Source: Actinomycetes bacterium
GTDB taxonomy: Bacteria; Actinomycetota; Acidimicrobiia; Acidimicrobiales; GCA-2861595
Assembly (NCBI GenBank): GCA_023264975.1
Contig: JAHFUS010000017.1
Coordinates: forward strand, 1 to 57,126
DNA: 57,126 nt
Direction of reading: 5' to 3'
Part shown: in pieces, positions 1 through 57,126 of the stretch
Numbering within the stretch: position 1 is the stretch's first letter
Layout of the letters: each line of letters opens with the position of its first letter
Notes under the pieces: generated by a model
The model's input: only the letters and a program-made list of their open reading frames with translations
Databases searched by the model: none
Told to the model about the DNA's origin: nothing
Position numbers and translations under genes: made by a program

Positions 1-315
1 GACGGCACCGTGTCGAGCATCCTCGGAAACGCAGGGTCGATCAACGGCACGGTCAAGGGCATCCGGGGCAACCTGAGCGCCCTGCAGCCGGTCGTGCGGT
101 CCATCAACGACGGCGTGGCCACCATCAACGGCCAGGCCGACAACGCCATCCGTGACGTCCGCAACATCAAGAACGACCTGGTTGCCGTCCTGGCCCATGT
201 CGGCACCGGCGGCGCCGGCGGTCACACCGGCGCAGGTGGCAAGACCATCTCCGGTCACGCCAACTCCATCGACTGCTCTACCGCCATCCTCAACAGCCAA
301 GGCTGCGAGAAGTAG
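1..315 (+). CDS. C-terminal part of an unknown helical protein (5' truncated)
   Basis: The frame is open from the first base and ends at TAG (313-315), so the gene begins before the window. The visible 104 residues are an amphipathic, Asn/Ile/Val-rich helical stretch with repeated SIN/TIN steps about every 7-11 residues. A Gly-rich linker (GTGGAGGHTGAGG) and a short tail with two Cys (DCS and QGCEK) follow. This looks like a coiled segment followed by a flexible end. The same Ile-Asn-x-x-Leu periodicity occurs in the small membrane protein at 3033-3287, so the two may be related, but that is inference. No family was recognised. A strong hairpin follows 20 bases after the stop. Confidence 0.6.
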   Translation, partial: DGTVSSILGNAGSINGTVKGIRGNLSALQPVVRSINDGVATINGQADNAIRDVRNIKNDLVAVLAHVGTGGAGGHTGAGGKTISGHANSIDCSTAILNSQGCEK

Positions 316-335
316 CGAAAAGAGCAGGACAACGT

Positions 336-372
336 CGGGCAGGTGCCTCGTCGGCGGGGAGGCACCTGCCCG
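336..372 (+). terminator. Strong terminator-like hairpin
   Basis: A perfect 13-bp inverted repeat (cgggcaggtgcct at 336-348 with aggcacctgcccg at 360-372) encloses an 11-nt loop. It lies just after the stop codon at 315. There is no clear T-run, as is common for actinobacterial terminators. Confidence 0.7.
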
Positions 373-517
373 ATCGTCGCGTCCGGGCGGGACCACCCCG
401 CCCGGTGGAGTTCGCGCCCCGTCAGCCGTTACGATCTTACGGTTCGGGGGCACGCAGGGTTGGCCCGGGGGACGCTCGAGGGGTGTCGGCAGGTGTAGGA
501 CCGAGGAGGACGTAGTG

Positions 518-580
518 ATGGCGGTGCCCAGAGCCTCCCGGAGTGCCGACGTCATCCGGCGTCGCGCCCGGGGCCGGTGA
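518..580 (+). CDS. 20-codon leader ORF coupled to the DnaJ-domain gene
   Basis: ATG at 518 is preceded by a strong Shine-Dalgarno (gaggagga, 503-510, spacing about 7). It opens a 20-residue basic peptide (ends RRRARGR) whose TGA (578-580) overlaps the GTG start of the next gene as GTGA. Such an arrangement normally gives translational coupling. It could be a regulatory leader peptide. It could also be the true N-terminus of the DnaJ protein if a frameshift or sequence error lies between the two frames, but the DnaJ domain needs no extra N-terminus. No function is recognised for the peptide. Confidence 0.4.
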   Translation: MAVPRASRSADVIRRRARGR

Positions 581-1239
581 CGGCCAGTCCGCCGCGGCGG
601 CAGCGGCGACCGGACCCGTTCAAGACGCTCGGCATCCCGCACACGTCGACGGCCGCCGAGGTGACCACGGCGTTCCGCACGCTGGCCAAGAAGTACCACC
701 CGGACAAGTACCAGGCGAGGCCCGAAAAGGAACGCCAGGCGGCCGAGAAGCGCATGGCCGAGCTCAACGAGGCCTACAAGCTGGCCCGGGAGAAGCTCAG
801 TCGGGGCGTAGACGACGACATCTACGGCACCCGGTCCCGCTCACGGGCTACCCGGTACGAAGGCTCGGACGTGGGCGCCTATGCCCGTACGGCCCGCCGC
901 AGCGAAAGCTCGGCCGCCCGGGCGTCGCGCATCGCCGCTTCGCGTGACCAGGCCGAGCGGGCGGCGCGCGAGCACGAGACCCAGGCCCGGGTCTTCCAGC
1001 GCCTGCGTCTCGACGCCCGCAAGACGGCCCAGTACGGCGATGCCGTCGCCAAGCCAAGGTCGCGGCTCGTCGCCAGGATCCCGAGCACCATGGCCGGTGC
1101 CGGACAGGCCGTGCACACCAACGAACTGGCCTGCCGCAGTTGCCGGACGATCCAGCGCCTGCCGGTCCACTGGCACGAACGCCTCATCGACACGGCCTTC
1201 TTCTGCTCGAATTGCGACCAGGTGCTCCTCAGCCGCTGA
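577..1239 (+). CDS. DnaJ (J-domain) protein with C-terminal zinc-ribbon-like motif
   Basis: This 220-residue protein starts at GTG. Residues about 13-70 form a J-domain: DPFKTLGIPHTSTAAEV, then the HPD tripeptide in KKYHPDKYQ, which is the signature that stimulates the ATPase of an Hsp70 partner. The J-domain sits at the N-terminus without the Gly/Phe region or the four CxxCxGxG repeats of a full DnaJ, so this is a specialised co-chaperone and not the housekeeping DnaJ. The middle (about 80-170) is an Arg/Ala/Glu-rich probable helix. The end has two Cys pairs (CRSC and CSNC) spaced like a zinc ribbon. The start overlaps the stop of a 20-codon ORF that carries the only good ribosome-binding site. 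The client is unknown. Confidence 0.85.
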   Translation: MTASPPRRQRRPDPFKTLGIPHTSTAAEVTTAFRTLAKKYHPDKYQARPEKERQAAEKRMAELNEAYKLAREKLSRGVDDDIYGTRSRSRATRYEGSDVGAYARTARRSESSAARASRIAASRDQAERAAREHETQARVFQRLRLDARKTAQYGDAVAKPRSRLVARIPSTMAGAGQAVHTNELACRSCRTIQRLPVHWHERLIDTAFFCSNCDQVLLSR

Positions 1240-1257
1240 GCGGCCGGCGGCGCCCGC

Positions 1258-2271
1258 TCAGGTGGTGGGCGTGGTGCCGGGGGCGACGGTGGTGGACGGC
1301 TCGGGTGTGGGCTTGTCGGAGGTGTTGGTGAGGCTGTTGGCCACGCCCTTGAAGGTGCGGGCCAGCCGGTTGAGTTCCTCGGGCGGCCGGGTCACGAACA
1401 CGAGCATGTAGAGCTTGGTGGGCGCGACCACGAAGTACCGCACGGCCAGGCCCGGGTCGGGGCTGTCGGCGTCGATGGTCGTCTCGAAGATGTCCCGTAC
1501 GACGGGGAGACCGTTGATCTCGTCGTTGGCCGGGTCGCCGCCTTCGACGAACTTGGTGCCCTCGAGCGCCCCCTGGATGACCGCCGGGGCGTCCTCGGCT
1601 CTGATGTTCCGCACGGTCAGGATGGCGAAGCTCTCGGGTCCTGCCTGGAGCACGGCGCGCTCGGCACCGTCGGTCGGCAGCTTGATCCAGTCCTTCGGGT
1701 GCTTGAACGTGAAACCGGATTCGCTGTCGGTGAACGTGGCCCACCCGGAGGTGTTGATCGGGCTGGTGTCGACGGCGGTGGTGGACGTGGTGGAGGACGC
1801 CGTCTGATCCTTGCCCCCGTCGCTCTTGCCCAGCACGAACGCCACCACGATCACGGCGAGGAAGACGGCGACGACGAGGACCATCTTCCAGGCCTGGCCG
1901 CTGGAACCTCCGGACGACTCGGGCTCGGGCGCCGGGTCGGTCGAGGGGGTGGGCATGGGTGGTAACGGGGGGGCATCCGCGGCGGCCGAAGCCGGACCGG
2001 GTTCGGGCGGGATGGAGACGACCGGCTCGGCGTCCGGCGCCGACACGAGCGGTTCGCCGCCGACGGGCGACGGAGGCTCCGGCTCCTCGGGTTTCGACAG
2101 GTCGATCGGGGGCGCTGACGGCGGGGGTGCTGGCGAGGGCGCCGCAGCGTCGGCACCGTCGGCCTCAGGGCCGTCGGAACCGGTCAGGCCGGCGCCGGGC
2201 GGCGGAGGGTCGGGTGCCCCGCCGGAGGTGGCACCGACCACACCTGGCTCGGTCGGGTGCTGGTCAGACAC
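1258..2271 (-). CDS. Membrane-anchored protein with exported PsbP/LpqN-like domain
   Basis: GTG start at 2271, 337 residues. The first about 125 residues are a Pro/Ala/Glu/Ser-rich disordered cytoplasmic tail. One membrane span follows (WKMVLVVAVFLAVIVVAFVLG, less its last residue), then a Thr-rich linker. The compact C-terminal domain has the pattern GFTFKHPKDW, a beta-alpha fold seen in PsbP-like and LpqN-like exported proteins. The extreme C-terminus is again Thr/Pro-rich. The topology suggests a type II anchor with the folded domain outside the membrane. The gene converges on the DnaJ-domain gene, with 18 bases between them. No catalytic residues are apparent. The fold assignment is by pattern only. 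Confidence 0.6.
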   Translation of the reverse strand: MSDQHPTEPGVVGATSGGAPDPPPPGAGLTGSDGPEADGADAAAPSPAPPPSAPPIDLSKPEEPEPPSPVGGEPLVSAPDAEPVVSIPPEPGPASAAADAPPLPPMPTPSTDPAPEPESSGGSSGQAWKMVLVVAVFLAVIVVAFVLGKSDGGKDQTASSTTSTTAVDTSPINTSGWATFTDSESGFTFKHPKDWIKLPTDGAERAVLQAGPESFAILTVRNIRAEDAPAVIQGALEGTKFVEGGDPANDEINGLPVVRDIFETTIDADSPDPGLAVRYFVVAPTKLYMLVFVTRPPEELNRLARTFKGVANSLTNTSDKPTPEPSTTVAPGTTPTT

Positions 2272-2413
2272 GTGCGCTCACCCCCTCACGCTACCGTGCG
2301 CGCCGTTGCACGGGTGGCGGCCTCCGCGTCGGAGCCGGGCCTGGGGGTCGACGGGCGCACCCGTTCATGGGACCATGGCTGACACGCCGTGCGGCACAAT
2401 CCAGATTTTGTTG

Positions 2414-2454
2414 GCACATGTGCGTTGACCACCTAGCTGTCGAAAGACTATGGT
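2414..2454 (+). promoter_or_regulatory. Promoter with upstream palindrome for the small membrane-protein operon
   Basis: TTGACC (2425-2430) and TATGGT (2449-2454) are separated by 18 bp. A perfect 10-bp palindrome, gcacatgtgc (2414-2423), abuts the -35 box and could be an operator. The predicted transcript starts near 2461 and includes the aaggggg ribosome-binding site before ATG 2486. Confidence 0.5.
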
Positions 2455-2485
2455 GAGGTTGCACCCAACAACGAAGGGGGTCTGT

Positions 2486-2752
2486 ATGTTTGGCGCAGCT
2501 GCCGTGCTCACGGGCTGGTACATCGGCTTCGTGATCGCATTGGTGGTCATCACGGTCGTCGTCATCCTGGCGGGCATGATCCTGGGCCTGGCCCGGCGCA
2601 TCGCCGTGCAGGCGGAAGCCATCACCGTCAGCCTCGACCAAGGCCGGCTCAACACGCTCCCCCTGTGGGAGGTCGACAAGGTGAACGAGGAGCTCCGGCT
2701 CATCGTTCGGAACGCCGAGCAGGCTCGCGCCGTCCTCGGAGGTGGGAACTGA
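2486..2752 (+). CDS. Small single-span membrane protein (first of three)
   Basis: ATG 2486 is chosen because aaggggg (2474-2480) lies 5 nt upstream; an in-frame upstream start at 2450 would lie inside the -10 region. The 88-residue product has one strongly hydrophobic N-terminal span (GWYIGFVIALVVITVVVILA) followed by a cytoplasmic helix ending in EELRLIVRNAEQARAVLGGG. Its stop overlaps the next start as TGATG, so the two are translationally coupled. No family was recognised. The repeated plan of one span plus one amphipathic helix in three adjacent genes suggests subunits of one membrane assembly, which is inference. Confidence 0.65.
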   Translation: MFGAAAVLTGWYIGFVIALVVITVVVILAGMILGLARRIAVQAEAITVSLDQGRLNTLPLWEVDKVNEELRLIVRNAEQARAVLGGGN

Positions 2753-3036
2753 TGCTGCTAGCTCTCCAGTCCGAACACATCACGTTCTGGTGGATCACCC
2801 TCGGCATGGGCGCCGTGGTGGTCATCGCCGTGATCGTGCTGTTGTCGCTCCTCGTCAGCTTCGTGGACGACATCGACCGCAATCTCAAGGATGTCTGGGA
2901 CACTGCCACCCGGTTGGCGGCCAACACGGCCACCACCTGGATGCTGGGCCAGACCGTCGCCCGCACCGCTGAGCTGGGGGCCGAGATCGACCGCCACGCC
3001 GAGCTCCTCGCCGCCAAGGGGGCCGGCCGCCGATGA
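2752..3036 (+). CDS. Small single-span membrane protein (second of three)
   Basis: ATG 2752 overlaps the previous stop (TGATG). The 94-residue product has a span at about 12-36 (ITLGMGAVVVIAVIVLLSLL) and then a charged helix with regular hydrophobic spacing (VDDIDRNLKDVWDTATRLAA, later RTAELGAEIDRHAELL), consistent with a coiled coil. The end overlaps the following ATG (ATGA). The protein is unknown; it is supported by coding potential and tight coupling on both sides. Confidence 0.65.
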   Translation: MLLALQSEHITFWWITLGMGAVVVIAVIVLLSLLVSFVDDIDRNLKDVWDTATRLAANTATTWMLGQTVARTAELGAEIDRHAELLAAKGAGRR

Positions 3037-3287
3037 CCCTGCGCATCTTCCTCACGGTGCTCGAGATCCTGCTGTTCGTCGGCGTCCTCGGGTTCTTTCT
3101 CAACCGCATCACCCAGCAGTTGGTCAGCGTGAACAAGACCCTGGCCAAGATCACCTTCGGCGTGCGCGCCGTCGAGACGCAGTGCTACGCCATCGGCCCC
3201 GCCGCCGACCGGATCAACGCCAATCTGTCGTCGGTCGCCGCCGGCCTCGAAGACGCGGCCTCCCGCGCGGAGCGTTTGGCCCGCTAG
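3033..3287 (+). CDS. Small single-span membrane protein (third of three)
   Basis: ATG 3033 overlaps the preceding stop by four bases (ATGA). The 84-residue product starts with a hydrophobic segment (LRIFLTVLEILLFVGVLGFF). It continues as an amphipathic helix with the recurrent Asn-x-x-Leu-x-x-Ile pattern (VNKTLAKITFGV, INANLSSVAAGLEDAA). This pattern resembles the truncated protein at the window start. A single Cys sits at QCYAIGP. It is the last gene of the coupled trio; the next gene starts 13 bases later with its own likely leaderless promoter. Confidence 0.65.
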   Translation: MTLRIFLTVLEILLFVGVLGFFLNRITQQLVSVNKTLAKITFGVRAVETQCYAIGPAADRINANLSSVAAGLEDAASRAERLAR

Positions 3288-3300
3288 TACTGTCACCGGA

Positions 3301-3765
3301 ATGACCGACGGGCTCCTGCCACCGTATGGGGAGCCCGTCGGCGACCGGGTCGATGACGCACGGGTGCTCGAGGTGTTCATCAAGGACGAGCCGGCCCTTG
3401 TCCACTCGCCCCTGCTTCACCTCGAGGGCGCCACGCTGGTGGCCGACGGCGACTTCTCGATCGCCATGCGCATTGCTCCGCGCGCGTTCCTTCTCCGCCG
3501 TGACCTGCCGGACGCCGTCGGCAAGGCCCACCGCCTGCTGACCCTGGCCCTCGGTGCGGCCGGCCACACCTGTCTCGACGAGGAGAGCCCGCTGGCGGCG
3601 GCCGTGGCCATCCAGGTGCTCGGCCTGCGCACGGCCAGCTGGGACCTCTGGGGCGCCGACATCGACGAGTCCTTCCTCCAGCTTCGCAGCGCCGCCGCCG
3701 GCGAGTGGGGGGGAATGTTCCCGGAGGGACCGCCGTCGGTGCCCGGCCCCGGCCCCCTCGGCTGA
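3301..3765 (+). CDS. Conserved hypothetical protein, 154 aa
   Basis: ATG 3301 follows a TACTGT box (3288-3293) by exactly 7 nt, which suggests a leaderless mRNA. The soluble 154-residue product has no signal peptide or membrane span. It contains alternating strand- and helix-like segments (DEPALVHSPLLHLEGATLVADG, split here as DEPALVHSPLLHLEG and ATLVADG) and a single Cys in GHTCLDEESP. No family was recognised. The C-terminus is Gly/Pro-rich and overlaps the possible upstream start of the HAD gene. Confidence 0.6.
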   Translation: MTDGLLPPYGEPVGDRVDDARVLEVFIKDEPALVHSPLLHLEGATLVADGDFSIAMRIAPRAFLLRRDLPDAVGKAHRLLTLALGAAGHTCLDEESPLAAAVAIQVLGLRTASWDLWGADIDESFLQLRSAAAGEWGGMFPEGPPSVPGPGPLG

Positions 3766-4565
3766 CCGCCCCGGCGGCCGACGCTCCACCGTTGCACTCC
3801 TCCCCCGGAGAGCCAGCGCGCGCCGCGCCCGTCGCCGTCGTGTTCGACGTGGACGGCACCCTGGTCGACAGCGAGCGGCACGGGCACCGCGTGGCGTTCA
3901 ACCTCGCCTTCGAGGCGTTCGGCCTGCCCTACCGGTGGGACGAGGGGGAGTACGGCCGGCTGCTCCGGCTCACCGGGGGGCGCAGGCGCATCGAGCGCTA
4001 CCTGGAGGTTGCCGGCATGGGGGAGGAGCGCGTCGCCCTCGCCGCCTCGCTGCACGAGCGGAAGACGGAGATCATGACGGGGCTGATCGAGGACGGACGG
4101 ATAGAGGCCCGGCCCGGGGTGGGCCGCCTCCTGGCCGAGCTGGCGGGCGCCGGTGCCACCCTGGCCGTCGCCACCACGGGCAGTCGGGGCTGGGTGGAGC
4201 GGGTGCTGGCCCGGTCCACCCCCGGTGCCCACTTCGCAGTGGTCGTCACCGGCAGCGATGTCGAGGCACGCAAGCCGGACCCCGAGGCCTATGTGCGGGC
4301 GGTGGAGCTGCTCGGCGTCCCTGCGGCCGAAGTGGTCGCAGTGGAGGACTCGGCCGAGGGTCTGGCGTCCGCCCTCGGTGCCGGGTTGCGCTGCGCGGTG
4401 GTGGTGAACGGCTACACGAGCGACCACGACCTCGACGGAGCCGATCTTGTGCTCGACGGCTTCGGCGAGCCGGATCAGCCTGCTCGGGTGCTGGGCGACC
4501 CCCGCCGCACCGGGTGTGCCGGCGTCCTCGACGCCGCCACGCTAGTCCGCCTGCTCGAGGGGTAA
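3705..4565 (+). CDS. HAD-superfamily hydrolase (CbbY/beta-phosphoglucomutase-like)
   Basis: The HAD motifs are in order: motif I VVFDVDGTLVDSE with nucleophile and acid/base Asp, a helical cap domain, motif II ATTGSRG, motif III Lys in ARKPDPEAY, and motif IV VVAVEDSAEGLASA. The cap position and the GADLVLDGF end match the CbbY/PGMB-type phosphatases and phosphomutases; the substrate cannot be told from sequence. The start is uncertain. GTG 3705 gives 286 residues with a Pro/Ala-rich leader and a 61-nt overlap with the previous gene. TTG 3792 gives 257 residues, nearer the family length. Neither has a clear ribosome-binding site. Confidence 0.85.
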   Translation: MGGNVPGGTAVGARPRPPRLTAPAADAPPLHSSPGEPARAAPVAVVFDVDGTLVDSERHGHRVAFNLAFEAFGLPYRWDEGEYGRLLRLTGGRRRIERYLEVAGMGEERVALAASLHERKTEIMTGLIEDGRIEARPGVGRLLAELAGAGATLAVATTGSRGWVERVLARSTPGAHFAVVVTGSDVEARKPDPEAYVRAVELLGVPAAEVVAVEDSAEGLASALGAGLRCAVVVNGYTSDHDLDGADLVLDGFGEPDQPARVLGDPRRTGCAGVLDAATLVRLLEG

Positions 4566-4681
4566 GGACCCCAGGCACGGCGCGCCCTGCTGTTCCGCAC
4601 CGGGGACCGGGGCGCGATACTTCCTCGGGGACGGTGCCCGACGAGGAGCGCGCCGCCCGGCGTGCACCAGGGAAGGACGGG

Positions 4682-5548
4682 GTGGCCGAGGAGCTGTTCG
4701 CAGTCACGACCCGCTCCCGCCTCAAGGGTCCCTGGCTGTTCCCGGCCATGATGATCGCCTCGGTGCGGGTCCGCCGGCAGCTGGCCACCACCGGCACCGT
4801 GGTGCGATGGGCCAGCATCGTGGCCGGGCCATCGGAGTTCTGGACCATCACGGTGTGGAAGAGCCGCCACGACATGCAGGAGTTCATGCAGTCGGGCGCC
4901 CACGACGACATCATGTGGCTCTTCTCCAAGTGGCTGCAGTCGTTCTGGCTCATGCGCTGGCGGCCGGGCCCCGACGAGATCGGCCGGTGGAAGGGCATCG
5001 CCATGTGCCAACCCGAGCCGGAGTACGAGAAGCCCCCGATGGAGCGGGCGAAGGGCGAGGCGCTGCAGAAGGCGCTCGACCACCTGCCGAGGTTGAAGGC
5101 GGCGACGGCGGCCGACGGCACGCTGTCGTACGAGAGTTCGCCCTACGCCCGTCGCAGCCGGGCCGAGGTCGGCGGTGCGGGCGGGCTGGTGGTGCACCTG
5201 TCCACGTCGGCCCTCGACTCGTGGGAGGCACTGAAGGCGTTGCGGGCGCTGCGCCAGGAGGCCCGGGCCGATCCCGAGAGCCTGCGCACCGTGCTGGGCT
5301 TCGGGAAGCCGGGCCAGGTGTACCTGCTGTGCGTGTGGGCCGATCGCCATGCGGCCCGGCGCCTGCTCGACTCGCCCCGCCTGGCTGCCGCCGTCAAGCG
5401 GTGGCCCGACGGCTGCTGGGCCAACGAGTGGATCCCCGAGAACGAGTTCGGCCACTGGGACGGGCTCCGCCTGCGCCACGGCCGCCAGCGCTACGCCATC
5501 GCCGTGCCGTCCCTCGCCCGCAGAGCGGCCGAGATGCCCGACGCCTGA
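4682..5548 (+). CDS. Probable duplicated ferredoxin-like (ABM/DUF3291/CrtA-like) protein
   Basis: GTG 4682 is preceded by ggaagga (4671-4677); GTG 4634 is an in-frame alternative adding 16 residues. The 288-residue soluble protein appears to contain two related halves. In the first, an SEFWTITVWKSRHDMQEFM segment precedes a Trp-rich stretch. In the second, GQVYLLCVWADRHAARRLL precedes WPDGCWANEWIPE. Strand-VW-helix units of this kind are typical of dimeric alpha/beta-barrel folds such as antibiotic-biosynthesis monooxygenase-like, DUF3291 and spheroidene-monooxygenase-like proteins. No cofactor site can be assigned, and the fold call is pattern-based. It lies alone between the HAD gene and the aldolase promoter. 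Confidence 0.55.
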   Translation: MAEELFAVTTRSRLKGPWLFPAMMIASVRVRRQLATTGTVVRWASIVAGPSEFWTITVWKSRHDMQEFMQSGAHDDIMWLFSKWLQSFWLMRWRPGPDEIGRWKGIAMCQPEPEYEKPPMERAKGEALQKALDHLPRLKAATAADGTLSYESSPYARRSRAEVGGAGGLVVHLSTSALDSWEALKALRALRQEARADPESLRTVLGFGKPGQVYLLCVWADRHAARRLLDSPRLAAAVKRWPDGCWANEWIPENEFGHWDGLRLRHGRQRYAIAVPSLARRAAEMPDA

Positions 5549-5661
5549 GTGCCCTGCGGGAAACACCAGGCTCGGCCGCCTCATTCGACCGGAGCGTCGG
5601 CTGCCGACCCGGCGTCCTCGGGGCCTTGCCGCCGCCGGCACGCCGCTCCCGACGGCCAAAG

Positions 5662-5690
5662 GTGACAGCGGCAGGAGGGACCCGTAGGAT
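5662..5690 (+). promoter_or_regulatory. Promoter of the aldolase gene
   Basis: GTGACA (5662-5667) and TAGGAT (5685-5690) have a 17-bp spacer. The predicted start near 5697 gives a leader of about 25 nt that includes the aggagg Shine-Dalgarno (5707-5712). The 11-mer CCCGTAGGATT spanning the -10 box recurs upstream of rpe at 13563-13573. Confidence 0.55.
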
Positions 5691-5721
5691 TTGCCGCAAA
5701 CGCACGAGGAGGACGACGACC

Positions 5722-6726
5722 ATCAGCGACCTGAACGCAGTGGCCCGCGCAATGGTGGCCCCAGGTAAAGGTATCCTGGCAGCCGACGAGAGTTCGGGCA
5801 CGATCACCAAGCGGTTCGAGGCCATCGGCATCGAATCGACCTTTGACAGCCGGCGTGACTACCGCCAGGCGTTGCTCACCACGCCGGGCCTCGAGGAGTT
5901 CATCAGCGGCGTCATCCTCTACGACGAGACGATTCGCCAGTCCACCGCCGATGGCGTGGCCTTCCCCAAGCTGCTCGAGGGACTCGGCATCATGCCGGGC
6001 ATCAAGGTCGACACTGGCGCCATGCCGCTGCCCGGGTCGCCGGACGAGAAGATCACCGAGGGACTCGACGGCCTGCCCAAGCGGGTGGCCGAGTACGTGT
6101 CGCTTGGCGCCAAGTTCGCCAAGTGGCGGGCGGTGATCACCATCGGCGACGGCATCCCGACCGACTACTGCATCCAGGCCAACGCCGCCGCGCTGGCCCG
6201 TTACGCCTCCATCTGCCAGGAGGGCGGGCTGGTGCCGATCGTCGAGCCCGAGGTCCTGATGGACTGGGAGAACGACGTCGACCGCTGCGCCGAGGTCACC
6301 AAGAAGGCCCACGAGGCGGTGTTCGCCGCCCTCGACCTGCACCGGGTGGCGCTCGACGGCATCATCCTCAAGCCCAACATGGCCATCTCCGGCAAGAAGT
6401 CGGCCACCCAGGCTTCTGTGGACGAGGTCGCCGCCGCCACCGTGAAGCTCCTCACGTCGACGGTGCCCGAGTCCGTTCCCGGCATCGCCTTCCTCTCCGG
6501 CGGCCAGAGCGCCGACGTGGCCACCGCCCACCTCAACGCCATGAACAAGCTGGGTCCCCACCCGTGGCAGCTCAGCTTCTCCTACGGCCGGGCCCTTCAG
6601 GACGACGCCCTCAACGCGTGGAAGGGCGAGGCCTCCAACGTCGAGGCCGCCCAGGCCGCCCTCTACGGCCGGTCCAAGGACAACAGCCTGGCCAGCAAGG
6701 GCGAGTACACCCCCCAGCAGGCCTAG
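5722..6726 (+). CDS. Class I fructose-bisphosphate aldolase (apparent ATC start)
   Basis: The enzyme cleaves or forms fructose 1,6-bisphosphate through a Schiff base. Signature segments are APGKGILAADESSGTITKRF, FISGVILYDETIRQ, KWRAVI and the active-site Lys in IILKPNMAISGK (about residue 217), then FLSGGQSADVATAHLNAM. From 5722 the product is 334 residues, normal for plant/animal-type class I enzymes. Start problem: family members begin about 17 residues before APGKG, and a perfect aggagg (5707-5712) sits 9 nt upstream of codon 5722, but that codon is ATC. The next in-frame starts, GTG 5740 and ATG 5752, are too far from the Shine-Dalgarno. Either a rare ATC start or a sequence error (ATG to ATC) is implied. 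A terminator follows. Confidence 0.93.
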   Translation: MSDLNAVARAMVAPGKGILAADESSGTITKRFEAIGIESTFDSRRDYRQALLTTPGLEEFISGVILYDETIRQSTADGVAFPKLLEGLGIMPGIKVDTGAMPLPGSPDEKITEGLDGLPKRVAEYVSLGAKFAKWRAVITIGDGIPTDYCIQANAAALARYASICQEGGLVPIVEPEVLMDWENDVDRCAEVTKKAHEAVFAALDLHRVALDGIILKPNMAISGKKSATQASVDEVAAATVKLLTSTVPESVPGIAFLSGGQSADVATAHLNAMNKLGPHPWQLSFSYGRALQDDALNAWKGEASNVEAAQAALYGRSKDNSLASKGEYTPQQA

Positions 6727-6751
6727 CCGCACTCCATTCGGTTCGCCAAGT

Positions 6752-6775
6752 AGGCCCCCGCTCCGGCGGGGGCCT
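6752..6775 (+). terminator. Intrinsic terminator after the aldolase gene
   Basis: A perfect 10-bp stem (aggcccccgc 6752-6761, gcgggggcct 6766-6775) has a 4-nt loop and is followed by cttgctgt. It lies 26 bases after the aldolase stop and could also serve the opposite strand. Confidence 0.8.
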
Positions 6776-6918
6776 CTTGCTGTCGCGGCTCGTTCTGGTC
6801 GGCGCAGCGGAGCGCCTCTCGCAGCGCGGCTGCCGCCCGCCGGCGCAACGCCGAGGTCGCCCGCGTCCCGTTCACCCGTCGTCCCCGGCCGGCGTGAGCG
6901 TGGTGAACGGGCATTCGC

Positions 6919-8169
6919 CTAGCTGCTGAAGCTCGGCACGTCGACGGTGACGGTGGTCCCCTCGCCTGGGCGGGACAGCACTACCACCTTGGCGCCCACG
7001 AGTGCGGCGCGCTCCTGCATGCCGACGAGCCCGTAGCTGTGCGGCCGGTGCTCGTCGCGGACCCGGTCGACGTCGAACCCGATCCCGTCGTCGGCCACCT
7101 CGAGGCGGGCGCCGGCGGCGCCGGCCGACAGCGACACGGCCACCGTGGTGGCTGCGGCATGCTTGGCCACGTTCTGGAGAGCCTCCTGGGCGATGCGGAA
7201 CAGGGCGGTCTCCACGTGAGCCGGCAGCGAGAGCGGCACCACGTCGACGGCGACATGCAGGCCGGGGACGCTGGCGGCCAGGGTCTCCAGGCCGGGCCCG
7301 AGGCCGAGGTCGTCGAGTACGGCGGGCCGCAGGCCCACGATGGCGCGGCGGGCCTCCTCCATGGCGGCGGTGGCGAGGTCCTTGGCCAGGGCCAGCTCGT
7401 CGGCCACAACGTCGGCGTCGAGGTGCACGGCCTCGTCGGCGGCGGACAGGTGGTACCAGAGGCTCACCAGCCGTTGGCTGATGCCGTCGTGGATGTCGGC
7501 CGCCACCCGCCGGCGCTCGAGCTCCTGCAGTTCGATGGTGCGCGCCGCGAAGCGCTCGAGTTCGGCCTCGCGCTCGGCCAGGCGGGAGTAGAGCCGGGAG
7601 TTCTCGACGATACCGGCCATGAGGCCGGCGACGTCGGACAGGACGGCCACGTCCTCGTCGGTGTGCTGGCGGCGGGCCTTGGAGTGCACGTTCACCACGC
7701 CCACCACCCGTTGTCCCCGGCGCACCATGGGCAGCGACACGAGCGAGGCGTAGTCCTCGCCCCGCAGGGCCGGGATGTACTTGTAGCGGGGATCGCTCCA
7801 CTTGTCGTCGACGACGAGGGGCTTGCCGTGCTGGGCGACCCAGCCGGCCACTCCCTCGCCAAAGGCGAGCTCGATGGTGCCGGCCAGCACGTCGAACGGC
7901 GGTGTGGCGCCGGCCAGCACCAGGCAGCCGCGGGCCTCGTCGACGAGGTGGACGAAGCACACGTCGGCGTCGTTGGCCTCGATGATGAGCGCAGCCACCC
8001 GGCGCACGACCTCGCGCAGGTCGAGGTCCTCGGCGGTGATCTCGATAATGCGGCGCAGCAGCCCGGAACGGGTGACCCGCCGGCCGTCGTCGCGCTGCGA
8101 CGGCGTTGCGGGACCGTGCGGGGCCGACAGGCCGGGCGCCCCGTCCCCGGCCGGGGTCGGTGGAATCAA
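6919..8169 (-). CDS. GAF-domain sensor histidine kinase (NarL-type partner)
   Basis: The 416-residue soluble kinase has a GAF domain at about 45-195 (ADVCFVHLVDEARGCLVLAG, less its last residue; GVVNVHSKARRQHTDED). A coiled linker follows, then a HisKA_3 dimerisation helix with the phospho-accepting His in RRVAADIHDGISQRL (about residue 227). The C-terminal HATPase domain shows N box EALQNVAKHA and G boxes DDGIGFD and GLVGMQERAALVG. No membrane span is present, so the signal is cytosolic. The start is TTG at 8169: it overlaps the response-regulator stop as TTGA, and no other start codon lies between there and the GAF domain. The regulator gene is upstream in the same operon. The family often senses redox, oxygen or small ligands via GAF; the ligand here is unknown. 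Confidence 0.88.
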   Translation of the reverse strand: MIPPTPAGDGAPGLSAPHGPATPSQRDDGRRVTRSGLLRRIIEITAEDLDLREVVRRVAALIIEANDADVCFVHLVDEARGCLVLAGATPPFDVLAGTIELAFGEGVAGWVAQHGKPLVVDDKWSDPRYKYIPALRGEDYASLVSLPMVRRGQRVVGVVNVHSKARRQHTDEDVAVLSDVAGLMAGIVENSRLYSRLAEREAELERFAARTIELQELERRRVAADIHDGISQRLVSLWYHLSAADEAVHLDADVVADELALAKDLATAAMEEARRAIVGLRPAVLDDLGLGPGLETLAASVPGLHVAVDVVPLSLPAHVETALFRIAQEALQNVAKHAAATTVAVSLSAGAAGARLEVADDGIGFDVDRVRDEHRPHSYGLVGMQERAALVGAKVVVLSRPGEGTTVTVDVPSFSS

Positions 8170-8846
8170 TGGAACAGGCCCTCGCGCAGGGCGGTGGCGA
8201 TGGCCTGGGCCCGGTCGGCCACACCCAGCTTGCGGTACACGGAGCGGGCGTGGGTCTTCACCGTCTCCTCGCCCATGACCAGCTGGTTGGCGATGGCCCG
8301 GTGCGACAGGCCCCGCACCATCTGCTCGAGCACCTCGCTCTCGCGGTGTGTGAGGCCGAGGTGGGCGCCGGGCCAGTACTCGCCGCTGTGGAGCCGGGCG
8401 GCCGACAGGGCCACCCGTCCCATGAGGGCGGGGTCGATGGCGATCTCGCCGTCCATCACACGCTCCAGGTGTCCCACCAGTTCGAGGCCGGTCACCCGTT
8501 TCAGCAGGAAGCCCGCGGCACCGGCCCGCAGGGCCTGGAACAGGTACTGCTCGTCGTCGTAGACGGTGAGGAAGATCACGCGCAGGCCGACGAACCGGCT
8601 GAGCAGCTCTTGGCACAGGTCGAGCCCGCTGGCGCCCTTCAGGCGCACGTCGAGGAGGACGACGTCGGGCTTGACGTCCCGGACGAGATCGCCGGCAGTG
8701 GACGCTTCGGTGGCCTGTCCCACGATCTCCACCCGCCCGACGTGGGGGCGCAGCATTGACGACAGGCCGTCGAGCACCATCTGGTGGTCGTCGACGAGCA
8801 CGGCCCGGATGGGCAGCGCAGGCTGCTGTTCGATGGCGTCCACCAC
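8166..8846 (-). CDS. NarL/FixJ-family response regulator
   Basis: The receiver domain has the acidic pair in VLVDDHQMVLDG, the phospho-accepting Asp in VVLLDVRLKG (about residue 66) and the Lys in GFLLKRVTG. The C-terminal LuxR-type helix-turn-helix is THRESEVLEQMVRGLSHRAI, less the remainder of the recognition helix ending VKTHARSVYRKLGV. The product is 226 residues and binds DNA after phosphorylation by the coupled kinase. Three consecutive GTG codons (8849, 8846, 8843) can start it. GTG 8846 is preferred because a TAGACT box (8853-8858 on the opposite strand) lies exactly 6 nt away, implying a leaderless mRNA. Confidence 0.92.
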   Translation of the reverse strand: MVDAIEQQPALPIRAVLVDDHQMVLDGLSSMLRPHVGRVEIVGQATEASTAGDLVRDVKPDVVLLDVRLKGASGLDLCQELLSRFVGLRVIFLTVYDDEQYLFQALRAGAAGFLLKRVTGLELVGHLERVMDGEIAIDPALMGRVALSAARLHSGEYWPGAHLGLTHRESEVLEQMVRGLSHRAIANQLVMGEETVKTHARSVYRKLGVADRAQAIATALREGLFH

Positions 8847-9052
8847 CACCCAAGTCTACGAGCGGCCGGTAGGGCGCCGGGATCACGTGGGAGCACGGCG
8901 CTGCAGGGACCCGGACGGGCCGGTGGACTTCGAGTGAGCTCGTGGCGGTCGAGTGCCTCTTGCGGCGGCCGGGTGCGTGGGCGCCCGAACGCCGGCCGGA
9001 GTTCTGTACTGCGATGGCGAAGGCGATGGCGTGCTGGGGGCGGCCCGCGCCT

Positions 9053-10765
9053 TCAGGTGCCTTGCGCCTCGCCCAGCTCCGCCGGCGGCGGTGGCAGCAC
9101 GAGCAGCGGAGTGGCCGCTGTGAGGACCTGGTCGGCGCCGACGATCTCGTAGGCGTAGCCCTGCTCGGCCAGGAAGCGCTGGCGGCGGGCGGCGAACTCC
9201 TGGTCGTTGGTGTCACGCGACACCACGGCGAAGAACCAGGCGGGACGGCCGTCGCGCTTGGGGCGCAGGATGCGTCCGAGGCGCTGGGCCTCCTCCTGGC
9301 GGCTGCCGAAGGTGCCCGAGATCTGGACGGCCACGCTGGCCTCGGGCAGGTCGATCGAGAAGTTGGCCACCTTGGACACGACCAGGACGGCGACCTCGCC
9401 GCCCCGGAAGGCGGCGTACAGGCGCTCGCGCTCGCGGTTGGGTGTCTTGCCGGTGATGAGCGGGGCGCCGAGACGGGCCGCCACCTGCTGGAGCTGGTCG
9501 ATGTACTGGCCGATCACCAGGGTGGGCTCGCCCGCCGCAACCGCCGCCGCGCACAGCGCCTCCACCACCGCCAGCTTGGAGCGGGCAGTGGAGCCGACCC
9601 GGTAGCGGTCCTCGGGCTCGGCCAGCGCGTACGTCATGCGTTCCTCGTCGGAGAGGGTGACGCGCACCTCGGTGCAGCGGGCCGGGGCGATCCACCCCTG
9701 GGCCTCGATGTCGCGCCACGGGGCGTCGAACCTCTTCGGGCCGATGAGGCTGAACACGTCGCCCTCGTGGCCGTCCTCGCGCACCAGCGTGGCGGTGAGC
9801 CCGAGCCGGCGGCGGCTCTGGATCTCGGCCGTCATCCGGAACACCGGCGCCGGGAGCAGGTGGACCTCGTCGTAGACGACGAGGCCCCAGTCCTCGGCCG
9901 AGAACAGCTCCAGGTGCTGGTACTGCCCGTGGCGGCGGGTGGTGACGATCTGGTAGGTGGCGATGGTGACCGGGCGGACCTGCTTGCGCTCGCCCGAGTA
10001 CTCGCCGATCTCGTCGTCACGGAGGGTGGTGCGGGCGAGCAGCTCGGCCCGCCACTGCCGGGCCGACACTGTGTTCGTGACGAGGATCAGGGTGCGGGCG
10101 CCGGCCCGCGCCATGGCGGCAAGGCCGACGAGGGTCTTGCCGGCGCCGCAGGGGAGCACGATGACACCGCTGCCGGCGGCGAAGAAGGACTCGACCGCCT
10201 GGCGCTGGTAGGGGCGGAGCACGAAGCCGGCGTCGTCGCGCAGGGCGATGGGGTGGGCAGCCCCGTCGACGTAGCCGGCCCGGTCCTCCGCCGGCCAGCC
10301 GAGCTTGAGCAGCGCCTGCTTGATCCGGCCCCGTTCGCCGCGGGGGACCGACACCGTGTCGTCGTCGATGCGCGGCCCCACGATCGGCGCCACCGTCTTG
10401 GCCCGGAGGACCTCCTCCAGCACGGCCCGGTCGGTGCCGGCGAGCACCAACCCGTGCACAGGGTGGACGTCGAGACTGAGGCGGCCGTAGCGGGACATGA
10501 CCTCGGCCACGTCGATAAGCAGGGCCTGGCCGACCGGGTAGCGCGACCAGCGGATGAGGGCGTCGACGACCTGTTCGGCGTCGATGCCGGCGGCCCGGGC
10601 GTTCCACAGCCCGAGCGGTGTGAGCCGGTAGGTGTGGACGTGCTCGGGTGACCGCTCCAGCTCGGCGAACGGGGCGATTGCGGCCCGGCAGGCCGCCGCG
10701 TCGGGATGGTCGACCTCGAGCAGGAGCGTGCGGTCGGACTGGATGATGAGCGGTCCCTCGCTCAT
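9053..10765 (-). CDS. XPB-family DNA repair helicase
   Basis: ATG 10765, 570 residues, close to the length of mycobacterial XPB. The N-terminal XPB domain (TLLLEVDHPDAAACRAAI) is followed by SF2 helicase motifs. Walker A is IVLPCGAGKT (about residue 207), then LILVTNTVSARQW, Walker B VVYDEVHLL, motif III LGLTATLVREDG, and the second RecA lobe with LVVSKVANFSIDLPEA and RLGRILRPKRDGR (motif VI). It unwinds DNA 3'-5' and in bacteria is linked to DNA repair. The helicase-associated gene lies just upstream in the same direction (64 bases). That pairing is also found in mycobacteria. Confidence 0.93.
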   Translation of the reverse strand: MSEGPLIIQSDRTLLLEVDHPDAAACRAAIAPFAELERSPEHVHTYRLTPLGLWNARAAGIDAEQVVDALIRWSRYPVGQALLIDVAEVMSRYGRLSLDVHPVHGLVLAGTDRAVLEEVLRAKTVAPIVGPRIDDDTVSVPRGERGRIKQALLKLGWPAEDRAGYVDGAAHPIALRDDAGFVLRPYQRQAVESFFAAGSGVIVLPCGAGKTLVGLAAMARAGARTLILVTNTVSARQWRAELLARTTLRDDEIGEYSGERKQVRPVTIATYQIVTTRRHGQYQHLELFSAEDWGLVVYDEVHLLPAPVFRMTAEIQSRRRLGLTATLVREDGHEGDVFSLIGPKRFDAPWRDIEAQGWIAPARCTEVRVTLSDEERMTYALAEPEDRYRVGSTARSKLAVVEALCAAAVAAGEPTLVIGQYIDQLQQVAARLGAPLITGKTPNRERERLYAAFRGGEVAVLVVSKVANFSIDLPEASVAVQISGTFGSRQEEAQRLGRILRPKRDGRPAWFFAVVSRDTNDQEFAARRQRFLAEQGYAYEIVGADQVLTAATPLLVLPPPPAELGEAQGT

Positions 10766-10829
10766 GTGCCCACCGTTCCCGCACGCTGGGGCACCGGCGT
10801 GCTGATCACGGACCGTCGTCGCAGGCCGC

Positions 10830-13421
10830 TCACAGGACCAGTCCCTCTTCGGCGCTGGTGAGGACGCGGGCCCACCGCACCTGCGTGTACGGCACCGTCC
10901 GGGGCTTCCAGCCCGGGAGGCACTCGATGGCGATCGACCCGCCGTCGACGTCGATGATGGCGGCGGTGAGCAGCTCCTCGCCGCCCTTGCGGCCGGCCAC
11001 GCCGATGCGCACCATCCACTGCTCCTCCCAGGCCTCGTCCAGCATGGTGATAATGCGCACCTGGCTGCGGGCGATGTCGCCCGGACGGGTGGCGCCGGCC
11101 GTGGCGGTCCCGCCTCTGGCGGAGGCGCCACTGCCCCGTGACCGCTCGAGGCGGCACTCAGCGCACCCGTTGTCGCCACAGTCGTACTCGTCGTCGTCGA
11201 AGGGCTCGTCGTCGTCCAGCTCGTCGTCGTCGAACAGCTCTGGCGCCCACCGGGGCGTGACGACGGAGCGCTTCGAAGCCGGGCCGGCGGACGCCCTCCG
11301 GAGGCCGGCCACCACGGCCGCGGGATCGCCAGCAGGACCGTCCTTGCCGGCGGCGGCCCGGACTGCAGATCCGCCGCGCTCGCGGCGTGGGACGACCACG
11401 GCCCGAGGCGGAGTGGTGCGGGTGACGACCAGGGCGCCGGTGGTGTCCTCCTGGGCGGCCAGGTAGCCGCCTGCGTGAAGGGCGGCAAGCACCTTTGCCG
11501 GCGCGGCGTCGCAGACCACCACTGTGGGGGCCAGCTCGCGCAGGCCCAGGGACGCCGTGCGACGGCCGACGCGGACCTCGGCCAGCAGTGCGGGGTCGTC
11601 GCAGCGCAGATAGCACGTGGCCATCCCGACACGGAGCCGGCCATGGCGGCGGCCGACATCGGCCACCAGGTAGGCCAGCGGCTGGGGCACCCCGCGCGTG
11701 GCGTGGGCCTCGAGGAAGGCTGCGATCTCCTCGGCCGTGCGGCCCGCCTGGAACCCCCGCAGCAGGGAGGACTCGCTGAAGCGGTACACGGTGGCGGCGC
11801 CGGTGGACTCGACATCGGCCACCAGTTCGAGCTCGGTGCGCACGGCCGGTGCCAGCTCCCCCGGGGCCATGGCCGACAGGTCGGCCTGTACGACGAAAGC
11901 GGAGACCACGGACGGGGCGAAAGGGGCCAGGGCCCGGGCCGCCTTCTCGTTGTCGCCGCCGAGGGCGAAGCGCCCGGCCGTGCTCAGCGCAGCGAAGGCA
12001 GCCAGGCCGAGGAGCTCCGCCTCGGCCATGACCCACTCGGCCTGCACCGGCGCCGGCGCTATGCCGCCGCTCCACATGACCGGGGCGGACCAGATGGCCC
12101 GGCGCCGGAGGCCCACCTCGTCGACTCCCTGGCCCTCGCCCACTCCGGCCAGCAGCGTGAGCACGGCGTGACGCTGGGCCTGGGCACCGGGGTCGTCCGG
12201 GCGCGGCATCAGGGGCGGGATCGGCTTGTCCTTTGTGCCCATGGCACCGGCGACGCTCAGGTACACCGGCGACTCGCGCCACGCTGCGGCCAAGTCGGCC
12301 CAGCGCTGTGCGACCTCCAGCTCGAGCCAGGCGTCGTAGGCGGGCAGGGGCAGGGCCGTGCCGGTGGCGGGGTCCGCCGCAGCCAGGCCGGCGACCCCGG
12401 CCAGCTCAAGCAGCCGGGCGGTGGCCGGCTCACTGCGGCCGAGCATCTTCGCCAGTCGCCGCACGTCCCGGATTCCGATGCCGCCCGCTTTGAGGATCGG
12501 GGTGGGCGTCGCGGCGAGCGCGTCGAGGGCTTCGCTCAGGTTGGCGACGAGGGCCAGCGCCCGCTCGGCCGCCGCCGAATCGACCGACTGCTGGTCGACC
12601 CGGAACGTCCCGAGGTCTGGCGGGCTGGGCGCGAGCACGGGGTAGGGCACTCCGCCGCGCAGGGCCAGCCCCGCCTCGCGGGGGATGGCGACGGTGTTGT
12701 ACGTGAGCGGAGCGGCGACCCCGCGGTTGACGAGCCAGCCCATCGGTCGGTGGTCGGGGAACCAGGACTCATTGCCCGGCACGGTGGCTGCGCCGCATCG
12801 TTGCAGGCTGTCGATCAACTCGGCCGTGCCCGCCGGGCCCCTGCCGACCACATCGCGTACGACCCTGGGGTCGCGCAACGCCTGGCACACCACGGCGAGC
12901 ATGGCCGTCTTGTCGCGGCCGGGGTCGAGACCGAGGCGGCGGGCGGTCTCCCGCAGTTCGGGCATCGTGCGGTGCCCGAGGATCTGGTCGGCCGGTGGGC
13001 CCAGCCCGGCCGGGAAGCCGAGCCGGCGGAACCCCTCGACGGCGTGGAGGTCCGGCCCGGAGCGGAACACCAGGCCCAGGTGGTCGAGCCGGTCGAGCGC
13101 CCGGTCGAGGTCGGTCTGGTCGACCGGGAGGCCGAGCACGGCCCGCAGCCCCTCCACCGTCGCCGGTGGATCAAGGAGGCAGACGGCCTCGGCGACCTGA
13201 AGGCACCACTGATCGAGGCGGGCCCGGCAGGCCTGGAACGCAGGGCCGGCGGACGCCCGGTAGGCGAGGTTCTCGAAGTCGGGCGGGGGCGGATCGGTCA
13301 GCTCCGGACGGGCGGCCAGCAGGGCCTCGAGCCGGTCGTCGTCCCGTGACCGCAGGGCGTCGACCACGACCGGGTCGATCGTCCCGCCTCCCCGCATCCG
13401 CAGCACCTCGGCTGTGGCCAT
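10830..13421 (-). CDS. Helicase-associated protein (XPB partner, Helicase_C_3-type domain)
   Basis: ATG 13421 with gaggtg 4 nt upstream; 863 residues. The protein lacks Walker motifs. It has winged-helix-like N-terminal segments (VEGLRAVLGLPVDQTDLDRA, then LDHLGLVF) and a central helical part. A C-terminal domain (YRFSESSLLRGFQAGRTAEE and PLAYLVADVGRRHGRLRVG) is typical of the XPB/Ssl2 N-terminal-like family annotated as helicase C-terminal domain 3. After a Cys pair region (CGDNGCAEC) in an acidic Asp-rich run, the end carries a WYL-like segment (RIGVAGRKGGEELLTAAIID). It probably acts together with the XPB helicase encoded directly downstream. The partner role is inferred from conserved neighbourhood. 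Confidence 0.8.
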   Translation of the reverse strand: MATAEVLRMRGGGTIDPVVVDALRSRDDDRLEALLAARPELTDPPPPDFENLAYRASAGPAFQACRARLDQWCLQVAEAVCLLDPPATVEGLRAVLGLPVDQTDLDRALDRLDHLGLVFRSGPDLHAVEGFRRLGFPAGLGPPADQILGHRTMPELRETARRLGLDPGRDKTAMLAVVCQALRDPRVVRDVVGRGPAGTAELIDSLQRCGAATVPGNESWFPDHRPMGWLVNRGVAAPLTYNTVAIPREAGLALRGGVPYPVLAPSPPDLGTFRVDQQSVDSAAAERALALVANLSEALDALAATPTPILKAGGIGIRDVRRLAKMLGRSEPATARLLELAGVAGLAAADPATGTALPLPAYDAWLELEVAQRWADLAAAWRESPVYLSVAGAMGTKDKPIPPLMPRPDDPGAQAQRHAVLTLLAGVGEGQGVDEVGLRRRAIWSAPVMWSGGIAPAPVQAEWVMAEAELLGLAAFAALSTAGRFALGGDNEKAARALAPFAPSVVSAFVVQADLSAMAPGELAPAVRTELELVADVESTGAATVYRFSESSLLRGFQAGRTAEEIAAFLEAHATRGVPQPLAYLVADVGRRHGRLRVGMATCYLRCDDPALLAEVRVGRRTASLGLRELAPTVVVCDAAPAKVLAALHAGGYLAAQEDTTGALVVTRTTPPRAVVVPRRERGGSAVRAAAGKDGPAGDPAAVVAGLRRASAGPASKRSVVTPRWAPELFDDDELDDDEPFDDDEYDCGDNGCAECRLERSRGSGASARGGTATAGATRPGDIARSQVRIITMLDEAWEEQWMVRIGVAGRKGGEELLTAAIIDVDGGSIAIECLPGWKPRTVPYTQVRWARVLTSAEEGLVL

Positions 13422-13581
13422 CTACACCTCATGTGTCGCAGTGTCGAACCGGGCGCTCGGGGAAGCGCCGTGACCCTACCCGGCACCGGTCCCCGACGGG
13501 TGGATGGGCAGCGCGACCCCTCCCCGGGTCCCCGTCAGGGGGGAGGACTCGGGAAGGCGTTCCCCGTAGGATTCCCCAACC

Positions 13582-14292
13582 ATGTCGACAGCCACCGCGC
13601 CCGCGTCCGACCAGAAGATCAACATCATCCCGTCGGTCCTGCCCGCTGACTACGCCCGCCTCGGGGAGGAGCTCCAGGCTCTCGAGAAGGCAGGCGTCGA
13701 CCGGGTCCAGTGGGACGTGATGGACGGCGTGTTCGTGCCCAACCTCACGTTCGGGCCCGACGTCATCAAGTCGGTGCGCTCGTGGGTGGACGTGCCCTTC
13801 GAGGCCCACCTCATGGTCGTGGAGCCCGACCGCATGCTCCAGCAGTGGGTCGACGCCGGCTGCGAACTGGTGATCGTGCACGCCGAGGCCTGCACGCACC
13901 TGCACCGGTCCCTGGCGTCGCTCAAGGACATGGGAGCCAAGGCGGCCGTGGCCCTGAACCCGCACACGCCCGTCGAGGCGGTGAAGAACGTGGTCGACCT
14001 GCTCGACCTCCTCCTCGTGATGACGGTGAACCCGGGCTTCGGGGGCCAGGCGTACATCAAGACGATGGAGCCCAAGATCGCCGAGGCGGCCGCCCTGCTG
14101 CGCAACGCCGACCACTACGTGGAGCTCGAGGTCGACGGGGGTATCGGCCCCGAGACCATCGACGGCGCCGTGAAGGCGGGCGCCCGCGCCCTCATCGCCG
14201 GAAGCGCGCTGTTCAAGTACCCCGAGGGCCTCGAGTACGGCGTGTCCGACCTGCGAGCCCGCGCCCGGGCCGCCGTGCCCGGCCTGCAGTAG
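13582..14292 (+). CDS. rpe: Ribulose-phosphate 3-epimerase
   Basis: This TIM-barrel enzyme interconverts ribulose 5-phosphate and xylulose 5-phosphate. Its signatures are IIPSVLPADYARLGEE, the metal/acid pair in QWDVMDGVFVPNLTFGP, HLMVVEPDRM, the catalytic loop MTVNPGFGGQAYI, and the phosphate site EVDGGIGPETI plus AGSALF. The 236-residue length is normal with a 14-residue leader. ATG 13582 lies 9 nt after TAGGAT (13567-13572), within a CCCGTAGGATT element shared with the aldolase promoter, so the leader must be very short. Phosphoribulokinase follows after 57 bases. Confidence 0.95.
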   Translation: MSTATAPASDQKINIIPSVLPADYARLGEELQALEKAGVDRVQWDVMDGVFVPNLTFGPDVIKSVRSWVDVPFEAHLMVVEPDRMLQQWVDAGCELVIVHAEACTHLHRSLASLKDMGAKAAVALNPHTPVEAVKNVVDLLDLLLVMTVNPGFGGQAYIKTMEPKIAEAAALLRNADHYVELEVDGGIGPETIDGAVKAGARALIAGSALFKYPEGLEYGVSDLRARARAAVPGLQ

Positions 14293-14349
14293 GCGCCTCC
14301 ACTCCGTTCCTCCCTTCGTCCCGTCCCTCCGAGCACCAACGAGGTCCCG

Positions 14350-15315
14350 ATGCCCCACAAGCAAGTCGCCATCGAACGAGCCTGGCAGCGCGACAACGGC
14401 TCCCGCCGCACCCGCCCGGCCATGCTCGCCATCGCCGGTGACAGCGCGGCCGGCAAGACCACCCTTACCAAGGGCCTGGTCGCCGCCCTCGGGGCCATGC
14501 ACTGCACGTCGGTGTGCACGGACCATTACCACCGCTATGACCGCGAGGAGCGCAAGGACAAGACTTTCACGCCCCTTCACCCGGACTGCAACTACGTCGA
14601 GGTGATGGAGCAGCACCTGCAGCTGCTGGCACTGGGTCAGCCCATCCTTCAGCCCACCTACCACCACAGCAACGGCACGCTGGGCCGCCCGGTGCTCGTC
14701 GACCCCGACCAGTACGTGATTATCGAGGGCCTGCTGCCCCTGTTCTCCAAGCTGTCGCGGGCGTGTTTCGACGTCGGGGTCTACCTCGACCCGCCCGAGG
14801 AGATCCGCTACGACTGGAAGATCAAGCGGGACACCACCAAGCGGGGCTACACCGAGGAGGCGGTCCGGGCCGAGCTCGCCAAGCGCGAGCCGGAGTCGGC
14901 CGAGTTCATCCGGCCCCAGCGTGCCCACGCCGACATCGTGGTGCGCTTCGCCCCCATCGAGGAGCGGGGCGAGTCGCCCGACGATCCCCTGAGCGCCACC
15001 CTGCTCCTGCGGCCCACCGCCGCCCACCCCGACCTGGCCAGCATCCTCACCGAGGACGTGGGCAAGGCCATCCACATGAAGCTGAGCCGCGACGAGGACG
15101 GCAAGCCGGTCGACGCCGTGCACATCCACGGCTACGCCGACCCAGGCGTCACCGAGAAGGTGAAGCTGGCGATCTGGGACCAGCTGGGCGTGGACGAGCC
15201 CTTTCCGGAGACGCTGGGCGAACTGGAGCCCGGGGGGCCGAGGAGCGAGCCGCTGGCCATCACCCAGCTGCTGCTGCTCTACCACCTGATCCAGGCCCGC
15301 CAGCAGGCGTCCTGA
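14350..15315 (+). CDS. prk: Phosphoribulokinase
   Basis: This 321-residue P-loop kinase has Walker A at residues 30-37 (GDSAAGKT). Substrate-binding segments follow: TDHYHRYDREERKD, PLHPDCNYVEVMEQH and QPTYHHSNGTLG. The acidic site is VIIEGLLPLFS, and an Arg-rich part carries YDWKIKRDTTKRGYTEE. These match phosphoribulokinase rather than uridine kinase; the family makes ribulose 1,5-bisphosphate from ribulose 5-phosphate and ATP. There are no paired regulatory Cys like those of plant enzymes near Walker A. It is downstream of rpe in the same direction, so the pair can supply and phosphorylate ribulose 5-phosphate. No RuBisCO gene is in the window. The start ATG 14350 has gagg 8 nt upstream. 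Confidence 0.88.
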   Translation: MPHKQVAIERAWQRDNGSRRTRPAMLAIAGDSAAGKTTLTKGLVAALGAMHCTSVCTDHYHRYDREERKDKTFTPLHPDCNYVEVMEQHLQLLALGQPILQPTYHHSNGTLGRPVLVDPDQYVIIEGLLPLFSKLSRACFDVGVYLDPPEEIRYDWKIKRDTTKRGYTEEAVRAELAKREPESAEFIRPQRAHADIVVRFAPIEERGESPDDPLSATLLLRPTAAHPDLASILTEDVGKAIHMKLSRDEDGKPVDAVHIHGYADPGVTEKVKLAIWDQLGVDEPFPETLGELEPGGPRSEPLAITQLLLLYHLIQARQQAS

Positions 15316-15373
15316 CCGGGCCATCGGTGGCGATGGCGCCACACCCGGCGTCGCGATCGCGCGCGGCCGGCCG

Positions 15374-16618
15374 GTGACGGTCTCTGCAGCCGACGTGCGA
15401 GCGGCGGCCGCGCGCCTCGAAGGCGTGGCCGTTCGCACGCCGCTCGAGCGCAGCGTCCGCCTCTCCGGGGTCACCGGCGCCGAGGTCTGGCTGAAGCGCG
15501 AGGACCTCCAGCCGGTGCGGTCCTACAAGCTGCGTGGCGCCTACAACTTCATAGCGTCGCTCACTGCGTCGGAGCGGGCCGCAGGGGTGGTGTGTGCCAG
15601 CGCCGGCAACCACGGCCAGGGTGTGGCCTACACATGCCGGCGCCTCGGCGTGCAGTGCACCATCGTCCTGCCCCGCACCACGCCCCGCCAGAAGCGCGAG
15701 CGCATCGCCGCCCTGGGCGGCGACGTGGCCACCATCGTGATGGACGGCCACACCTACGACGAGGCCCACGAGGCGGCCGTGGCCCTGGCCCTGCGGGAGG
15801 GCGCCGTCCTGGTGCCGCCCTTCGACGACCACGGGGTGATCGCCGGCCAAGCCACCGTGGCCCTCGAGGTCGTCGACCAGCTGGGCCGGGCGCCCGACCT
15901 GTTCGTGGCACCCGTCGGTGGCGGCGGACTGCTGGCGGGCACGGCCGTGGTGGCGGCGGCAGCCACGCCCCAGGCCCGGGTCGTGGGCGTGGAGCCGCGG
16001 GGCGCCGCCAGCATGCGGGCCGCCCTCGACGCCGGTGAGCCCGTCACCCTGCCGTCGGTGGACAGCTTCGTCGACGGTGCGGCCGTGCGCCGGGTGGGCG
16101 ACGTCACCTTCGGCCTGGTTCAGGCGCTGGTGGACGAGGTGGTGAGCGTGGCCGAGGGAAGCCTGTGCACCACCATGTTGGAGCTGTACCAGAGCGACGG
16201 GATCATCGCCGAGCCGGCCGGCGCCCTGGCCGTGGCCTGGCTGCGCGACGCCGTCGACGTGGTGCCCGGCTCGACTGTGGTGTGCATCGTGTCGGGCGGC
16301 AACAACGACGTGAGCCGCTACGGGGAAATCGTGGAGCGCTCCCTCGTGCACGAGGGCCTCAAGCACTACTTCCTGGTGGAGTTCCCCCAGGAGCCCGGTG
16401 CTCTTCGGGGTTTCCTCGACAACGTGCTCGGGCCTTCCGACGACATCACCCTGTTCGAGTACGTGAAGAAGAACAACCGAGAGGTCGGCCCCGCGCTGGT
16501 GGGCGTCGAGATCGCCGCCACTACCGACCTGGCGCCCTTGTTGGAGCGTATGAAGTCGAGCGGCCTCCAGATCGAGGCCCTCGAGGCCGGGTCGCCCGCC
16601 TTCCGCTTCCTGGTCTGA
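15374..16618 (+). CDS. ilvA: Threonine ammonia-lyase (PLP-dependent)
   Basis: The enzyme converts threonine to 2-oxobutanoate, the first step to isoleucine. The PLP Lys is in VRSYKLRGAYNF, the substrate loop in SAGNHGQGVAYTCR, and the phosphate cup in PVGGGGLLAG. The C-terminal Cys/Ser region is CIVSGGNNDVSRY. Residues about 335-414 (HYFLVEFPQEPGALRGFLD and the tail) are a single ACT-like regulatory domain, giving the 414-residue short form. The GTG start at 15374 has no convincing Shine-Dalgarno. It follows prk by 58 bases and may be cotranscribed with it. Catabolic and biosynthetic forms cannot be separated with certainty, though the regulatory domain favours the latter. Confidence 0.9.
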   Translation: MTVSAADVRAAAARLEGVAVRTPLERSVRLSGVTGAEVWLKREDLQPVRSYKLRGAYNFIASLTASERAAGVVCASAGNHGQGVAYTCRRLGVQCTIVLPRTTPRQKRERIAALGGDVATIVMDGHTYDEAHEAAVALALREGAVLVPPFDDHGVIAGQATVALEVVDQLGRAPDLFVAPVGGGGLLAGTAVVAAAATPQARVVGVEPRGAASMRAALDAGEPVTLPSVDSFVDGAAVRRVGDVTFGLVQALVDEVVSVAEGSLCTTMLELYQSDGIIAEPAGALAVAWLRDAVDVVPGSTVVCIVSGGNNDVSRYGEIVERSLVHEGLKHYFLVEFPQEPGALRGFLDNVLGPSDDITLFEYVKKNNREVGPALVGVEIAATTDLAPLLERMKSSGLQIEALEAGSPAFRFLV

Positions 16619-16677
16619 TTCGGGTGCCCGACTTTCCGGCCGGCGCAATCGTCGCGAGCTTCGCCCGGCGACGCATC

Positions 16678-16705
16678 ATGACAGCAGTGGCCCTGCTGCT
16701 ATAAT
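16678..16705 (+). promoter_or_regulatory. vapBC promoter with palindromic operator
   Basis: ATGACA (16678-16683), a 16-bp spacer and a consensus TATAAT (16700-16705). The start codon GTG 16712 lies 6 nt after the -10 box, so the transcript should be leaderless. An inverted repeat, cagcag/ctgctg (16682-16687 and 16693-16698), fills the spacer and is a good candidate for the autoregulatory VapB operator. Confidence 0.7.
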
Positions 16706-16711
16706 GCTTCA

Positions 16712-16972
16712 GTGCGGACCACAGTCACCCTCGACCCCGACGTGGCCGCCAAGCTGCGGGCCGAGGCACGGGCGCGGGACATCTCCTTCAAGGAGGCCTT
16801 GAACGAGGCGGTGCGGCGCGGCCTGCGCGACGACGCCCGGCCCACCGTGCCCTACGCCGTGCCCGCCCGGCGGATGGAGGTGCGCCCCGGCATCGACCTC
16901 GACAAGGCCCTCCGGCTGGCGTCGGAGATCGAGGACGAGGAAATCGTCCGCGAGCTCAACGCCCGCCGGTGA
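16712..16972 (+). CDS. vapB: VapB-family antitoxin
   Basis: The 86-residue protein has an N-terminal ribbon-helix-helix-type DNA-binding segment (RTTVTLDPDVAAKLRAEARA, followed by helix DISFKEALNEAVRRGL). A C-terminal acidic, helical segment (IDLDKALRLASEIEDEEIV) would wrap the toxin. GTG 16712 is the start; a consensus TATAAT 6 nt upstream implies a leaderless mRNA. The stop overlaps the toxin start as GTGA. The pair should repress its own promoter through the operator-like palindrome at 16682-16698. Confidence 0.85.
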   Translation: MRTTVTLDPDVAAKLRAEARARDISFKEALNEAVRRGLRDDARPTVPYAVPARRMEVRPGIDLDKALRLASEIEDEEIVRELNARR

Positions 16973-17403
16973 ATCTGCCCGACGTCAACCTCCTGCTGTA
17001 CGCACTGGACACATCGTCGCCCCGCCACGACGTGGCCCGCCGCTGGCTGGAGGACCAGCTCTCGGGGACCGAGCCGGTGGCATTCGCCTGGGTGGTGCTC
17101 CTTGCTTTCGTGCGGCTGGCCACACAGGCGCGCGTCTTCGCCCACCCGTTGACCGCCGAGGAGGCACTCGACGTCGTCGACGGCTGGTTGGCGCAACCGT
17201 CTGCCACCGTCGTGCACCCGAGCGAACGCCATCCGACGCGGTTGCGGTCGCTGCTCACCGCCGCCGGGACGGCCGGGAACCTCACCACCGACGCCCACCT
17301 GGCTGCGCTCGCCATCGAGCACGGGGCGCTGCTGTGCTCGTGTGATGCCGACTTCTCACGCTTTGCCGGCCTGCGCTGGAACGACCCCCTACGGGCTGAC
17401 TGA
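16969..17403 (+). CDS. vapC: VapC-family PIN-domain ribonuclease toxin
   Basis: The 144-residue PIN-domain protein has the acidic metal-binding residues of the family: Asp5 in NLPDVNLLLYAL, a mid-domain Glu, then Asp in LTTDAHLAALA and in CSCDADFSRF. The DFSRF end and the following NPL pattern are typical of VapC toxins, which cleave tRNA or rRNA in cells. GTG 16969 overlaps the vapB stop. The two-gene module sits between ilvA and a convergent operon, a common position for mobile toxin-antitoxin pairs, though its composition resembles that of its neighbours. The RNA target is unknown. Confidence 0.9.
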   Translation: MNLPDVNLLLYALDTSSPRHDVARRWLEDQLSGTEPVAFAWVVLLAFVRLATQARVFAHPLTAEEALDVVDGWLAQPSATVVHPSERHPTRLRSLLTAAGTAGNLTTDAHLAALAIEHGALLCSCDADFSRFAGLRWNDPLRAD

Positions 17404-17408
17404 TCCCG

Positions 17409-17448
17409 CTGATCCCCGCAGAGGCGAAGTCCTGGGTCCTGGGATCAG
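17409..17448. terminator. Inverted repeat between convergent genes
   Basis: ctgatccc (17409-17416) pairs with gggatcag (17441-17448), leaving a 24-nt loop. A second copy of the left arm starts at 17400. It sits between the vapC stop and the convergent membrane-protein gene, whose last bases it includes. The long loop makes a terminator role tentative. Confidence 0.35.
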
Positions 17449-17948
17449 CCCTTGGCCTTGGTCGTCTTTGTACCCGACGTCCCTGTACCCGGCTTCGCTG
17501 CCTTGGCGGGCGTCGGTTCCTCGGCTGCGTCGGACCACGAGGAGGCGGCCCAGACCGCGCCGAGGGCCATGACCACCAGGCCGGGGAGCGTGTGCCAGGC
17601 GGCGACGTCGGTGGCCACGAGGTCGTTCCGGGCGTCCTTGACCAGGGGGAGATGGGTGGCGGTCATCCACAGGCCTGCGAGGAGGATGCCGAAGCCGGCC
17701 AGGAGGAACGAGCCACCGCCGGGCGCCGGTGCCGAGCGGGCCCGCACGACGGCGACGGCCGACAGGATGAGGATGAGGGCGCCGGGCGCCACATGGTCGA
17801 CGAACTCGTTCTTGGCTGCCGCGTTGAGGTCGGGACCGAGGAGGGCGTAGGGAGCGACGGCCGCCCACACGCCGACGGCCAGGCCGGCGTACGGCAGGCC
17901 CCGGCGGAGGGGACCCGGGGGCTGGGCGGCGCCAGCGGTCTTGGCCAC
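17445..17948 (-). CDS. Four-span membrane protein, SPW-repeat-like
   Basis: The 167-residue protein has four hydrophobic segments: GLAVGVWAAVAPYALLG, GALILILSAVAVV, FLLAGFGILLAGLWM and LVVMALGAVWAA. It ends in a Lys/Thr/Pro-rich cytoplasmic tail. Two W-A/T-x-x-P-like helices at equivalent positions (VGVWAAVAPY and GLWMTATHLP) recall SPW-repeat membrane proteins. The GTG start (17948) lies 6 nt after the TAA of the CooC-like gene; the Shine-Dalgarno aaagga overlaps that stop. It is therefore the last gene of the propeller-CooC operon. Function is unknown. Confidence 0.6.
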   Translation of the reverse strand: MAKTAGAAQPPGPLRRGLPYAGLAVGVWAAVAPYALLGPDLNAAAKNEFVDHVAPGALILILSAVAVVRARSAPAPGGGSFLLAGFGILLAGLWMTATHLPLVKDARNDLVATDVAAWHTLPGLVVMALGAVWAASSWSDAAEEPTPAKAAKPGTGTSGTKTTKAKG

Positions 17949-17954
17949 GATCCT

Positions 17955-18692
17955 TTAGGCGGGCACCGGCAGCAGGCTGCGGGCCAACCCGCACAGCGCC
18001 TGCACGGCGGGGGAGTCGGGGGCCAGGTCGAGTGCGGCGACGCCCTTGCGGTCGGCCTCGACTATGGCCGGATCGTCGGGGATGGCGACGATCTCGTGGC
18101 CCTCGAAGGCGGCGGTGAGCGTGGCCATGTCGGCGTCGTTGCGGACGCGGCTGGCCACGATGACCAGGCGCCCGAGCATCTTGTCCCGGGCCAGCTCGGC
18201 GGCCCGCTGGCCGACCTCGATGGACTTCGGGGTGGGCTCGACCACGACGAGCACGGCGTCGACCCGCTCGTCGGCGAGGCGGGTCAAGGTGCCGATGCCC
18301 GCCTCCATGTCGGCGATCACCGTGAGGCCTTCGAAATCAGCGGATCCGAGCAACTGCTCGGGAGAGAGCCCACATCAGAGTCAGCCAGGGCTTGGGTTGT
18401 CGATTCGGCTGACCACCGCGAGACGCACGCCGTCGGGGGCGTCAGAGCCGAAGCGGGCGATGAGGTCGTCCCAGCCGGGGGCGTGCTCCTCGCCGCCCTC
18501 GTCGAGGGACTCCCGCATGGACTCCAGGCGTTCGGTCTCGAAGTCGCCCACACCGAGAGAGAGGCCCAGATTGGGGTTGGAGTCACAGTCGAGGGCCACG
18601 ACGGTGGCGCCATGGCGGGCCATGGTGCGGGCGACGATGGCGGACGTGGTCGTCTTGCCCGAGCCACCCTTGCCGACGACAGCAACCCTCAT
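17955..18692 (-). CDS. CooC/MinD-type P-loop ATPase with in-frame UGA-Leu-UGA (candidate selenoprotein)
   Basis: ATG 18692 has gaggag 8-9 nt upstream. The N-terminal half has a deviant Walker A (VVGKGGSGKTTTSAI) and switch I-like ALDCDSNPNLGLSLG. The C-terminal half has IADMEAGIGTLTR (Walker B/switch II), VVVEPTPKSIEVG and a normal end. Both halves are in the same frame, split only by UGA at 18381-18383 and 18375-18377 in the context PSPG-UGA-Leu-UGA-CysGlySer-like; the exact downstream residues are Cys-Gly-Leu-Ser. In CooC, a nickel-insertion ATPase for CO dehydrogenase, the same place before the DxEAG segment holds a Gly-Cys-x-Cys metal site. Reading both UGA as selenocysteine gives a complete 245-residue protein. 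A hairpin lies at the correct distance. The alternative is a recent pseudogene. The paralogue upstream lacks this site. Confidence 0.7.
18346..18374 (-). promoter_or_regulatory. Candidate bacterial SECIS hairpin inside the CooC-like gene
   Basis: In the mRNA sense, CCGAGC-AGUU-GCUCGG forms a perfect 6-bp stem with a 4-nt loop (stem arms at 18356-18361 and 18346-18351). The loop begins 20 nt after the second UGA and 26 nt after the first. GGG three nt after the second UGA can pair with UCC below the stem to form a lower helix. Loop G near the 5' side and the spacing agree with what is known of bacterial SECIS elements, as far as I recall them. There is no bulged U as in the E. coli element. 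Confidence 0.5.
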
Positions 18693-18706
18693 GTGACGCT
18701 CTCCTC

Positions 18707-18728
18707 GGTCATGCGACGGTCATGCGAC
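18707..18728. repeat. Two tandem copies of an 11-bp unit
   Basis: ggtcatgcgac occurs at 18707-18717 and 18718-18728 without spacing, in the gap between the two CooC-like genes. It precedes the 16-bp repeats. Confidence 0.85.
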
Positions 18729-18732
18729 GCGC

Positions 18733-18779
18733 GGTCACGAAATTCGCCGGTCACGAAATTCGCCGGTCACGAAATTCGC
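18733..18779. repeat. Three tandem copies of a 16-bp unit
   Basis: ggtcacgaaattcgcc occurs at 18733-18748 and 18749-18764, and without its last base at 18765-18779. The third copy contains the TGA stop of the upstream CooC-like gene. The unit is AT-richer than its surroundings. Confidence 0.9.
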
Positions 18780-19531
18780 TCCGCACTCAACTGTTCCACC
18801 AGTGATTCTACCGCCTTGACGGCGGCTGATCCGGGGGCCAGGTCGATCGGGGCCGCCATCTTCTCCTCGGCCTCGGCGAAGGCCACGTCCCACGGCACCG
18901 CGCCGACCACCTCGAGGCCCGTGCGTTCCTCGACCGTCTTCACGTCTCCCGCCTCCCGCGCCTTGTTCACCACTGCCACGATCTGCCGGGGATGCTCCTC
19001 GTCGAGGGCGAGGCGGGACAGCCGCCGGGCGGTCAGCATGGACTTGGCCGTCGGCTCCACCACGATGAGGATGAGCCGTGCGTAGTCGCCCCAGCCGGTG
19101 AACGGCTGGCGGGTGCCGCCGGGCAGGTCGCCCACTATGTTCCAGCGGTCCTCGGGCAGCTCCCGCAGGATCTGGCGGAAGGCGAACTGCGACCGGAACA
19201 GACCCCGGCCTGTGGAGCCGCGGTGCTTGCCGAACTGGAGGAAGCGGACTCCGTCGGGGGCGGTGGCCGCATACTGGTCGATGGCGTCGGCCGCCGTAAG
19301 GCCCGCCCGAAGGCGGTAGCGGGGGCCCTCCTCGCCCTCCGGTTTGTCCTCGATGGCCTCGTCCGGCAGCGGCGCATCGGAGATGGTGAGGCCGAGGGAG
19401 AAGGCCAGGCCGGGAAGGGGGTCGGAGTCGATGGCGAGCACCGGATGGCCCTGGCGGGCCAGCGCCCGGCAGAAGGTGCCGGCGATGGCCGACTTTCCGA
19501 CGCCGCCCTTTCCCACGAAGGCAAGCCTCAT
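18767..19531 (-). CDS. CooC/MinD-type P-loop ATPase (paralogue without the Cys-x-Cys site)
   Basis: The 254-residue protein has Walker A FVGKGGVGKSAIAGTFCRAL, AIDSDPLPGLAFSLG, VVEPTAKSMLTARRL and VVNKAREAGD. This is the deviant-Walker layout of CooC and related maturation ATPases. At the place where CooC carries Gly-Cys-x-Cys and DxEAG, this paralogue has GKHRGSTGRGLFR and VGDLPGGTRQPF, so the metal site is absent. ATG 19531 overlaps the stop of the propeller gene (ATGA), and the second ATPase follows after a repeat-containing gap of 74 bases. The two ATPases may form a heterodimer, one with and one without the metal-binding site; this is inference. The last codons lie in a 16-bp tandem repeat. 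Confidence 0.8.
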   Translation of the reverse strand: MRLAFVGKGGVGKSAIAGTFCRALARQGHPVLAIDSDPLPGLAFSLGLTISDAPLPDEAIEDKPEGEEGPRYRLRAGLTAADAIDQYAATAPDGVRFLQFGKHRGSTGRGLFRSQFAFRQILRELPEDRWNIVGDLPGGTRQPFTGWGDYARLILIVVEPTAKSMLTARRLSRLALDEEHPRQIVAVVNKAREAGDVKTVEERTGLEVVGAVPWDVAFAEAEEKMAAPIDLAPGSAAVKAVESLVEQLSAERIS

Positions 19532-21084
19532 TCGTCCACCTTCCTCGTGCCGGTCGTGGTCGACGGTGCCTTCCTCGGGCGACCGGAGAGCCACCAACCG
19601 AGGAGGAACAGGGCGGCGGCGACCAGGAGGACGACCGCCAGCGGCCCGGTGCTCGACGCCTTCTTCTCGTCGATCGACACCGGGGCGGCCGCGATGTCCT
19701 GGCGGGCGGTGTCCTCGGTGCCGAGGCGGGTGTCCGTCCACACCGCGAAGGCCTCGTCCCTGGAGCTGGTGAGGCCGAGCCGGGAGCCGAGATCGGGCTC
19801 CAGCTTGGGGTTGGCGCTGAAGCCGACCCGCGAGTCGAAGGAGGCGGTGGAGACACGGACGTCGTCGAACGCGGTCCCGTCGTCCGTCGACACGGCGAGG
19901 TATGCGTCCATCTTGAGGTTGCCGGGGTCTCGGCGACGGTCGAGGAACAGCACGTCGACCCGCCCGGTGGGAGCCACCGCGACACGGGGCATGTACTGGT
20001 CGGTGCCGTCCTTGAGGCGGTTGGAGTTGACACGGACCGGCTTGGCCCAGGTGGCCCCGCCGTCGCCGGACCGGCTCACGAAGACGTCGAGGTCGCCGTT
20101 GCGGCCGTCGCCCCACGAGACGTACAGCGACCGGTCCGGTCCTGCCGCGAGGGACGGGAACTCGGGCAGGAAGACGAGGAACCGCCTGGTGAGCACGATC
20201 CCGGCGTCCACCTCGACACCCTTGGAGAACGTCGCCCCGCCGTCGGTGGAGACGGTGACGACGAGCGAAACCGGGTCCTCGTACACCGGGCCCTCGAGGT
20301 TGCGGAAGTCGCGGTCGTCCTTCTTGAAGTCCTGGTAGAGCACGACCAGGTTGCCGTCGCTGTCGATCGCCGGGCTGGCGCCGCCGACGAACATCCGGTC
20401 GGGATCGCTGATCTCGACGGGTTGGGAGAAGGTCTTGCCCCCGTCTTTCGAGTGCACGGCCACGATCGGGCTCGGGTAGCCGACGATGGCGTGGGGCGCC
20501 ACGTCCGCTGCCCGCAGGTAGGTGATGTGGACGACCGACTTCGAGTCGACGGCGATACGAGCCTGGAACGGCAACGGCAGGCCGGGCCCGGCGACCTTCA
20601 CCGGCGTCGAGAGGGAGCGCCCACCGTCGTCGGAGCGGGCCACCCAGAGATTGTCCGGCCGGTTGCCGTTGCCTTCGAGGTTCACGTAGGAGACGTACAG
20701 GGTGCCGTCCGGTCCGAAGGCGACGTCCGCCGCGAAGGGCCGGTCCTTGTCGGGCGGCAGCGGCAAGGTCGTGGTCTGCCACGCCCGGCCGCCGTCGTTG
20801 CTCACCTGGAGTGACGCCGAGAACCGCGGCAGGTCGACCCGGTGGGCCACCACCACGTTGTCCGGGCGGGTGGGATTGCGGGCGACGGTTGGGGAGTTGT
20901 TGGCGTCGATGGGACCGTCGGGGTTGACGAAGACGTTCTGGCCGACGCCGACGGAAGTGTCGGCGCTCCTGGCCGACATCGCCCCGAGCGCCACCCCGGT
21001 TGTCGCCAGCACGGCCGCCAGCAACGCCAGCACCCGCCGCCTCTGACCCCCTGCCTGCGCCACAGCGGGGGACTCTAACCGCAT
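19528..21084 (-). CDS. Membrane-anchored extracellular sialidase/BNR-type beta-propeller
   Basis: ATG 21084 places a signal-anchor (RRRVLALLAAVLATTGVALG) at the N-terminus of a 518-residue protein. Asp-box/BNR-type motifs recur through the body: SNDGGRAWQTT, RSDDGGRSLSTP, SKDGGKTFSQP, STDGGATFSKG, SGDGGATWAKP and STDDGTAFDD, which is the hallmark of six- or seven-bladed sialidase-like propellers. A C-terminal span (LAVVLLVAAALFLLGWWL) with a short basic tail anchors it. No catalytic Arg triad of true sialidases could be assigned, so it is called propeller only. It is the first gene of the operon with two CooC-like ATPases and overlaps the first by ATGA. The combination suggests that the ATPases serve a membrane assembly or a metal-dependent partner. 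Confidence 0.75.
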   Translation of the reverse strand: MRLESPAVAQAGGQRRRVLALLAAVLATTGVALGAMSARSADTSVGVGQNVFVNPDGPIDANNSPTVARNPTRPDNVVVAHRVDLPRFSASLQVSNDGGRAWQTTTLPLPPDKDRPFAADVAFGPDGTLYVSYVNLEGNGNRPDNLWVARSDDGGRSLSTPVKVAGPGLPLPFQARIAVDSKSVVHITYLRAADVAPHAIVGYPSPIVAVHSKDGGKTFSQPVEISDPDRMFVGGASPAIDSDGNLVVLYQDFKKDDRDFRNLEGPVYEDPVSLVVTVSTDGGATFSKGVEVDAGIVLTRRFLVFLPEFPSLAAGPDRSLYVSWGDGRNGDLDVFVSRSGDGGATWAKPVRVNSNRLKDGTDQYMPRVAVAPTGRVDVLFLDRRRDPGNLKMDAYLAVSTDDGTAFDDVRVSTASFDSRVGFSANPKLEPDLGSRLGLTSSRDEAFAVWTDTRLGTEDTARQDIAAAPVSIDEKKASSTGPLAVVLLVAAALFLLGWWLSGRPRKAPSTTTGTRKVDE

Positions 21085-21237
21085 CCCTAGATGGGAAAGA
21101 GGGGCTGGGCGGGGCGGACCAGAGCGCGGTGCGGGCGACGGGTGTCGCCGCCGGCCGGCCTGACCTGCCGACGGGCGTGGCGCAGGCCGCACGCGCCGCC
21201 GGGCTCGCCGAGGAACCTCCGGTTCCGAGCGCGAAAC

Positions 21238-22167
21238 CTAGAGAGCCTTCGCCACCGACACCATGGCGGGGCCCAGGATCACCACGAGCACGGCCGGGAA
21301 TATGAACGCGATCAGGGGGAAGAGGATCTTCACCGGCAGCTTGGCCGCCTTCTCCCTGGCCCTGGCCCGGCGCTTGCTCCGCATCTCCTTGGCCTGGGTG
21401 TGCAGGATGCGCCCGATGGGCATGCCGAGCGCGTCGGCTTGGGTGAGGGCGAGCACGAAGTTCGACAGGTCCGCCACGTCGGTGCGCTTCTTCAGGTTCT
21501 GGAGCGCCTCCCGGCGGGGCAGGCCGAGCTCCATCTCCTTCAGCGTGCGGGACAGCTCCCGGGCCAGCGGCGAGTCGAAGTGGGCGCACACGATCTCGAG
21601 GGCGCCCTCGAAGCCGACGCCGGCCTCCACCGAGATGGCCAGCAGGTCCACCACGTCGGGAAGGTCGTTCAAAATGGCGTCCTGGCGCTCCTGGACCTTG
21701 CGGGACAGCCACGTGGCCGGCGCCAGCGCCCCGATGGCGGGGAAGAGCACCACGATCAGCGTGGCCTTGCTGGTGGACAGCGAGAGAAGGGTGGCGCCGA
21801 GCAGGCCCAGCGTGAGGCCGGCGCCGGTGGCGATGGCCTGGGCGGTGATGAACTCCTCGGCCCGGACGGACGAACTGAGGCCGGCCAGCAGAAGCTGGCG
21901 GTGCACCTTCGCCACGTGGTTCCGGGGAGTCAGCGACGTGACCTTGTCGACGAAGCCGGCCCCGAGCGGCCGCATGACCCTGGACAGGAAAGGCAGCCGC
22001 ATCCGGCTGGTGAACGTGTCCCCCTCGTCCTCGTCGTGCATGCCGATCTCGAGGTCGTGGAGGTAGCCGGTGGGGTCGGCGGCGAGCTTACGGCGGCTCA
22101 CGCCGGTGGCGACGGCGGCCAGCCCGCCTACGGTGACGGCCACGGCAAGGATCAGCGTCATGTCCAT
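21238..22167 (-). CDS. tadC: Tad pilus inner-membrane platform protein TadC
   Basis: The 309-residue type II secretion F-domain protein has an N-terminal span (LILAVAVTVGGLAAVATG), a cytoplasmic F domain and two or three further hydrophobic segments. The F domain shows DAILNDLPDVVDLLAISVEA, GLPRREALQNLKKRT and LTQADALGMPIGRIL. The C-terminal span is FPLIAFIFPAVLVVILGPA. Together with TadB it forms the membrane platform on which the TadA ATPase drives Flp pilus assembly. ATG 22167 (or 22161) lies 2 nt after the tadB stop. It is the last gene of the leftward tad operon. Confidence 0.92.
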   Translation of the reverse strand: MDMTLILAVAVTVGGLAAVATGVSRRKLAADPTGYLHDLEIGMHDEDEGDTFTSRMRLPFLSRVMRPLGAGFVDKVTSLTPRNHVAKVHRQLLLAGLSSSVRAEEFITAQAIATGAGLTLGLLGATLLSLSTSKATLIVVLFPAIGALAPATWLSRKVQERQDAILNDLPDVVDLLAISVEAGVGFEGALEIVCAHFDSPLARELSRTLKEMELGLPRREALQNLKKRTDVADLSNFVLALTQADALGMPIGRILHTQAKEMRSKRRARAREKAAKLPVKILFPLIAFIFPAVLVVILGPAMVSVAKAL

Positions 22168-22169
22168 CG

Positions 22170-23129
22170 TCAGACCTCGATCTTGACCATTTTGAGAATG
22201 ACGGCCACGCCGGTTGCGATCGACGCGAACGTCATGCCGAGGATGAGCAGGCCCCAGCCCTTGTAGAACGGCGCCGCGTAGCCCGGGTTCATCACCTGGA
22301 TGGCGACGAGCAGCCCGAAGGGCATGGCGCCGAGCACCCATGCCGAGATGCGCCCCTCGGCGGTGAGCACCTTCACCTCCCGCCGCACCTCCTCCCGGCT
22401 GCGGATGAAGTCGGCCAGCGTGTGGAGCATGTCGGCCAGCTTGCCGCCGACCGTCTGCTGGATGCGGATGGCCTGCACGACCCACCGCAGGTCCTCGATC
22501 TCGAGGCGGACGGCCATGCGGTCGAGCGCCTCCACCAGCGGGTCGCCCAGCTGTGTCTCGTAGACAACCCGGGAGAACTCCTCGGCCAGCGGGTTCTCCG
22601 CTTCCTCGGTCATCATCTGGACCGCCCGCAGGAACGTGTGGCCGGCGGACAGCGACGAGGCGATGAGCGAGAGTGCCTCGGGCAGCTGGGCCTCGAACGC
22701 CTGGCGGCGTTTGGTGACCTTCACCTTCGGAATGAGGTCGCCGGCCACGACGACGGCAAGGAAGCCGGCGACGCCGAGCACCACGGCGCTCGTGATGAGG
22801 CCGAGGAGGACGCCGGCGACGATGGCGCCGGAGCCGACCACGACCACGTACTCACCGGGCTTGAGGGGGATGCGGGCCCGCTCGAGGAGCAGGCCGAGCG
22901 ACCCCTTGGTGTCGAACTGGCCGACCATGCGGCCGGCCATGGTGACGGCGCCCTCGGCCAGCGCGTTGCGGCCCTCGGTCACGGACTCGACCGGCACGTC
23001 GCGCTCGCCGTAGGGCAGGTCGAGGATCTCGGCCAGGTCGTAGTCGCGGTCCCGGCCCCGCACCAGGAGCCCCACCACGACCAGTGCGAGGCCGGAACCG
23101 ACGAGGAGGGCGACGAGGGCGGGGTTCAT
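22170..23129 (-). CDS. tadB: Tad pilus inner-membrane platform protein TadB
   Basis: The 319-residue protein opens with a span (PALVALLVGSGLALVVVGLL). A large cytoplasmic region and a span pair (VVVVGSGAIVAGVLLGLITS) follow. The F domain is marked by FEAQLPEALSLIASSLSAGH, GDPLVEALDRMAVRL and QQTVGGKLADMLHTLADFIR. C-terminal spans end the protein. The organisation is that of TadB, the heterologous partner of TadC. ATG 23129 overlaps the tadA stop (ATGA). Confidence 0.92.
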   Translation of the reverse strand: MNPALVALLVGSGLALVVVGLLVRGRDRDYDLAEILDLPYGERDVPVESVTEGRNALAEGAVTMAGRMVGQFDTKGSLGLLLERARIPLKPGEYVVVVGSGAIVAGVLLGLITSAVVLGVAGFLAVVVAGDLIPKVKVTKRRQAFEAQLPEALSLIASSLSAGHTFLRAVQMMTEEAENPLAEEFSRVVYETQLGDPLVEALDRMAVRLEIEDLRWVVQAIRIQQTVGGKLADMLHTLADFIRSREEVRREVKVLTAEGRISAWVLGAMPFGLLVAIQVMNPGYAAPFYKGWGLLILGMTFASIATGVAVILKMVKIEV

Positions 23130-24595
23130 CGGGCCCGCTCCATCTCCGCCAGATCGCTGGCCGCCGGCACCCGTGTCACCCGGGTTTGGCGGTCCTGCTG
23201 CTGGCGGGCGCCCTTCGACTGGAACGTCTTGGCAGGAACCTCGACGCCGGCGTCGGCCAGCTTGTCGAGGAACTTGGGCCGCAGACCGGTGGCGACCAGC
23301 TCGCCGCCGGCCTTGCCGTTGGCGCCCCCGTTGTTGCGCCAGTGGAAGATCTCCTGCAGCAGGATGATGTCGCCCTCGAGACCTTGGATCTCGGTGACGG
23401 AGGTGACCACCCGGCGCCCGTCGGGACGGCGGTCGAGGTGGACGATGATGTCGATGGCGGCGTTGACCTGCTCGCGGATGGCCCGCAACGGCAGGTCGAA
23501 CCCGGCCATCAGCACCATGGTCTCCAGCCGGCTCAGGGCGTCCCGGGCGCTGTTGGCGTGGACGGTGGTCATGGAGCCCTCGTGGCCGGTGTTCATGGCC
23601 TGGAGCATGTCGAGGGCCTCGGGCCCGCGGACCTCACCCACGATGATCCGGTCCGGCCGCATGCGCAGGGAGTTTTTCACCAGGTCCCGGATGCGGACCT
23701 CGCCCACGCCCTCGGCGTTGGGCGGGCGGGACTCCAGGTTGATCACGTGCGGCTGCTGGAGCTGGAGCTCGGCCGAGTCCTCGATGGTGACGATGCGCTC
23801 ACCGTCGGGCACGAAGGACGACAGCACGTTGAGGTTGGTCGTCTTGCCGGTCCCGGTACCGCCCGATACGAGGATGTTGAGCTTGCCCCGCACGCATGCC
23901 TCGAGCACGACGGCAAGGTCGAGCGTGAACGTGCCGAAGTTGATGAGGTCCTTGACCGTGTATGGGTCGGCCGCGAACTTCCTGATGGTGAGCACCGAGC
24001 CGTGGATCGCGAGCGGTGGGATGATGGCGTTGACGCGGGACCCGTCGGGGAGCCGGGCGTCGACCATGGGCGAACTCTCGTCGATGCGCCGGCCGACGGC
24101 CGACACGATCTTCTCGATCACCTGGCGGTACTGGGTGTCGTCGGTGAAGGCCAGGTCGGTGGGCTCGATCTTCCCCGCCCGCTCCACCCAGATCCCGTCG
24201 TAGCCGTTGCACATGATCTCGGTGACGGACTGGTCCTGGAGCAGCGGGTCCAAGGGCCCGTAGCCGAGGGTGTCCTGGATCACCTCCTGTACGAAGCGGC
24301 GGCGCTGGAGGGGCGAGACCTGCACCTCCTGGCGCTGGAGGATGCGATCGAGGGCCCCCTTCAGTTCGGCCGTGAGGGCGTCTCCCTTCAGCTTGCCCAT
24401 CTTGGGGGCCACCTCGGCCAGTACCAGGGCACGGACCTTGCGCTTGGACTCCTCCCAGGAGGAGTTGTCCTGCTTCGTCTTGGCGTCGACGACCCTGGTC
24501 CTGGTGCGGCCCGGGCGGGCTGCGGCGAGATCGGTCGCCGCCTCCTGCCTGCGGTCCTCCGCCTCGAGGGCGGCAAGCCTTTCCGACAGCTTCAT
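23126..24595 (-). CDS. tadA: Tad pilus assembly ATPase TadA (CpaF)
   Basis: The 489-residue secretion ATPase has Walker A LVSGGTGTGKTTNLN, an Asp box IVTIEDSAELQL, Walker B RMRPDRIIVGEVRGPEAL and a His box TGHEGSMTTVHANS. The N-terminal domain shows YGPLDPLLQDQSVTEIMCNG, characteristic of the CpaF/TadA/VirB11 group. It energises pilin extrusion (in some bacteria also retraction) from the cytoplasmic face of TadB/TadC. The N-terminal 110 residues are charged and probably flexible. ATG 24595 lies 8 nt after the tadZ stop, with a weak Shine-Dalgarno. Confidence 0.95.
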   Translation of the reverse strand: MKLSERLAALEAEDRRQEAATDLAAARPGRTRTRVVDAKTKQDNSSWEESKRKVRALVLAEVAPKMGKLKGDALTAELKGALDRILQRQEVQVSPLQRRRFVQEVIQDTLGYGPLDPLLQDQSVTEIMCNGYDGIWVERAGKIEPTDLAFTDDTQYRQVIEKIVSAVGRRIDESSPMVDARLPDGSRVNAIIPPLAIHGSVLTIRKFAADPYTVKDLINFGTFTLDLAVVLEACVRGKLNILVSGGTGTGKTTNLNVLSSFVPDGERIVTIEDSAELQLQQPHVINLESRPPNAEGVGEVRIRDLVKNSLRMRPDRIIVGEVRGPEALDMLQAMNTGHEGSMTTVHANSARDALSRLETMVLMAGFDLPLRAIREQVNAAIDIIVHLDRRPDGRRVVTSVTEIQGLEGDIILLQEIFHWRNNGGANGKAGGELVATGLRPKFLDKLADAGVEVPAKTFQSKGARQQQDRQTRVTRVPAASDLAEMERAR

Positions 24596-24603
24596 AGGGT
24601 CTC

Positions 24604-25881
24604 CTACCTTGCCTGGTGGGCGGGCTGGCGACGGAACAAGCGGCGGCCCCCGCCGTGCGCGTCCGCGGCGGGAACGGCGTTGGCGAAGGCCGTCTTGGCC
24701 CGGTCGCTCTCGGGGAGCAGCAGGCTGAAGCCATCGAGGATCAGCTTGCTGATCTGCGAATTTGGTGACGACGCCAGGACGGGTGTGCCCAGGTTGATGG
24801 AGCGGCTCACCTCCTTGGCGTAGGGGAGCACGGCCGAGAAGCCCTGCGGGAACAGTCGGGTCACCTGGGCCACGTCGATGCCCACGTCGGTCTCCGCCTT
24901 GTTGAGGAGGAGCTGGATGTTGTCGCTCGGGATCTTCAACCGATCGAGGGCGCTCAGGAAGACGCCCATGTTGCGCACGCTCGGCAGGTCGAGGGTGGCC
25001 ATCGTGAACAGGGTGTCCGACAGGTCGAAGGCGGCCAGCACGATCTCGTTCAAGGCCGAGGGCGTGTCCACCACCACGTAGTCGAAGCGGGCCCGGGCCG
25101 CATTGATGATGCGGCTGACGTCCATCGGGTCGATCCCGTCGGCCTCCGCAGGGTCCTTCGGGGCGGCCAGGACCGAAATGCCCGAGTCGTGGGTGACCAT
25201 GTACTCCTCGAGGTGGTTCTGTAGGTCCACCTCGTCGGCGTCCTGGCGCTGGAGGGCGTCGTAGATCGTGTACCGCGGCCGCAGCCGCAGGGCGGTGGAG
25301 ACCTCGCCGAACTGGAGGTCCAGGTCGATGATGCACGCCCGCTTCCCGCTGTAATGGCTCAGCAGGTAGGCCAGGTTGGTGGCGATGAAGGTCTTCCCGC
25401 ACCCGCCGGTGGCCGACGACATGGTGAACACGCGGCCGTGGGTGTGTTGTCCGCTGCCACTCATCGACATGGCGCTCGCCGGCTCGTGGGGCGCGTCCAC
25501 CATCTTGGCCATGTCGAGCACCCGGCCGATGCTCTCCCGCAGGAGCTCGTCATCCACCGGCAGCTGCACGAGGTCGACGGCGCCCGTGCGCACGATGTCG
25601 CGCAAGGCTGCGTCCGGCCGGCGGCCGAAAGCCAGGAGCAGCTGCATGGTGGGCAGCTCGTCGTGGATCACCTCGAGGCGGGCCAGGCCCGTCCTGGTGC
25701 CGAGGCTGGGGCCGGCGACGAGCACGTCGAACGGGCCCTCGGTGGCCAGGATGTCGGCCACCACGCCGACCCGGGCGGCCGTGCTGATCTCCGGACGGGG
25801 CCGGAGATCGGCGACGACACGCTCGAACTGCTCGGCCAGGGCGCCGCTGCGCTCGAGGACGAGGATCTTGGGGTTGCGCAT
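24604..25881 (-). CDS. tadZ: Tad pilus localisation ATPase TadZ (CpaE)
   Basis: The 425-residue protein joins an N-terminal receiver-like domain without phospho-acceptor signature (KILVLERSGALAEQFERV) to a MinD/ParA-type ATPase. The ATPase has SSATGGCGKTFIATNLAYLL, CIIDLDLQFGEVSTAL, FDYVVVDTPSALNE and NIQLLLNKAETDVGI. The receiver-plus-ParA architecture is the TadZ/CpaE signature; this protein places the pilus machine at a cell site. The C-terminus (RRLFRRQPAHQAR) is basic. It lies 15 nt after cpaB and 8 nt before tadA, clearly in one operon. Confidence 0.92.
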   Translation of the reverse strand: MRNPKILVLERSGALAEQFERVVADLRPRPEISTAARVGVVADILATEGPFDVLVAGPSLGTRTGLARLEVIHDELPTMQLLLAFGRRPDAALRDIVRTGAVDLVQLPVDDELLRESIGRVLDMAKMVDAPHEPASAMSMSGSGQHTHGRVFTMSSATGGCGKTFIATNLAYLLSHYSGKRACIIDLDLQFGEVSTALRLRPRYTIYDALQRQDADEVDLQNHLEEYMVTHDSGISVLAAPKDPAEADGIDPMDVSRIINAARARFDYVVVDTPSALNEIVLAAFDLSDTLFTMATLDLPSVRNMGVFLSALDRLKIPSDNIQLLLNKAETDVGIDVAQVTRLFPQGFSAVLPYAKEVSRSINLGTPVLASSPNSQISKLILDGFSLLLPESDRAKTAFANAVPAADAHGGGRRLFRRQPAHQAR

Positions 25882-25896
25882 CAGGCGTCAGAACCC

Positions 25897-26442
25897 TCAG
25901 GCGATGTTCTGTGCGTTGCGGCCGGGCGTGGGCTGGAGAGCGGGGGCTCCGTCGGCCGACAGCGACATCCAGATGCCCTCGAAGGAGGCCAGGTAGATGA
26001 CCCTTTCGGCGTCGCCCGGGTTCACGGCGAGCAGGTAAGTGGTGTTCCCGCCTTCGGCTCCGGCGGGCGGGGCCGTCACGGCGAGGACCCTTGCCCCGCT
26101 GAGCACGAGTTTGGCGAGGGGCGGGCCCTTCGCGGCGGAGATCGGCTGACGCTCCTTGAACGTGCCGTAGACATTCACCTCGTCGTCGACCATGGCGTAT
26201 CCCGCCAGACCGGGGATGGTCGGGACCTGGATCGCCACCGCCTCCTTGCCCGGCGGCACCTTGACCGCCGCAGGGACCGCAGCCGCGGGCTGGGCGGCCG
26301 CCGCCACCGAGGATGCGGCCGGCGCAGCGGCGGTGACCTTGCTGTCCTCGCCGTCACGGACGACGAGGAATGTAAGGGCAGCGCCGACGACGAAGACGGC
26401 TGCGCCGATGGCGATGAGGGGGGTAGAGCGGTTGCGGGCCAT
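25897..26442 (-). CDS. cpaB: Flp pilus assembly protein CpaB/RcpC-like
   Basis: The 181-residue protein has an N-terminal span (LIAIGAAVFVVGAALTFLVV), an Ala-rich linker and a small exported domain. That domain shows VKVPPGKEAVAIQVPTIPGL and YAMVDDEVNVYGTF, recognisable as the SAF/CpaB beta-clip plus RcpC-like region. It is shorter than typical CpaB (about 230-300 residues). CpaB/RcpC associates with the outer part of the Tad apparatus, and in this presumed monoderm it would lie in the wall space. ATG 26442 has ggagga 3 nt upstream. It is the first gene of the leftward tad operon. Confidence 0.8.
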   Translation of the reverse strand: MARNRSTPLIAIGAAVFVVGAALTFLVVRDGEDSKVTAAAPAASSVAAAAQPAAAVPAAVKVPPGKEAVAIQVPTIPGLAGYAMVDDEVNVYGTFKERQPISAAKGPPLAKLVLSGARVLAVTAPPAGAEGGNTTYLLAVNPGDAERVIYLASFEGIWMSLSADGAPALQPTPGRNAQNIA

Positions 26443-26694
26443 GCGTCCTCCGTTTGCAGAGTTGGGATACGAGATCGGCCAAGGCCATATTCGGCAACCC
26501 AAAGTGAAATTCGCATGAACTGGCAGGGCCGTTTGCCGGTGATCAATCCGGGCTAGGCGCAGCTAGGCCGACGGCGTACCAGCGGGCCATGACGGCCTAG
26601 GGGCGGGAGCCCGCAAATGAGCCGATCGGGCTATGGAGACCCCGCCCCCCCGGTGCCGATAGTCCCTCGGAGAGCTGAGGCCGAGAGGAGGCGC
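26443..26694. promoter_or_regulatory. Divergent control region of the two tad operons
   Basis: This 252-bp gap separates cpaB (left) from tadE (right), so it must hold both promoters, though no single pair of boxes is convincing. It has an unusually AT-rich core near 26485-26520. The tadE side can fold as two exclusive hairpins: gcgg/ccgc around 26603-26614, or agcccg/cgggct a little further downstream. No known riboswitch was recognised. Confidence 0.35.
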
Positions 26695-27168
26695 ATGGTG
26701 AGCTGCCAGCAGGGGCCGATGGCCCGAAGGCGGTCGGGGCGGGACGAACGAGGCAGCGTCCTGGTCGAGTTCTCGTTCGTCTTCGCGCTGTTCATGCTGG
26801 TTATCTACGCGCTGATCAGCTTCGGGATGATCCTGGCCACCAAGAACAGCCTGACTCACGCCGCTGCCGAAGGTGCACGCGCCGCCATCAGCGTGGTGGA
26901 GGATCCGAGCCTGTCCGGCTCCGAGCGGGTGCAGCGGGCCCTCGACCAGGTGAGCAAGAGCTTGAACTGGCTGGGCGACAAGTACGAGCCCGCCGACACG
27001 TCGGCCGTCATCCAGGCCTGCGACGCGGCGGTGCCGGCCGGTCCGGAGTGCATCACCGTGACCATCGTGTACCCGTACGAGACCCGGCCCATCGTGCCCC
27101 CTGCCCCCGGGCTCGGCCTGGTGACACCCAAGAAACTGACGTCGACGGCTGTCGTCGAGCTCAGCTAG
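26695..27168 (+). CDS. tadE: TadE-family pseudopilin-like protein
   Basis: The 157-residue product (from ATG 26695, preceded by agaggagg) has the TadE signature DERGSVLVEFSFVFALFMLV, a prepilin-like N-terminus with Glu at the fifth hydrophobic position. A single span and an exported domain with two Cys (QACDAAV and PECITVTI) follow; the Cys can form a disulfide. TadE proteins are minor pseudopilins processed by the TadV peptidase, which is not in this window. ATG 26719 is a possible shorter start. It is followed by tadG after 14 bases. Confidence 0.88.
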   Translation: MVSCQQGPMARRRSGRDERGSVLVEFSFVFALFMLVIYALISFGMILATKNSLTHAAAEGARAAISVVEDPSLSGSERVQRALDQVSKSLNWLGDKYEPADTSAVIQACDAAVPAGPECITVTIVYPYETRPIVPPAPGLGLVTPKKLTSTAVVELS

Positions 27169-27182
27169 GAGGACGGCGGCCT

Positions 27183-28871
27183 GTGCAGACACGACGGTTG
27201 TTCGGACGGCGGGCACGACGCGACGAGCGGGGCGTGATCCTCGTCATGGCCGTGCCCGGGTTCGTCCTTGCGGTGGTCTGCCTGTCGCTGTCGGTGGACA
27301 TCGGACGGCAGGTGTTCGAGAAGCGGAGCGACCAGTCGGTGGCCGACGCCGCCTCCCTCGACGCCGCTCGCAACCCGGCCGCCGCCCAGGCCCGGGCCGA
27401 GGCGTCGGCCCGGCGCAACGGGTTCGATCCCACCGCCCCCGGCCACTCCGTGATCGCCCAGCGGGGCACGGTGGACGCCAACCGGGTCTTCACCCCGTCC
27501 GCCGCCGGTCCCTCCGTGCTCGTGACCGTCTCCTCGCACATCGACTACATCTTCGTCCCCATGGCCAAGACGCTGACGGCCAGGGCGGTCGCCACCATGG
27601 GAGGCGGCAAGGAGGCCGGCTTCACCATCGGCACCAGCCTCGCCTCGATCGACACCTCCAAGTCCGTCCTGCTCAACGGCGTCCTCGGCGCCATGATCGG
27701 CGGTAGCGCCGACGTGGTGGGCTGGCAGGGGCTGGCGAGCTCACGCGTGACCCTCAAGCAGCTGGGCGACGAGCTGGAGCTGCTCGACGCCGGCGTCCAG
27801 TTCGGCACCGTGGACCAGATGCTCTCCTCCGACGTGACCCTGGCCAAGCTGGCCACGGCGACCGCCAACGCCCTCACCAGGCAGGGTGACTCCAACGCCG
27901 CCCTCTTCGCCGGACCGGGCGGGATCACCGCCCGGATGACCAATACCGCCACCTTCAAGCTCGGCAAGATGGTCAAGGTCGCCGAGGGCTCGGGGGCCTC
28001 GGCCCTGGCCGCCGAGTTCAACGTCTTCAGCCTCCTCACGGGCGGCGCCATGCTCGCCAACGGATCGAACCTCGTGAGCGTCCCGAACATCGGGGTCACG
28101 GTCCCCAACGTGGGGACCACCAGCTTGAGCCTCAAGGTGATCGAAGGACCGCAGATGTACGGCGGTCCTGACCAGACGGTCAACACCTATCTGCCCCACG
28201 CGCGCACCGGACAGGTCGAACTGACCCTCACGCCCACGCTGAACGTGCCGATCAGCGTCACCGGCCTCACCGGGGCCACCATCACGGGCCCCCTCCCGGT
28301 CGGCGTCACGGCGGCCGGTGCCGACGCCAACCTCACCAGCATCACGTGCCCGAACCCCAACGGCGGCGAGCGGGTCACCGTCGACCTCAAGCCGGTCTCG
28401 TCCTCGGCGTCGGGGCCGCTCACCGTCGCCGCCTCGGTCCTCGGCGTGGCCGTGACCTACAACGCCGCCACCACCGGCGCCGGGGCGGTGGACGCGCCGC
28501 CCACCTTTGTCGACTTCGCCTACCCCGGTGAGTTCTCCCCACCCGGCGCTGGCAAGCGGGTGGGCGCCTCGCCCCTCGGCCTCGGCCTCGTCACCACGTT
28601 CACCACGACAGCCACCGTCGGCTCGGTTGCGTCCATCCCGCCGCTGCTCACCAGCACGGTGAACGCGACCGTGGCCACAGCCACCCCACTGGTGGGACCG
28701 GCCGTCTCCGCCGCCCTCAAGCCGGTGCTCGCCGACCTGGATGCCCTCGTGGTGAAGCCGCTGCTGGACGGGCTCGGCGTCAGCATCGGGGCGGCAGATG
28801 TGACCGCCATCAACGGGGCCAAGCTCGTCACGACCTGCGGGACGCCGATGCGCCCCCTGCTGGTGAACTAG
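27183..28871 (+). CDS. tadG: TadG-like pilus-associated protein with long exported domain
   Basis: GTG 27183 has aggagg (27167-27172) 10 nt upstream. The 562-residue protein begins with the TadG/TadE-like signature RRDERGVILVMAVPGFVLAV, with the span continuing into VDIGRQVFEKRSDQSVADAA, which is typical of TadG N-termini. The remainder is a long Thr/Val/Gly-rich, apparently all-beta exported region, with repeated VSVPNIGVTVPNVGTTSLSL-like strands and TGLTGATITGPLPVGVTAAG. A Cys pair (SITCPNPN and TTCGTPM) occurs near the C-terminus. The von Willebrand A domain found in some TadG proteins is not evident. It probably acts at the pilus tip or surface as an adhesive minor component; this role is inferred. 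Confidence 0.8.
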   Translation: MQTRRLFGRRARRDERGVILVMAVPGFVLAVVCLSLSVDIGRQVFEKRSDQSVADAASLDAARNPAAAQARAEASARRNGFDPTAPGHSVIAQRGTVDANRVFTPSAAGPSVLVTVSSHIDYIFVPMAKTLTARAVATMGGGKEAGFTIGTSLASIDTSKSVLLNGVLGAMIGGSADVVGWQGLASSRVTLKQLGDELELLDAGVQFGTVDQMLSSDVTLAKLATATANALTRQGDSNAALFAGPGGITARMTNTATFKLGKMVKVAEGSGASALAAEFNVFSLLTGGAMLANGSNLVSVPNIGVTVPNVGTTSLSLKVIEGPQMYGGPDQTVNTYLPHARTGQVELTLTPTLNVPISVTGLTGATITGPLPVGVTAAGADANLTSITCPNPNGGERVTVDLKPVSSSASGPLTVAASVLGVAVTYNAATTGAGAVDAPPTFVDFAYPGEFSPPGAGKRVGASPLGLGLVTTFTTTATVGSVASIPPLLTSTVNATVATATPLVGPAVSAALKPVLADLDALVVKPLLDGLGVSIGAADVTAINGAKLVTTCGTPMRPLLVN

Positions 28872-28969
28872 CACCAGCACGGTCGAGCTTGACGATGGAG
28901 GGATGGTACGGGCCCGCGCCGGCGGTCCGGTCCCGCATTTGGGGGTAGGTGGCGCCCATCCGAAGCGAC

Positions 28970-29071
28970 TACGTTTCGTCTGGCAGAAATGGGGCAGCGG
29001 GCACCGGACGGTCGATGTGCCCGTTTTGCCGTCACCGGGGGGGAATCCCGATTCGCCGGCGAGAGAGTTCT
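28970..29071 (+). promoter_or_regulatory. -10 box and structured leader of the CAP-propeller gene
   Basis: TACGTT (28970-28975) could be a -10 box, giving a transcript start near 28982 and a leader of about 90 nt. The leader contains a 7-bp hairpin (cgggcac 28998-29004 with gtgcccg 29017-29023), extended by flanking ggca/tgcc-like pairs. A second G/C stem around 29036-29050 follows. No known riboswitch consensus was recognised. Confidence 0.35.
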
Positions 29072-30577
29072 GTGCGTACGCCCATTTCACCCCGAAGCCT
29101 GTTTACGACCGCTACCGGGCGCATCCTCGTCTTCGTCGTCCTCGTCGGCCTGGCCTGCGCCACAGGCGTCCTGCCGGCAGCCTCCGGACCGGTGGCCTCC
29201 GGGGTCATGGCCGCACGATCGGCCGCCGGCCTGCAGCCGCTGGCCCAGCACGCTGGCCTGGACGCCACCGCCGCCCGCCACGCCCAGGATATGGCGGCGC
29301 AGGGGAGCCTCTTCCACATGTCCGGGGTCACCGCCGCCGTGGAGCCCGAGATCCCCACCTGGACCCGCGTCGGCCAGAACGTGGGCATGGGCTCCTCCAT
29401 CCCGGAGATCGAAGCCTCGTTCATGGCCTCCGCTCCCCACCGGGCCAACATCCTCGGCGACTACACCATGATGGGATCCGGCATGGCCACCGGCCCTGAC
29501 GGCCGCCTGTGGGTGGCCCAGATCTTCGTGAAGGCCACGGCTGTTGCGTCGACCGTTCCCGCCGCGGCGCCGACTGCCCCGGCGATGACCGCCCCGCCGG
29601 CCACCGCCGGCACCGCCGCCGATCCTGTGCCCGCCCTCGAGCGGCCGGCGCCCGCAGCCGCCTCCCGGAGCGTCGCCCGCGCCGGGGCGCCGGCGACGCC
29701 GCCTCCTGCTCGCACGCCTCCCGGCGCCGCCGCGCCGCCCGCTACGACCCAGGCACCCGCCGTGCGGGTGCCCACGAAGGGCATCGTGGCCGCCGCCTCG
29801 GTGCGGGTGCATCGCTGGAACCGGCCACCTTCGCGGTCGACCGGCTACTGGCTGGCGGCGGCCGACGGCGGGGTGTTCGCCTACGGGCGGGCCCCGTTCC
29901 TCCGGTCCCTCGCCGGCGAGGCCCTCAACGCGCCGGTGGTCGCGCTGGCTCCGCTGGCCAACGGCAGCGGCTACTGGCTGGCGTCGGCCGACGGGGGCGT
30001 CTTCGCCTTCGGCGGCGCCCGTTACTTCAACTCCCTGGCCGGGCACGGCCTTCGGGCCCCCGTCGTCGACCTGGCGCCTCGCCCCGACGGCGCCGGCTAC
30101 TGGCTGGCGTCCGCCGACGGGGGCGTTTTCGGGTTTGGCGCGGCCGCCTTCCTCGGGTCGCTGGCCACCCGCGCCCTCGCCGCTCCGGTTGTGGCGCTGG
30201 CGCCCACCCACACCGGCGCCGGGTACTGGCTGGTCACGGCGGACGGCGGCGTGTTCCCCTTCGGCGACGCCCCCGAATTGGGCTCACTCGCCGGCCAGGT
30301 GCTCGCCGCTCCCATCGTGAACCTGCAGCCCACGCCCTCGGGCAGGGGCTACCGCCTGGTCGCATCGGACGGCGGCGTGTTCGCCTTCGGTGACGCCGTC
30401 TACGCCGGCTCCATGGCCGGCCGCTCGCTCAATGCCCCGATCATCGACATCGCCCCCTCGGCGAGCGGCAGGGGTTACCGCCTGGTCGCCTCCGATGGTG
30501 GGGTGTTCGCGTTCGGCGACGCCTCGTTCGCGGGCGGGGTGGCCGGCAGCGCCCTCGACGGGTGGACTCCGCGGTAA
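29072..30577 (+). CDS. Secreted CAP-domain protein with six-repeat beta-propeller
   Basis: GTG 29072 is chosen because it places a good signal peptide (ILVFVVLVGLACATGVLPAA) near the N-terminus; an in-frame start at 28949 would add 41 unlikely residues. Residues about 45-155 form a CAP/SCP domain, with HAQDMAAQGSLFHMSG, RVGQNVGMG, FMASAPHRANIL and LWVAQIF. A Pro/Ala/Thr linker of about 100 residues leads to six repeats of 42 residues with the consensus GYWL..ADGGVFAFG.A...GSLAG..L.AP. These probably form a six-bladed propeller. CAP proteins act outside cells and are often cell-wall linked; here the repeats may bind the wall or another surface polymer. It follows tadG by 200 bases in the same direction. 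Confidence 0.8.
   Translation: MRTPISPRSLFTTATGRILVFVVLVGLACATGVLPAASGPVASGVMAARSAAGLQPLAQHAGLDATAARHAQDMAAQGSLFHMSGVTAAVEPEIPTWTRVGQNVGMGSSIPEIEASFMASAPHRANILGDYTMMGSGMATGPDGRLWVAQIFVKATAVASTVPAAAPTAPAMTAPPATAGTAADPVPALERPAPAAASRSVARAGAPATPPPARTPPGAAAPPATTQAPAVRVPTKGIVAAASVRVHRWNRPPSRSTGYWLAAADGGVFAYGRAPFLRSLAGEALNAPVVALAPLANGSGYWLASADGGVFAFGGARYFNSLAGHGLRAPVVDLAPRPDGAGYWLASADGGVFGFGAAAFLGSLATRALAAPVVALAPTHTGAGYWLVTADGGVFPFGDAPELGSLAGQVLAAPIVNLQPTPSGRGYRLVASDGGVFAFGDAVYAGSMAGRSLNAPIIDIAPSASGRGYRLVASDGGVFAFGDASFAGGVAGSALDGWTPR
29843..30577 (+). repeat. Six tandem 126-bp coding repeats
   Basis: Repeats start at 29843, 29969, 30095, 30221, 30347 and 30473, an exact 126-bp (42-codon) period. 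The last is cut short by the stop at 30577. Repeats 5 and 6 are the most alike at DNA level (both carry GYRLVASDGGVFAFGDA), which suggests recent duplication. Confidence 0.9.
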
Positions 30578-30746
30578 TCGAGACCGGGACCGGAGTTTCC
30601 GGCCCGAGTTCGACCGTGCTGCGGGCGGCCGGCGGGGCCGGCCACCCTCCCCCCTGAAGGCCCCTGGTCGGAAGCCGGGGAGGCTGCCTGCGGCAGCGGC
30701 GGCGGCCGCCGGCCCCCTGCGTTCGGGTGTAGCAGACTCGGCGGCG

Positions 30747-31916
30747 ATGCAGATCGAGTTCAACAGCTCCGAGACCACGAGCCTCGGCGTCGAGATGGAG
30801 CTGGAGCTCGTCAATGCCGGCTCCCGCGAGCTGCACAGCGCAGCGTCGGAGATCCTCCATGAGCTCGGGCTCGGGCATCCGGGCGGGGAGCACCCGAAGG
30901 CGAAGCACGAGCTGCTGGAGTCCACCGTCGAGATCATCACCGGCGTGTGTGCCACGGTGGCCGAGGCCCGCGCCGACCTTGCCGGCACGCTCGCCGAGCT
31001 GCGGGCCGAGACCGAGCGCCGCAACCTGGAGATCATCTGCTCGGGCACCCACCCGTTCTCCCGTTGGGAGGATCAGCAGATCAGCCCCGACCCCCGCTAC
31101 CACGCACTGGTGGAGGAGAAGCAGTGGCTGGCCAGGCGCCTGCAGATCTTCGGGATCCACGTGCACGTGGGCGTGCGCTCGGCCGAGAAGGCCATCGCCA
31201 TCGCCAACGCCCTGTCGTCGTACATCCCCCACTTTCTCGGACTGTCTGCGTCCAGCCCGTTCTGGATGGGCAGGGACACCGGTCTGGCGTCGGCCCGGAG
31301 CAAAATATTCGAGGGCCTCCCCACCGCCGGTCTGCCGTACCAGCTGTCCGGATGGGCGGAGTTCGAGACGTTCATGACGACGCTCATCTCGGCCAAGGCC
31401 ATCAGCTCGATCCGCGAGGTCTGGTGGGACATCCGCCCCCACCCCACCTTCGGCACGGTGGAGCTGCGCATCTGCGACGGCCTGCCCACGCTCCGGGAGG
31501 TGGCGGCGGTGGCGGCTATGAGCCACTGCCTGGTCGAGTGGATGAACGGGGCCCACGACCGCGACGGCGACCTGCCCGTGCACCGCAGCTGGATCGTCCG
31601 GGACAACAAGTGGCGGGCCGCGCGCTACGGGGTCGAGGCGGAGATCATCGTCAACGACGAGGGGCGCCTGGTGCCCCTGCGCGACGCCATCGCCGACCTC
31701 GTCACCCAGCTGACGCCGGTGGCCGACCGGCTCGGTTGCTCGTCCGAGCTGGCCTACGCGCTGGTGATGGCGGAACGTCCGAGCTACGTGCGCCAGCGGG
31801 AGGCGGCGGCGGCCGGCGGCTCCCTGGTGGCGGTCGTCGACAGCCTCGTGCAGGAGCTGCACACCGACGAACCGTGGGAGCCGGCAGCCGCGGGCGCAAT
31901 GCGATCGTCGGGGTGA
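30747..31916 (+). CDS. Carboxylate-amine ligase (glutamate-cysteine ligase GCS2 family)
   Basis: The 389-residue protein has the YbdK/GCS2 motifs: LGVEMELELVNAGSREL, KHELLESTVEIITGVC, CSGTHPFSRWEDQQISPDPR, FGIHVHVGVRSAEKAI, ASSPFWMGRDTGLASAR, EVWWDIRPHPTFGTVELRIC and DNKWRAARYGVEA. The family joins an amino acid to the gamma-carboxyl of glutamate with ATP. In actinobacteria, members can act as weak glutamate-cysteine ligases or have other substrates. ATG 30747 is the start. No neighbouring gene identifies the product. Confidence 0.88.
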   Translation: MQIEFNSSETTSLGVEMELELVNAGSRELHSAASEILHELGLGHPGGEHPKAKHELLESTVEIITGVCATVAEARADLAGTLAELRAETERRNLEIICSGTHPFSRWEDQQISPDPRYHALVEEKQWLARRLQIFGIHVHVGVRSAEKAIAIANALSSYIPHFLGLSASSPFWMGRDTGLASARSKIFEGLPTAGLPYQLSGWAEFETFMTTLISAKAISSIREVWWDIRPHPTFGTVELRICDGLPTLREVAAVAAMSHCLVEWMNGAHDRDGDLPVHRSWIVRDNKWRAARYGVEAEIIVNDEGRLVPLRDAIADLVTQLTPVADRLGCSSELAYALVMAERPSYVRQREAAAAGGSLVAVVDSLVQELHTDEPWEPAAAGAMRSSG

Positions 31917-32003
31917 CTCCCGGGGCCCCCGCACCGCTGACACAATCGCAGAGGCCATGGGTCGCCCCGGTGGGCGATGCCGGGCCCGAGCGGAGGAGGA
32001 CAG

Positions 32004-32450
32004 GTGGAGGACCAGTCGGAACCGCAGCAGGCGGCAGGTGAGGCGGGGGTCGACGACGGGACCGGAGCCGTCCTGTACGGGATGTTCACGTCGTTCACCG
32101 AGGTGCTCGGAAGCCTCGAAGGGCGACTGGCGGCTATCGAGCGGTCGGTGGGCGAACTGTCGGAGCTGGTGCGGGCCCAGGCGACCGCTCCGCCGGTGGA
32201 GTGGCCCCGGACAGGCGGCACCACGGACGAAGAGATCGCGGCTGCCGTTACCGTGATGCGGGCCCAGGGGGCACTGCTCGATCAGCGATCGGCGGCGTTG
32301 GCCGCCGCCGTCGAGGCCCTGCACCAGCTCCTCCAGGCCCACGTCGACGACACCGCCCACTCCCTCGGTCGCCGGGCCACCGACGCGGGCCGGCGCCTGG
32401 CCGGCGATCTCGGTCTGCGGGGCAGGCCGAAGCCGCCCGCCGGATCCTGA
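32004..32450 (+). CDS. Hypothetical coiled-coil protein, 148 aa
   Basis: GTG 32004 is chosen because ggaggagga (31992-32000) lies directly upstream. The acidic N-terminus leads into amphipathic helices with regular heptads (FTSFTEVLGSLEGRLAAIER, less its last residue, then SVGELSELV). A second helix pair (AQGALLDQRSAALAAAVEAL and HQLLQAHVDDTAHSLG) and a basic Gly/Pro tail follow. No membrane span or Cys is present. The family was not recognised. It converges on a small membrane protein 22 bases away. Confidence 0.55.
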   Translation: MEDQSEPQQAAGEAGVDDGTGAVLYGMFTSFTEVLGSLEGRLAAIERSVGELSELVRAQATAPPVEWPRTGGTTDEEIAAAVTVMRAQGALLDQRSAALAAAVEALHQLLQAHVDDTAHSLGRRATDAGRRLAGDLGLRGRPKPPAGS

Positions 32451-32472
32451 GGCTGGTCCGGGCGGACGACGG

Positions 32473-32643
32473 TCACAGGGCGGCGGAGGCCGCGTCCCAC
32501 AGGGTCGGCAGCAGCCAGAAGAACAGGCCCGCCGGGAGCAGGGCGGCCGGGTTCGACAGGCCCTTCTTCGTCCCCCCGAGGGCGGCGATCACGAAGCAGG
32601 CGGCGGCGACCAGGTAGCAGATGAAGGTGACGGTGGGGTCCAT
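32473..32643 (-). CDS. Small two-span membrane protein, 56 aa
   Basis: ATG 32643 opens a 56-residue protein with two hydrophobic segments (VTFICYLVAAACFVIAALGG and ALLPAGLFFWLLPTLWDAA) joined by a short basic turn (TKKGLSNP). A gggggag sequence lies about 12 nt upstream. Small two-span proteins like this occur widely in actinobacteria. The function is unknown. It follows the PilB-type gene's 3' side on the same strand (51 bases) and may be cotranscribed only if the reading continues from that gene, which lies to its right. Confidence 0.55.
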   Translation of the reverse strand: MDPTVTFICYLVAAACFVIAALGGTKKGLSNPAALLPAGLFFWLLPTLWDAASAAL

Positions 32644-32693
32644 TTCCGGCGCAGTCTCCCCCAAGGCGGGGCGCCGGCGGTGGACCACCGGGG

Positions 32694-34406
32694 TCAGGCC
32701 ACGACCCGCAGCAGCTCCTCGAAGCTGGTGTAGCCGAGGGCCACCTTGTGGAGCCCGTCGCGGCGCAGCGTCGTCATGCCCTGCTCGACGGCCAGCGTCC
32801 GCACCGAATCGGACGAGGCCCGGCTCAGAACGAGGTGGGCCAACTCCTCGGTGAAGGGCATGACCTCGTGGATGGCGAACCGGCCCAGGTAGCCGGACCC
32901 CGTGCAGCGCTTGCACCCGACGGCCCGGTGGAACGCGGGCGCCGCCACATCCTCGGCCAGCTGCTCGTCCCAGCCGGCAGCCGCCAGCTCGTCGGCGGCG
33001 GGCTTGTAGGGCTCCCGGCACCGGTCGCACAGGCGGCGCACCAGACGCTGGGCCAGCACGCCGGACAGCGCGGACGTCACGAGGAAGGGCTCGACGCCCA
33101 TGTCGAGGAGCCGGGCCGGCGTGGAGGCGGCGTCGTTGGTGTGCACCGTCGACAGGACCAGGTGGCCGGTGAGGGCGGCCTCGACCGCGATGGTGGCCGT
33201 CTCCCTGTCGCGGATCTCGCCCACCAGAACGATGTCAGGATCGGCCCGCACGATCGACCGCAGTGCGCTGGCGAAGGTGAGGCCGGCCTTGCGGTTCAGC
33301 TGGATCTGCTTGACCCCGGCCACGTGGTACTCGACGGGGTCCTCCACCGTCACGATGTTGCGGTCGGGGCTGTTCAGCTCGGTGAGGGCGGCGTAGAGGC
33401 TGGTCGTCTTGCCCGAGCCGGTCGGCCCGGTGACCAGGACCGCTCCCCACGGCCTCCGGTAGCAGCTTCGGTAGGCCTGGAGGGTGGCGGGAAGGAAGCC
33501 CAGGTCCTCGACCCTGAAGAGGCCGCTGGAGCGGTCCAGGATGCGAATGACCAGCGCCTCCCCGTGAGTGGTGGGCAGGGTGACCACGCGCAGGTCGACG
33601 ACGCCGGTGGACAGGGCCAACGTGATGCGGCCGTCCTGGGGGAGGCGGCGCTCGGCGATGTCGATCTCGCCCATGATCTTGATGCGGCTCACCACGCTCG
33701 ACCGGATCGAGTTGGGCACGCTCATGACGTCGTGGAGCACGCCGTCGACGCGGAAGCGGATGCGCAGCTCGCGCTCGCCCGGCTCGAAGTGCACGTCCGA
33801 CGCCCGCTCGGCCACGGCCCGGCTCAGGAGCTCGTTGACGAATTGGATGACGGGCGCGTCGACCTCATCCTTGCCGGTCGGCAGGGTGGCCTCGGCGTTC
33901 TGCTCCTCCGCGCTGTCGGACGCCAGGCGCATGGTGTCCTCGGCCTTGAAACTCCAGACGAGGTCGAAGGCCCGCTGGAGCTGCGCGGCGTCGGCAATGA
34001 CGACCTTGATCGGGTGGCCGGTCATGCTGCGGACGTCGTCCAGGGCGAACACGTCGGCCGGGTTCGCCATGGCGACCACGAGCCGTTTCTCGTCCCACCC
34101 GATCGGCAGAGCGAGGTAGCGCCGGGTGAACGACTCGCGCAGGAGGCGACACGCCGTCGGGTCGAGTACGTGGTCTTCGAGGTCCACCGACTCGACGCCG
34201 AGGTGGCGCCCGAGCACGCGCACCAGCTGAACCTCTGTGATCCGCCCGGCGGCTACCAGCAACCGCCCGAGCCGCTCGCCGGTGACACGCTGCTCGGCGA
34301 GAGCCTCCTGCAGCTGCTCCTCGGTCACCAGCTTCTCGTCGACCAGGAGATCTCCCAGGCGGGGGCGTGTCCGCGTGGGCCCTGAAGCCACGTCCGAAAC
34401 CGTCAT
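32694..34406 (-). CDS. GspE/PilB-type secretion or pilus assembly ATPase
   Basis: The 570-residue ATPase has an N-terminal MshEN-type domain (RPRLGDLLVDEKLVTEEQLQ and GRLLVAAGRITEVQLVRVLG), which in relatives binds c-di-GMP. The ATPase core has SDVHFEPGERELRIRFRVDG, Walker A LVTGPTGSGKTTSLYAAL, Asp box IVTVEDPVEYHVAG, Walker B ADPDIVLVGEIRDRETA and His box TGHLVLSTVHTNDA. A zinc tetracysteine is present (CDRCREP and CKRCTGSGYLG), as in GspE/PilB extension ATPases. No PilC, PilM or pilin gene is adjacent, so it is an orphan here. ATG 34406 has taggag just upstream. Confidence 0.92.
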   Translation of the reverse strand: MTVSDVASGPTRTRPRLGDLLVDEKLVTEEQLQEALAEQRVTGERLGRLLVAAGRITEVQLVRVLGRHLGVESVDLEDHVLDPTACRLLRESFTRRYLALPIGWDEKRLVVAMANPADVFALDDVRSMTGHPIKVVIADAAQLQRAFDLVWSFKAEDTMRLASDSAEEQNAEATLPTGKDEVDAPVIQFVNELLSRAVAERASDVHFEPGERELRIRFRVDGVLHDVMSVPNSIRSSVVSRIKIMGEIDIAERRLPQDGRITLALSTGVVDLRVVTLPTTHGEALVIRILDRSSGLFRVEDLGFLPATLQAYRSCYRRPWGAVLVTGPTGSGKTTSLYAALTELNSPDRNIVTVEDPVEYHVAGVKQIQLNRKAGLTFASALRSIVRADPDIVLVGEIRDRETATIAVEAALTGHLVLSTVHTNDAASTPARLLDMGVEPFLVTSALSGVLAQRLVRRLCDRCREPYKPAADELAAAGWDEQLAEDVAAPAFHRAVGCKRCTGSGYLGRFAIHEVMPFTEELAHLVLSRASSDSVRTLAVEQGMTTLRRDGLHKVALGYTSFEELLRVVA

Positions 34407-34614
34407 GCTCCTATCATCGGCTTTCGGACCCTGCCACCTGAGTCGGATGGGTGAGCGGCGTCCGTGGCAGGCTGTCAGCCGTGGACGCCACTGTGGCCCT
34501 TGCCGTCGTCGGAGCGGCCTCCGGGACCATCCTGATCATGCAGCGGCCCGCCGGCCGGCCCCGAGCAGAGCGCCTGATGGGCGGCGCATCGACCCGAGCC
34601 GTGCGGGGTACACC

Positions 34615-36066
34615 GTGAGCATGGGAGCCGAGGCCCCTCTCGCGTCACGCCTGCTGTCGTCCCGGTACCGGATCGGCGCGCTGCTCGGTCGCGGCGGCAT
34701 GGCCGAGGTGTACGACGGCTACGACGAGCGGCTCCTGCGCAGCGTGGCGGTGAAGGTCCTGCGCCCGTCCATGGCCGCCGACCCCGAGGTGCGCGGCCGT
34801 TTCGAGGTCGAGGCCCGCTCGGCCGCCGGCCTGGCCCACCCAAACGTGGTCGCCGTGTTCGACACGGGTGAGGACGAGGGCACGCCCTTCATCGTGATGG
34901 AGCGGCTCCCGGGCGAGACGATGGCCGACCGCATGGCGGCCGGTCCGGTGGACCAGGCGTGGCTACGCCGGGTGGCCGGCGACGTGCTCGGCGCCCTGGG
35001 CGCGGCCCACGCCGGCGGGATCGTGCACCGTGACGTGAAGCCGGGGAACATCCTCATCGGGGCGGACGGGCGCGCAAAGGTGGCGGACTTCGGGATCGCC
35101 AAGAGCCTGGAGGTGGCCAGTGAGGCCACCGGCACGGGTCTGCTCGTCGGCACCCCCGCCTACGTCGCCCCCGAGCGACTGGAGGGCCGGCCGGCCACCG
35201 AGCGCTCGGACCTGTACTCGCTCGGTGTCCTGCTCTACGAAGCGCTGGCCGGCACCAAGCCGTTCGACGGGCCCACGCCGGTGGCCGTGGCCGACGCCGT
35301 CCTCAACACCCGACCCCGGCCCCTGCCCGAGCTGCGGCCCGACGTCGATCCAACCTTGGCGGCGGCCGTGCACCAGGCCATGGAGCGCGACCCGGCCGCC
35401 CGCCCCGCATCGGCCCGCGACCTCCTGCGCCTGATCGAGGAGCGCCGGCCGGTTGCACCCGACCCCACCGTGGCGCTGCCACTCCACGGGCCGGGCCCCG
35501 ACGCCACCCTGGTGGGCGCCCCGGGCCTGGTGGTGCCGCCGGCATCCGCCGCTTCGGCCATTCCCACCGGGGCAAGCCGGGCCGCAGGCGCCGGCCGGGG
35601 CCCGATCGACCGGCGCCTCGCCATCATCGGGGCAGGAGTGGTCGCCGTCCTGCTGCTCCTCCTCCTTCTGGCGACCTGGGGCGGCTCTGCTGGCAGTGGC
35701 GGGCGCGCCGCTCTGGTGTCCGACATCCACGAGCTGGCCAGCCGGGTGAAGGTCGACGGTGGCCCCCAGGGGCCGGTGGCGGCGGAGCGGCTCGACACGG
35801 TGGGGGACCAGGTTGCGGCGGGCGGCGGCGCCGACGAGGCCAACGCACTGCTGGCTGAGGCTGCCACATGGACCCAGGAGGGCCGCCTGTCGGCCGCCGC
35901 CACCAACGCGATGGCCACGCTCCTCGGCCGTATCGACGGCGTGGATCCTGGACTGGCCACGGCCACGACGACCGTCCCGACCACCGTCGTGCCCGTCACC
36001 GAGCCGCCGCCGGTCCACTCCGGCGACGGCGGTGGGAAGAAGCGGGGCAAGGGGAGCGACGACTGA
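34615..36066 (+). CDS. Membrane-anchored Ser/Thr protein kinase (PknB-type)
   Basis: The 483-residue Hanks-type kinase has the Gly loop LLGRGGMAEVYDGYDE, catalytic Lys in VAVKVLRP, catalytic loop IVHRDVKPGNILIG, DFG in VADFGIAKS, activation segment GTPAYVAPERLEG and SDLYSLGVLLYEALAG. A Pro/Ala linker, one span (LAIIGAGVVAVLLLLLLLAT) and an extracellular region of about 115 residues follow. That region ends in a Thr/Pro stretch and a basic GGGKKRGKGSDD tail. No PASTA repeats are present, so the sensed signal is unknown. Start GTG 34615 or ATG 34621, both before MGAEAPLASRLLSSRYRIG. The HhH-PHP gene follows. Confidence 0.9.
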   Translation: MSMGAEAPLASRLLSSRYRIGALLGRGGMAEVYDGYDERLLRSVAVKVLRPSMAADPEVRGRFEVEARSAAGLAHPNVVAVFDTGEDEGTPFIVMERLPGETMADRMAAGPVDQAWLRRVAGDVLGALGAAHAGGIVHRDVKPGNILIGADGRAKVADFGIAKSLEVASEATGTGLLVGTPAYVAPERLEGRPATERSDLYSLGVLLYEALAGTKPFDGPTPVAVADAVLNTRPRPLPELRPDVDPTLAAAVHQAMERDPAARPASARDLLRLIEERRPVAPDPTVALPLHGPGPDATLVGAPGLVVPPASAASAIPTGASRAAGAGRGPIDRRLAIIGAGVVAVLLLLLLLATWGGSAGSGGRAALVSDIHELASRVKVDGGPQGPVAAERLDTVGDQVAAGGGADEANALLAEAATWTQEGRLSAAATNAMATLLGRIDGVDPGLATATTTVPTTVVPVTEPPPVHSGDGGGKKRGKGSDD

Positions 36067-36104
36067 CGGCGCCCGACCGCCCGGGCCCGCCCGTCCTGGG
36101 CCCG

Positions 36105-37109
36105 GTGGAGGCGCTGGAGCGCATCGCTGAACTGCTCGAACGAATGCGCGAGCCCACCTTCCGGGTGCGCGCCTTCCGCCAGGCGGCCGCCTCGATCAAG
36201 GCGCTCAGCCCCTCCGAGCTGGCCGCGTTGGTTGAGGCGCGCAGGCTCACCACCGTGGCCGGGATCGGTGAGAAGACCGAGCGGGTCGTGCTCCAGGCCC
36301 TCGCCGGCGAGGTCCCGGCCTACCTGAGCCGGCTCGAAGGCAGCCTGCCCGTGTCGGACTCGGGGCCGGCTGCCGACCTGCGGGCGCTGCTCCGGGGCGA
36401 CTGCCACACCCACTCCGACTGGTCGGACGGCGGGAGCCCGATCGACGAGATGGCCAGGGCGGCGCGGGACCTCGGCCACGGGTACGTGGTGCTCACCGAC
36501 CACTCGCCCCGCCTGACGATCGCCAACGGCCTGTCGCCGGAGCGGCTGCGGCGCCAGCTCGACTTGGTGGCCGCCCTCAACGAGGACCTGGCCCCGTTCC
36601 GCATCCTCACCGGCATCGAGGTCGACATCCTCGACGACGGCTCCCTCGACCAGGAGCCCGACCTCCTGGCCCGCCTCGACGTGGTGGTGGGAAGCGTGCA
36701 CTCCAAGCTGCGGATGGAAGGGCCGCTGATGACCAGGCGCATGGTGACGGCCCTGGCCGATCCGCACCTCGACATCCTCGGCCACTGCACGGGCCGCATC
36801 GTGGTGGGACGCGGCCGCCCGGAGTCGTCGTTCGACGCGCCGGCGGTGTTCGCGGCCGCCGCCGAGCACGCCAAGGCGGTCGAGATCAACTGCCGGCCCG
36901 AGCGCCTCGACCCGCCCCGGCGGCTGCTCAGGCTGGCGGTGGAGGCGGGCTGTCGCTTCTCCATCGACACCGACGCCCACGCACCCGGCCAGCTCCACTG
37001 GCAGCCCTACGGCTGCGAGCGGGCGGTGGAATGCGGCGTCGACCCCGCCACCGTGGTGAACACGATGCCCGCCGACGGCCTCCTGGCGTGGGCCGCGTCC
37101 CACACCTGA
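36105..37109 (+). CDS. HhH-PHP phosphoesterase (PolX-like without polymerase domain)
   Basis: GTG 36105 gives 334 residues and starts at the usual PolX-type N-terminus (ALERIAELLERMREPTFRVR and AFRQAAASI). Residues about 1-75 carry the helix-hairpin-helix TVAGIGEKTERVVLQAL. The PHP domain follows with metal ligands in RGDCHTHSDWSDGGSP, VLTDHSP, TGIEVDILDDG, GSVHSK, LDILGHCTGR and SIDTDAHAPG. The nucleotidyl-transferase domain of DNA polymerase X is missing. Such proteins are probable phosphatases or 3'-5' exonuclease-like enzymes. It lies 38 bases after the kinase stop; an overlapping CTG at 36063 is a less likely start. Confidence 0.85.
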   Translation: MEALERIAELLERMREPTFRVRAFRQAAASIKALSPSELAALVEARRLTTVAGIGEKTERVVLQALAGEVPAYLSRLEGSLPVSDSGPAADLRALLRGDCHTHSDWSDGGSPIDEMARAARDLGHGYVVLTDHSPRLTIANGLSPERLRRQLDLVAALNEDLAPFRILTGIEVDILDDGSLDQEPDLLARLDVVVGSVHSKLRMEGPLMTRRMVTALADPHLDILGHCTGRIVVGRGRPESSFDAPAVFAAAAEHAKAVEINCRPERLDPPRRLLRLAVEAGCRFSIDTDAHAPGQLHWQPYGCERAVECGVDPATVVNTMPADGLLAWAASHT

Positions 37110-37156
37110 AGGCCGCTCCAGGGTGGCCCGAAGGGCCTCCTGGGTACGATTCGGGG

Positions 37157-37207
37157 ATGGACGCCTCGCAGATCGGACGGTTCCTGAACGTGCTGTTCCG
37201 GCGGTGA
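37157..37207 (+). CDS. 16-codon leader ORF coupled to the SirB1-like gene
   Basis: ATG 37157 lies exactly 6 nt after TACGAT (37145-37150), the same leaderless geometry as a dozen other genes in the window. The peptide, MDASQIGRFLNVLFRR, is short, amphipathic and basic at its end. Its TGA overlaps the next GTG as GTGA (37204-37207), so the following gene should be translated by coupling. It may regulate that gene or be a small functional protein. It is unlikely to be an N-terminal extension, since the SirB1-like domain is complete. Confidence 0.5.
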   Translation: MDASQIGRFLNVLFRR

Positions 37208-37989
37208 CGTCGCCGACGGAACGCTTCACCGGGCTGGTGCAGCTCGACGAGGCGGACATCCCGCTCGACGAGGCGGCCCTGCTCATCGCTGCCCACGCCT
37301 ACCCCGGCCTCGACGTGGCCAGCGAGCTGTCCCGCCTCGACGGCCTGGCCGCCGTGTGTCCGTCGCCCACCCTGGACGCGCTGCGCCACCACCTGTTCGA
37401 CGACTTCGGCCTGGCCGGCAACACCCGCCGCTACGCCGACCCGCGCAACTCGTTCGTCAACGACGTCCTGACGCGGCGGCAGGGGATCCCGGTCTCGCTG
37501 TCGGTGGTCATGATCGAGGTGGGCCGCCGCCTCGGGCTCATGCTCGCCGGCATCGCCATGCCCGGGCACTTCCTGGTGCGCGACGAGGCCGGCGGGCGCC
37601 TGGTCGACCCGTTCAACGGTGGTCGCCTGCTCGAGTTGGACGACGTCGCCAGGCTCTACCGCTCGCAGCACGGCTCCCGGGCGCCGTTCGGGCCGGCCCT
37701 GCTGGCCCCCGTGGGGCCGCGGGCCATCCTGGTGCGGATGCTGGCCAACCTGCGCCATCTGTACCTGGCCGCCGGCAACGCCCGGGCCGCCGGCTGGGTC
37801 TACGAGCTGCGGGCGACGATTCCCGCCGCTACGCCTGCCGACTCCGCCGACGTGGCGCGCTCCCTCGCCTCGATCGGCCGCTTCACCGAGGCGGCCGCGA
37901 CCCTCGACGCCATGGCCGAGACGGTGCCCGACGCCGGCGCCGCCGAGGCGCGGGCGCGGGCGGTCTCCCTGCGCGCCCTGCTCAACTGA
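37204..37989 (+). CDS. SirB1/transglutaminase-like family protein
   Basis: GTG 37204, 261 residues. The SirB1-type transglutaminase-like fold is shown by DEAALLIAAHAYPGLDVASE, NSFVNDVLTRRQGIPVSLSV, MIEVGRRLGL and GIAMPGHFLVRDEAG. The HFLVR His is retained, and DPFNGGRLLE follows. The catalytic Cys of true transglutaminases is replaced, as in most of this family. A helical TPR-like C-terminus follows (LRHLYLAAGNARAAGWVYEL). The biochemical role of the family is not settled. Translation probably depends on the overlapping 16-codon ORF. The stop lies in a 13-bp direct repeat. Confidence 0.8.
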   Translation: MTSPTERFTGLVQLDEADIPLDEAALLIAAHAYPGLDVASELSRLDGLAAVCPSPTLDALRHHLFDDFGLAGNTRRYADPRNSFVNDVLTRRQGIPVSLSVVMIEVGRRLGLMLAGIAMPGHFLVRDEAGGRLVDPFNGGRLLELDDVARLYRSQHGSRAPFGPALLAPVGPRAILVRMLANLRHLYLAAGNARAAGWVYELRATIPAATPADSADVARSLASIGRFTEAAATLDAMAETVPDAGAAEARARAVSLRALLN

Positions 37990-38009
37990 GCACGTTCTCA
38001 ACTGAGCAC
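37981..38009. repeat. 13-bp direct repeat at the end of the SirB1-like gene
   Basis: ctcaactgagcac occurs at 37981-37993 and 37997-38009, a 16-bp period with a 3-nt spacer. The first copy carries the TGA stop. Each copy also contains the near-palindrome ctca-ac-tgag. Confidence 0.85.
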
Positions 38010-38043
38010 TTTCGAGGAGCGAGCGACCGGTTCCGGTGGCTGG

Positions 38044-39603
38044 TTACCCGGAAGCGGGCCCCGGCGCTCCGGCCGCCTGCCAGTAGCGGTCCTTGAGGAG
38101 GCGCTTGTAGAGCTTGCCGGTGGGCTGGCGGGGAAGCTCCTCCTCGAAGTCCACCGACCTGGGGCACTTGTAGGAGGCCAGGCGCCGGCGGCACCAGGCG
38201 ATGAGCTCGGCCTCGAGGTCGGGGCCGGCGGCGGCCGGGTCGACAAGCTGCACCACGGCCTTCACCTGCTCGCCCAGCTCCTCGTGGGGGACCCCGAACA
38301 CGGCCACGTCCAGCACCGCGGGGTGGGAGACGAGGACGTCCTCCGCCTCCTGGGGGTACACGTTCACCCCCCCGGAGATGATCGTGTACGCCCTGCGGTC
38401 GGTGAGGTAGAGGTAGCCGTCGTCGTCGACGTAGCCGAGGTCGCCGAGCGTGGTCCAGCCCCGGGGGTCGTGGGCGGCCAGGGTCTTCTCCGGGTCGTTG
38501 TGGTATTCGAAGTCGGGGCCGCCCTCGAAGTACACGTTGCCGATCTGCCCGACCGGGACCTCTTCGCCGCCGTCGTCGAGGATGCGCAGCACGGGGCCGC
38601 CCAGCGATCGTCCCACCGTTCCGCGGTGGGCCAGCCACTCGGCCGAGTTGCACGCCACGAAGCCGTTGCCCTCGGTGCCCCCGTAGTACTCGTGGACCAC
38701 CGGTCCCCACCAGTCGATCATGCGCTGCTTGACCTCTGCCGGGCAGGGCGCGGCGCCGTGGATACAGACCCGCAGGCTGGACACGTCGTAGCGGCGCCGA
38801 ACCTCGTCGGGCAGCTTCAGGAGGCGCACGAACATGGTGGGTACCACCAGGGTGTGGGTCACCCGGTGGCGCTCGACCAGTGCGAGGAAGTCCTCGGGAT
38901 CGAAGTGCTCCATCACCACCGAGGTGCCGCCGATGCGCTGGACGGCCATGGTGAACCACAGGGGGGCCGTGTGGTACAGCGGGGCGGGCGACAGGAGCAC
39001 CATGTCGTCGGAATAGCCGTAGAGCGTGGTGCCGAGGCCGAGCACGGAGTCGAAACCCTTCGTGCCGAGGGGGACCCGGTCCAGCGTGCGCTTCACGCCC
39101 TTCGGCCGCCCCGTGGTGCCCGACGAGTACAACATGCTGCGGCCCTCCAGCATCTGCGCCAGCGGCGTGGTGGGCTGGGCGGCGACCACCTCCTCGTACG
39201 GCTCGAAGCCGTCGATGGTGCCGCCGGTCATCAAACGGGTGTGGAGGCCGGGCAGGCGGCCGGCGAGGGTCTCGGCCACCGACCGGCGCCCGTACGACGT
39301 GATCAGCGCCTGGGCCCCGCAGTCCTCCAGGATGTAGGCCACCTCGCCGGCCGTGAGCCGTGAGCTGATCGGCGTGTAGTACAGGCCCGAGCGCTGTGGG
39401 GCCCAGACCGCCTCCAGGTACTCCGGCGTGTTCTCCAGCCACACGGCCATGGAGTCACCGGGCTTCAGGCCGCGGGCCGCCAGCAGGTTGGCCAGGCGGT
39501 TGGCGCCGGCGTCGAGGTCGCTGTAGCTGACCGCGGTACCGGGCGGCTCGACCACCACGGCGGTCCGGTCCGGGGCGACGGCGGCGTGGGCTCCGGGGTG
39601 CAC
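38044..39603 (-). CDS. Acyl-CoA synthetase (FadD-type AMP-dependent ligase)
   Basis: The 519-residue ANL-superfamily enzyme activates a carboxylic acid as acyl-AMP and then acyl-CoA. Its motifs are the P-loop SMLYSSGTTGRPKGVKRT, substrate region PAPLYHTAPLWFTM, HGAAPCPAEVKQ, YYGGTEGNGF, the hinge GDLGYVDDDGYLYLTDR and the C-terminal Lys in QPTGKLYKRLLKD. The sequence fits FadD-type fatty/bile-acid ligases, but chain length cannot be predicted. GTG 39603 lies 7 nt after TAGTCT (39611-39616), a leaderless arrangement. The FAD oxidoreductase lies upstream on the same strand and reads toward it with 140 bases between. Confidence 0.9.
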   Translation of the reverse strand: MHPGAHAAVAPDRTAVVVEPPGTAVSYSDLDAGANRLANLLAARGLKPGDSMAVWLENTPEYLEAVWAPQRSGLYYTPISSRLTAGEVAYILEDCGAQALITSYGRRSVAETLAGRLPGLHTRLMTGGTIDGFEPYEEVVAAQPTTPLAQMLEGRSMLYSSGTTGRPKGVKRTLDRVPLGTKGFDSVLGLGTTLYGYSDDMVLLSPAPLYHTAPLWFTMAVQRIGGTSVVMEHFDPEDFLALVERHRVTHTLVVPTMFVRLLKLPDEVRRRYDVSSLRVCIHGAAPCPAEVKQRMIDWWGPVVHEYYGGTEGNGFVACNSAEWLAHRGTVGRSLGGPVLRILDDGGEEVPVGQIGNVYFEGGPDFEYHNDPEKTLAAHDPRGWTTLGDLGYVDDDGYLYLTDRRAYTIISGGVNVYPQEAEDVLVSHPAVLDVAVFGVPHEELGEQVKAVVQLVDPAAAGPDLEAELIAWCRRRLASYKCPRSVDFEEELPRQPTGKLYKRLLKDRYWQAAGAPGPASG

Positions 39604-39743
39604 AGCGGGGAGACTAGAGGGCGCCGCTCCCGCCGTCCTGGGGCCAGCCGGACCGGGAGCCGCGCCGCGCCGGCTCCATGGGCAGGAGCGTCGAACGACC
39701 CCGCCGCATGAACGTGAGCGCCGGCGCATCGGAGGTGATGGGA

Positions 39744-41171
39744 TCAGGCGGCGCCGGCCAGGCGATGGAGGAGCTCGGCCCGGTCGGGGCCCAGTCGGGG
39801 AAGGGGCCGCCGGCTGGCCCGGTCCTGCCACGCCGCCATCACGGCGAGCACGACCTTCGGGTCGCGCATCATGGCGTCGGGCGCGTCGAGCAGGTTGAAG
39901 GTGCGCATGAAGGCCCGGAAGACGGCGGGATCGTGACGGGCCGCCGGGAGCAGGCCGTGGCGCATCAAAGAGCCCATGTCGACACCGCCGCAGTCGTCGT
40001 CGTCGTGGACGGCTGCACGGTCGTGGCGGTCCTGGGCGACGGCGGCGCCGTACCAGGGCTCGATCTCGATGCGGGTCGCCTCGGCGAATGCCACCGCCGC
40101 CTGCACCGGGTCGTCGCCGGTGGCCGCCAGTGTGTCGGCCAGCAGCTCGGCGTGCACCAGGGCCAGCGCGCAGCCCCGGCCGTAGACGGGGTTCGTGCAC
40201 ACCGAACTGTCCCCGACGGCGTAGATGCCGGTGGCCACCGGCAGGCCGGCAACGACGAAATGGCGCAGCCGGTTCACCAGACCGGCCATGACCTCGACGT
40301 CGCTGATCGCCTGGCACCTCCCCGGCTCGACCCAGCGGCGCAGGGCGGGAATGTTGGCGGCCACCTCGGTGAAGGGCCCGGGGTGCAGCACCCGGCGCAT
40401 CTCCCGGTCGTCGGCGTGGACCCCGTAGGTGATCGACAGCGTGCCGTTGTCGCCGGGGAACACTGCGTACTTCAGGTAGCCGAGGTCGCCCACGACAAGG
40501 CCGTGCTCGGCCGGGTCGTCGCCCTCGGCGAGCATCCTGTAGAAGCGCGACGAGTACACGATCCCGGTGTCCTCCACCGACTCGGGGACGGTCGCGGTGC
40601 CGAGCGTCTCCAGCCACGCCGGCAAGGGCGAACGGCGCCCACCGGCGTCGACCACCACGTCCGCAGGAAGGACCCGGCCGCCAGCCAGGCCGACGCCGGT
40701 CACCTGGGGGATGCCGCCGGGCCCGGTCGTGGCGACGAGGCCCTCGACGGACCCCGGCAGGAGGGTGACGGCGGGCACCGCCAGGGCCGAGCGGCGCAGC
40801 ACCCACTCGAAGGTGGTTCGCCGGCAGGCCAGGCCCACCAGGTCGGCGTCGGCCGGCTCGGGTTCGAGTGGGTCGAGCCCAGGCGGGGGGTGGTGCAGGA
40901 AGTCGATCTCGGTGGCGCCCGCCTCCAGCAGGGCGGTCAGGACGCCGGGGTTGCGGTCCCGCAGGGTGTTGCGGAGGCGGGCCAGGAAGGCGTGCGAGTG
41001 GCGCGTCTGGGGCGCACCCCGGCGCCGCCACTCGTCGAAGGCGGCGTGCGGCGTGGCCGGCATGGAGACCTGGTCGCGCTCCACGAGAGTCACCCGGTGC
41101 CCGGCCCGCGCTAGTGCCAGGGCGCTCCCGAGACCACCCACACCGGCGCCCACCACGACGACCTCGGTCAT
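39744..41171 (-). CDS. FAD-dependent oxidoreductase (geranylgeranyl-reductase/PHBH-like)
   Basis: The 475-residue flavoprotein has the dinucleotide fold VVVGAGVGGLGSALALARAG with acidic Glu after it, a GD-type motif in YAVGDSSVCTNPVYGRG (second FAD site) and VVVDAGGRRSPLP. The arrangement resembles group A flavin monooxygenases and geranylgeranyl-type reductases. The substrate is not apparent. ATG 41171 follows TACGTT (41179-41184) by 7 nt, suggesting leaderless translation. An internal acidic-His patch (DRHDRAAVHDDDDCGGVD) is unusual. It may act with the acyl-CoA synthetase downstream; this is only neighbourhood inference. Confidence 0.82.
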   Translation of the reverse strand: MTEVVVVGAGVGGLGSALALARAGHRVTLVERDQVSMPATPHAAFDEWRRRGAPQTRHSHAFLARLRNTLRDRNPGVLTALLEAGATEIDFLHHPPPGLDPLEPEPADADLVGLACRRTTFEWVLRRSALAVPAVTLLPGSVEGLVATTGPGGIPQVTGVGLAGGRVLPADVVVDAGGRRSPLPAWLETLGTATVPESVEDTGIVYSSRFYRMLAEGDDPAEHGLVVGDLGYLKYAVFPGDNGTLSITYGVHADDREMRRVLHPGPFTEVAANIPALRRWVEPGRCQAISDVEVMAGLVNRLRHFVVAGLPVATGIYAVGDSSVCTNPVYGRGCALALVHAELLADTLAATGDDPVQAAVAFAEATRIEIEPWYGAAVAQDRHDRAAVHDDDDCGGVDMGSLMRHGLLPAARHDPAVFRAFMRTFNLLDAPDAMMRDPKVVLAVMAAWQDRASRRPLPRLGPDRAELLHRLAGAA

Positions 41172-41314
41172 GCGTGCCAACGTAGGTCCGCTCCGGACCC
41201 AACCTGGTGGCACGCCCCGGGGCGGTCGGATCGAGGCGATCGACCGGACGGTCGTGCAGGGCCGGAACGGGGCGCCCGGTGGCCGCCGGCGGCGAGGAGG
41301 CGCAGGACGCGACG

Positions 41315-41341
41315 AAGGCCCCCGGGGCAACCGGGGGCCTT
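41315..41341. terminator. Strong hairpin downstream of the LPXTG-protein gene
   Basis: A perfect 11-bp stem (aaggcccccgg 41315-41325, ccgggggcctt 41331-41341) with loop ggcaa. It follows the leftward LPXTG gene (stop at 41366) and precedes the oxidoreductase promoter. Confidence 0.82.
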
Positions 41342-41365
41342 CTGTCATGCGCATCCGTCGTGGTG

Positions 41366-42031
41366 CTACGACCGCCGGGCGGAGGAGGTCGTCGCGGCGG
41401 TGGCCCGGTCCTGTCGGGCCAGCACCGTGCCGGCCACCAGGAGAAGAACCGCCACCATCGTCAACAGGCCGGTGTCCACCCCGGTGCGGGGCAGGGTGTC
41501 CTCCCGCGAGATGCGGAGAGGGAGCACCCGGGTCGCCGAACTGTTGTCGAACGTCGTGACGCGCGGCGCCCTGCGCACACCGACGACCCGCGCCGACATG
41601 CCCCAGTTCCCCGGCGCGAGGGCGACGACCGGCAGTGCCGGTATTCCTCGGACCGAGAGGGGGCGCACCTGAGAGGGCTCGGGGGCGATGACCAAGACCG
41701 GGTCGTCGGCGACGACGGCGGCCGGCGCCACCGGGTCGTCGACGACGACAGCGGGTGGCGCCGTCGAGTCCGTGACGTCGACGGCAGCGGTGGGAGTGGC
41801 CTCGCCTGCCGGTGGGGCAGCTTCGACCATCGGCGCCGCGGCGCTAGCCGTGGCGTCGGCGGGCTCGCCGGCGAGATCGCTTCCGTCGGCGTCGAAGGCC
41901 CCGGTGCCCCCGGAGGGGTGGGCGGGGGAAGCGGGCGCCGCCGAGGCGGGACCGCTCAGGATGGACAGGCCAAGGGCGACTCCCGTTATGAAGGTCGTGG
42001 TGCGGCTGACGGTACGAATGCTGCTGTGCAC
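41366..42031 (-). CDS. LPXTG-anchored surface protein
   Basis: GTG 42031 has ggagagg 5 nt upstream. The 221-residue product begins with a signal peptide (TTTFITGVALGLSILSGPASA) and continues as a Pro/Ala/Val/Asp-rich, low-complexity stalk with VVVDDPVAPAAVVADDPVLV. It ends with a classic sorting signal: LPRTG, a hydrophobic span (LLTMVAVLLLVAGTVLA) and a basic tail (RQDRATAATTSSARRS). It should be linked to peptidoglycan by a class E- or A-type sortase, which is not in this window. No enzymatic domain is seen. A strong terminator follows. Confidence 0.8.
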   Translation of the reverse strand: MHSSIRTVSRTTTFITGVALGLSILSGPASAAPASPAHPSGGTGAFDADGSDLAGEPADATASAAAPMVEAAPPAGEATPTAAVDVTDSTAPPAVVVDDPVAPAAVVADDPVLVIAPEPSQVRPLSVRGIPALPVVALAPGNWGMSARVVGVRRAPRVTTFDNSSATRVLPLRISREDTLPRTGVDTGLLTMVAVLLLVAGTVLARQDRATAATTSSARRS

Positions 42032-42367
42032 GCTGCCTCTCCCGTCCGGTACGCCGCCTGGATGGCGGCTGTGCTGGGCGGGCCGGTCTCGCCACTCACT
42101 CCCCGAGCGGCCTAGGCGACCGCGTTTTCTCCGTGCTCCATCGCTGGAGTCGGTGAGGACCGCTCGGATCAACGCTTCCCGTTGCATTCCGGACCGACGC
42201 TGGAGACGCCGGGCCTACGCCCTATGTCGGCCGTCCACCGGAGGCGCTGGAGGAGAAATCTCATCCACCCAGCCGGCGCCCCAGCCCCACCCGGTCGCCG
42301 TCACGACGGGCGGGCCGGCGTAAAGGGGTGGGCGCAGTGCTCGGTGCGTGGCAGGCTGCCCGCCACC
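42032..42367. other. Divergent intergenic region between the LPXTG gene and tyrS
   Basis: This 336-bp region has no convincing gene. It should contain the promoters of the leftward LPXTG gene and of tyrS. Frames continue through it on several strands, but they have no start signals. No T-box specifier-like structure was recognised for tyrS, and no clear -10 box sits at the leaderless distance before ATG 42368. Confidence 0.5.
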
Positions 42368-43708
42368 ATGGCGACGCTGTCCGAGGACCTCACCTTCCGG
42401 GGGCTGGTCCACCAGGTCACCGACCCGGGGGTGCCCGCCCTGCTCGACGGCCCGCCCGTGTGTGCCTACACCGGCTTCGACCCCTCGGCGTCCAGCCTGC
42501 AACTCGGCAACCTGGTCGGCGTTCTCAACCTGGTCCGCCTGCAACAGGCCGGGCACCGTCCCATCGCCCTGGCCGGCGGCGGCACCGGGATGATCGGCGA
42601 CCCGAGTGGCAAGACCGAGGAGCGCAACCTCCTGCACGCCGAGCAACTCGAAGCCAACGTGGCCGGTATCCGCGCCCAGCTCGAGCGCTTCATCGACTTC
42701 GAGGCCGGCGCCGTCCTCGTCGACAACGCTGCATGGCTGGGAGAGGTGGCTCTGCTCGACTTCCTCCGCGACGTCGGCAAGCACTTCACCGTCAACGCCA
42801 TGATCGCCCGGGACTCCGTACGGGCCCGGCTGGAGGAGCGCGAGCAGGGCATCTCCTTCACCGAGTTCAGCTACATGCTCCTCCAGGCCTACGACTTCCT
42901 CCGCCTTTTCGACCTTCACGGGTGCCGCCTGCAGCTTGGCGGCAGCGACCAGTGGGGCAACATCGTGTCCGGGGTCGATCTGGTGCGGCGGACGCGCGGA
43001 GCCGAGGTGCACGGGCTCACCACACCCCTGCTCACCGACGAGCAGGGCCGCAAGCTGGGAAAGACGGAGACCGGTACGATCTGGCTCGACGCCGCCCGCA
43101 CCAGCCCGTACCAGCTGTTCCAGTACCTCCTGAACAGTCCGGACGACCGGACCGGAGCGTACCTGCGGGCGCTGACCCTCCTCCCCCGGGAGCGCATCGA
43201 GGAGCTCGACGCGTCCACCGCTGCCGCACCCGAGCGCCGCGAGGCGCAACGGGCGCTGGCGCGCGCCGTCGTCGCCCTCGTGCACGGCGAGACGGAGGCC
43301 CACGCGGCCGAAGGCGCGGGCAGGGCGCTGTTCGGCGAGGAGATCGCCGGCCTCGACGAGGCCACCCTGCTGTCGGTGTTCGCCGAGGCGCCGGCCACGG
43401 TCGTGCCCCGCTCCGCGCTCGACGGCGACGGCATCCCTCTGGTGCAGGCCCTGGCCGACTGCGGCCTCACGCCGTCGCGGTCGGCCGCGCGCACGGCCGT
43501 GGAGCAGGGTGGCGCCTACGTGAACAATCGCCGGGCCGAAGGCCTCGACCGCCGGCTCACCACCGCCGACCTCCTGCACGACCGCTACGTGGTCCTGCGC
43601 CGGGGGCGGCGGGACCACCACCTGCTCAAGGTCGAGGCCGGACCGGCCCGGGAGCCGGTTCATCAGGCAAACCACCGCGGGCCATCCCGAGGGGATGGTC
43701 CACGGTGA
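42368..43708 (+). CDS. tyrS: Tyrosyl-tRNA synthetase
   Basis: The 446-residue class I synthetase has the HIGH-equivalent in FDPSASSLQLGNLVGVLNL, the tyrosine site GGGTGMIGDPSGKTEER and YMLLQAYDF, QLGGSDQWGN, and the KMSKS-equivalent RKLGKTETG. A C-terminal S4 domain binds tRNA (PLVQALADCGLTPSRSAART followed by YVNNRR). ATG 42368 is the start. The last 24 residues (EAGPAREPVHQANHRGPSRG and four more) extend beyond the usual end and are encoded inside a long hairpin that probably terminates transcription. Confidence 0.95.
   Translation: MATLSEDLTFRGLVHQVTDPGVPALLDGPPVCAYTGFDPSASSLQLGNLVGVLNLVRLQQAGHRPIALAGGGTGMIGDPSGKTEERNLLHAEQLEANVAGIRAQLERFIDFEAGAVLVDNAAWLGEVALLDFLRDVGKHFTVNAMIARDSVRARLEEREQGISFTEFSYMLLQAYDFLRLFDLHGCRLQLGGSDQWGNIVSGVDLVRRTRGAEVHGLTTPLLTDEQGRKLGKTETGTIWLDAARTSPYQLFQYLLNSPDDRTGAYLRALTLLPRERIEELDASTAAAPERREAQRALARAVVALVHGETEAHAAEGAGRALFGEEIAGLDEATLLSVFAEAPATVVPRSALDGDGIPLVQALADCGLTPSRSAARTAVEQGGAYVNNRRAEGLDRRLTTADLLHDRYVVLRRGRRDHHLLKVEAGPAREPVHQANHRGPSRGDGPR
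43674..43706. terminator. Bidirectional hairpin overlapping the end of tyrS
   Basis: accgcgggccatccc (43674-43688) and gggatggtccacggt (43692-43706) pair as a 15-bp stem with one mismatch and one G-T pair around a 3-nt loop. The tyrS stop (43706-43708) overlaps it. The convergent gene ends at 43715, so it can serve both strands. Confidence 0.65.
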
Positions 43709-43714
43709 CCCGGC

Positions 43715-44329
43715 TCAGCGCACCAGCTCGGTCGCGGTGACCAGGCAGGTCGCCTTCTGGCCCTCGGTGAAGTAGGCGAACCGGGTGAAGCGAACGGACG
43801 AGTAGCGCTGGGCGGTGGTGAGCTTGTCGGACGTGAAGCTGGCGCTGGTGCCGGCGCCGATCACGATGCCGGCGGTGGTGAAGCGCACCGTGCGCACCTC
43901 GTTGTTCGGATAGGTGACCTCGACGGACACCTCGTCGACCTCGATCGGGCTGCTGACCTGATTGTCCACCGTGACCTGGGGGACGAAGGTGGAGCTGAGG
44001 GCGTCGGTGGTGAGGTCCTTGGCCGAGAACGACACGGTGGCCTTGCCGGAGCCGCAGGCGGCGACCAGAGCGGTGGTGGTCGTCGCCCGCGTCGTGGTCG
44101 TGGTGGACGCCCTGGTGGTACTCGTCGTCACCGCCGCCGTCGTGGTGCTGGTGCCCGACACGGCGGGGGACGACGTCGTTGTCGTGTCGTCGAAAAGGGT
44201 CGTCGTCGTCGTCGTGGTGGTGTCGCCCGCCGGCCGGTCGTCGTCGTCATCCCCGCCGAGGAGGACGAACGCGCCGATCCCCCCACCGATCACGACCACC
44301 GCGACAGCGCCCACCAGAAGCTTCTTCAC
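43715..44329 (-). CDS. Exported Thr-rich protein with C-terminal domain, 204 aa
   Basis: GTG 44329. The 204-residue protein has a short basic start (MKKLLVG), a hydrophobic span (AVAVVVIGGGIGAFVLLGG), an Asp run and a long Thr/Ser-rich linker (about 40-90) with TTTTTTTTLF and repeated STTT units. A compact beta-rich domain follows, with SSPIEVDEVSVEVTYPNNEV and two Cys (AACGSG and ATCLVTA) that could form a disulfide. It is likely a membrane-tethered or lipoprotein-like surface domain on a glycosylated-type stalk. No family was recognised. Confidence 0.6.
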   Translation of the reverse strand: MKKLLVGAVAVVVIGGGIGAFVLLGGDDDDDRPAGDTTTTTTTTLFDDTTTTSSPAVSGTSTTTAAVTTSTTRASTTTTTRATTTTALVAACGSGKATVSFSAKDLTTDALSSTFVPQVTVDNQVSSPIEVDEVSVEVTYPNNEVRTVRFTTAGIVIGAGTSASFTSDKLTTAQRYSSVRFTRFAYFTEGQKATCLVTATELVR

Positions 44330-44396
44330 GTCACCATCGTGTCACTTGCGGGCGCTCGCATGCAGCATCTGGTCGATCGGCACCCGGCTGTCTGCC

Positions 44397-44816
44397 TCAA
44401 GTACCCAGGCAGGCCCGGATCCCTGCTGCAACCTCCGCCATGTCGGCGTCGGTCGCATAGCGGCCGCGGGGCCAGAAGAAGCCGCGTAGACCGTCTCCCT
44501 TGGTCCTCGGCACCACGTGGATGTGGAGGTGGGGGACGCTCTGGCTCACCGCGTTGTTGGCCGCCACGAAGGTTCCCTCGGCCCCCGCCGCCGCGGTCAC
44601 CGCTGCGGCCACCCGGCGCACGGCGATGAAGAGCGGGCCCACATCCGCGTCGGGCAGGTCGAGAAGGGTCGCGCGGTGCAGGCGCGGCACGACGAGGACG
44701 TGGCCGGGGAACAACGGCCGCACGTCGAGGAATGCGAACGCCTCGGGCCCGTCGAGCACCATGGCTGCCGGCGCCGCTCGGTCACGAATGGCGCAGAAGG
44801 CACAACCGGCGGGCAT
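44397..44816 (-). CDS. HIT-family nucleotide-binding protein
   Basis: The 139-residue protein has the histidine triad HLHIHVVPR, the N-terminal Cys pair CAFCAIRDR common in HIT hydrolases, and AFLDVRPLFPGHVLVVPRLH plus NAVSQSVPHLH. HIT enzymes hydrolyse nucleotide phosphoramidates or dinucleoside polyphosphates; the exact substrate is not set by sequence. ATG 44816 lies 9 nt after TAGGCT (44826-44831). That box overlaps the -10 box of the divergent DUF3151 gene, so the two promoters may exclude each other. Confidence 0.9.
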   Translation of the reverse strand: MPAGCAFCAIRDRAAPAAMVLDGPEAFAFLDVRPLFPGHVLVVPRLHRATLLDLPDADVGPLFIAVRRVAAAVTAAAGAEGTFVAANNAVSQSVPHLHIHVVPRTKGDGLRGFFWPRGRYATDADMAEVAAGIRACLGT

Positions 44817-44841
44817 GAGGGGTGGAGCCTACGATTCCGCG

Positions 44842-45279
44842 ATGCCCGACGCCCCCGTCCATCTCAGTGCCGGACTCCCCGAGACGACGCTCCCCCCGCC
44901 GCCGCCGGAAGCCGCCTCCCGCCTCCAGGCGGCGGTCGCCGAACCGCCCGAGCGCCGCCGTGACGCTGTGAGCGGGGTGGTCGCCACCTTTCCCCGCTAC
45001 CTCGACGCCTGGGCCCGCCTCGGCGAGCTGGCGCGCGACGACGTGGAGGCATACGCCTGCTTCCGTGTGGGCTACCACCGCGGCCTCGACGCCCTCCGCC
45101 AGGCGGGGTGGCGGGGCTCGGGCTACGTGCGCTGGGAGCACGAGCCCAACCGGGGCTTCCTTCGCGCCGTCGAGGGCCTGCGTCAAGCGGCGGCCGCCAT
45201 CGGCGAAGTCGAGGAAGAGGAGCGCTGCCGCCAGTTCCTGCGCCAGCTGGACCCGGATTGGCGCGGTCTGCCGTCATGA
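44842..45279 (+). CDS. DUF3151 family protein
   Basis: The 145-residue protein matches the actinobacterial DUF3151 pattern: GLPETTLPPPPP, AWARLGELARDDVEAYACFR, VGYHRGLDALRQAGWRGSGY, WEHEPNRGFLRAVEGLRQAA and EEERCRQFLRQLD. The role of the family is unknown. It has helical, TPR-like character and no membrane span. ATG 44842 follows TACGAT (44830-44835) by 6 nt (leaderless). Its stop overlaps the kelch gene start (ATGA). Confidence 0.88.
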   Translation: MPDAPVHLSAGLPETTLPPPPPEAASRLQAAVAEPPERRRDAVSGVVATFPRYLDAWARLGELARDDVEAYACFRVGYHRGLDALRQAGWRGSGYVRWEHEPNRGFLRAVEGLRQAAAAIGEVEEEERCRQFLRQLDPDWRGLPS

Positions 45280-46526
45280 GCAGGCATGCCCTCCGCCGTC
45301 GGTGCCTGGCACCGATGCTGCTGGTCGGGCTGGTCGCGGGCGGTTGTGGCAGTGATCCGGCGCCGAGGCCGGAGGTCGACGCCAGCTCCAAGGCCGGCCA
45401 GTGGAAGGCGACGGGCACGCTCGGCACGGGCCGCGGTGGCCACACCGAGAGCACGTTGCCCGACGGGAGGGTGCTGGTCGCCGGTGGGCAGACCACCGAC
45501 CTCTACGCGGCCATGAGGTCCGCCGAGATCTTCGATCCGGCCACGGGCAAGTGGAAGCCCACCGGCGACATGGGAGCCGCCCGTACCGGTCACGTGGCCA
45601 CCGTGCTTCCCAACGGCAAAGTGCTGGTCACCGGGGGTCTGGCCGCCTCGGGCGGTCTCAGTACGGCCGAGATCTTCGATCCGGCCGCCGGATCATGGTC
45701 GCCGGCCGCCAGCATGAACGTGGCCCGCTTCAACCATTCGTCCAGCCTCCTCCCCAACGGCAAGGTGCTTGTGGCGGGCGGCTTCGGACTGGTCGACGCG
45801 CCTGGCCTGGCGGCGGCCGAGGTGTACGACCCGGCCGCCGACTCGTGGGCGCCGACGCCACCGATGGCCGGTGGTCGCGGCCTCCACACCGCCACCGTGC
45901 TGCCCGACGGCAAAGTCTTGGTGGCCGCCGGCAACGAGGTCGGCGTCTTCCGCCGTACCGCCGCTGAGGCCACCTCCACCACGGTCACGAACGGCCTGGC
46001 GTCGGCCCCGCCCAACGGCAGGGGGGAAGTCGCCACAGCCGAGTTGTACGACCCGGCCACGGGCAAGTGGTCGGCCACGGGAGCATTGAAGAAGGCCCGC
46101 AGCAATCACACGGCCACCCTGCTGAAGACTTGGAAGGTGCTCGTGGTGGGCGGCTTCAGTCCCTCCGGCGAGCTCGACGTCGCCGAGCTGTACGACCCCG
46201 CTGCGGGCGAATGGGAGCTGACATCGCCGCTCGCCAGCCCCCGCACGATCCACACCGCCGCCCTCCTCCCTGACGGGCAGGTGCTGATAGCCGGCGGGCA
46301 GGTGGGCTCCAGTGGGTCGATCCTGTCCTCCACCCTGGCGACCGCCGACCTCTACGACCCGGTGACCGGCAAGTGGGAGCGGGCGGCCGATATGGGCACC
46401 CCCCGCACCGGCCACTCGGCCACCGTCCTCGCCGACGGGCGGGTGCTGGTGACCGGCGGCCTCAATTCCGTCGGCGCCGTCGGTGACACAGAGCTGTTCT
46501 CCGTGAAGGCCAAGGCGGGCCTTTGA
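45276..46526 (+). CDS. Kelch-repeat lipoprotein
   Basis: The 416-residue protein starts by overlap with the DUF3151 gene (ATGA). Its signal peptide ends in a lipobox-like LVGLVAGGCGSD. Six or seven kelch repeats follow, each with a VLVAGG/VLVTGG strand, a hydrophobic turn and DPATGKW or DPAAGSW, as in AEIFDPATGKWKPTGDM and RTGHVATVLPNGKVLVTGG. They should fold into a beta-propeller on the outer face of the membrane. Kelch propellers bind partners or sugars; galactose-oxidase-type catalytic residues are not evident. Coupling to a cytosolic DUF3151 gene is unusual but clear. Confidence 0.85.
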   Translation: MSRHALRRRCLAPMLLVGLVAGGCGSDPAPRPEVDASSKAGQWKATGTLGTGRGGHTESTLPDGRVLVAGGQTTDLYAAMRSAEIFDPATGKWKPTGDMGAARTGHVATVLPNGKVLVTGGLAASGGLSTAEIFDPAAGSWSPAASMNVARFNHSSSLLPNGKVLVAGGFGLVDAPGLAAAEVYDPAADSWAPTPPMAGGRGLHTATVLPDGKVLVAAGNEVGVFRRTAAEATSTTVTNGLASAPPNGRGEVATAELYDPATGKWSATGALKKARSNHTATLLKTWKVLVVGGFSPSGELDVAELYDPAAGEWELTSPLASPRTIHTAALLPDGQVLIAGGQVGSSGSILSSTLATADLYDPVTGKWERAADMGTPRTGHSATVLADGRVLVTGGLNSVGAVGDTELFSVKAKAGL

Positions 46527-46578
46527 CCTGACGCCCACCCTCGCCCGGCAGGCGTAGGGGCGGGCCTATCCTCGGTCC

Positions 46579-49554
46579 ATGGCCTCGCCTCCCGACAGCG
46601 ACGTCGGGGCCCTGGCCCGGCGCATCGCCGAGCTCGGCGCCGGCGAGCGGGCGCGTGTGTTCAACATGTCGTGGGTCAGCGAGCGGATGCTCGGGTGGGC
46701 CATGTCGCACCCGTCGTTCAAGACCCAGCTGTTCCGCTTCGTCGACGTCTTCCCCGCCACCGGCGACGACGCCGACGTCCTGCGCCACATCGACGAGTAT
46801 TTCGAGGGGGCCGGCGCGCCCAAGGTGATGGAGCTGGGCATCGACCTGGCCGAGCGCCTACCCCTCGGGTCCCGGGTCTCGGCCGGTGTGGCCCGCCGGA
46901 ACATCGAGCGCATGGCCGAGCAGTTCATCGTCGGCCCCACGCCGGCCATGGCCATGCCCGGGCTGCACCGCCTGTGGCGCGAGGGGAGCGCCTTCACCGT
47001 CGACCTGCTGGGCGAGAAGACCGTCACCGAGTCCGATGCCGACCGTTACGCGGCGAGGGTCGACGAGCTGCTGCGCACCCTGCTCGACGGCACGTCCGCC
47101 TGGGCGCCGGACGACCACCTCGAGCGCGACGACCTGGGGTCGTTGCCGCGGGCGAACATCAGCATCAAGCCCACCGCCCTGGCGTCGCTCTATTCGCCGC
47201 TCACCCGAGCCGAGGGCCTGGCCCAGGCCCGGGCCCGGCTCCTGCCCGTCCTCGCCCTCGCTGCCGAAGCGGGGGCCTTCGTGTGGTTCGACATGGAGCA
47301 CTACGACGTCAAGGACCTGACTCTCGATCTTTTCCGGGACCTGCTCGACCTCCCGGAGCTGGCGTCGCTGGAGGCGGGTGTCGTGGTACAGGCCTACCTC
47401 AAGGAGTCGAGGGCGGACCTGGCCGACCTGATCGCCTGGGCGGCGACGTCGAAGCGGACCAGCCCCATCGGGGTGCGGCTGGTGAAAGGGGCGTACTGGG
47501 ACTCGGAGTCGATCGTCGCCCAGGCCGAGGGCTGGCCGGCGCCCGTGTTCGCCTACAAGGACGAGACCGACGCCAGCTACGAGCGGTGCGTCCGCCTCCT
47601 GCACGACCACCACGGCACGGTGCGGGCCGCCTTCGCGTCCCACAATCTGCGCTCCCTCGCCTACGCCGTCAGCTACGCCCAGGCCCAGGGCATCCCGGAC
47701 ACGGGCTACGAGCTGCAGATGCTCTACGGGATGGCCGAGCCCATCCAGGCCGCAATCCGTCGGCTCGGCCTGCGCCTGCGGGTCTATGGGCCGGTGGGGG
47801 AGCTGGTGCCGGGGATGGCCTATCTCGTGCGCCGCCTCCTGGAGAACACCTCCAACGAGAGCTTCGTGCGCCATCGCTTCGCCGAGGGCAAGGACCTCGA
47901 CGAGCTCATCGCCCCGCCCCGTGTGTCGCGCCTGCCCGACCCCGGACCGCCGGCCCGCCGCCCGGCCACCGATCCCACGCGCCCCGGTCCCTACGCCCAC
48001 GAGCCTCCGGCCGAGTGGCGCCGGGCGTCGGTGCGGGAGGCGATGGCGGCTGCGGTGGCCGCCGCACCGTCGGCGTTCGGCGCTCCGGTGCCGGCCGTGA
48101 TCGCAGGCAAGCGGGTGCGTACCGGACGCACCATCACCTCGGTCGACCCGAGCGACCCCGAGACGGTCGTGGCCGTCTCGGCATCGTGTGGCCCGCCGGA
48201 AGCCGACGCGGCCATTGCCGCTGCCCTGAGGGCATGGGAGGGCTGGCGGCGCACCCCGGCCCGGGACCGGTCCGCCGTGCTGTTCAAGGCAGCCGAGTGG
48301 CTGCGGGCCAGACGCCCGGAGCTGTGCGCCCTCGAGGTGTTCGAGGCGGGCAAGCCCTGGGCCGAGGCGGACGGCGACGTGTGCGAGGCGATCGACTTCT
48401 GCGAGTACTACGGGCGCCAGATGCTCCGCCTCGACGGCGGGGGCGCTGTCGAGTCGCCGCCGGGCGAGTCGAACACGATGCGGTACCAGGGCAAGGGGAT
48501 CGGCGTCGTCATCGCACCGTGGAACTTCCCCCTCGCCATCCCCACCGGCATGGTGGCGGCGGCGCTGGTGTCAGGGAACGCGGTCATCTTCAAGCCCGCC
48601 GAGCAGACGCCTGCCATCGCCTCCCGGTTGGTCGAGGCGCTGGAGGCGGGCGGGCTGCCGCCGGGCGTGCTCGCCTTCCTTCCCGGCATCGGCGAGGAGG
48701 TCGGCGCCTACCTGGTCGAGCACCCGGACGTCGCCTTCATCGCCTTCACCGGCTCGAAGGACGTCGGGCTGCGGATCAACGCGGCGGCGGCCGCCGTCGC
48801 CCCGGGGCAGCGTCACGTGAAGCGGGTGATCGCCGAGCTCGGCGGCAAGAACGCTCTGGTGGTCGACGCCGACGCCGACCTCGATCAGGCCGTCCCCGCC
48901 ATCGCCACCTCCGCCTTCGGGTACGCCGGCCAGAAGTGCTCGGCCGCCTCCCGGCTCATCGTGGTGGACGCCGTGTTCGACGAGCTGGTCGACCGTCTGG
49001 TGGGCCACACGGTCGGGTTGCCCGCTGGCCACCCCCGCGAGATGGCGGTGAAGGTGGGCCCGCTGATCGACGCCGAGGCGTGCAGGCGGGTGCTTGCCCT
49101 GATCGAACAGGCCCCCGACCAGGGCGACGTGCTCCTGGCCCGCACCGACGTGCCCGCGACCGGGTACTTCGTCGGTCCAGCCATCGTGTCGGTGGCCGAC
49201 ACCTCGTCGGCACTGGCCAGGGACGAGATCTTCGGGCCGGTGCTCACGGTGTTCCGGGCCAAGGACTTCGACGCCGCCATCGCCATCGCCAACGACACCG
49301 ACTTCGCCCTCACGGCGGGGGTCTTCTCCCGCTCACCGGCGCATGTACGGCGCGCCGGCGAGGACCTGCGGGCCGGCAACGTCTACGTGAACCGGGGCAT
49401 CACCGGGGCGGTGGTTGGCCACCAGCCGTTCGGCGGCTACGGCATGTCGGGCGTGGGCTCCAAGGCGGGCGGGCCCGACTACCTGCTCCAGTTCCTCGAT
49501 CCCCGCGTCGTCACCGAGAACACCATGCGCCAGGGGTTCGCCCCGATGTCGTAG
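46579..49554 (+). CDS. putA: Bifunctional proline dehydrogenase / delta-1-pyrroline-5-carboxylate dehydrogenase
   Basis: The 991-residue protein oxidises proline to glutamate in two steps. The FAD proline-dehydrogenase domain spans about 80-450, with SIKPTALASLYSPLTRAEG, VVVQAYLKESRADL, RLVKGAYWDSE and FASHNLRSLAYAV. The aldehyde-dehydrogenase domain spans about 480-970, with GIGVVIAPWNFPLAIPTGMV, the catalytic Glu in IAELGGKNALVV, the catalytic Cys in GYAGQKCSAASRLI (about residue 787) and EIFGPVLTVFRAKDF. The Arg/Pro-rich linker shows no DNA-binding domain, so this is the short PutA form. ATG 46579 lies 6 nt after TATCCT (46567-46572), indicating a leaderless mRNA. Confidence 0.96.
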   Translation: MASPPDSDVGALARRIAELGAGERARVFNMSWVSERMLGWAMSHPSFKTQLFRFVDVFPATGDDADVLRHIDEYFEGAGAPKVMELGIDLAERLPLGSRVSAGVARRNIERMAEQFIVGPTPAMAMPGLHRLWREGSAFTVDLLGEKTVTESDADRYAARVDELLRTLLDGTSAWAPDDHLERDDLGSLPRANISIKPTALASLYSPLTRAEGLAQARARLLPVLALAAEAGAFVWFDMEHYDVKDLTLDLFRDLLDLPELASLEAGVVVQAYLKESRADLADLIAWAATSKRTSPIGVRLVKGAYWDSESIVAQAEGWPAPVFAYKDETDASYERCVRLLHDHHGTVRAAFASHNLRSLAYAVSYAQAQGIPDTGYELQMLYGMAEPIQAAIRRLGLRLRVYGPVGELVPGMAYLVRRLLENTSNESFVRHRFAEGKDLDELIAPPRVSRLPDPGPPARRPATDPTRPGPYAHEPPAEWRRASVREAMAAAVAAAPSAFGAPVPAVIAGKRVRTGRTITSVDPSDPETVVAVSASCGPPEADAAIAAALRAWEGWRRTPARDRSAVLFKAAEWLRARRPELCALEVFEAGKPWAEADGDVCEAIDFCEYYGRQMLRLDGGGAVESPPGESNTMRYQGKGIGVVIAPWNFPLAIPTGMVAAALVSGNAVIFKPAEQTPAIASRLVEALEAGGLPPGVLAFLPGIGEEVGAYLVEHPDVAFIAFTGSKDVGLRINAAAAAVAPGQRHVKRVIAELGGKNALVVDADADLDQAVPAIATSAFGYAGQKCSAASRLIVVDAVFDELVDRLVGHTVGLPAGHPREMAVKVGPLIDAEACRRVLALIEQAPDQGDVLLARTDVPATGYFVGPAIVSVADTSSALARDEIFGPVLTVFRAKDFDAAIAIANDTDFALTAGVFSRSPAHVRRAGEDLRAGNVYVNRGITGAVVGHQPFGGYGMSGVGSKAGGPDYLLQFLDPRVVTENTMRQGFAPMS

Positions 49555-49577
49555 CCCCGTCGACATAGCGTTCCGCC

Positions 49578-50120
49578 ATGCCGCTCTCCACCGGGCCGGT
49601 CGGGCCCTTCCCTCCGGGCGCCGACCCCGATACGTACGACAAGCTGCGGCGCCGGGTCCTGTGGACCATGCCCTACGGGCTGTACGTGGTGGGGAGCCGC
49701 GCCGGCGACCGCCGCAACGCCATGACGCTGAACTGGGTGACCCAACTCTCGTTCGACCCGAAGCTTCTCGGCGTCGCCGTCGAGAACGGGGCCCTCACCA
49801 GCGAGCTGATCGCCGAGGGCGGCGTGTTCAGCCTCAACATCGTCGACCGGGAGGACCGGGCCGTCGTCCGCAAGTTCACCAAGCCGGTGGAGGTCGACAC
49901 GGCGGCCGGCACGCTCAACGGCTTCGGGTTCCACGACGGCGCCACGGGCGCCCCGATCCTCGACATGGCTCTCGCCTACGCCGATTGCGAGGTGCGCCGC
50001 CAGGTGCCGACGGGCAGCCACACCCTGTTCATCGGCGAGGTCGTCGACGCCGGGTTCCAGAAGCCGGAGGACACGGCGCCCCTCCGTATGGAGGACACAC
50101 GCATGATCTACGGCGGATGA
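49578..50120 (+). CDS. Flavin reductase-like FMN-binding protein
   Basis: The 180-residue protein has the flavin-reductase-like split-barrel pattern: YGLYVVGSRAGDRRNAMTLN, WVTQLSFDPKLLGVAVENG, FSLNIVDREDRAVVRKF and a C-terminal HTLFIGEVVDAG. It binds FMN and may reduce flavin or act as an FMN-dependent oxidoreductase. ATG 49578 follows TAGCGT (49566-49571) by 6 nt. It lies 23 bases after putA but has its own leaderless promoter. The thioesterase gene follows 25 bases later, also with its own -10 box. Confidence 0.85.
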   Translation: MPLSTGPVGPFPPGADPDTYDKLRRRVLWTMPYGLYVVGSRAGDRRNAMTLNWVTQLSFDPKLLGVAVENGALTSELIAEGGVFSLNIVDREDRAVVRKFTKPVEVDTAAGTLNGFGFHDGATGAPILDMALAYADCEVRRQVPTGSHTLFIGEVVDAGFQKPEDTAPLRMEDTRMIYGG

Positions 50121-50145
50121 CGGACGCAGGCCCTACCGTGCGCCC

Positions 50146-50637
50146 GTGACTCTCATCCCCTTGGAGAACGCGGCCTGGGGGTTCGCGTCGAACTGCTTTG
50201 TCTGCGAGGCGTCCAACCCCGACGGGCTCGGCATCGCCTTCTTCCACGACACCGACGCCCGCGTCGTCACGGCCGACTTCGTTCTCGACGGCCGCTTCTC
50301 GGGCGCACCGAACTACGTGCACGGTGGCGTAACGCTGGCCGTGCTCGACGAGGCCATGGCCTGGGCCGCCATCGCCCTGGCCGGTTCGTTCGCCCTCACC
50401 CGCTCCTCGACCGCCCGATTCCGCAGGCCGGTCGAGGTGGGCGGCGCGTACCGCGTCGAGGGCCGTCTGGATGGCCGGGACACCGACGGCAGACTCGACC
50501 TCTCGGCCGCCGTCCTCGACGCCGAAGGCCGAACCTGCGTCGAGGCCCGGGCCGAGTTCGTGCCGATGGATGCCGAGCGGGCCGGCGCCGCCATCGGCAC
50601 CGTCGCCGGCGACGCCGCCCGATTCGTGGCCGGATGA
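50146..50637 (+). CDS. PaaI-type hotdog thioesterase
   Basis: The 163-residue protein has the hotdog-fold signature NYVHGGVTLAVLDEAMAWAA, with the usual catalytic Gly-Gly/Asp or Glu environment, plus CFVCEASNPDGLGIAFF at the N-terminus and RFRRPVEVGGAYRVEGRL. PaaI-type enzymes hydrolyse acyl- or phenylacetyl-CoA thioesters. GTG 50146 follows TACCGT (50134-50139) by 6 nt, so a leaderless mRNA is likely. The stop overlaps the RNase D start (ATGA). Confidence 0.85.
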   Translation: MTLIPLENAAWGFASNCFVCEASNPDGLGIAFFHDTDARVVTADFVLDGRFSGAPNYVHGGVTLAVLDEAMAWAAIALAGSFALTRSSTARFRRPVEVGGAYRVEGRLDGRDTDGRLDLSAAVLDAEGRTCVEARAEFVPMDAERAGAAIGTVAGDAARFVAG

Positions 50638-51824
50638 GTCCCGAACCGCGCTGGGTCGACGAAGCCCCGGCCTTGGAGAAGCTCATCGAGGAGCTGCTCC
50701 AGGCGGAGGCCTATGCGGTGGACACCGAATTCCACCGCGAGCGCACCTACTACCCCCACCTCGATCTCGTGCAGATCGCCTGGGACGGCGGACTGGCCCT
50801 GGTCGACCCGCTGGCCCTCGACCTCATGCCCCTGTCGGCTGTCCTCGACGGTCCGGGCCTGGCCGTGCTGCACGCCGCCGATCAGGACCTCGAGGTCCTG
50901 CGGGCCTCGTGCGGCACCGTCCCGAGCCGATTGTTCGACACGCAGCAGGCGGCGGGGTTCCTCGGCATGTCGTCGCCATCGCTCCAGTCACTGGTGGAGC
51001 GCTTCCTCGGCGTCCGCCTGAAGAAGGGCGACCGCCTGGCCGACTGGACCCGCCGGCCCCTGGGCCCCGACCAGCGGGCCTACGCAGCGGCTGACGTGGA
51101 GCACCTGCTCGCGTTGCATACGACCCTCACCGAGCAGCTCGCCGCTCGTGGGCGCCTGGTCTGGGCCGAGCAGGAGTGCGAGCTGGCCCGGGTCCAGCAG
51201 CGGGGACCCACCGACCCTGACACCGCGTGGTGGCGCCAGCGCGACTCGCGCTCGCTGCGGGGCCGCTCCATCGGCGTGGCCCAGGAGGTGGCCGCATGGC
51301 GCGAGCGCCGGGCCATGGCCCTCGACCTGCCGCCCCGCTTCGTGCTCCCCGACCTGGCCATGGCCGCCATCGCCCAGCGCCCCCCGAGGTCGGCGGCCGA
51401 CCTGGCCAATGTGCGCGGCCTCGAGGGGAGGCACCTCAAAGGCCCCATGCTGGACGAGATCCTGGCCGCGGTGGAGCGGGGTCGGGCCCTGCCGATGGAA
51501 TCGGTGCGCCGGCCGCCGGCCGACGAGCTGGACCGCTCGCTGCGGCCGGCGGTGGCGCTGGTGTCCGCCTGGGTGGCGCAGCTGGCCTCGGACCTGGAGG
51601 TCGACCCGGCGCTGCTCGCCACGCGGTCCGACGTGCAGAGCTTCCTCCGCAACGACGACGGGGCCCGCCTCAGCGAGGGTTGGCGCCAGCAGTTGGTGGG
51701 AGAGCCGGTCCGGCGACTGGTGAAAGGCGAGGCGACCCTCGCCTTCGAGGGCGGCCACCTTGTGCTCGAGGACCGTGTGCGCCGGTCAGCGGGCTCGCCG
51801 CCGACGCCCGGCCCCGGGGACTGA
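50634..51824 (+). CDS. rnd: Ribonuclease D
   Basis: This 396-residue DEDDy 3'-5' exoribonuclease trims tRNA and other small RNA ends. Exo motifs: AVDTEFHRERTYYPHLDLV (I), LHAADQDLEVLRASC (II) and AYAAADVEHLLALH (III with Tyr). An HRDC domain follows at about 215-290 (ALDLPPRFVLPDLAMAAIAQ and LANVRGLEGRHLKGP). ATG 50634 overlaps the thioesterase stop (ATGA). The convergent zinc-motif membrane protein ends 9 bases after this gene. Confidence 0.93.
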   Translation: MSPEPRWVDEAPALEKLIEELLQAEAYAVDTEFHRERTYYPHLDLVQIAWDGGLALVDPLALDLMPLSAVLDGPGLAVLHAADQDLEVLRASCGTVPSRLFDTQQAAGFLGMSSPSLQSLVERFLGVRLKKGDRLADWTRRPLGPDQRAYAAADVEHLLALHTTLTEQLAARGRLVWAEQECELARVQQRGPTDPDTAWWRQRDSRSLRGRSIGVAQEVAAWRERRAMALDLPPRFVLPDLAMAAIAQRPPRSAADLANVRGLEGRHLKGPMLDEILAAVERGRALPMESVRRPPADELDRSLRPAVALVSAWVAQLASDLEVDPALLATRSDVQSFLRNDDGARLSEGWRQQLVGEPVRRLVKGEATLAFEGGHLVLEDRVRRSAGSPPTPGPGD

Positions 51825-51833
51825 CCGGACTGC

Positions 51834-52544
51834 TCAGCTGCGGAGGCCGGCGGACTCGGTGAGGCGGACGGTGATGCCCAGCCCGCTGCCGGCGTGCAGC
51901 TCGGCCAGCTGGGGCAGGACGCCGTCGGGGATGTCGTATACGAGGCCGGTCAGCACCTCGGCGCCGGGATTCATCTGCTGGAAGTTGGTGAAGGCGCCGT
52001 TGCCCTCGCCCTCGTTGTAGAGCGCGGTGGCGGCCTCATCCGGAGCGAAGCGGCGGCGCTGGGCGTCGAGCAGCTGCTGGAGGCGGCCGACGAACGACGC
52101 CGGCTGGGTGCCCGAGTTCGTGGCCTTGAACTCGAGGAGGCAGTAGCGGCCCAGGGCGGTCTTCTTCCGGTCGCCCTCACCGACCTCCTCGGCACCGCAG
52201 TCGAACCTCGTCACCACGAAGGTGAGGGCGCCGTCGCGGGCGGGTTGGCCGATGCCGGGCTGGGTGGGCCCGCGGTTGCCCTTCGCCGGGAGGTCGTCGG
52301 AGCCCGAGTCGCTGGTGAATAGCTTGAGCGAGACCCCGAGCAGCACCAGCAGCACCCCGACGACGAGGGCGGGCACCAGGATCGAGTTGCGGTCGCCACC
52401 GCCTTTGCCGGGGACACAGGTACGGCACTTCTGGCCGACCTCGGTCCACACCAGGCACTTCGTGCACGAGGGCCTTCCGCACTGCGCACAGGTGAGGTGG
52501 GTCGGGGTGTGGTGCTTCTCGCAGCGCAGTTCGGTGGTGGCCAC
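51834..52544 (-). CDS. Membrane protein with zinc-binding N-terminus and DUF4352-like exported domain
   Basis: GTG 52544, 236 residues. The N-terminal 45 residues hold four Cys pairs or Cys/His (CEKHHTPTHLTCAQCGRPSC, then TKCLVW and CRTCVPG), a B-box-like cytosolic zinc module. A span (SILVPALVVGVLLVLLGVSL) leads to an exported domain with GRYCLLEFKATNSGTQPASF and FAPDEAATALYNEGEGNG, which matches the DUF4352/telokin-like immunoglobulin fold. The pairing of a B-box-like zinc motif with an anchored exported domain occurs widely in actinobacteria. The function is unknown. Confidence 0.75.
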   Translation of the reverse strand: MATTELRCEKHHTPTHLTCAQCGRPSCTKCLVWTEVGQKCRTCVPGKGGGDRNSILVPALVVGVLLVLLGVSLKLFTSDSGSDDLPAKGNRGPTQPGIGQPARDGALTFVVTRFDCGAEEVGEGDRKKTALGRYCLLEFKATNSGTQPASFVGRLQQLLDAQRRRFAPDEAATALYNEGEGNGAFTNFQQMNPGAEVLTGLVYDIPDGVLPQLAELHAGSGLGITVRLTESAGLRS

Positions 52545-52680
52545 GGTCGGCCTAGGCCGTCGCTCGGACGCCGCAAAAGATGCGAACTGTCGCCGTACGC
52601 GGCCACAGCCGGAGACTCGCCATAGAGGCGAAGGGTAATCCAGCGGCGGTTCTGGCGCCTGCCTTTCCGGCGGTAGGTTG

Positions 52681-52905
52681 TCAGTCCTCCTTGGCGCGGA
52701 GGTCGACACGCAGTGTGAGGATCCCGTCCTCGATCGCGCCCTCCGCGTCCGCGAGCATGGCGTAGTCGAGGTAGTCGGTCTTGGCCTGCTCGATGAAACG
52801 GCGGCGGTCGGGCCCCTCGACGGGAGGCACGCCACGGCTGCGGACCGCCTTTGCCCGTTCCCGGAACCGCCCGATCATCGCTTGGACGTCGAACTCTTCG
52901 GCCAT
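52681..52905 (-). CDS. Conserved hypothetical protein, 74 aa
   Basis: The 74-residue soluble acidic/basic helical protein has FDVQAMIGRFRERAKAVRSR, RRRFIEQAKTDYLDYAMLAD, and a final short strand (DGILTLRVDLR). ATG 52905 follows TAGGGT (52912-52917 on the opposite strand) by exactly 6 nt, supporting a leaderless gene. No domain was recognised. The promoter lies back to back with that of the small zinc-motif protein at 52995. Confidence 0.65.
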   Translation of the reverse strand: MAEEFDVQAMIGRFRERAKAVRSRGVPPVEGPDRRRFIEQAKTDYLDYAMLADAEGAIEDGILTLRVDLRAKED

Positions 52906-52994
52906 GGCGAAACCCTACCGGGCCGGTCCGGCGCCTGGTCGCCCACTTGCTACCATGTGCCCCCCAACGCTTGTGGACATCGGGGGGGTTGCAC

Positions 52995-53168
52995 GTGAAG
53001 AAGGGACGCCACCGGCGGTTCGAGGAAGCCCGCGCGTTCAAGCTGCGTACCACCGAGTCCACACCGGAGCCCTGTGCCGAGTGCGGCGCCGCGCCCGACG
53101 ACGAGCATGCAGCATGGTGTCTGGCGACCGAGGACGAGGGCAGCATCGACGTGGCGGACGACCACTGA
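52995..53168 (+). CDS. Small protein with zinc-finger-like Cys motif, 57 aa
   Basis: GTG 52995 lies 7-8 nt after a G-run (ggggggg) that can act as a Shine-Dalgarno. TACCAT at 52951-52956 may be the -10 box. The 57-residue product starts KKGRHRRFEEARAFKLR (basic) and contains CAECGAAPDDEHAAWC, a Cys-rich knuckle with an acidic tail (EDEGSIDVADDH). It may bind zinc. The function is unknown. It overlaps the probable start of the TIM-barrel gene. Confidence 0.5.
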   Translation: MKKGRHRRFEEARAFKLRTTESTPEPCAECGAAPDDEHAAWCLATEDEGSIDVADDH

Positions 53169-54409
53169 GGGTTTCCGGGACTCCCGCCACAGCAAGGCCG
53201 GGGGGTCGGGGGCTCCGGCGCCTCTGCGCGTCGGTCACCCTCCTCTTCGTCACGTCCGTACTGGCGGTGACCGCCCACGACGCGCCCGTGGTGACCGCGG
53301 TGGCCGAGGCGGCGGAGATCGGGCCCGCGCCGCTCACGGCCGCAGCTGTGCCCGAGAGCGCCACCGCTCCCGCCCCTTCCACCATTGGGGCCACCGCTGC
53401 TCCCACGGGCGAGGCCACCACCACCACCGCTCCTGCGGCGCCCTCCTCCACCGCCACGGCGGCTGTCGCCCGGGGCGCCACGGAGAGGGCGGCCGTGTCC
53501 GCCACCACGGCGGACACCCTGCTGCCGCCCATCACCATCCCGCTGCTGTCCCCTCCGGCGACCCCTCCGGCCCCGCCCGTACCCGCTTCATCGGCGTCCG
53601 CCGGCGGCATGGCTCCCTACCTGGGCCTCGGCACCTGGGTCGACGCCTACGACTGGAGCATCCTGTACTCCAAGGGCAAGCCCACGGTCGGGCGGGCCCA
53701 CGTCAACGCCATGGTCGCGGCAGGCGTGCAGACGCTCTACCTCCAGGCGTCGAAGCACGACGCCCCGACCGACGTGCTCGAGCCCGAGCTGCTGCAGTCG
53801 ATCATCGACACCGCCCACGGCAAGGGCATCCGGGTGGTGGTGTGGTACCTGCCCACCCTGGTCGACACCGGGGCCGACCTTCGCCGCATCAGGGCGGTGG
53901 CCGGTCTGCGCAACATCGACGGAATCGCCATCGACATCGAGGCCCGCAACATCGCCGACGTGGCCGAGCGCAACCGGCGCCTCGTCGACCTGAGCGGCGC
54001 CGTGCGGCGGGAGCTGCCCGGGCGCACCATCGGCGCCATCGTGCTCCCGCCGGCGGTGTTGGAGGTCGTCAACCGGAACTTCTGGCCGAACTTCCCCTAC
54101 CGCGGGATCGCCCCGTTCTACGACGTGTGGATGACGATGGGGTACTGGACCAACCGCACCGCCGCGTCCGGCTACCGCAACGCCTACAGGTACACCAAGG
54201 AGAACGTCGACCGGTTGCGCAACAACCTGGGCCTGCCCAACGCCCCGGTCCACCCCATCGGCGGCATCGGGAACCGCACCTCGGCGGCCGATATCGAAGG
54301 ATTCAAGCGGGCCGTCACCGCCGTGCACGGCATCGGCGGCAGCATCTACGACTGGCAGACCACGGCCGCGCCGCTGTGGGACCACCTGCGCCCGATGCGC
54401 CTGCGCTGA
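53114..54409 (+). CDS. Secreted TIM-barrel glycosidase-like protein
   Basis: The start is uncertain: ATG 53114 gives a 431-residue protein with a signal peptide (SVTLLFVTSVLAVTAHDAP) after an N-terminal region of about 36 residues. A Thr/Ala/Pro-rich linker of about 100 residues follows. The C-terminal about 260 residues look like an (alpha/beta)8 barrel. Strands end in GLGTWVDAYDW, MVAAGVQTLYLQASKH, GIRVVVWYLPTLVD, IDGIAIDIEARNIADV, IGAIVLPP, IAPFYDVWMTMGYW and HPIGGIGNR. The Asp-Ile-Glu at the end of strand 4 could be catalytic. It resembles GH-like or DUF4015-like putative glycosidases. The substrate is unknown; a cell-wall or capsule polymer is plausible. Confidence 0.6.
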   Translation: MVSGDRGRGQHRRGGRPLRVSGTPATARPGGRGLRRLCASVTLLFVTSVLAVTAHDAPVVTAVAEAAEIGPAPLTAAAVPESATAPAPSTIGATAAPTGEATTTTAPAAPSSTATAAVARGATERAAVSATTADTLLPPITIPLLSPPATPPAPPVPASSASAGGMAPYLGLGTWVDAYDWSILYSKGKPTVGRAHVNAMVAAGVQTLYLQASKHDAPTDVLEPELLQSIIDTAHGKGIRVVVWYLPTLVDTGADLRRIRAVAGLRNIDGIAIDIEARNIADVAERNRRLVDLSGAVRRELPGRTIGAIVLPPAVLEVVNRNFWPNFPYRGIAPFYDVWMTMGYWTNRTAASGYRNAYRYTKENVDRLRNNLGLPNAPVHPIGGIGNRTSAADIEGFKRAVTAVHGIGGSIYDWQTTAAPLWDHLRPMRLR

Positions 54410-54517
54410 GCGGATGCGCCCGGCTCGCGGGGCCGGCGGAATTCCGGCGTCGTGTCCCCGGATTACGGGGGCTGATGCAGGCAGAACCTGCGCCGGCGGA
54501 TCGGTGGCACCCGGCGA

Positions 54518-55255
54518 TCAGCGGGCCCGCACCGCCGGGTGGGGGAGCGGTACCCACGGACCCGTCACGCGCGAGGCGAGGTACTCGACCAGGCGCTGGT
54601 ACGGCGCCTCGCCCACCAGCTCGATGATCTCGTCGCGCATCTCCTGGTACACGGGCCGGTGACCGACGAACGCCTCCGGCGACTCGGTGCACCACCAGTG
54701 GAACTCGTGGCCGCCCGCGCCCCAGTGGCGGCGGTCCCACTGGCGGACGGTGGTGGTGACGTGGCCGTCGTCCTCCGTCGCGTCCTCCCGGCGCAGCGGC
54801 AGCTGCCAGCACACGTTGGGCTTGAGGTCGAGGGGCCGCTCGGCCTGCTGGACCGCACCAACGTGCAGGGCGCAGCCCACCCCGCCCGCAAAGCCGACGC
54901 GGTTGAGGAAGATGCACGCCCCCTGCACCATCCGGGTCACTGTGCCGCCGGCCGGGTCGGTCTTGGAAATGCCCCGGCGGCGGCCCTCGGCCCGGAACTG
55001 CCACTGGCCGGCGGTGAGGGTGGCGGCGGCGGCGGAGACGCGGGCCACGTCGTCGTCATCGGTGAAGTGGGCCCCGTAGGAGCAGCACCCCTGCACCAGT
55101 TCGGACGCCGGCCCGGTGAGCACGCCCTTGCACCCTCGCCCGAAGATGCAGGTCCACGGGCTCAGCAGAAACGTCACGTCGAAGACCCACGTCCGCTCCT
55201 CCTCGTCGTCCTCGAAGCTGAGCCACTCATGGGGCGTGCTGCCGGCGTCGATCAC
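54518..55255 (-). CDS. Cysteine-rich conserved hypothetical protein
   Basis: GTG 55255 overlaps the stop of the M20 peptidase gene (GTGA). The 245-residue protein has a Cys-rich core: WTCIFGRGCKGVLTG, LVQGCCSYGAHF, QGACIFLN, VGCALHVGA and NVCWQLPLRR. This is a pattern of 7-8 Cys suited to a zinc or iron-sulfur cofactor. Two His/Trp motifs follow (WGAGGHEFHWWCTESPEAF). Proteins of this kind occur in actinobacteria and are superficially like the YkgJ/DUF3109 group; the function is unknown. It is cotranscribed with the peptidase. Confidence 0.65.
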   Translation of the reverse strand: MIDAGSTPHEWLSFEDDEEERTWVFDVTFLLSPWTCIFGRGCKGVLTGPASELVQGCCSYGAHFTDDDDVARVSAAAATLTAGQWQFRAEGRRRGISKTDPAGGTVTRMVQGACIFLNRVGFAGGVGCALHVGAVQQAERPLDLKPNVCWQLPLRREDATEDDGHVTTTVRQWDRRHWGAGGHEFHWWCTESPEAFVGHRPVYQEMRDEIIELVGEAPYQRLVEYLASRVTGPWVPLPHPAVRAR

Positions 55256-56634
55256 AGGGTTAGGGCGCCGATCTCGTGCCAGAGCTCGCCGGCGGCCAGC
55301 AGGCCCTTCCAGAACTGGTCCATCACCATGCGCTCGTTGGGAGCGTGGAACCGGTCGTCCGGCAGCCCGATCCCGAGGTAGAGCACCGGCGCCGCCAGCA
55401 CCCGGCCGAGCGCCTCCTCGGGGCCGCTGCCACCCTCGCGCGTGAACAGCGGGGCGGTGCCCCACACCCGCTCGACGGCCCGGCACAGGGCGCCCACGGC
55501 CGGATGGTCGACGGGCGTGAGCGCCGGCGCGACGGCGCCCTCGGGCACGATCTCGATGTCGACACCCTCGGGCACCTGGGCCCGCAGCCAGCCGGTGAAG
55601 GCGGCGCCCACCCCGGCGGGGTCCTGGTCGGCCACCAGGCGGAAGGTGACCTTGAAGTTCCCCGACGCCGGCACGATCGTCTTGATGCCGGCGCCGCCGT
55701 AGCCGGCGGTGATGCCCACCACGTCGCACGTCGGGCGGGTCCAGGTGCGCTCGAGGGTGGAGCGGCCCTCCTCGCCCTCGAGGCGGCGCACGCCCGCCTT
55801 GGCCTTCCAGTCGTCCGCGCTGAAGGGCAGGAGGCAGAGCGAGGACTGCTCGGCCTCGGTGAGGGGGCGAACCTCGTCGTAGAAGCCGGGGACGGTTACC
55901 CGGCCGGCGTCGTCGTGCAGGGCGGCGACCAGCCGGGCGATGAGGTGGGCCGGGTTGGGCACTGAGCCGCCGAACACCCCGGAGTGCAGGTCGATGGAGC
56001 CGGTGCGCACCGTGACGTCGAAGGCCACCAGCCCCCGCATCCCCATGCACACCGACGGCACGTCGGGCGCCCACATGGTGGTGTCGGACACCACCACGGC
56101 GTCGCACCGCAACCGGTCGCGCTCGGCGTGCAGCAGCGCCTCGAAGTGGGGACTGCCCACCTCCTCCTCACCCTCCACCAGGAACTTCAGGTTGACGGGG
56201 AGGCGGCCGTCCCGGCGCAGCAGCCCCCGGGCCGCCTCGATCTCGTAGAGCACCTGGCCCTTGTCGTCCACCGCACCCCGGGCCTGGCACTCACCGTCGA
56301 CGACCACGGGCTCGAACGGCGGCGACCGCCACTGGTCGAGCGGGTCGGCGGGCTGGACGTCGTGGTGCCCGTAGACGACGACGGTGGGGGAGTCCGGCCC
56401 GGCGTGCAGCCAGTCGCCGTACACCGACGGCGCGCCCTCGGTCTCCAGCAGCTCCACGTGCTCGAAGCCCGCCTCCCGCAGGAGGTCGGCGGTGAACTCC
56501 GCCGACCGGCGTACGTCGCCCGCCCGGTCGGGGTGGGCCGAGATGGACGGGATCCGCAACCACTCGAAGAGGGTGGCGAGGATGCGCTCACGCTCGGCCG
56601 CCACATAGTCCGCCAGGGCCAGGTCGGGCGCCAC
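55252..56634 (-). CDS. M20-family metallopeptidase (dipeptidase/acetylornithine deacetylase-like)
   Basis: The 460-residue peptidase has metal ligands in VVVYGHHDVQPAD (His and Asp), the bridging Asp and Gly in QARGAVDDKGQVL, the catalytic Glu pair in VEGEEEVGSPHFE, and the C-terminal His in DRFHAPNERMVMDQFW. The dimerisation domain shows DLHSGVFGGSVPNPAHLI. It most resembles broad-specificity M20A dipeptidases and deacylases that use two zinc ions. GTG 56634 follows TAGTCT (56641-56646) by 6 nt (leaderless). The Cys-rich gene follows with a four-base overlap. Confidence 0.92.
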   Translation of the reverse strand: MAPDLALADYVAAERERILATLFEWLRIPSISAHPDRAGDVRRSAEFTADLLREAGFEHVELLETEGAPSVYGDWLHAGPDSPTVVVYGHHDVQPADPLDQWRSPPFEPVVVDGECQARGAVDDKGQVLYEIEAARGLLRRDGRLPVNLKFLVEGEEEVGSPHFEALLHAERDRLRCDAVVVSDTTMWAPDVPSVCMGMRGLVAFDVTVRTGSIDLHSGVFGGSVPNPAHLIARLVAALHDDAGRVTVPGFYDEVRPLTEAEQSSLCLLPFSADDWKAKAGVRRLEGEEGRSTLERTWTRPTCDVVGITAGYGGAGIKTIVPASGNFKVTFRLVADQDPAGVGAAFTGWLRAQVPEGVDIEIVPEGAVAPALTPVDHPAVGALCRAVERVWGTAPLFTREGGSGPEEALGRVLAAPVLYLGIGLPDDRFHAPNERMVMDQFWKGLLAAGELWHEIGALTL

Positions 56635-56744
56635 CGGGCGAGACTATCCGCGCCCACCGGTGCTCTGGTCCGCCCAACGGCACCGCGCCGGTACGAAATG
56701 GCTGACCGGAGCGGGCGGGCCCGGGCGGCGCGAGACTCTGACCC

Positions 56745-56939
56745 ATGGGCGCCGAGATCGACGACCTGCGCGAGCGGCTGCGGTCGGTCAGCGACGACCT
56801 GGCCGACCTCGCGCTGGTGCGGCTCCGGGCCGCCGTCGACGCCGACGACGAGGCGCCGGTGAACGAGGAGCGGCGCCTCCACCGGGCCCGGCGAGCGGTG
56901 GAGAAGGCGATCGCCGTGTTAGGCGAGGGTGAGGGCTAG
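56745..56939 (+). CDS. Small helical protein, 64 aa
   Basis: ATG 56745 opens a 64-residue, strongly charged, helical product (IDDLRERLRSVSDDLADLAL and RRLHRARRAVEKAIAVLGEG), probably a coiled coil. No Shine-Dalgarno or -10 box at the leaderless distance is convincing, so the start is uncertain. The TAG stop overlaps the TAG of the convergent gene (CTAG). No family was recognised. Confidence 0.5.
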   Translation: MGAEIDDLRERLRSVSDDLADLALVRLRAAVDADDEAPVNEERRLHRARRAVEKAIAVLGEGEG

Positions 56940-57126
56940 GCGGCCCTGCGCAGGACGCCGGCGCGGAGGAGCTCCAGGGCGAGGGTGACGCCGAAGATCA
57001 GGGGGCCGTGGGTGGCGCCCTCGGCCGTCACCAGCACGTTGCAGCCGGCGCCTTCGGGCGGCCGGCGCCGGCTGGACAGGGCGAGGAGCTCGCCCACCGG
57101 GTTGATGATGTGGAGGCCGGTGGGGC
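56936..57126 (-). CDS. C-terminal part of an unknown protein (cut by the window edge)
   Basis: The minus-strand frame is open from the window end to TAG at 56936-56938. The visible 63 residues read GLHIINPVGELLALSSRRRP, then a Gly/Ala stretch and HGPLIFGVTLALELLRAGVL followed by RRAA. The mixture of strand-like and helix-like segments suggests the end of a soluble enzyme domain. No family can be named from this fragment. It converges on the small helical gene with overlapping stop codons. Confidence 0.5.
   Translation of the reverse strand, partial: PTGLHIINPVGELLALSSRRRPPEGAGCNVLVTAEGATHGPLIFGVTLALELLRAGVLRRAA

Follow-up and report, generated by a model that had tools for sequence, protein, structure and literature searches.

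CooC-1 of Carboxydothermus (3kje) is a MinD-type ATPase with a Walker A motif of the form GKGGxGKTT. Its dimer interface holds Zn, bound by Cys112 and Cys114 from each monomer, and Ni competes with Zn there (PMC6006190). One Ni is bound per dimer, and ATP has been proposed to release the metal (PMC6006190). A CooC-type Ni insertion ATPase is also encoded in the group 1m [NiFe]-hydrogenase clusters of Actinobacteriota, described in a paper whose main text contains no word starting with 'selen' (PMC9561532). Among prokaryotic selenoproteins, most of those characterized are thioredoxin-like (PMC13188914). The CobW-related selenoprotein NF041053 is, like the protein described here, a P-loop protein with selenocysteine (Sec, or U in motifs), but its motif is UxxC (PMC13188914). 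CobW is a metal-handling protein of a different P-loop family. Insertion of Sec in bacteria is associated with a bSECIS hairpin, for which the published criteria are a loop of 3-9 nt with G in the first two places, a stem of 4-16 bp, a distance of 16-37 nt from the codon and a folding energy of -7.5 kcal/mol or lower (PMC13188914).

The window analysed here, a 57,126-nt stretch of DNA from an Acidimicrobiales genome, contains a CooC-like gene with two UGA codons at the metal site (Table 1). The minus-strand frame starts at ATG 18692, ends at TAA 17955-17957 and has 245 codons. The first-pass annotation had claimed that this frame is broken only by UGA at 18381-18383 and 18375-18377, and this held: the only in-frame stops are the two TGAs at codons 104 and 106. 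They lie in the context Pro-Gly-U-Leu-U-Cys-Gly, and the Walker A motif GKGGSGKTT and the DSNPNLG and MEAG segments are all intact. In a Pfam search the read-through protein matches CbiA/ParA-type models, and its best PDB sequence match is CooC-1 (3kje, E 7.7e-15). The Cys-x-Cys of CooC is aligned opposite U-Leu-U. The two proteins share the type of ATPase, the Walker A motif and the place of the metal pair. They differ in that Sec-x-Sec replaces Cys-x-Cys, in the absence of Ni-dependent CO dehydrogenase (Ni-CODH) from the genomes that carry the gene, and in the presence of a paralogous partner without Cys-x-Cys. A scan of the protein and seven paralogues against NCBIfam gave no model above its cut-off.

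Table 1. Coordinates of the Sec gene, its parts and its immediate neighbours in the window.
Feature	Position	Strand	Remarks
CooC-like P-loop ATPase gene	17955..18692	-	245 residues, two in-frame UGA, read Sec104-Leu-Sec106
Deviant Walker A motif GKGGSGKTT	18648..18674	-	window sequence and alignment
UGA codon 104	18381..18383	-	read as Sec; first Cys of Cys-x-Cys in homologues
UGA codon 106	18375..18377	-	read as Sec; second Cys of Cys-x-Cys in homologues
bSECIS-type hairpin CCGAGC-AGUU-GCUCGG	18346..18361	-	folding and comparison with orthologues
Partner B, paralogous ATPase, 254 aa	18767..19531	-	upstream of Sec gene; P-loop kept, Cys-x-Cys absent
167-aa protein, unknown family	17445..17948	-	downstream of Sec gene

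A structure model of the protein matches MinD (1hyq, Z 23.3, rmsd 2.7 over 213 residues), and the fold is common to NifH and MinD (Z 20-23). The 50 matches examined in this comparison include no CooC chain, which neither supports nor excludes a structural likeness to CooC. The Sec loop itself (residues 97-109) has no confident model (pLDDT < 50). Downstream of the TGA pair, codons 107-245 differ from those of the orthologue at locus L048 by 11, 7 and 31 changes at codon positions 1, 2 and 3. The third position varies most, and thus the second half of the gene is still selected as protein.

We searched 148 genomes of the same genus, family and order, including the window's own, and found a full-length orthologue in 17, at 54-99 percent identity. 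Thirteen are of the UxU type, three CxU and one CxC. Codon 104 is accordingly TGA in 13 and Cys in four, and codon 106 is TGA in 16. A wider search of genome contigs added 16 close orthologues (L104-L119). They come from Acidimicrobiia and other actinobacterial MAGs and from two isolates, Pseudonocardia kunmingensis DSM 45301, whose site reads C-P-UGA, and Modestobacter sp. DSM 44400. We aligned the window protein with 25 of the 30 loci from the wider search, among them distant CooC proteins of Cys type. If U is counted as Cys, neither position 104 nor position 106 varies in these 26 rows. A superfamily set of 87 rows was extracted from tblastn matches to the window protein. Its in-frame TGAs fall at the Cys-x-Cys site, except for one each in L067 and L077, which are likely end-of-gene stops passed by the extraction. 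TGA is also the ordinary terminator of several orthologues.

The hairpin loop in the window gene starts 25 nt past the first UGA and 19 nt past the second. At -9.5 kcal/mol it meets the bSECIS criteria at both distances, and one hairpin could serve both UGAs. An AGUU-closed stem of 6-7 bp is found in 16/16 Sec-type orthologues (of the 17 from the 148 genomes), with the loop exactly 19 nt past codon 106 and, where codon 104 is UGA, 25 nt past it. All 29 Sec sites in these genes have a hairpin at -9.5 kcal/mol or lower, compared with 61/534 random positions in the same gene set that reach -7.5 kcal/mol or lower; some hairpin of -7.5 or lower lies in range in 4/22 Cys-type rows. The Sec sites of single-Sec paralogues have GU-containing loops at 19-21 nt on weaker stems, and 2/18 reach -7.5. 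The AGUU hairpin is missing from L054, the sole Cys-Cys orthologue (best -3.3). In this gene CAA CTG replaces CAG TTG and the peptide EQLL is unchanged, and the hairpin has been lost through synonymous changes. The Leu codon of the loop is TTG in all 16 Sec genes; across the 17 genes TTG makes up only 34 of the 395 other Leu codons.

A stem alignment of 24 sequences has 95.8 percent standard pair cells. Two pairs covary and five never vary. The 11 compensatory cells are matched in 0/500 shuffles, and pairing drops to 21-49 percent when the stem partners are shifted by 1 to 3 columns. Two covarying pairs are in themselves no more than shuffles give (405/500 reach this number), and 7/24 rows break the outermost pair. 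A 61-nt piece folded against shuffles showed no extra stability (z -0.65), which is ordinary for its composition. All chance figures for the hairpin are only indicative because the rows share ancestry.

The window's genome (3.78 Mb, 139 contigs, 98.2 percent complete) encodes the machinery for Sec. A tRNA-Sec scores 67.3 bits, over cut-off, and is called SeC with anticodon tca by ARAGORN. selA (401 bits) adjoins selB (278 bits), and selD is found at 326 bits, all over cut-off. A tRNA-Sec over cut-off is present in 15/17 orthologue genomes; two draft assemblies, G005 and G034, have none. Since it is common in this order (102/148 genomes searched), finding it says little by itself.

The first-pass annotation had proposed a double-Sec protein and had argued that two stops at exactly these codons would not arise by chance. 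The latter held, as 13/17 orthologues keep the TGA pair. The computable checks suggested with it were also passed: homologues have Cys or U at both positions in all 26 aligned rows, close relatives have UGA at both sites (13/17) or at 106 only (3/17), selA, selB, selC and selD are all present over cut-off, and no decay elsewhere in the gene was seen in the relatives compared. The double-Sec reading is therefore strongly supported by comparison, without experimental proof of selenium. The link of codon to anticodon and the company of [NiFe]-hydrogenase rather than CO dehydrogenase, both described below, go beyond what was claimed.

In Modestobacter sp. DSM 44400 codon 106 is TAG and the tRNA-Sec anticodon is CTA. 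This tRNA scores 66.9 bits, and the only other match over cut-off is a tRNA-Ser by ARAGORN. In Pseudonocardia and in the window genome the codon is TGA and the anticodon TCA. The match of anticodon to codon was checked in these three genomes only (one TAG/CTA, two TGA/TCA). Among 112 genomes of the Modestobacter family we found seven full orthologues, with TAG at codon 106 in five and TGA in two; G222 has an eighth, which is truncated ahead of the site. All seven have Cys at 104 and the same hairpin. The TAG genes end with TGA in four of five cases. In L164 (G173), TAG is both the Sec-site codon 106 and the next in-frame stop, which ends the same gene. Modestobacter belongs to the Geodermatophilaceae, in which tRNA-Sec(CUA) and UAG-decoded selenoproteins have been published (PMC5330540). 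That paper cites an earlier report for UAG-decoded Sec, and Mukai 2016 is reportedly the original one. Our genes share with the published cases the recoding of Sec to UAG and the CUA anticodon, but the families named there are formate dehydrogenases, UGSC-motif proteins and AhpC, not a CooC-like ATPase (PMC5330540). Finding UAG together with a CUA anticodon on tRNA-Sec amounts to a natural experiment, for which another explanation is difficult to find.

Sec occurs at the same site in three further clades of the superfamily beyond UxU/CxU/CxC. The tree has clades of UxU/CxU/CxC, UGG, UTG, [U/C]-x-C, CLCC and CLCS types, CODH-type and other Cys types, and Cys-less partners. The [U/C]-x-C clade has 15 rows, eight of them with Sec; the UTG and UGG paralogues keep Sec and have lost the second Cys position. 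Parsimony gives four Sec/Cys changes among motif-bearing rows, or seven with three states. The tree was made by a quick method with U entered as C, the branches of L067 and L133 are very long, and the search pattern counted the UTW row L084 and the CWC row L076 as motif-less, so that the change counts are rough. The window genome has 11 superfamily matches, nine of them at >= 80 bits, and three of these nine (C86, C45, C87) contain in-frame TGA.

Some of the single-Sec paralogues have neighbourhoods of their own. The UTG-type genes L065, L073, L081 and L080 and the UTW gene L084 share one (5/8 UTG-type loci), which at L065 includes aconitase, aconitase_C, Iso_dh, class IV aminotransferase and HMGL/LeuA-type genes, a set of the leucine-biosynthesis type. 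The UTG rows L079, L082 and L085 are without the aconitase/LeuA-type neighbourhood. UTC-type single-Sec CooC-like genes are found at L069, L075, L095 and L097-L101; L098, L100 and L101 are near hydrogenase-cluster genes, and L069 is near a glucose-6-phosphate dehydrogenase and a radical SAM protein.

A Cys-less paralogue corresponding to partner B adjoins the Sec gene in 16/17 orthologue loci, the exception being L057. The neighbour of L063 is present in the locus listings and absent from the 87 tblastn rows. A heterodimer of the Sec ATPase and partner B is possible, and there are no interaction data. The UGG-type Sec ATPases L077 and L078 also adjoin a Cys-less partner. Between partner B and the Sec gene are three perfect 16-bp tandem repeats (18732-18779), which overlap the end of B, and 2.2 copies of an 11-bp unit (18706-18729). 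On the other side of the Sec gene, the 167-aa protein had no Pfam or NCBIfam match at E 0.001. Its counterpart beside the Sec gene of L048 is 70 percent identical and falls in a cluster (c8) with ORFs from seven other loci. Elsewhere in the window are a c-di-GMP-II-GAG riboswitch (42073-42188, minus strand, 52.6 bits), two overlapping small ORFs that by eye resemble a VapB/VapC pair (16712-17403, plus strand) and a tRNA-Thr with anticodon agt (5813-5894, minus strand). This anticodon is unusual for tRNA-Thr in bacteria.

The orthologue goes with [NiFe]-hydrogenase. A large subunit at >= 100 bits is found in 17/17 orthologue genomes and in 11/131 others. Ni-CODH over cut-off is found in none of the 17 and in three of the 148 genomes, all three of which have a CooC-like gene beside the CODH. 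The large subunit of L060 is closest to HofG (5aa5, 498 bits; next 163). In 12/13 tabulated cases a CLCS-type gene is 3.6-4.5 kb away from a large subunit. Only 3/13 UxU genes are within 15 kb of one, and no physical link between the Sec gene and a hydrogenase is seen in the window genome. Two small proteins in the window (2788-3015 and 3039-3284, plus strand) are homologous to the small c26/c41 proteins of hydrogenase clusters; apart from these and the two ATPases, the other hydrogenase-cluster genes queried were not found in the window.

In the Modestobacter family the Sec gene lies inside a hydrogenase cluster of 12.7-14.2 kb in all five long loci. The cluster comprises partner B, the Sec gene, CTC-type and CLCS-type genes, a NifU-like protein, a protease and the small and large hydrogenase subunits, and a TPR gene was detected in 3/5 and a BirA-like gene in 4/5 (the BirA label rests on a Pfam match just under its cut-off). 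The two TGA loci of the family are short contigs with only B, the Sec gene and the CTC-type gene, and a small protein in one. This gene company resembles that of the group 1m clusters, with adjacent small and large subunits, a HybD-type protease, an Fe-S assembly protein, a TPR protein, a BirA homologue and small one-helix proteins of similar size (PMC9561532).

HypA and HypB are both under cut-off in 12/17 orthologue genomes, the window genome among them, and both are present in the other five. Of the 28 genomes with a large subunit at >= 100 bits, 14 have only CooC, eight only HypA, five both and one neither, where CooC stands for any CooC-like match of >= 70 bits. The two are largely complementary (p 0.004); for the orthologue alone in the same genomes, p is 0.05. 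HypB is not complementary to any CooC-like match in the 28 genomes (p 1.0), against expectation. These tests ignore shared ancestry, and the 70- and 100-bit limits were chosen after seeing the tables. Whether CooC-like ATPases do the nickel-handling work of HypA/HypB for the HofG-like hydrogenase is an inference that could fall either way.

The window gene belongs to a real, conserved selenoprotein family, and we consider Sec at both sites very likely, on comparative evidence and without protein or selenium data. In the proposed mechanism, Sec would replace both cysteines of the Cys-x-Cys metal site of a MinD/CooC-type P-loop ATPase (Sec-Leu-Sec-Cys). Both UGAs would be decoded by SelB and tRNA-Sec under one SECIS hairpin 19-25 nt downstream, for which there is comparative support and no experiment. 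By analogy with CooC-1, a soft metal ion would sit at the dimer interface between two Sec loops, or between one such loop and partner B, its release being driven by ATP. The most likely client is inferred to be a [NiFe]-hydrogenase of HofG-like kind. That the Sec ATPase is a selenium-ligand metallochaperone for hydrogenase maturation is thus probable and unproven. The role is inferred from the co-occurrence and clustering with hydrogenase and from the metal chemistry of CooC-1, and there are no data on metal identity, Ni binding or ATPase activity. Of the Sec-x-Sec metal site put forward in the first-pass annotation, the match in position to CooC held, and the binding and identity of a metal are only inferred from CooC-1. 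In a bolder version, Sec would supply every protein ligand of a Ni metallochaperone (Sec4 in a homodimer, or Sec2 with Cys-less B), which would carry Ni for high-affinity type hydrogenases on a route independent of HypA/HypB with four CooC-like ATPases, two of them (UxU and UTC types) with Sec. We lean slightly against this version as it stands.

Other explanations differ in how much of this reading they leave standing. The protein could be a selenoprotein and not a Ni carrier, with the Sec pair doing redox chemistry or handling Fe-S or selenide in the manner of NifH- or Mrp-like ATPases, for the Fe-S clusters of hydrogenase or for other metal enzymes. In favour of this are the fold shared with NifH and MinD, the NifU-like protein in the hydrogenase cluster and the UTG and UGG paralogues, which lack the second Cys position and so could not, with these residues only, make up the four ligands of a CooC-like site. 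The aconitase-family, LeuA-type and related genes at 5/8 UTG-type loci also speak for it, and suggest that other metals or clusters are possible. Against it, the UxU clade keeps both ligand positions and accompanies hydrogenase in genomes often without HypA and HypB, and the nearest solved structure by sequence is CooC-1. We consider this alternative less likely than not. The gene could also have Sec at 106 only, UGA 104 being a termination or low-efficiency site that gives a short product. Position 106 is indeed the more constant (16/17 versus 13/17), and Cys stands at 104 in every full Modestobacter-family orthologue. However, 19 and 25 nt are both inside the bSECIS range, and TGA 104 is kept in 13 genomes though one base change would give Cys, which makes a single Sec unlikely.

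The two in-frame stops could point to a pseudogene or a sequencing error, but the same stops recur across many assemblies, isolates included, the downstream frame is under selection, synonymous sites of the hairpin are conserved, and the identity of the stop tracks the tRNA-Sec anticodon where checked. This explanation is all but excluded for the gene and is refuted for the family by the comparative evidence. A canonical CooC for Ni-CODH is suggested by the sequence match to CooC-1 and is very unlikely, as no orthologue genome has Ni-CODH over cut-off and the three Ni-CODH genomes have another CooC-like gene beside the CODH. We regard a role in CODH maturation as refuted for these genomes, barring Ni-CODH in closed genomes of the group. 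An ordinary sense meaning of UGA was put aside, since UGA falls at the metal site in the rows examined and since TGA also terminates several orthologues.

A 2026 inventory of 119 prokaryotic selenoprotein families and subfamilies (PMC13188914, section 7 and table) contains no CooC/MinD-type ATPase and no UxU motif. In the open-access literature searched we recognised no description of a CooC-type selenoprotein; subscription papers and preprints were outside the scope of this search. If the reading is true, the prokaryotic selenoproteins would gain an ATPase family of MinD/CooC type and a Sec-x-Sec motif served by one SECIS. The reading also brings to light sister families that have Sec at this position and whose genes would be truncated at the stop codon by standard gene prediction. 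It can be tested in named isolates, Pseudonocardia kunmingensis DSM 45301 and Modestobacter sp. DSM 44400. For the organisms themselves, it points to a selenium-dependent step in the making of hydrogenase in soil-type actinobacteria.
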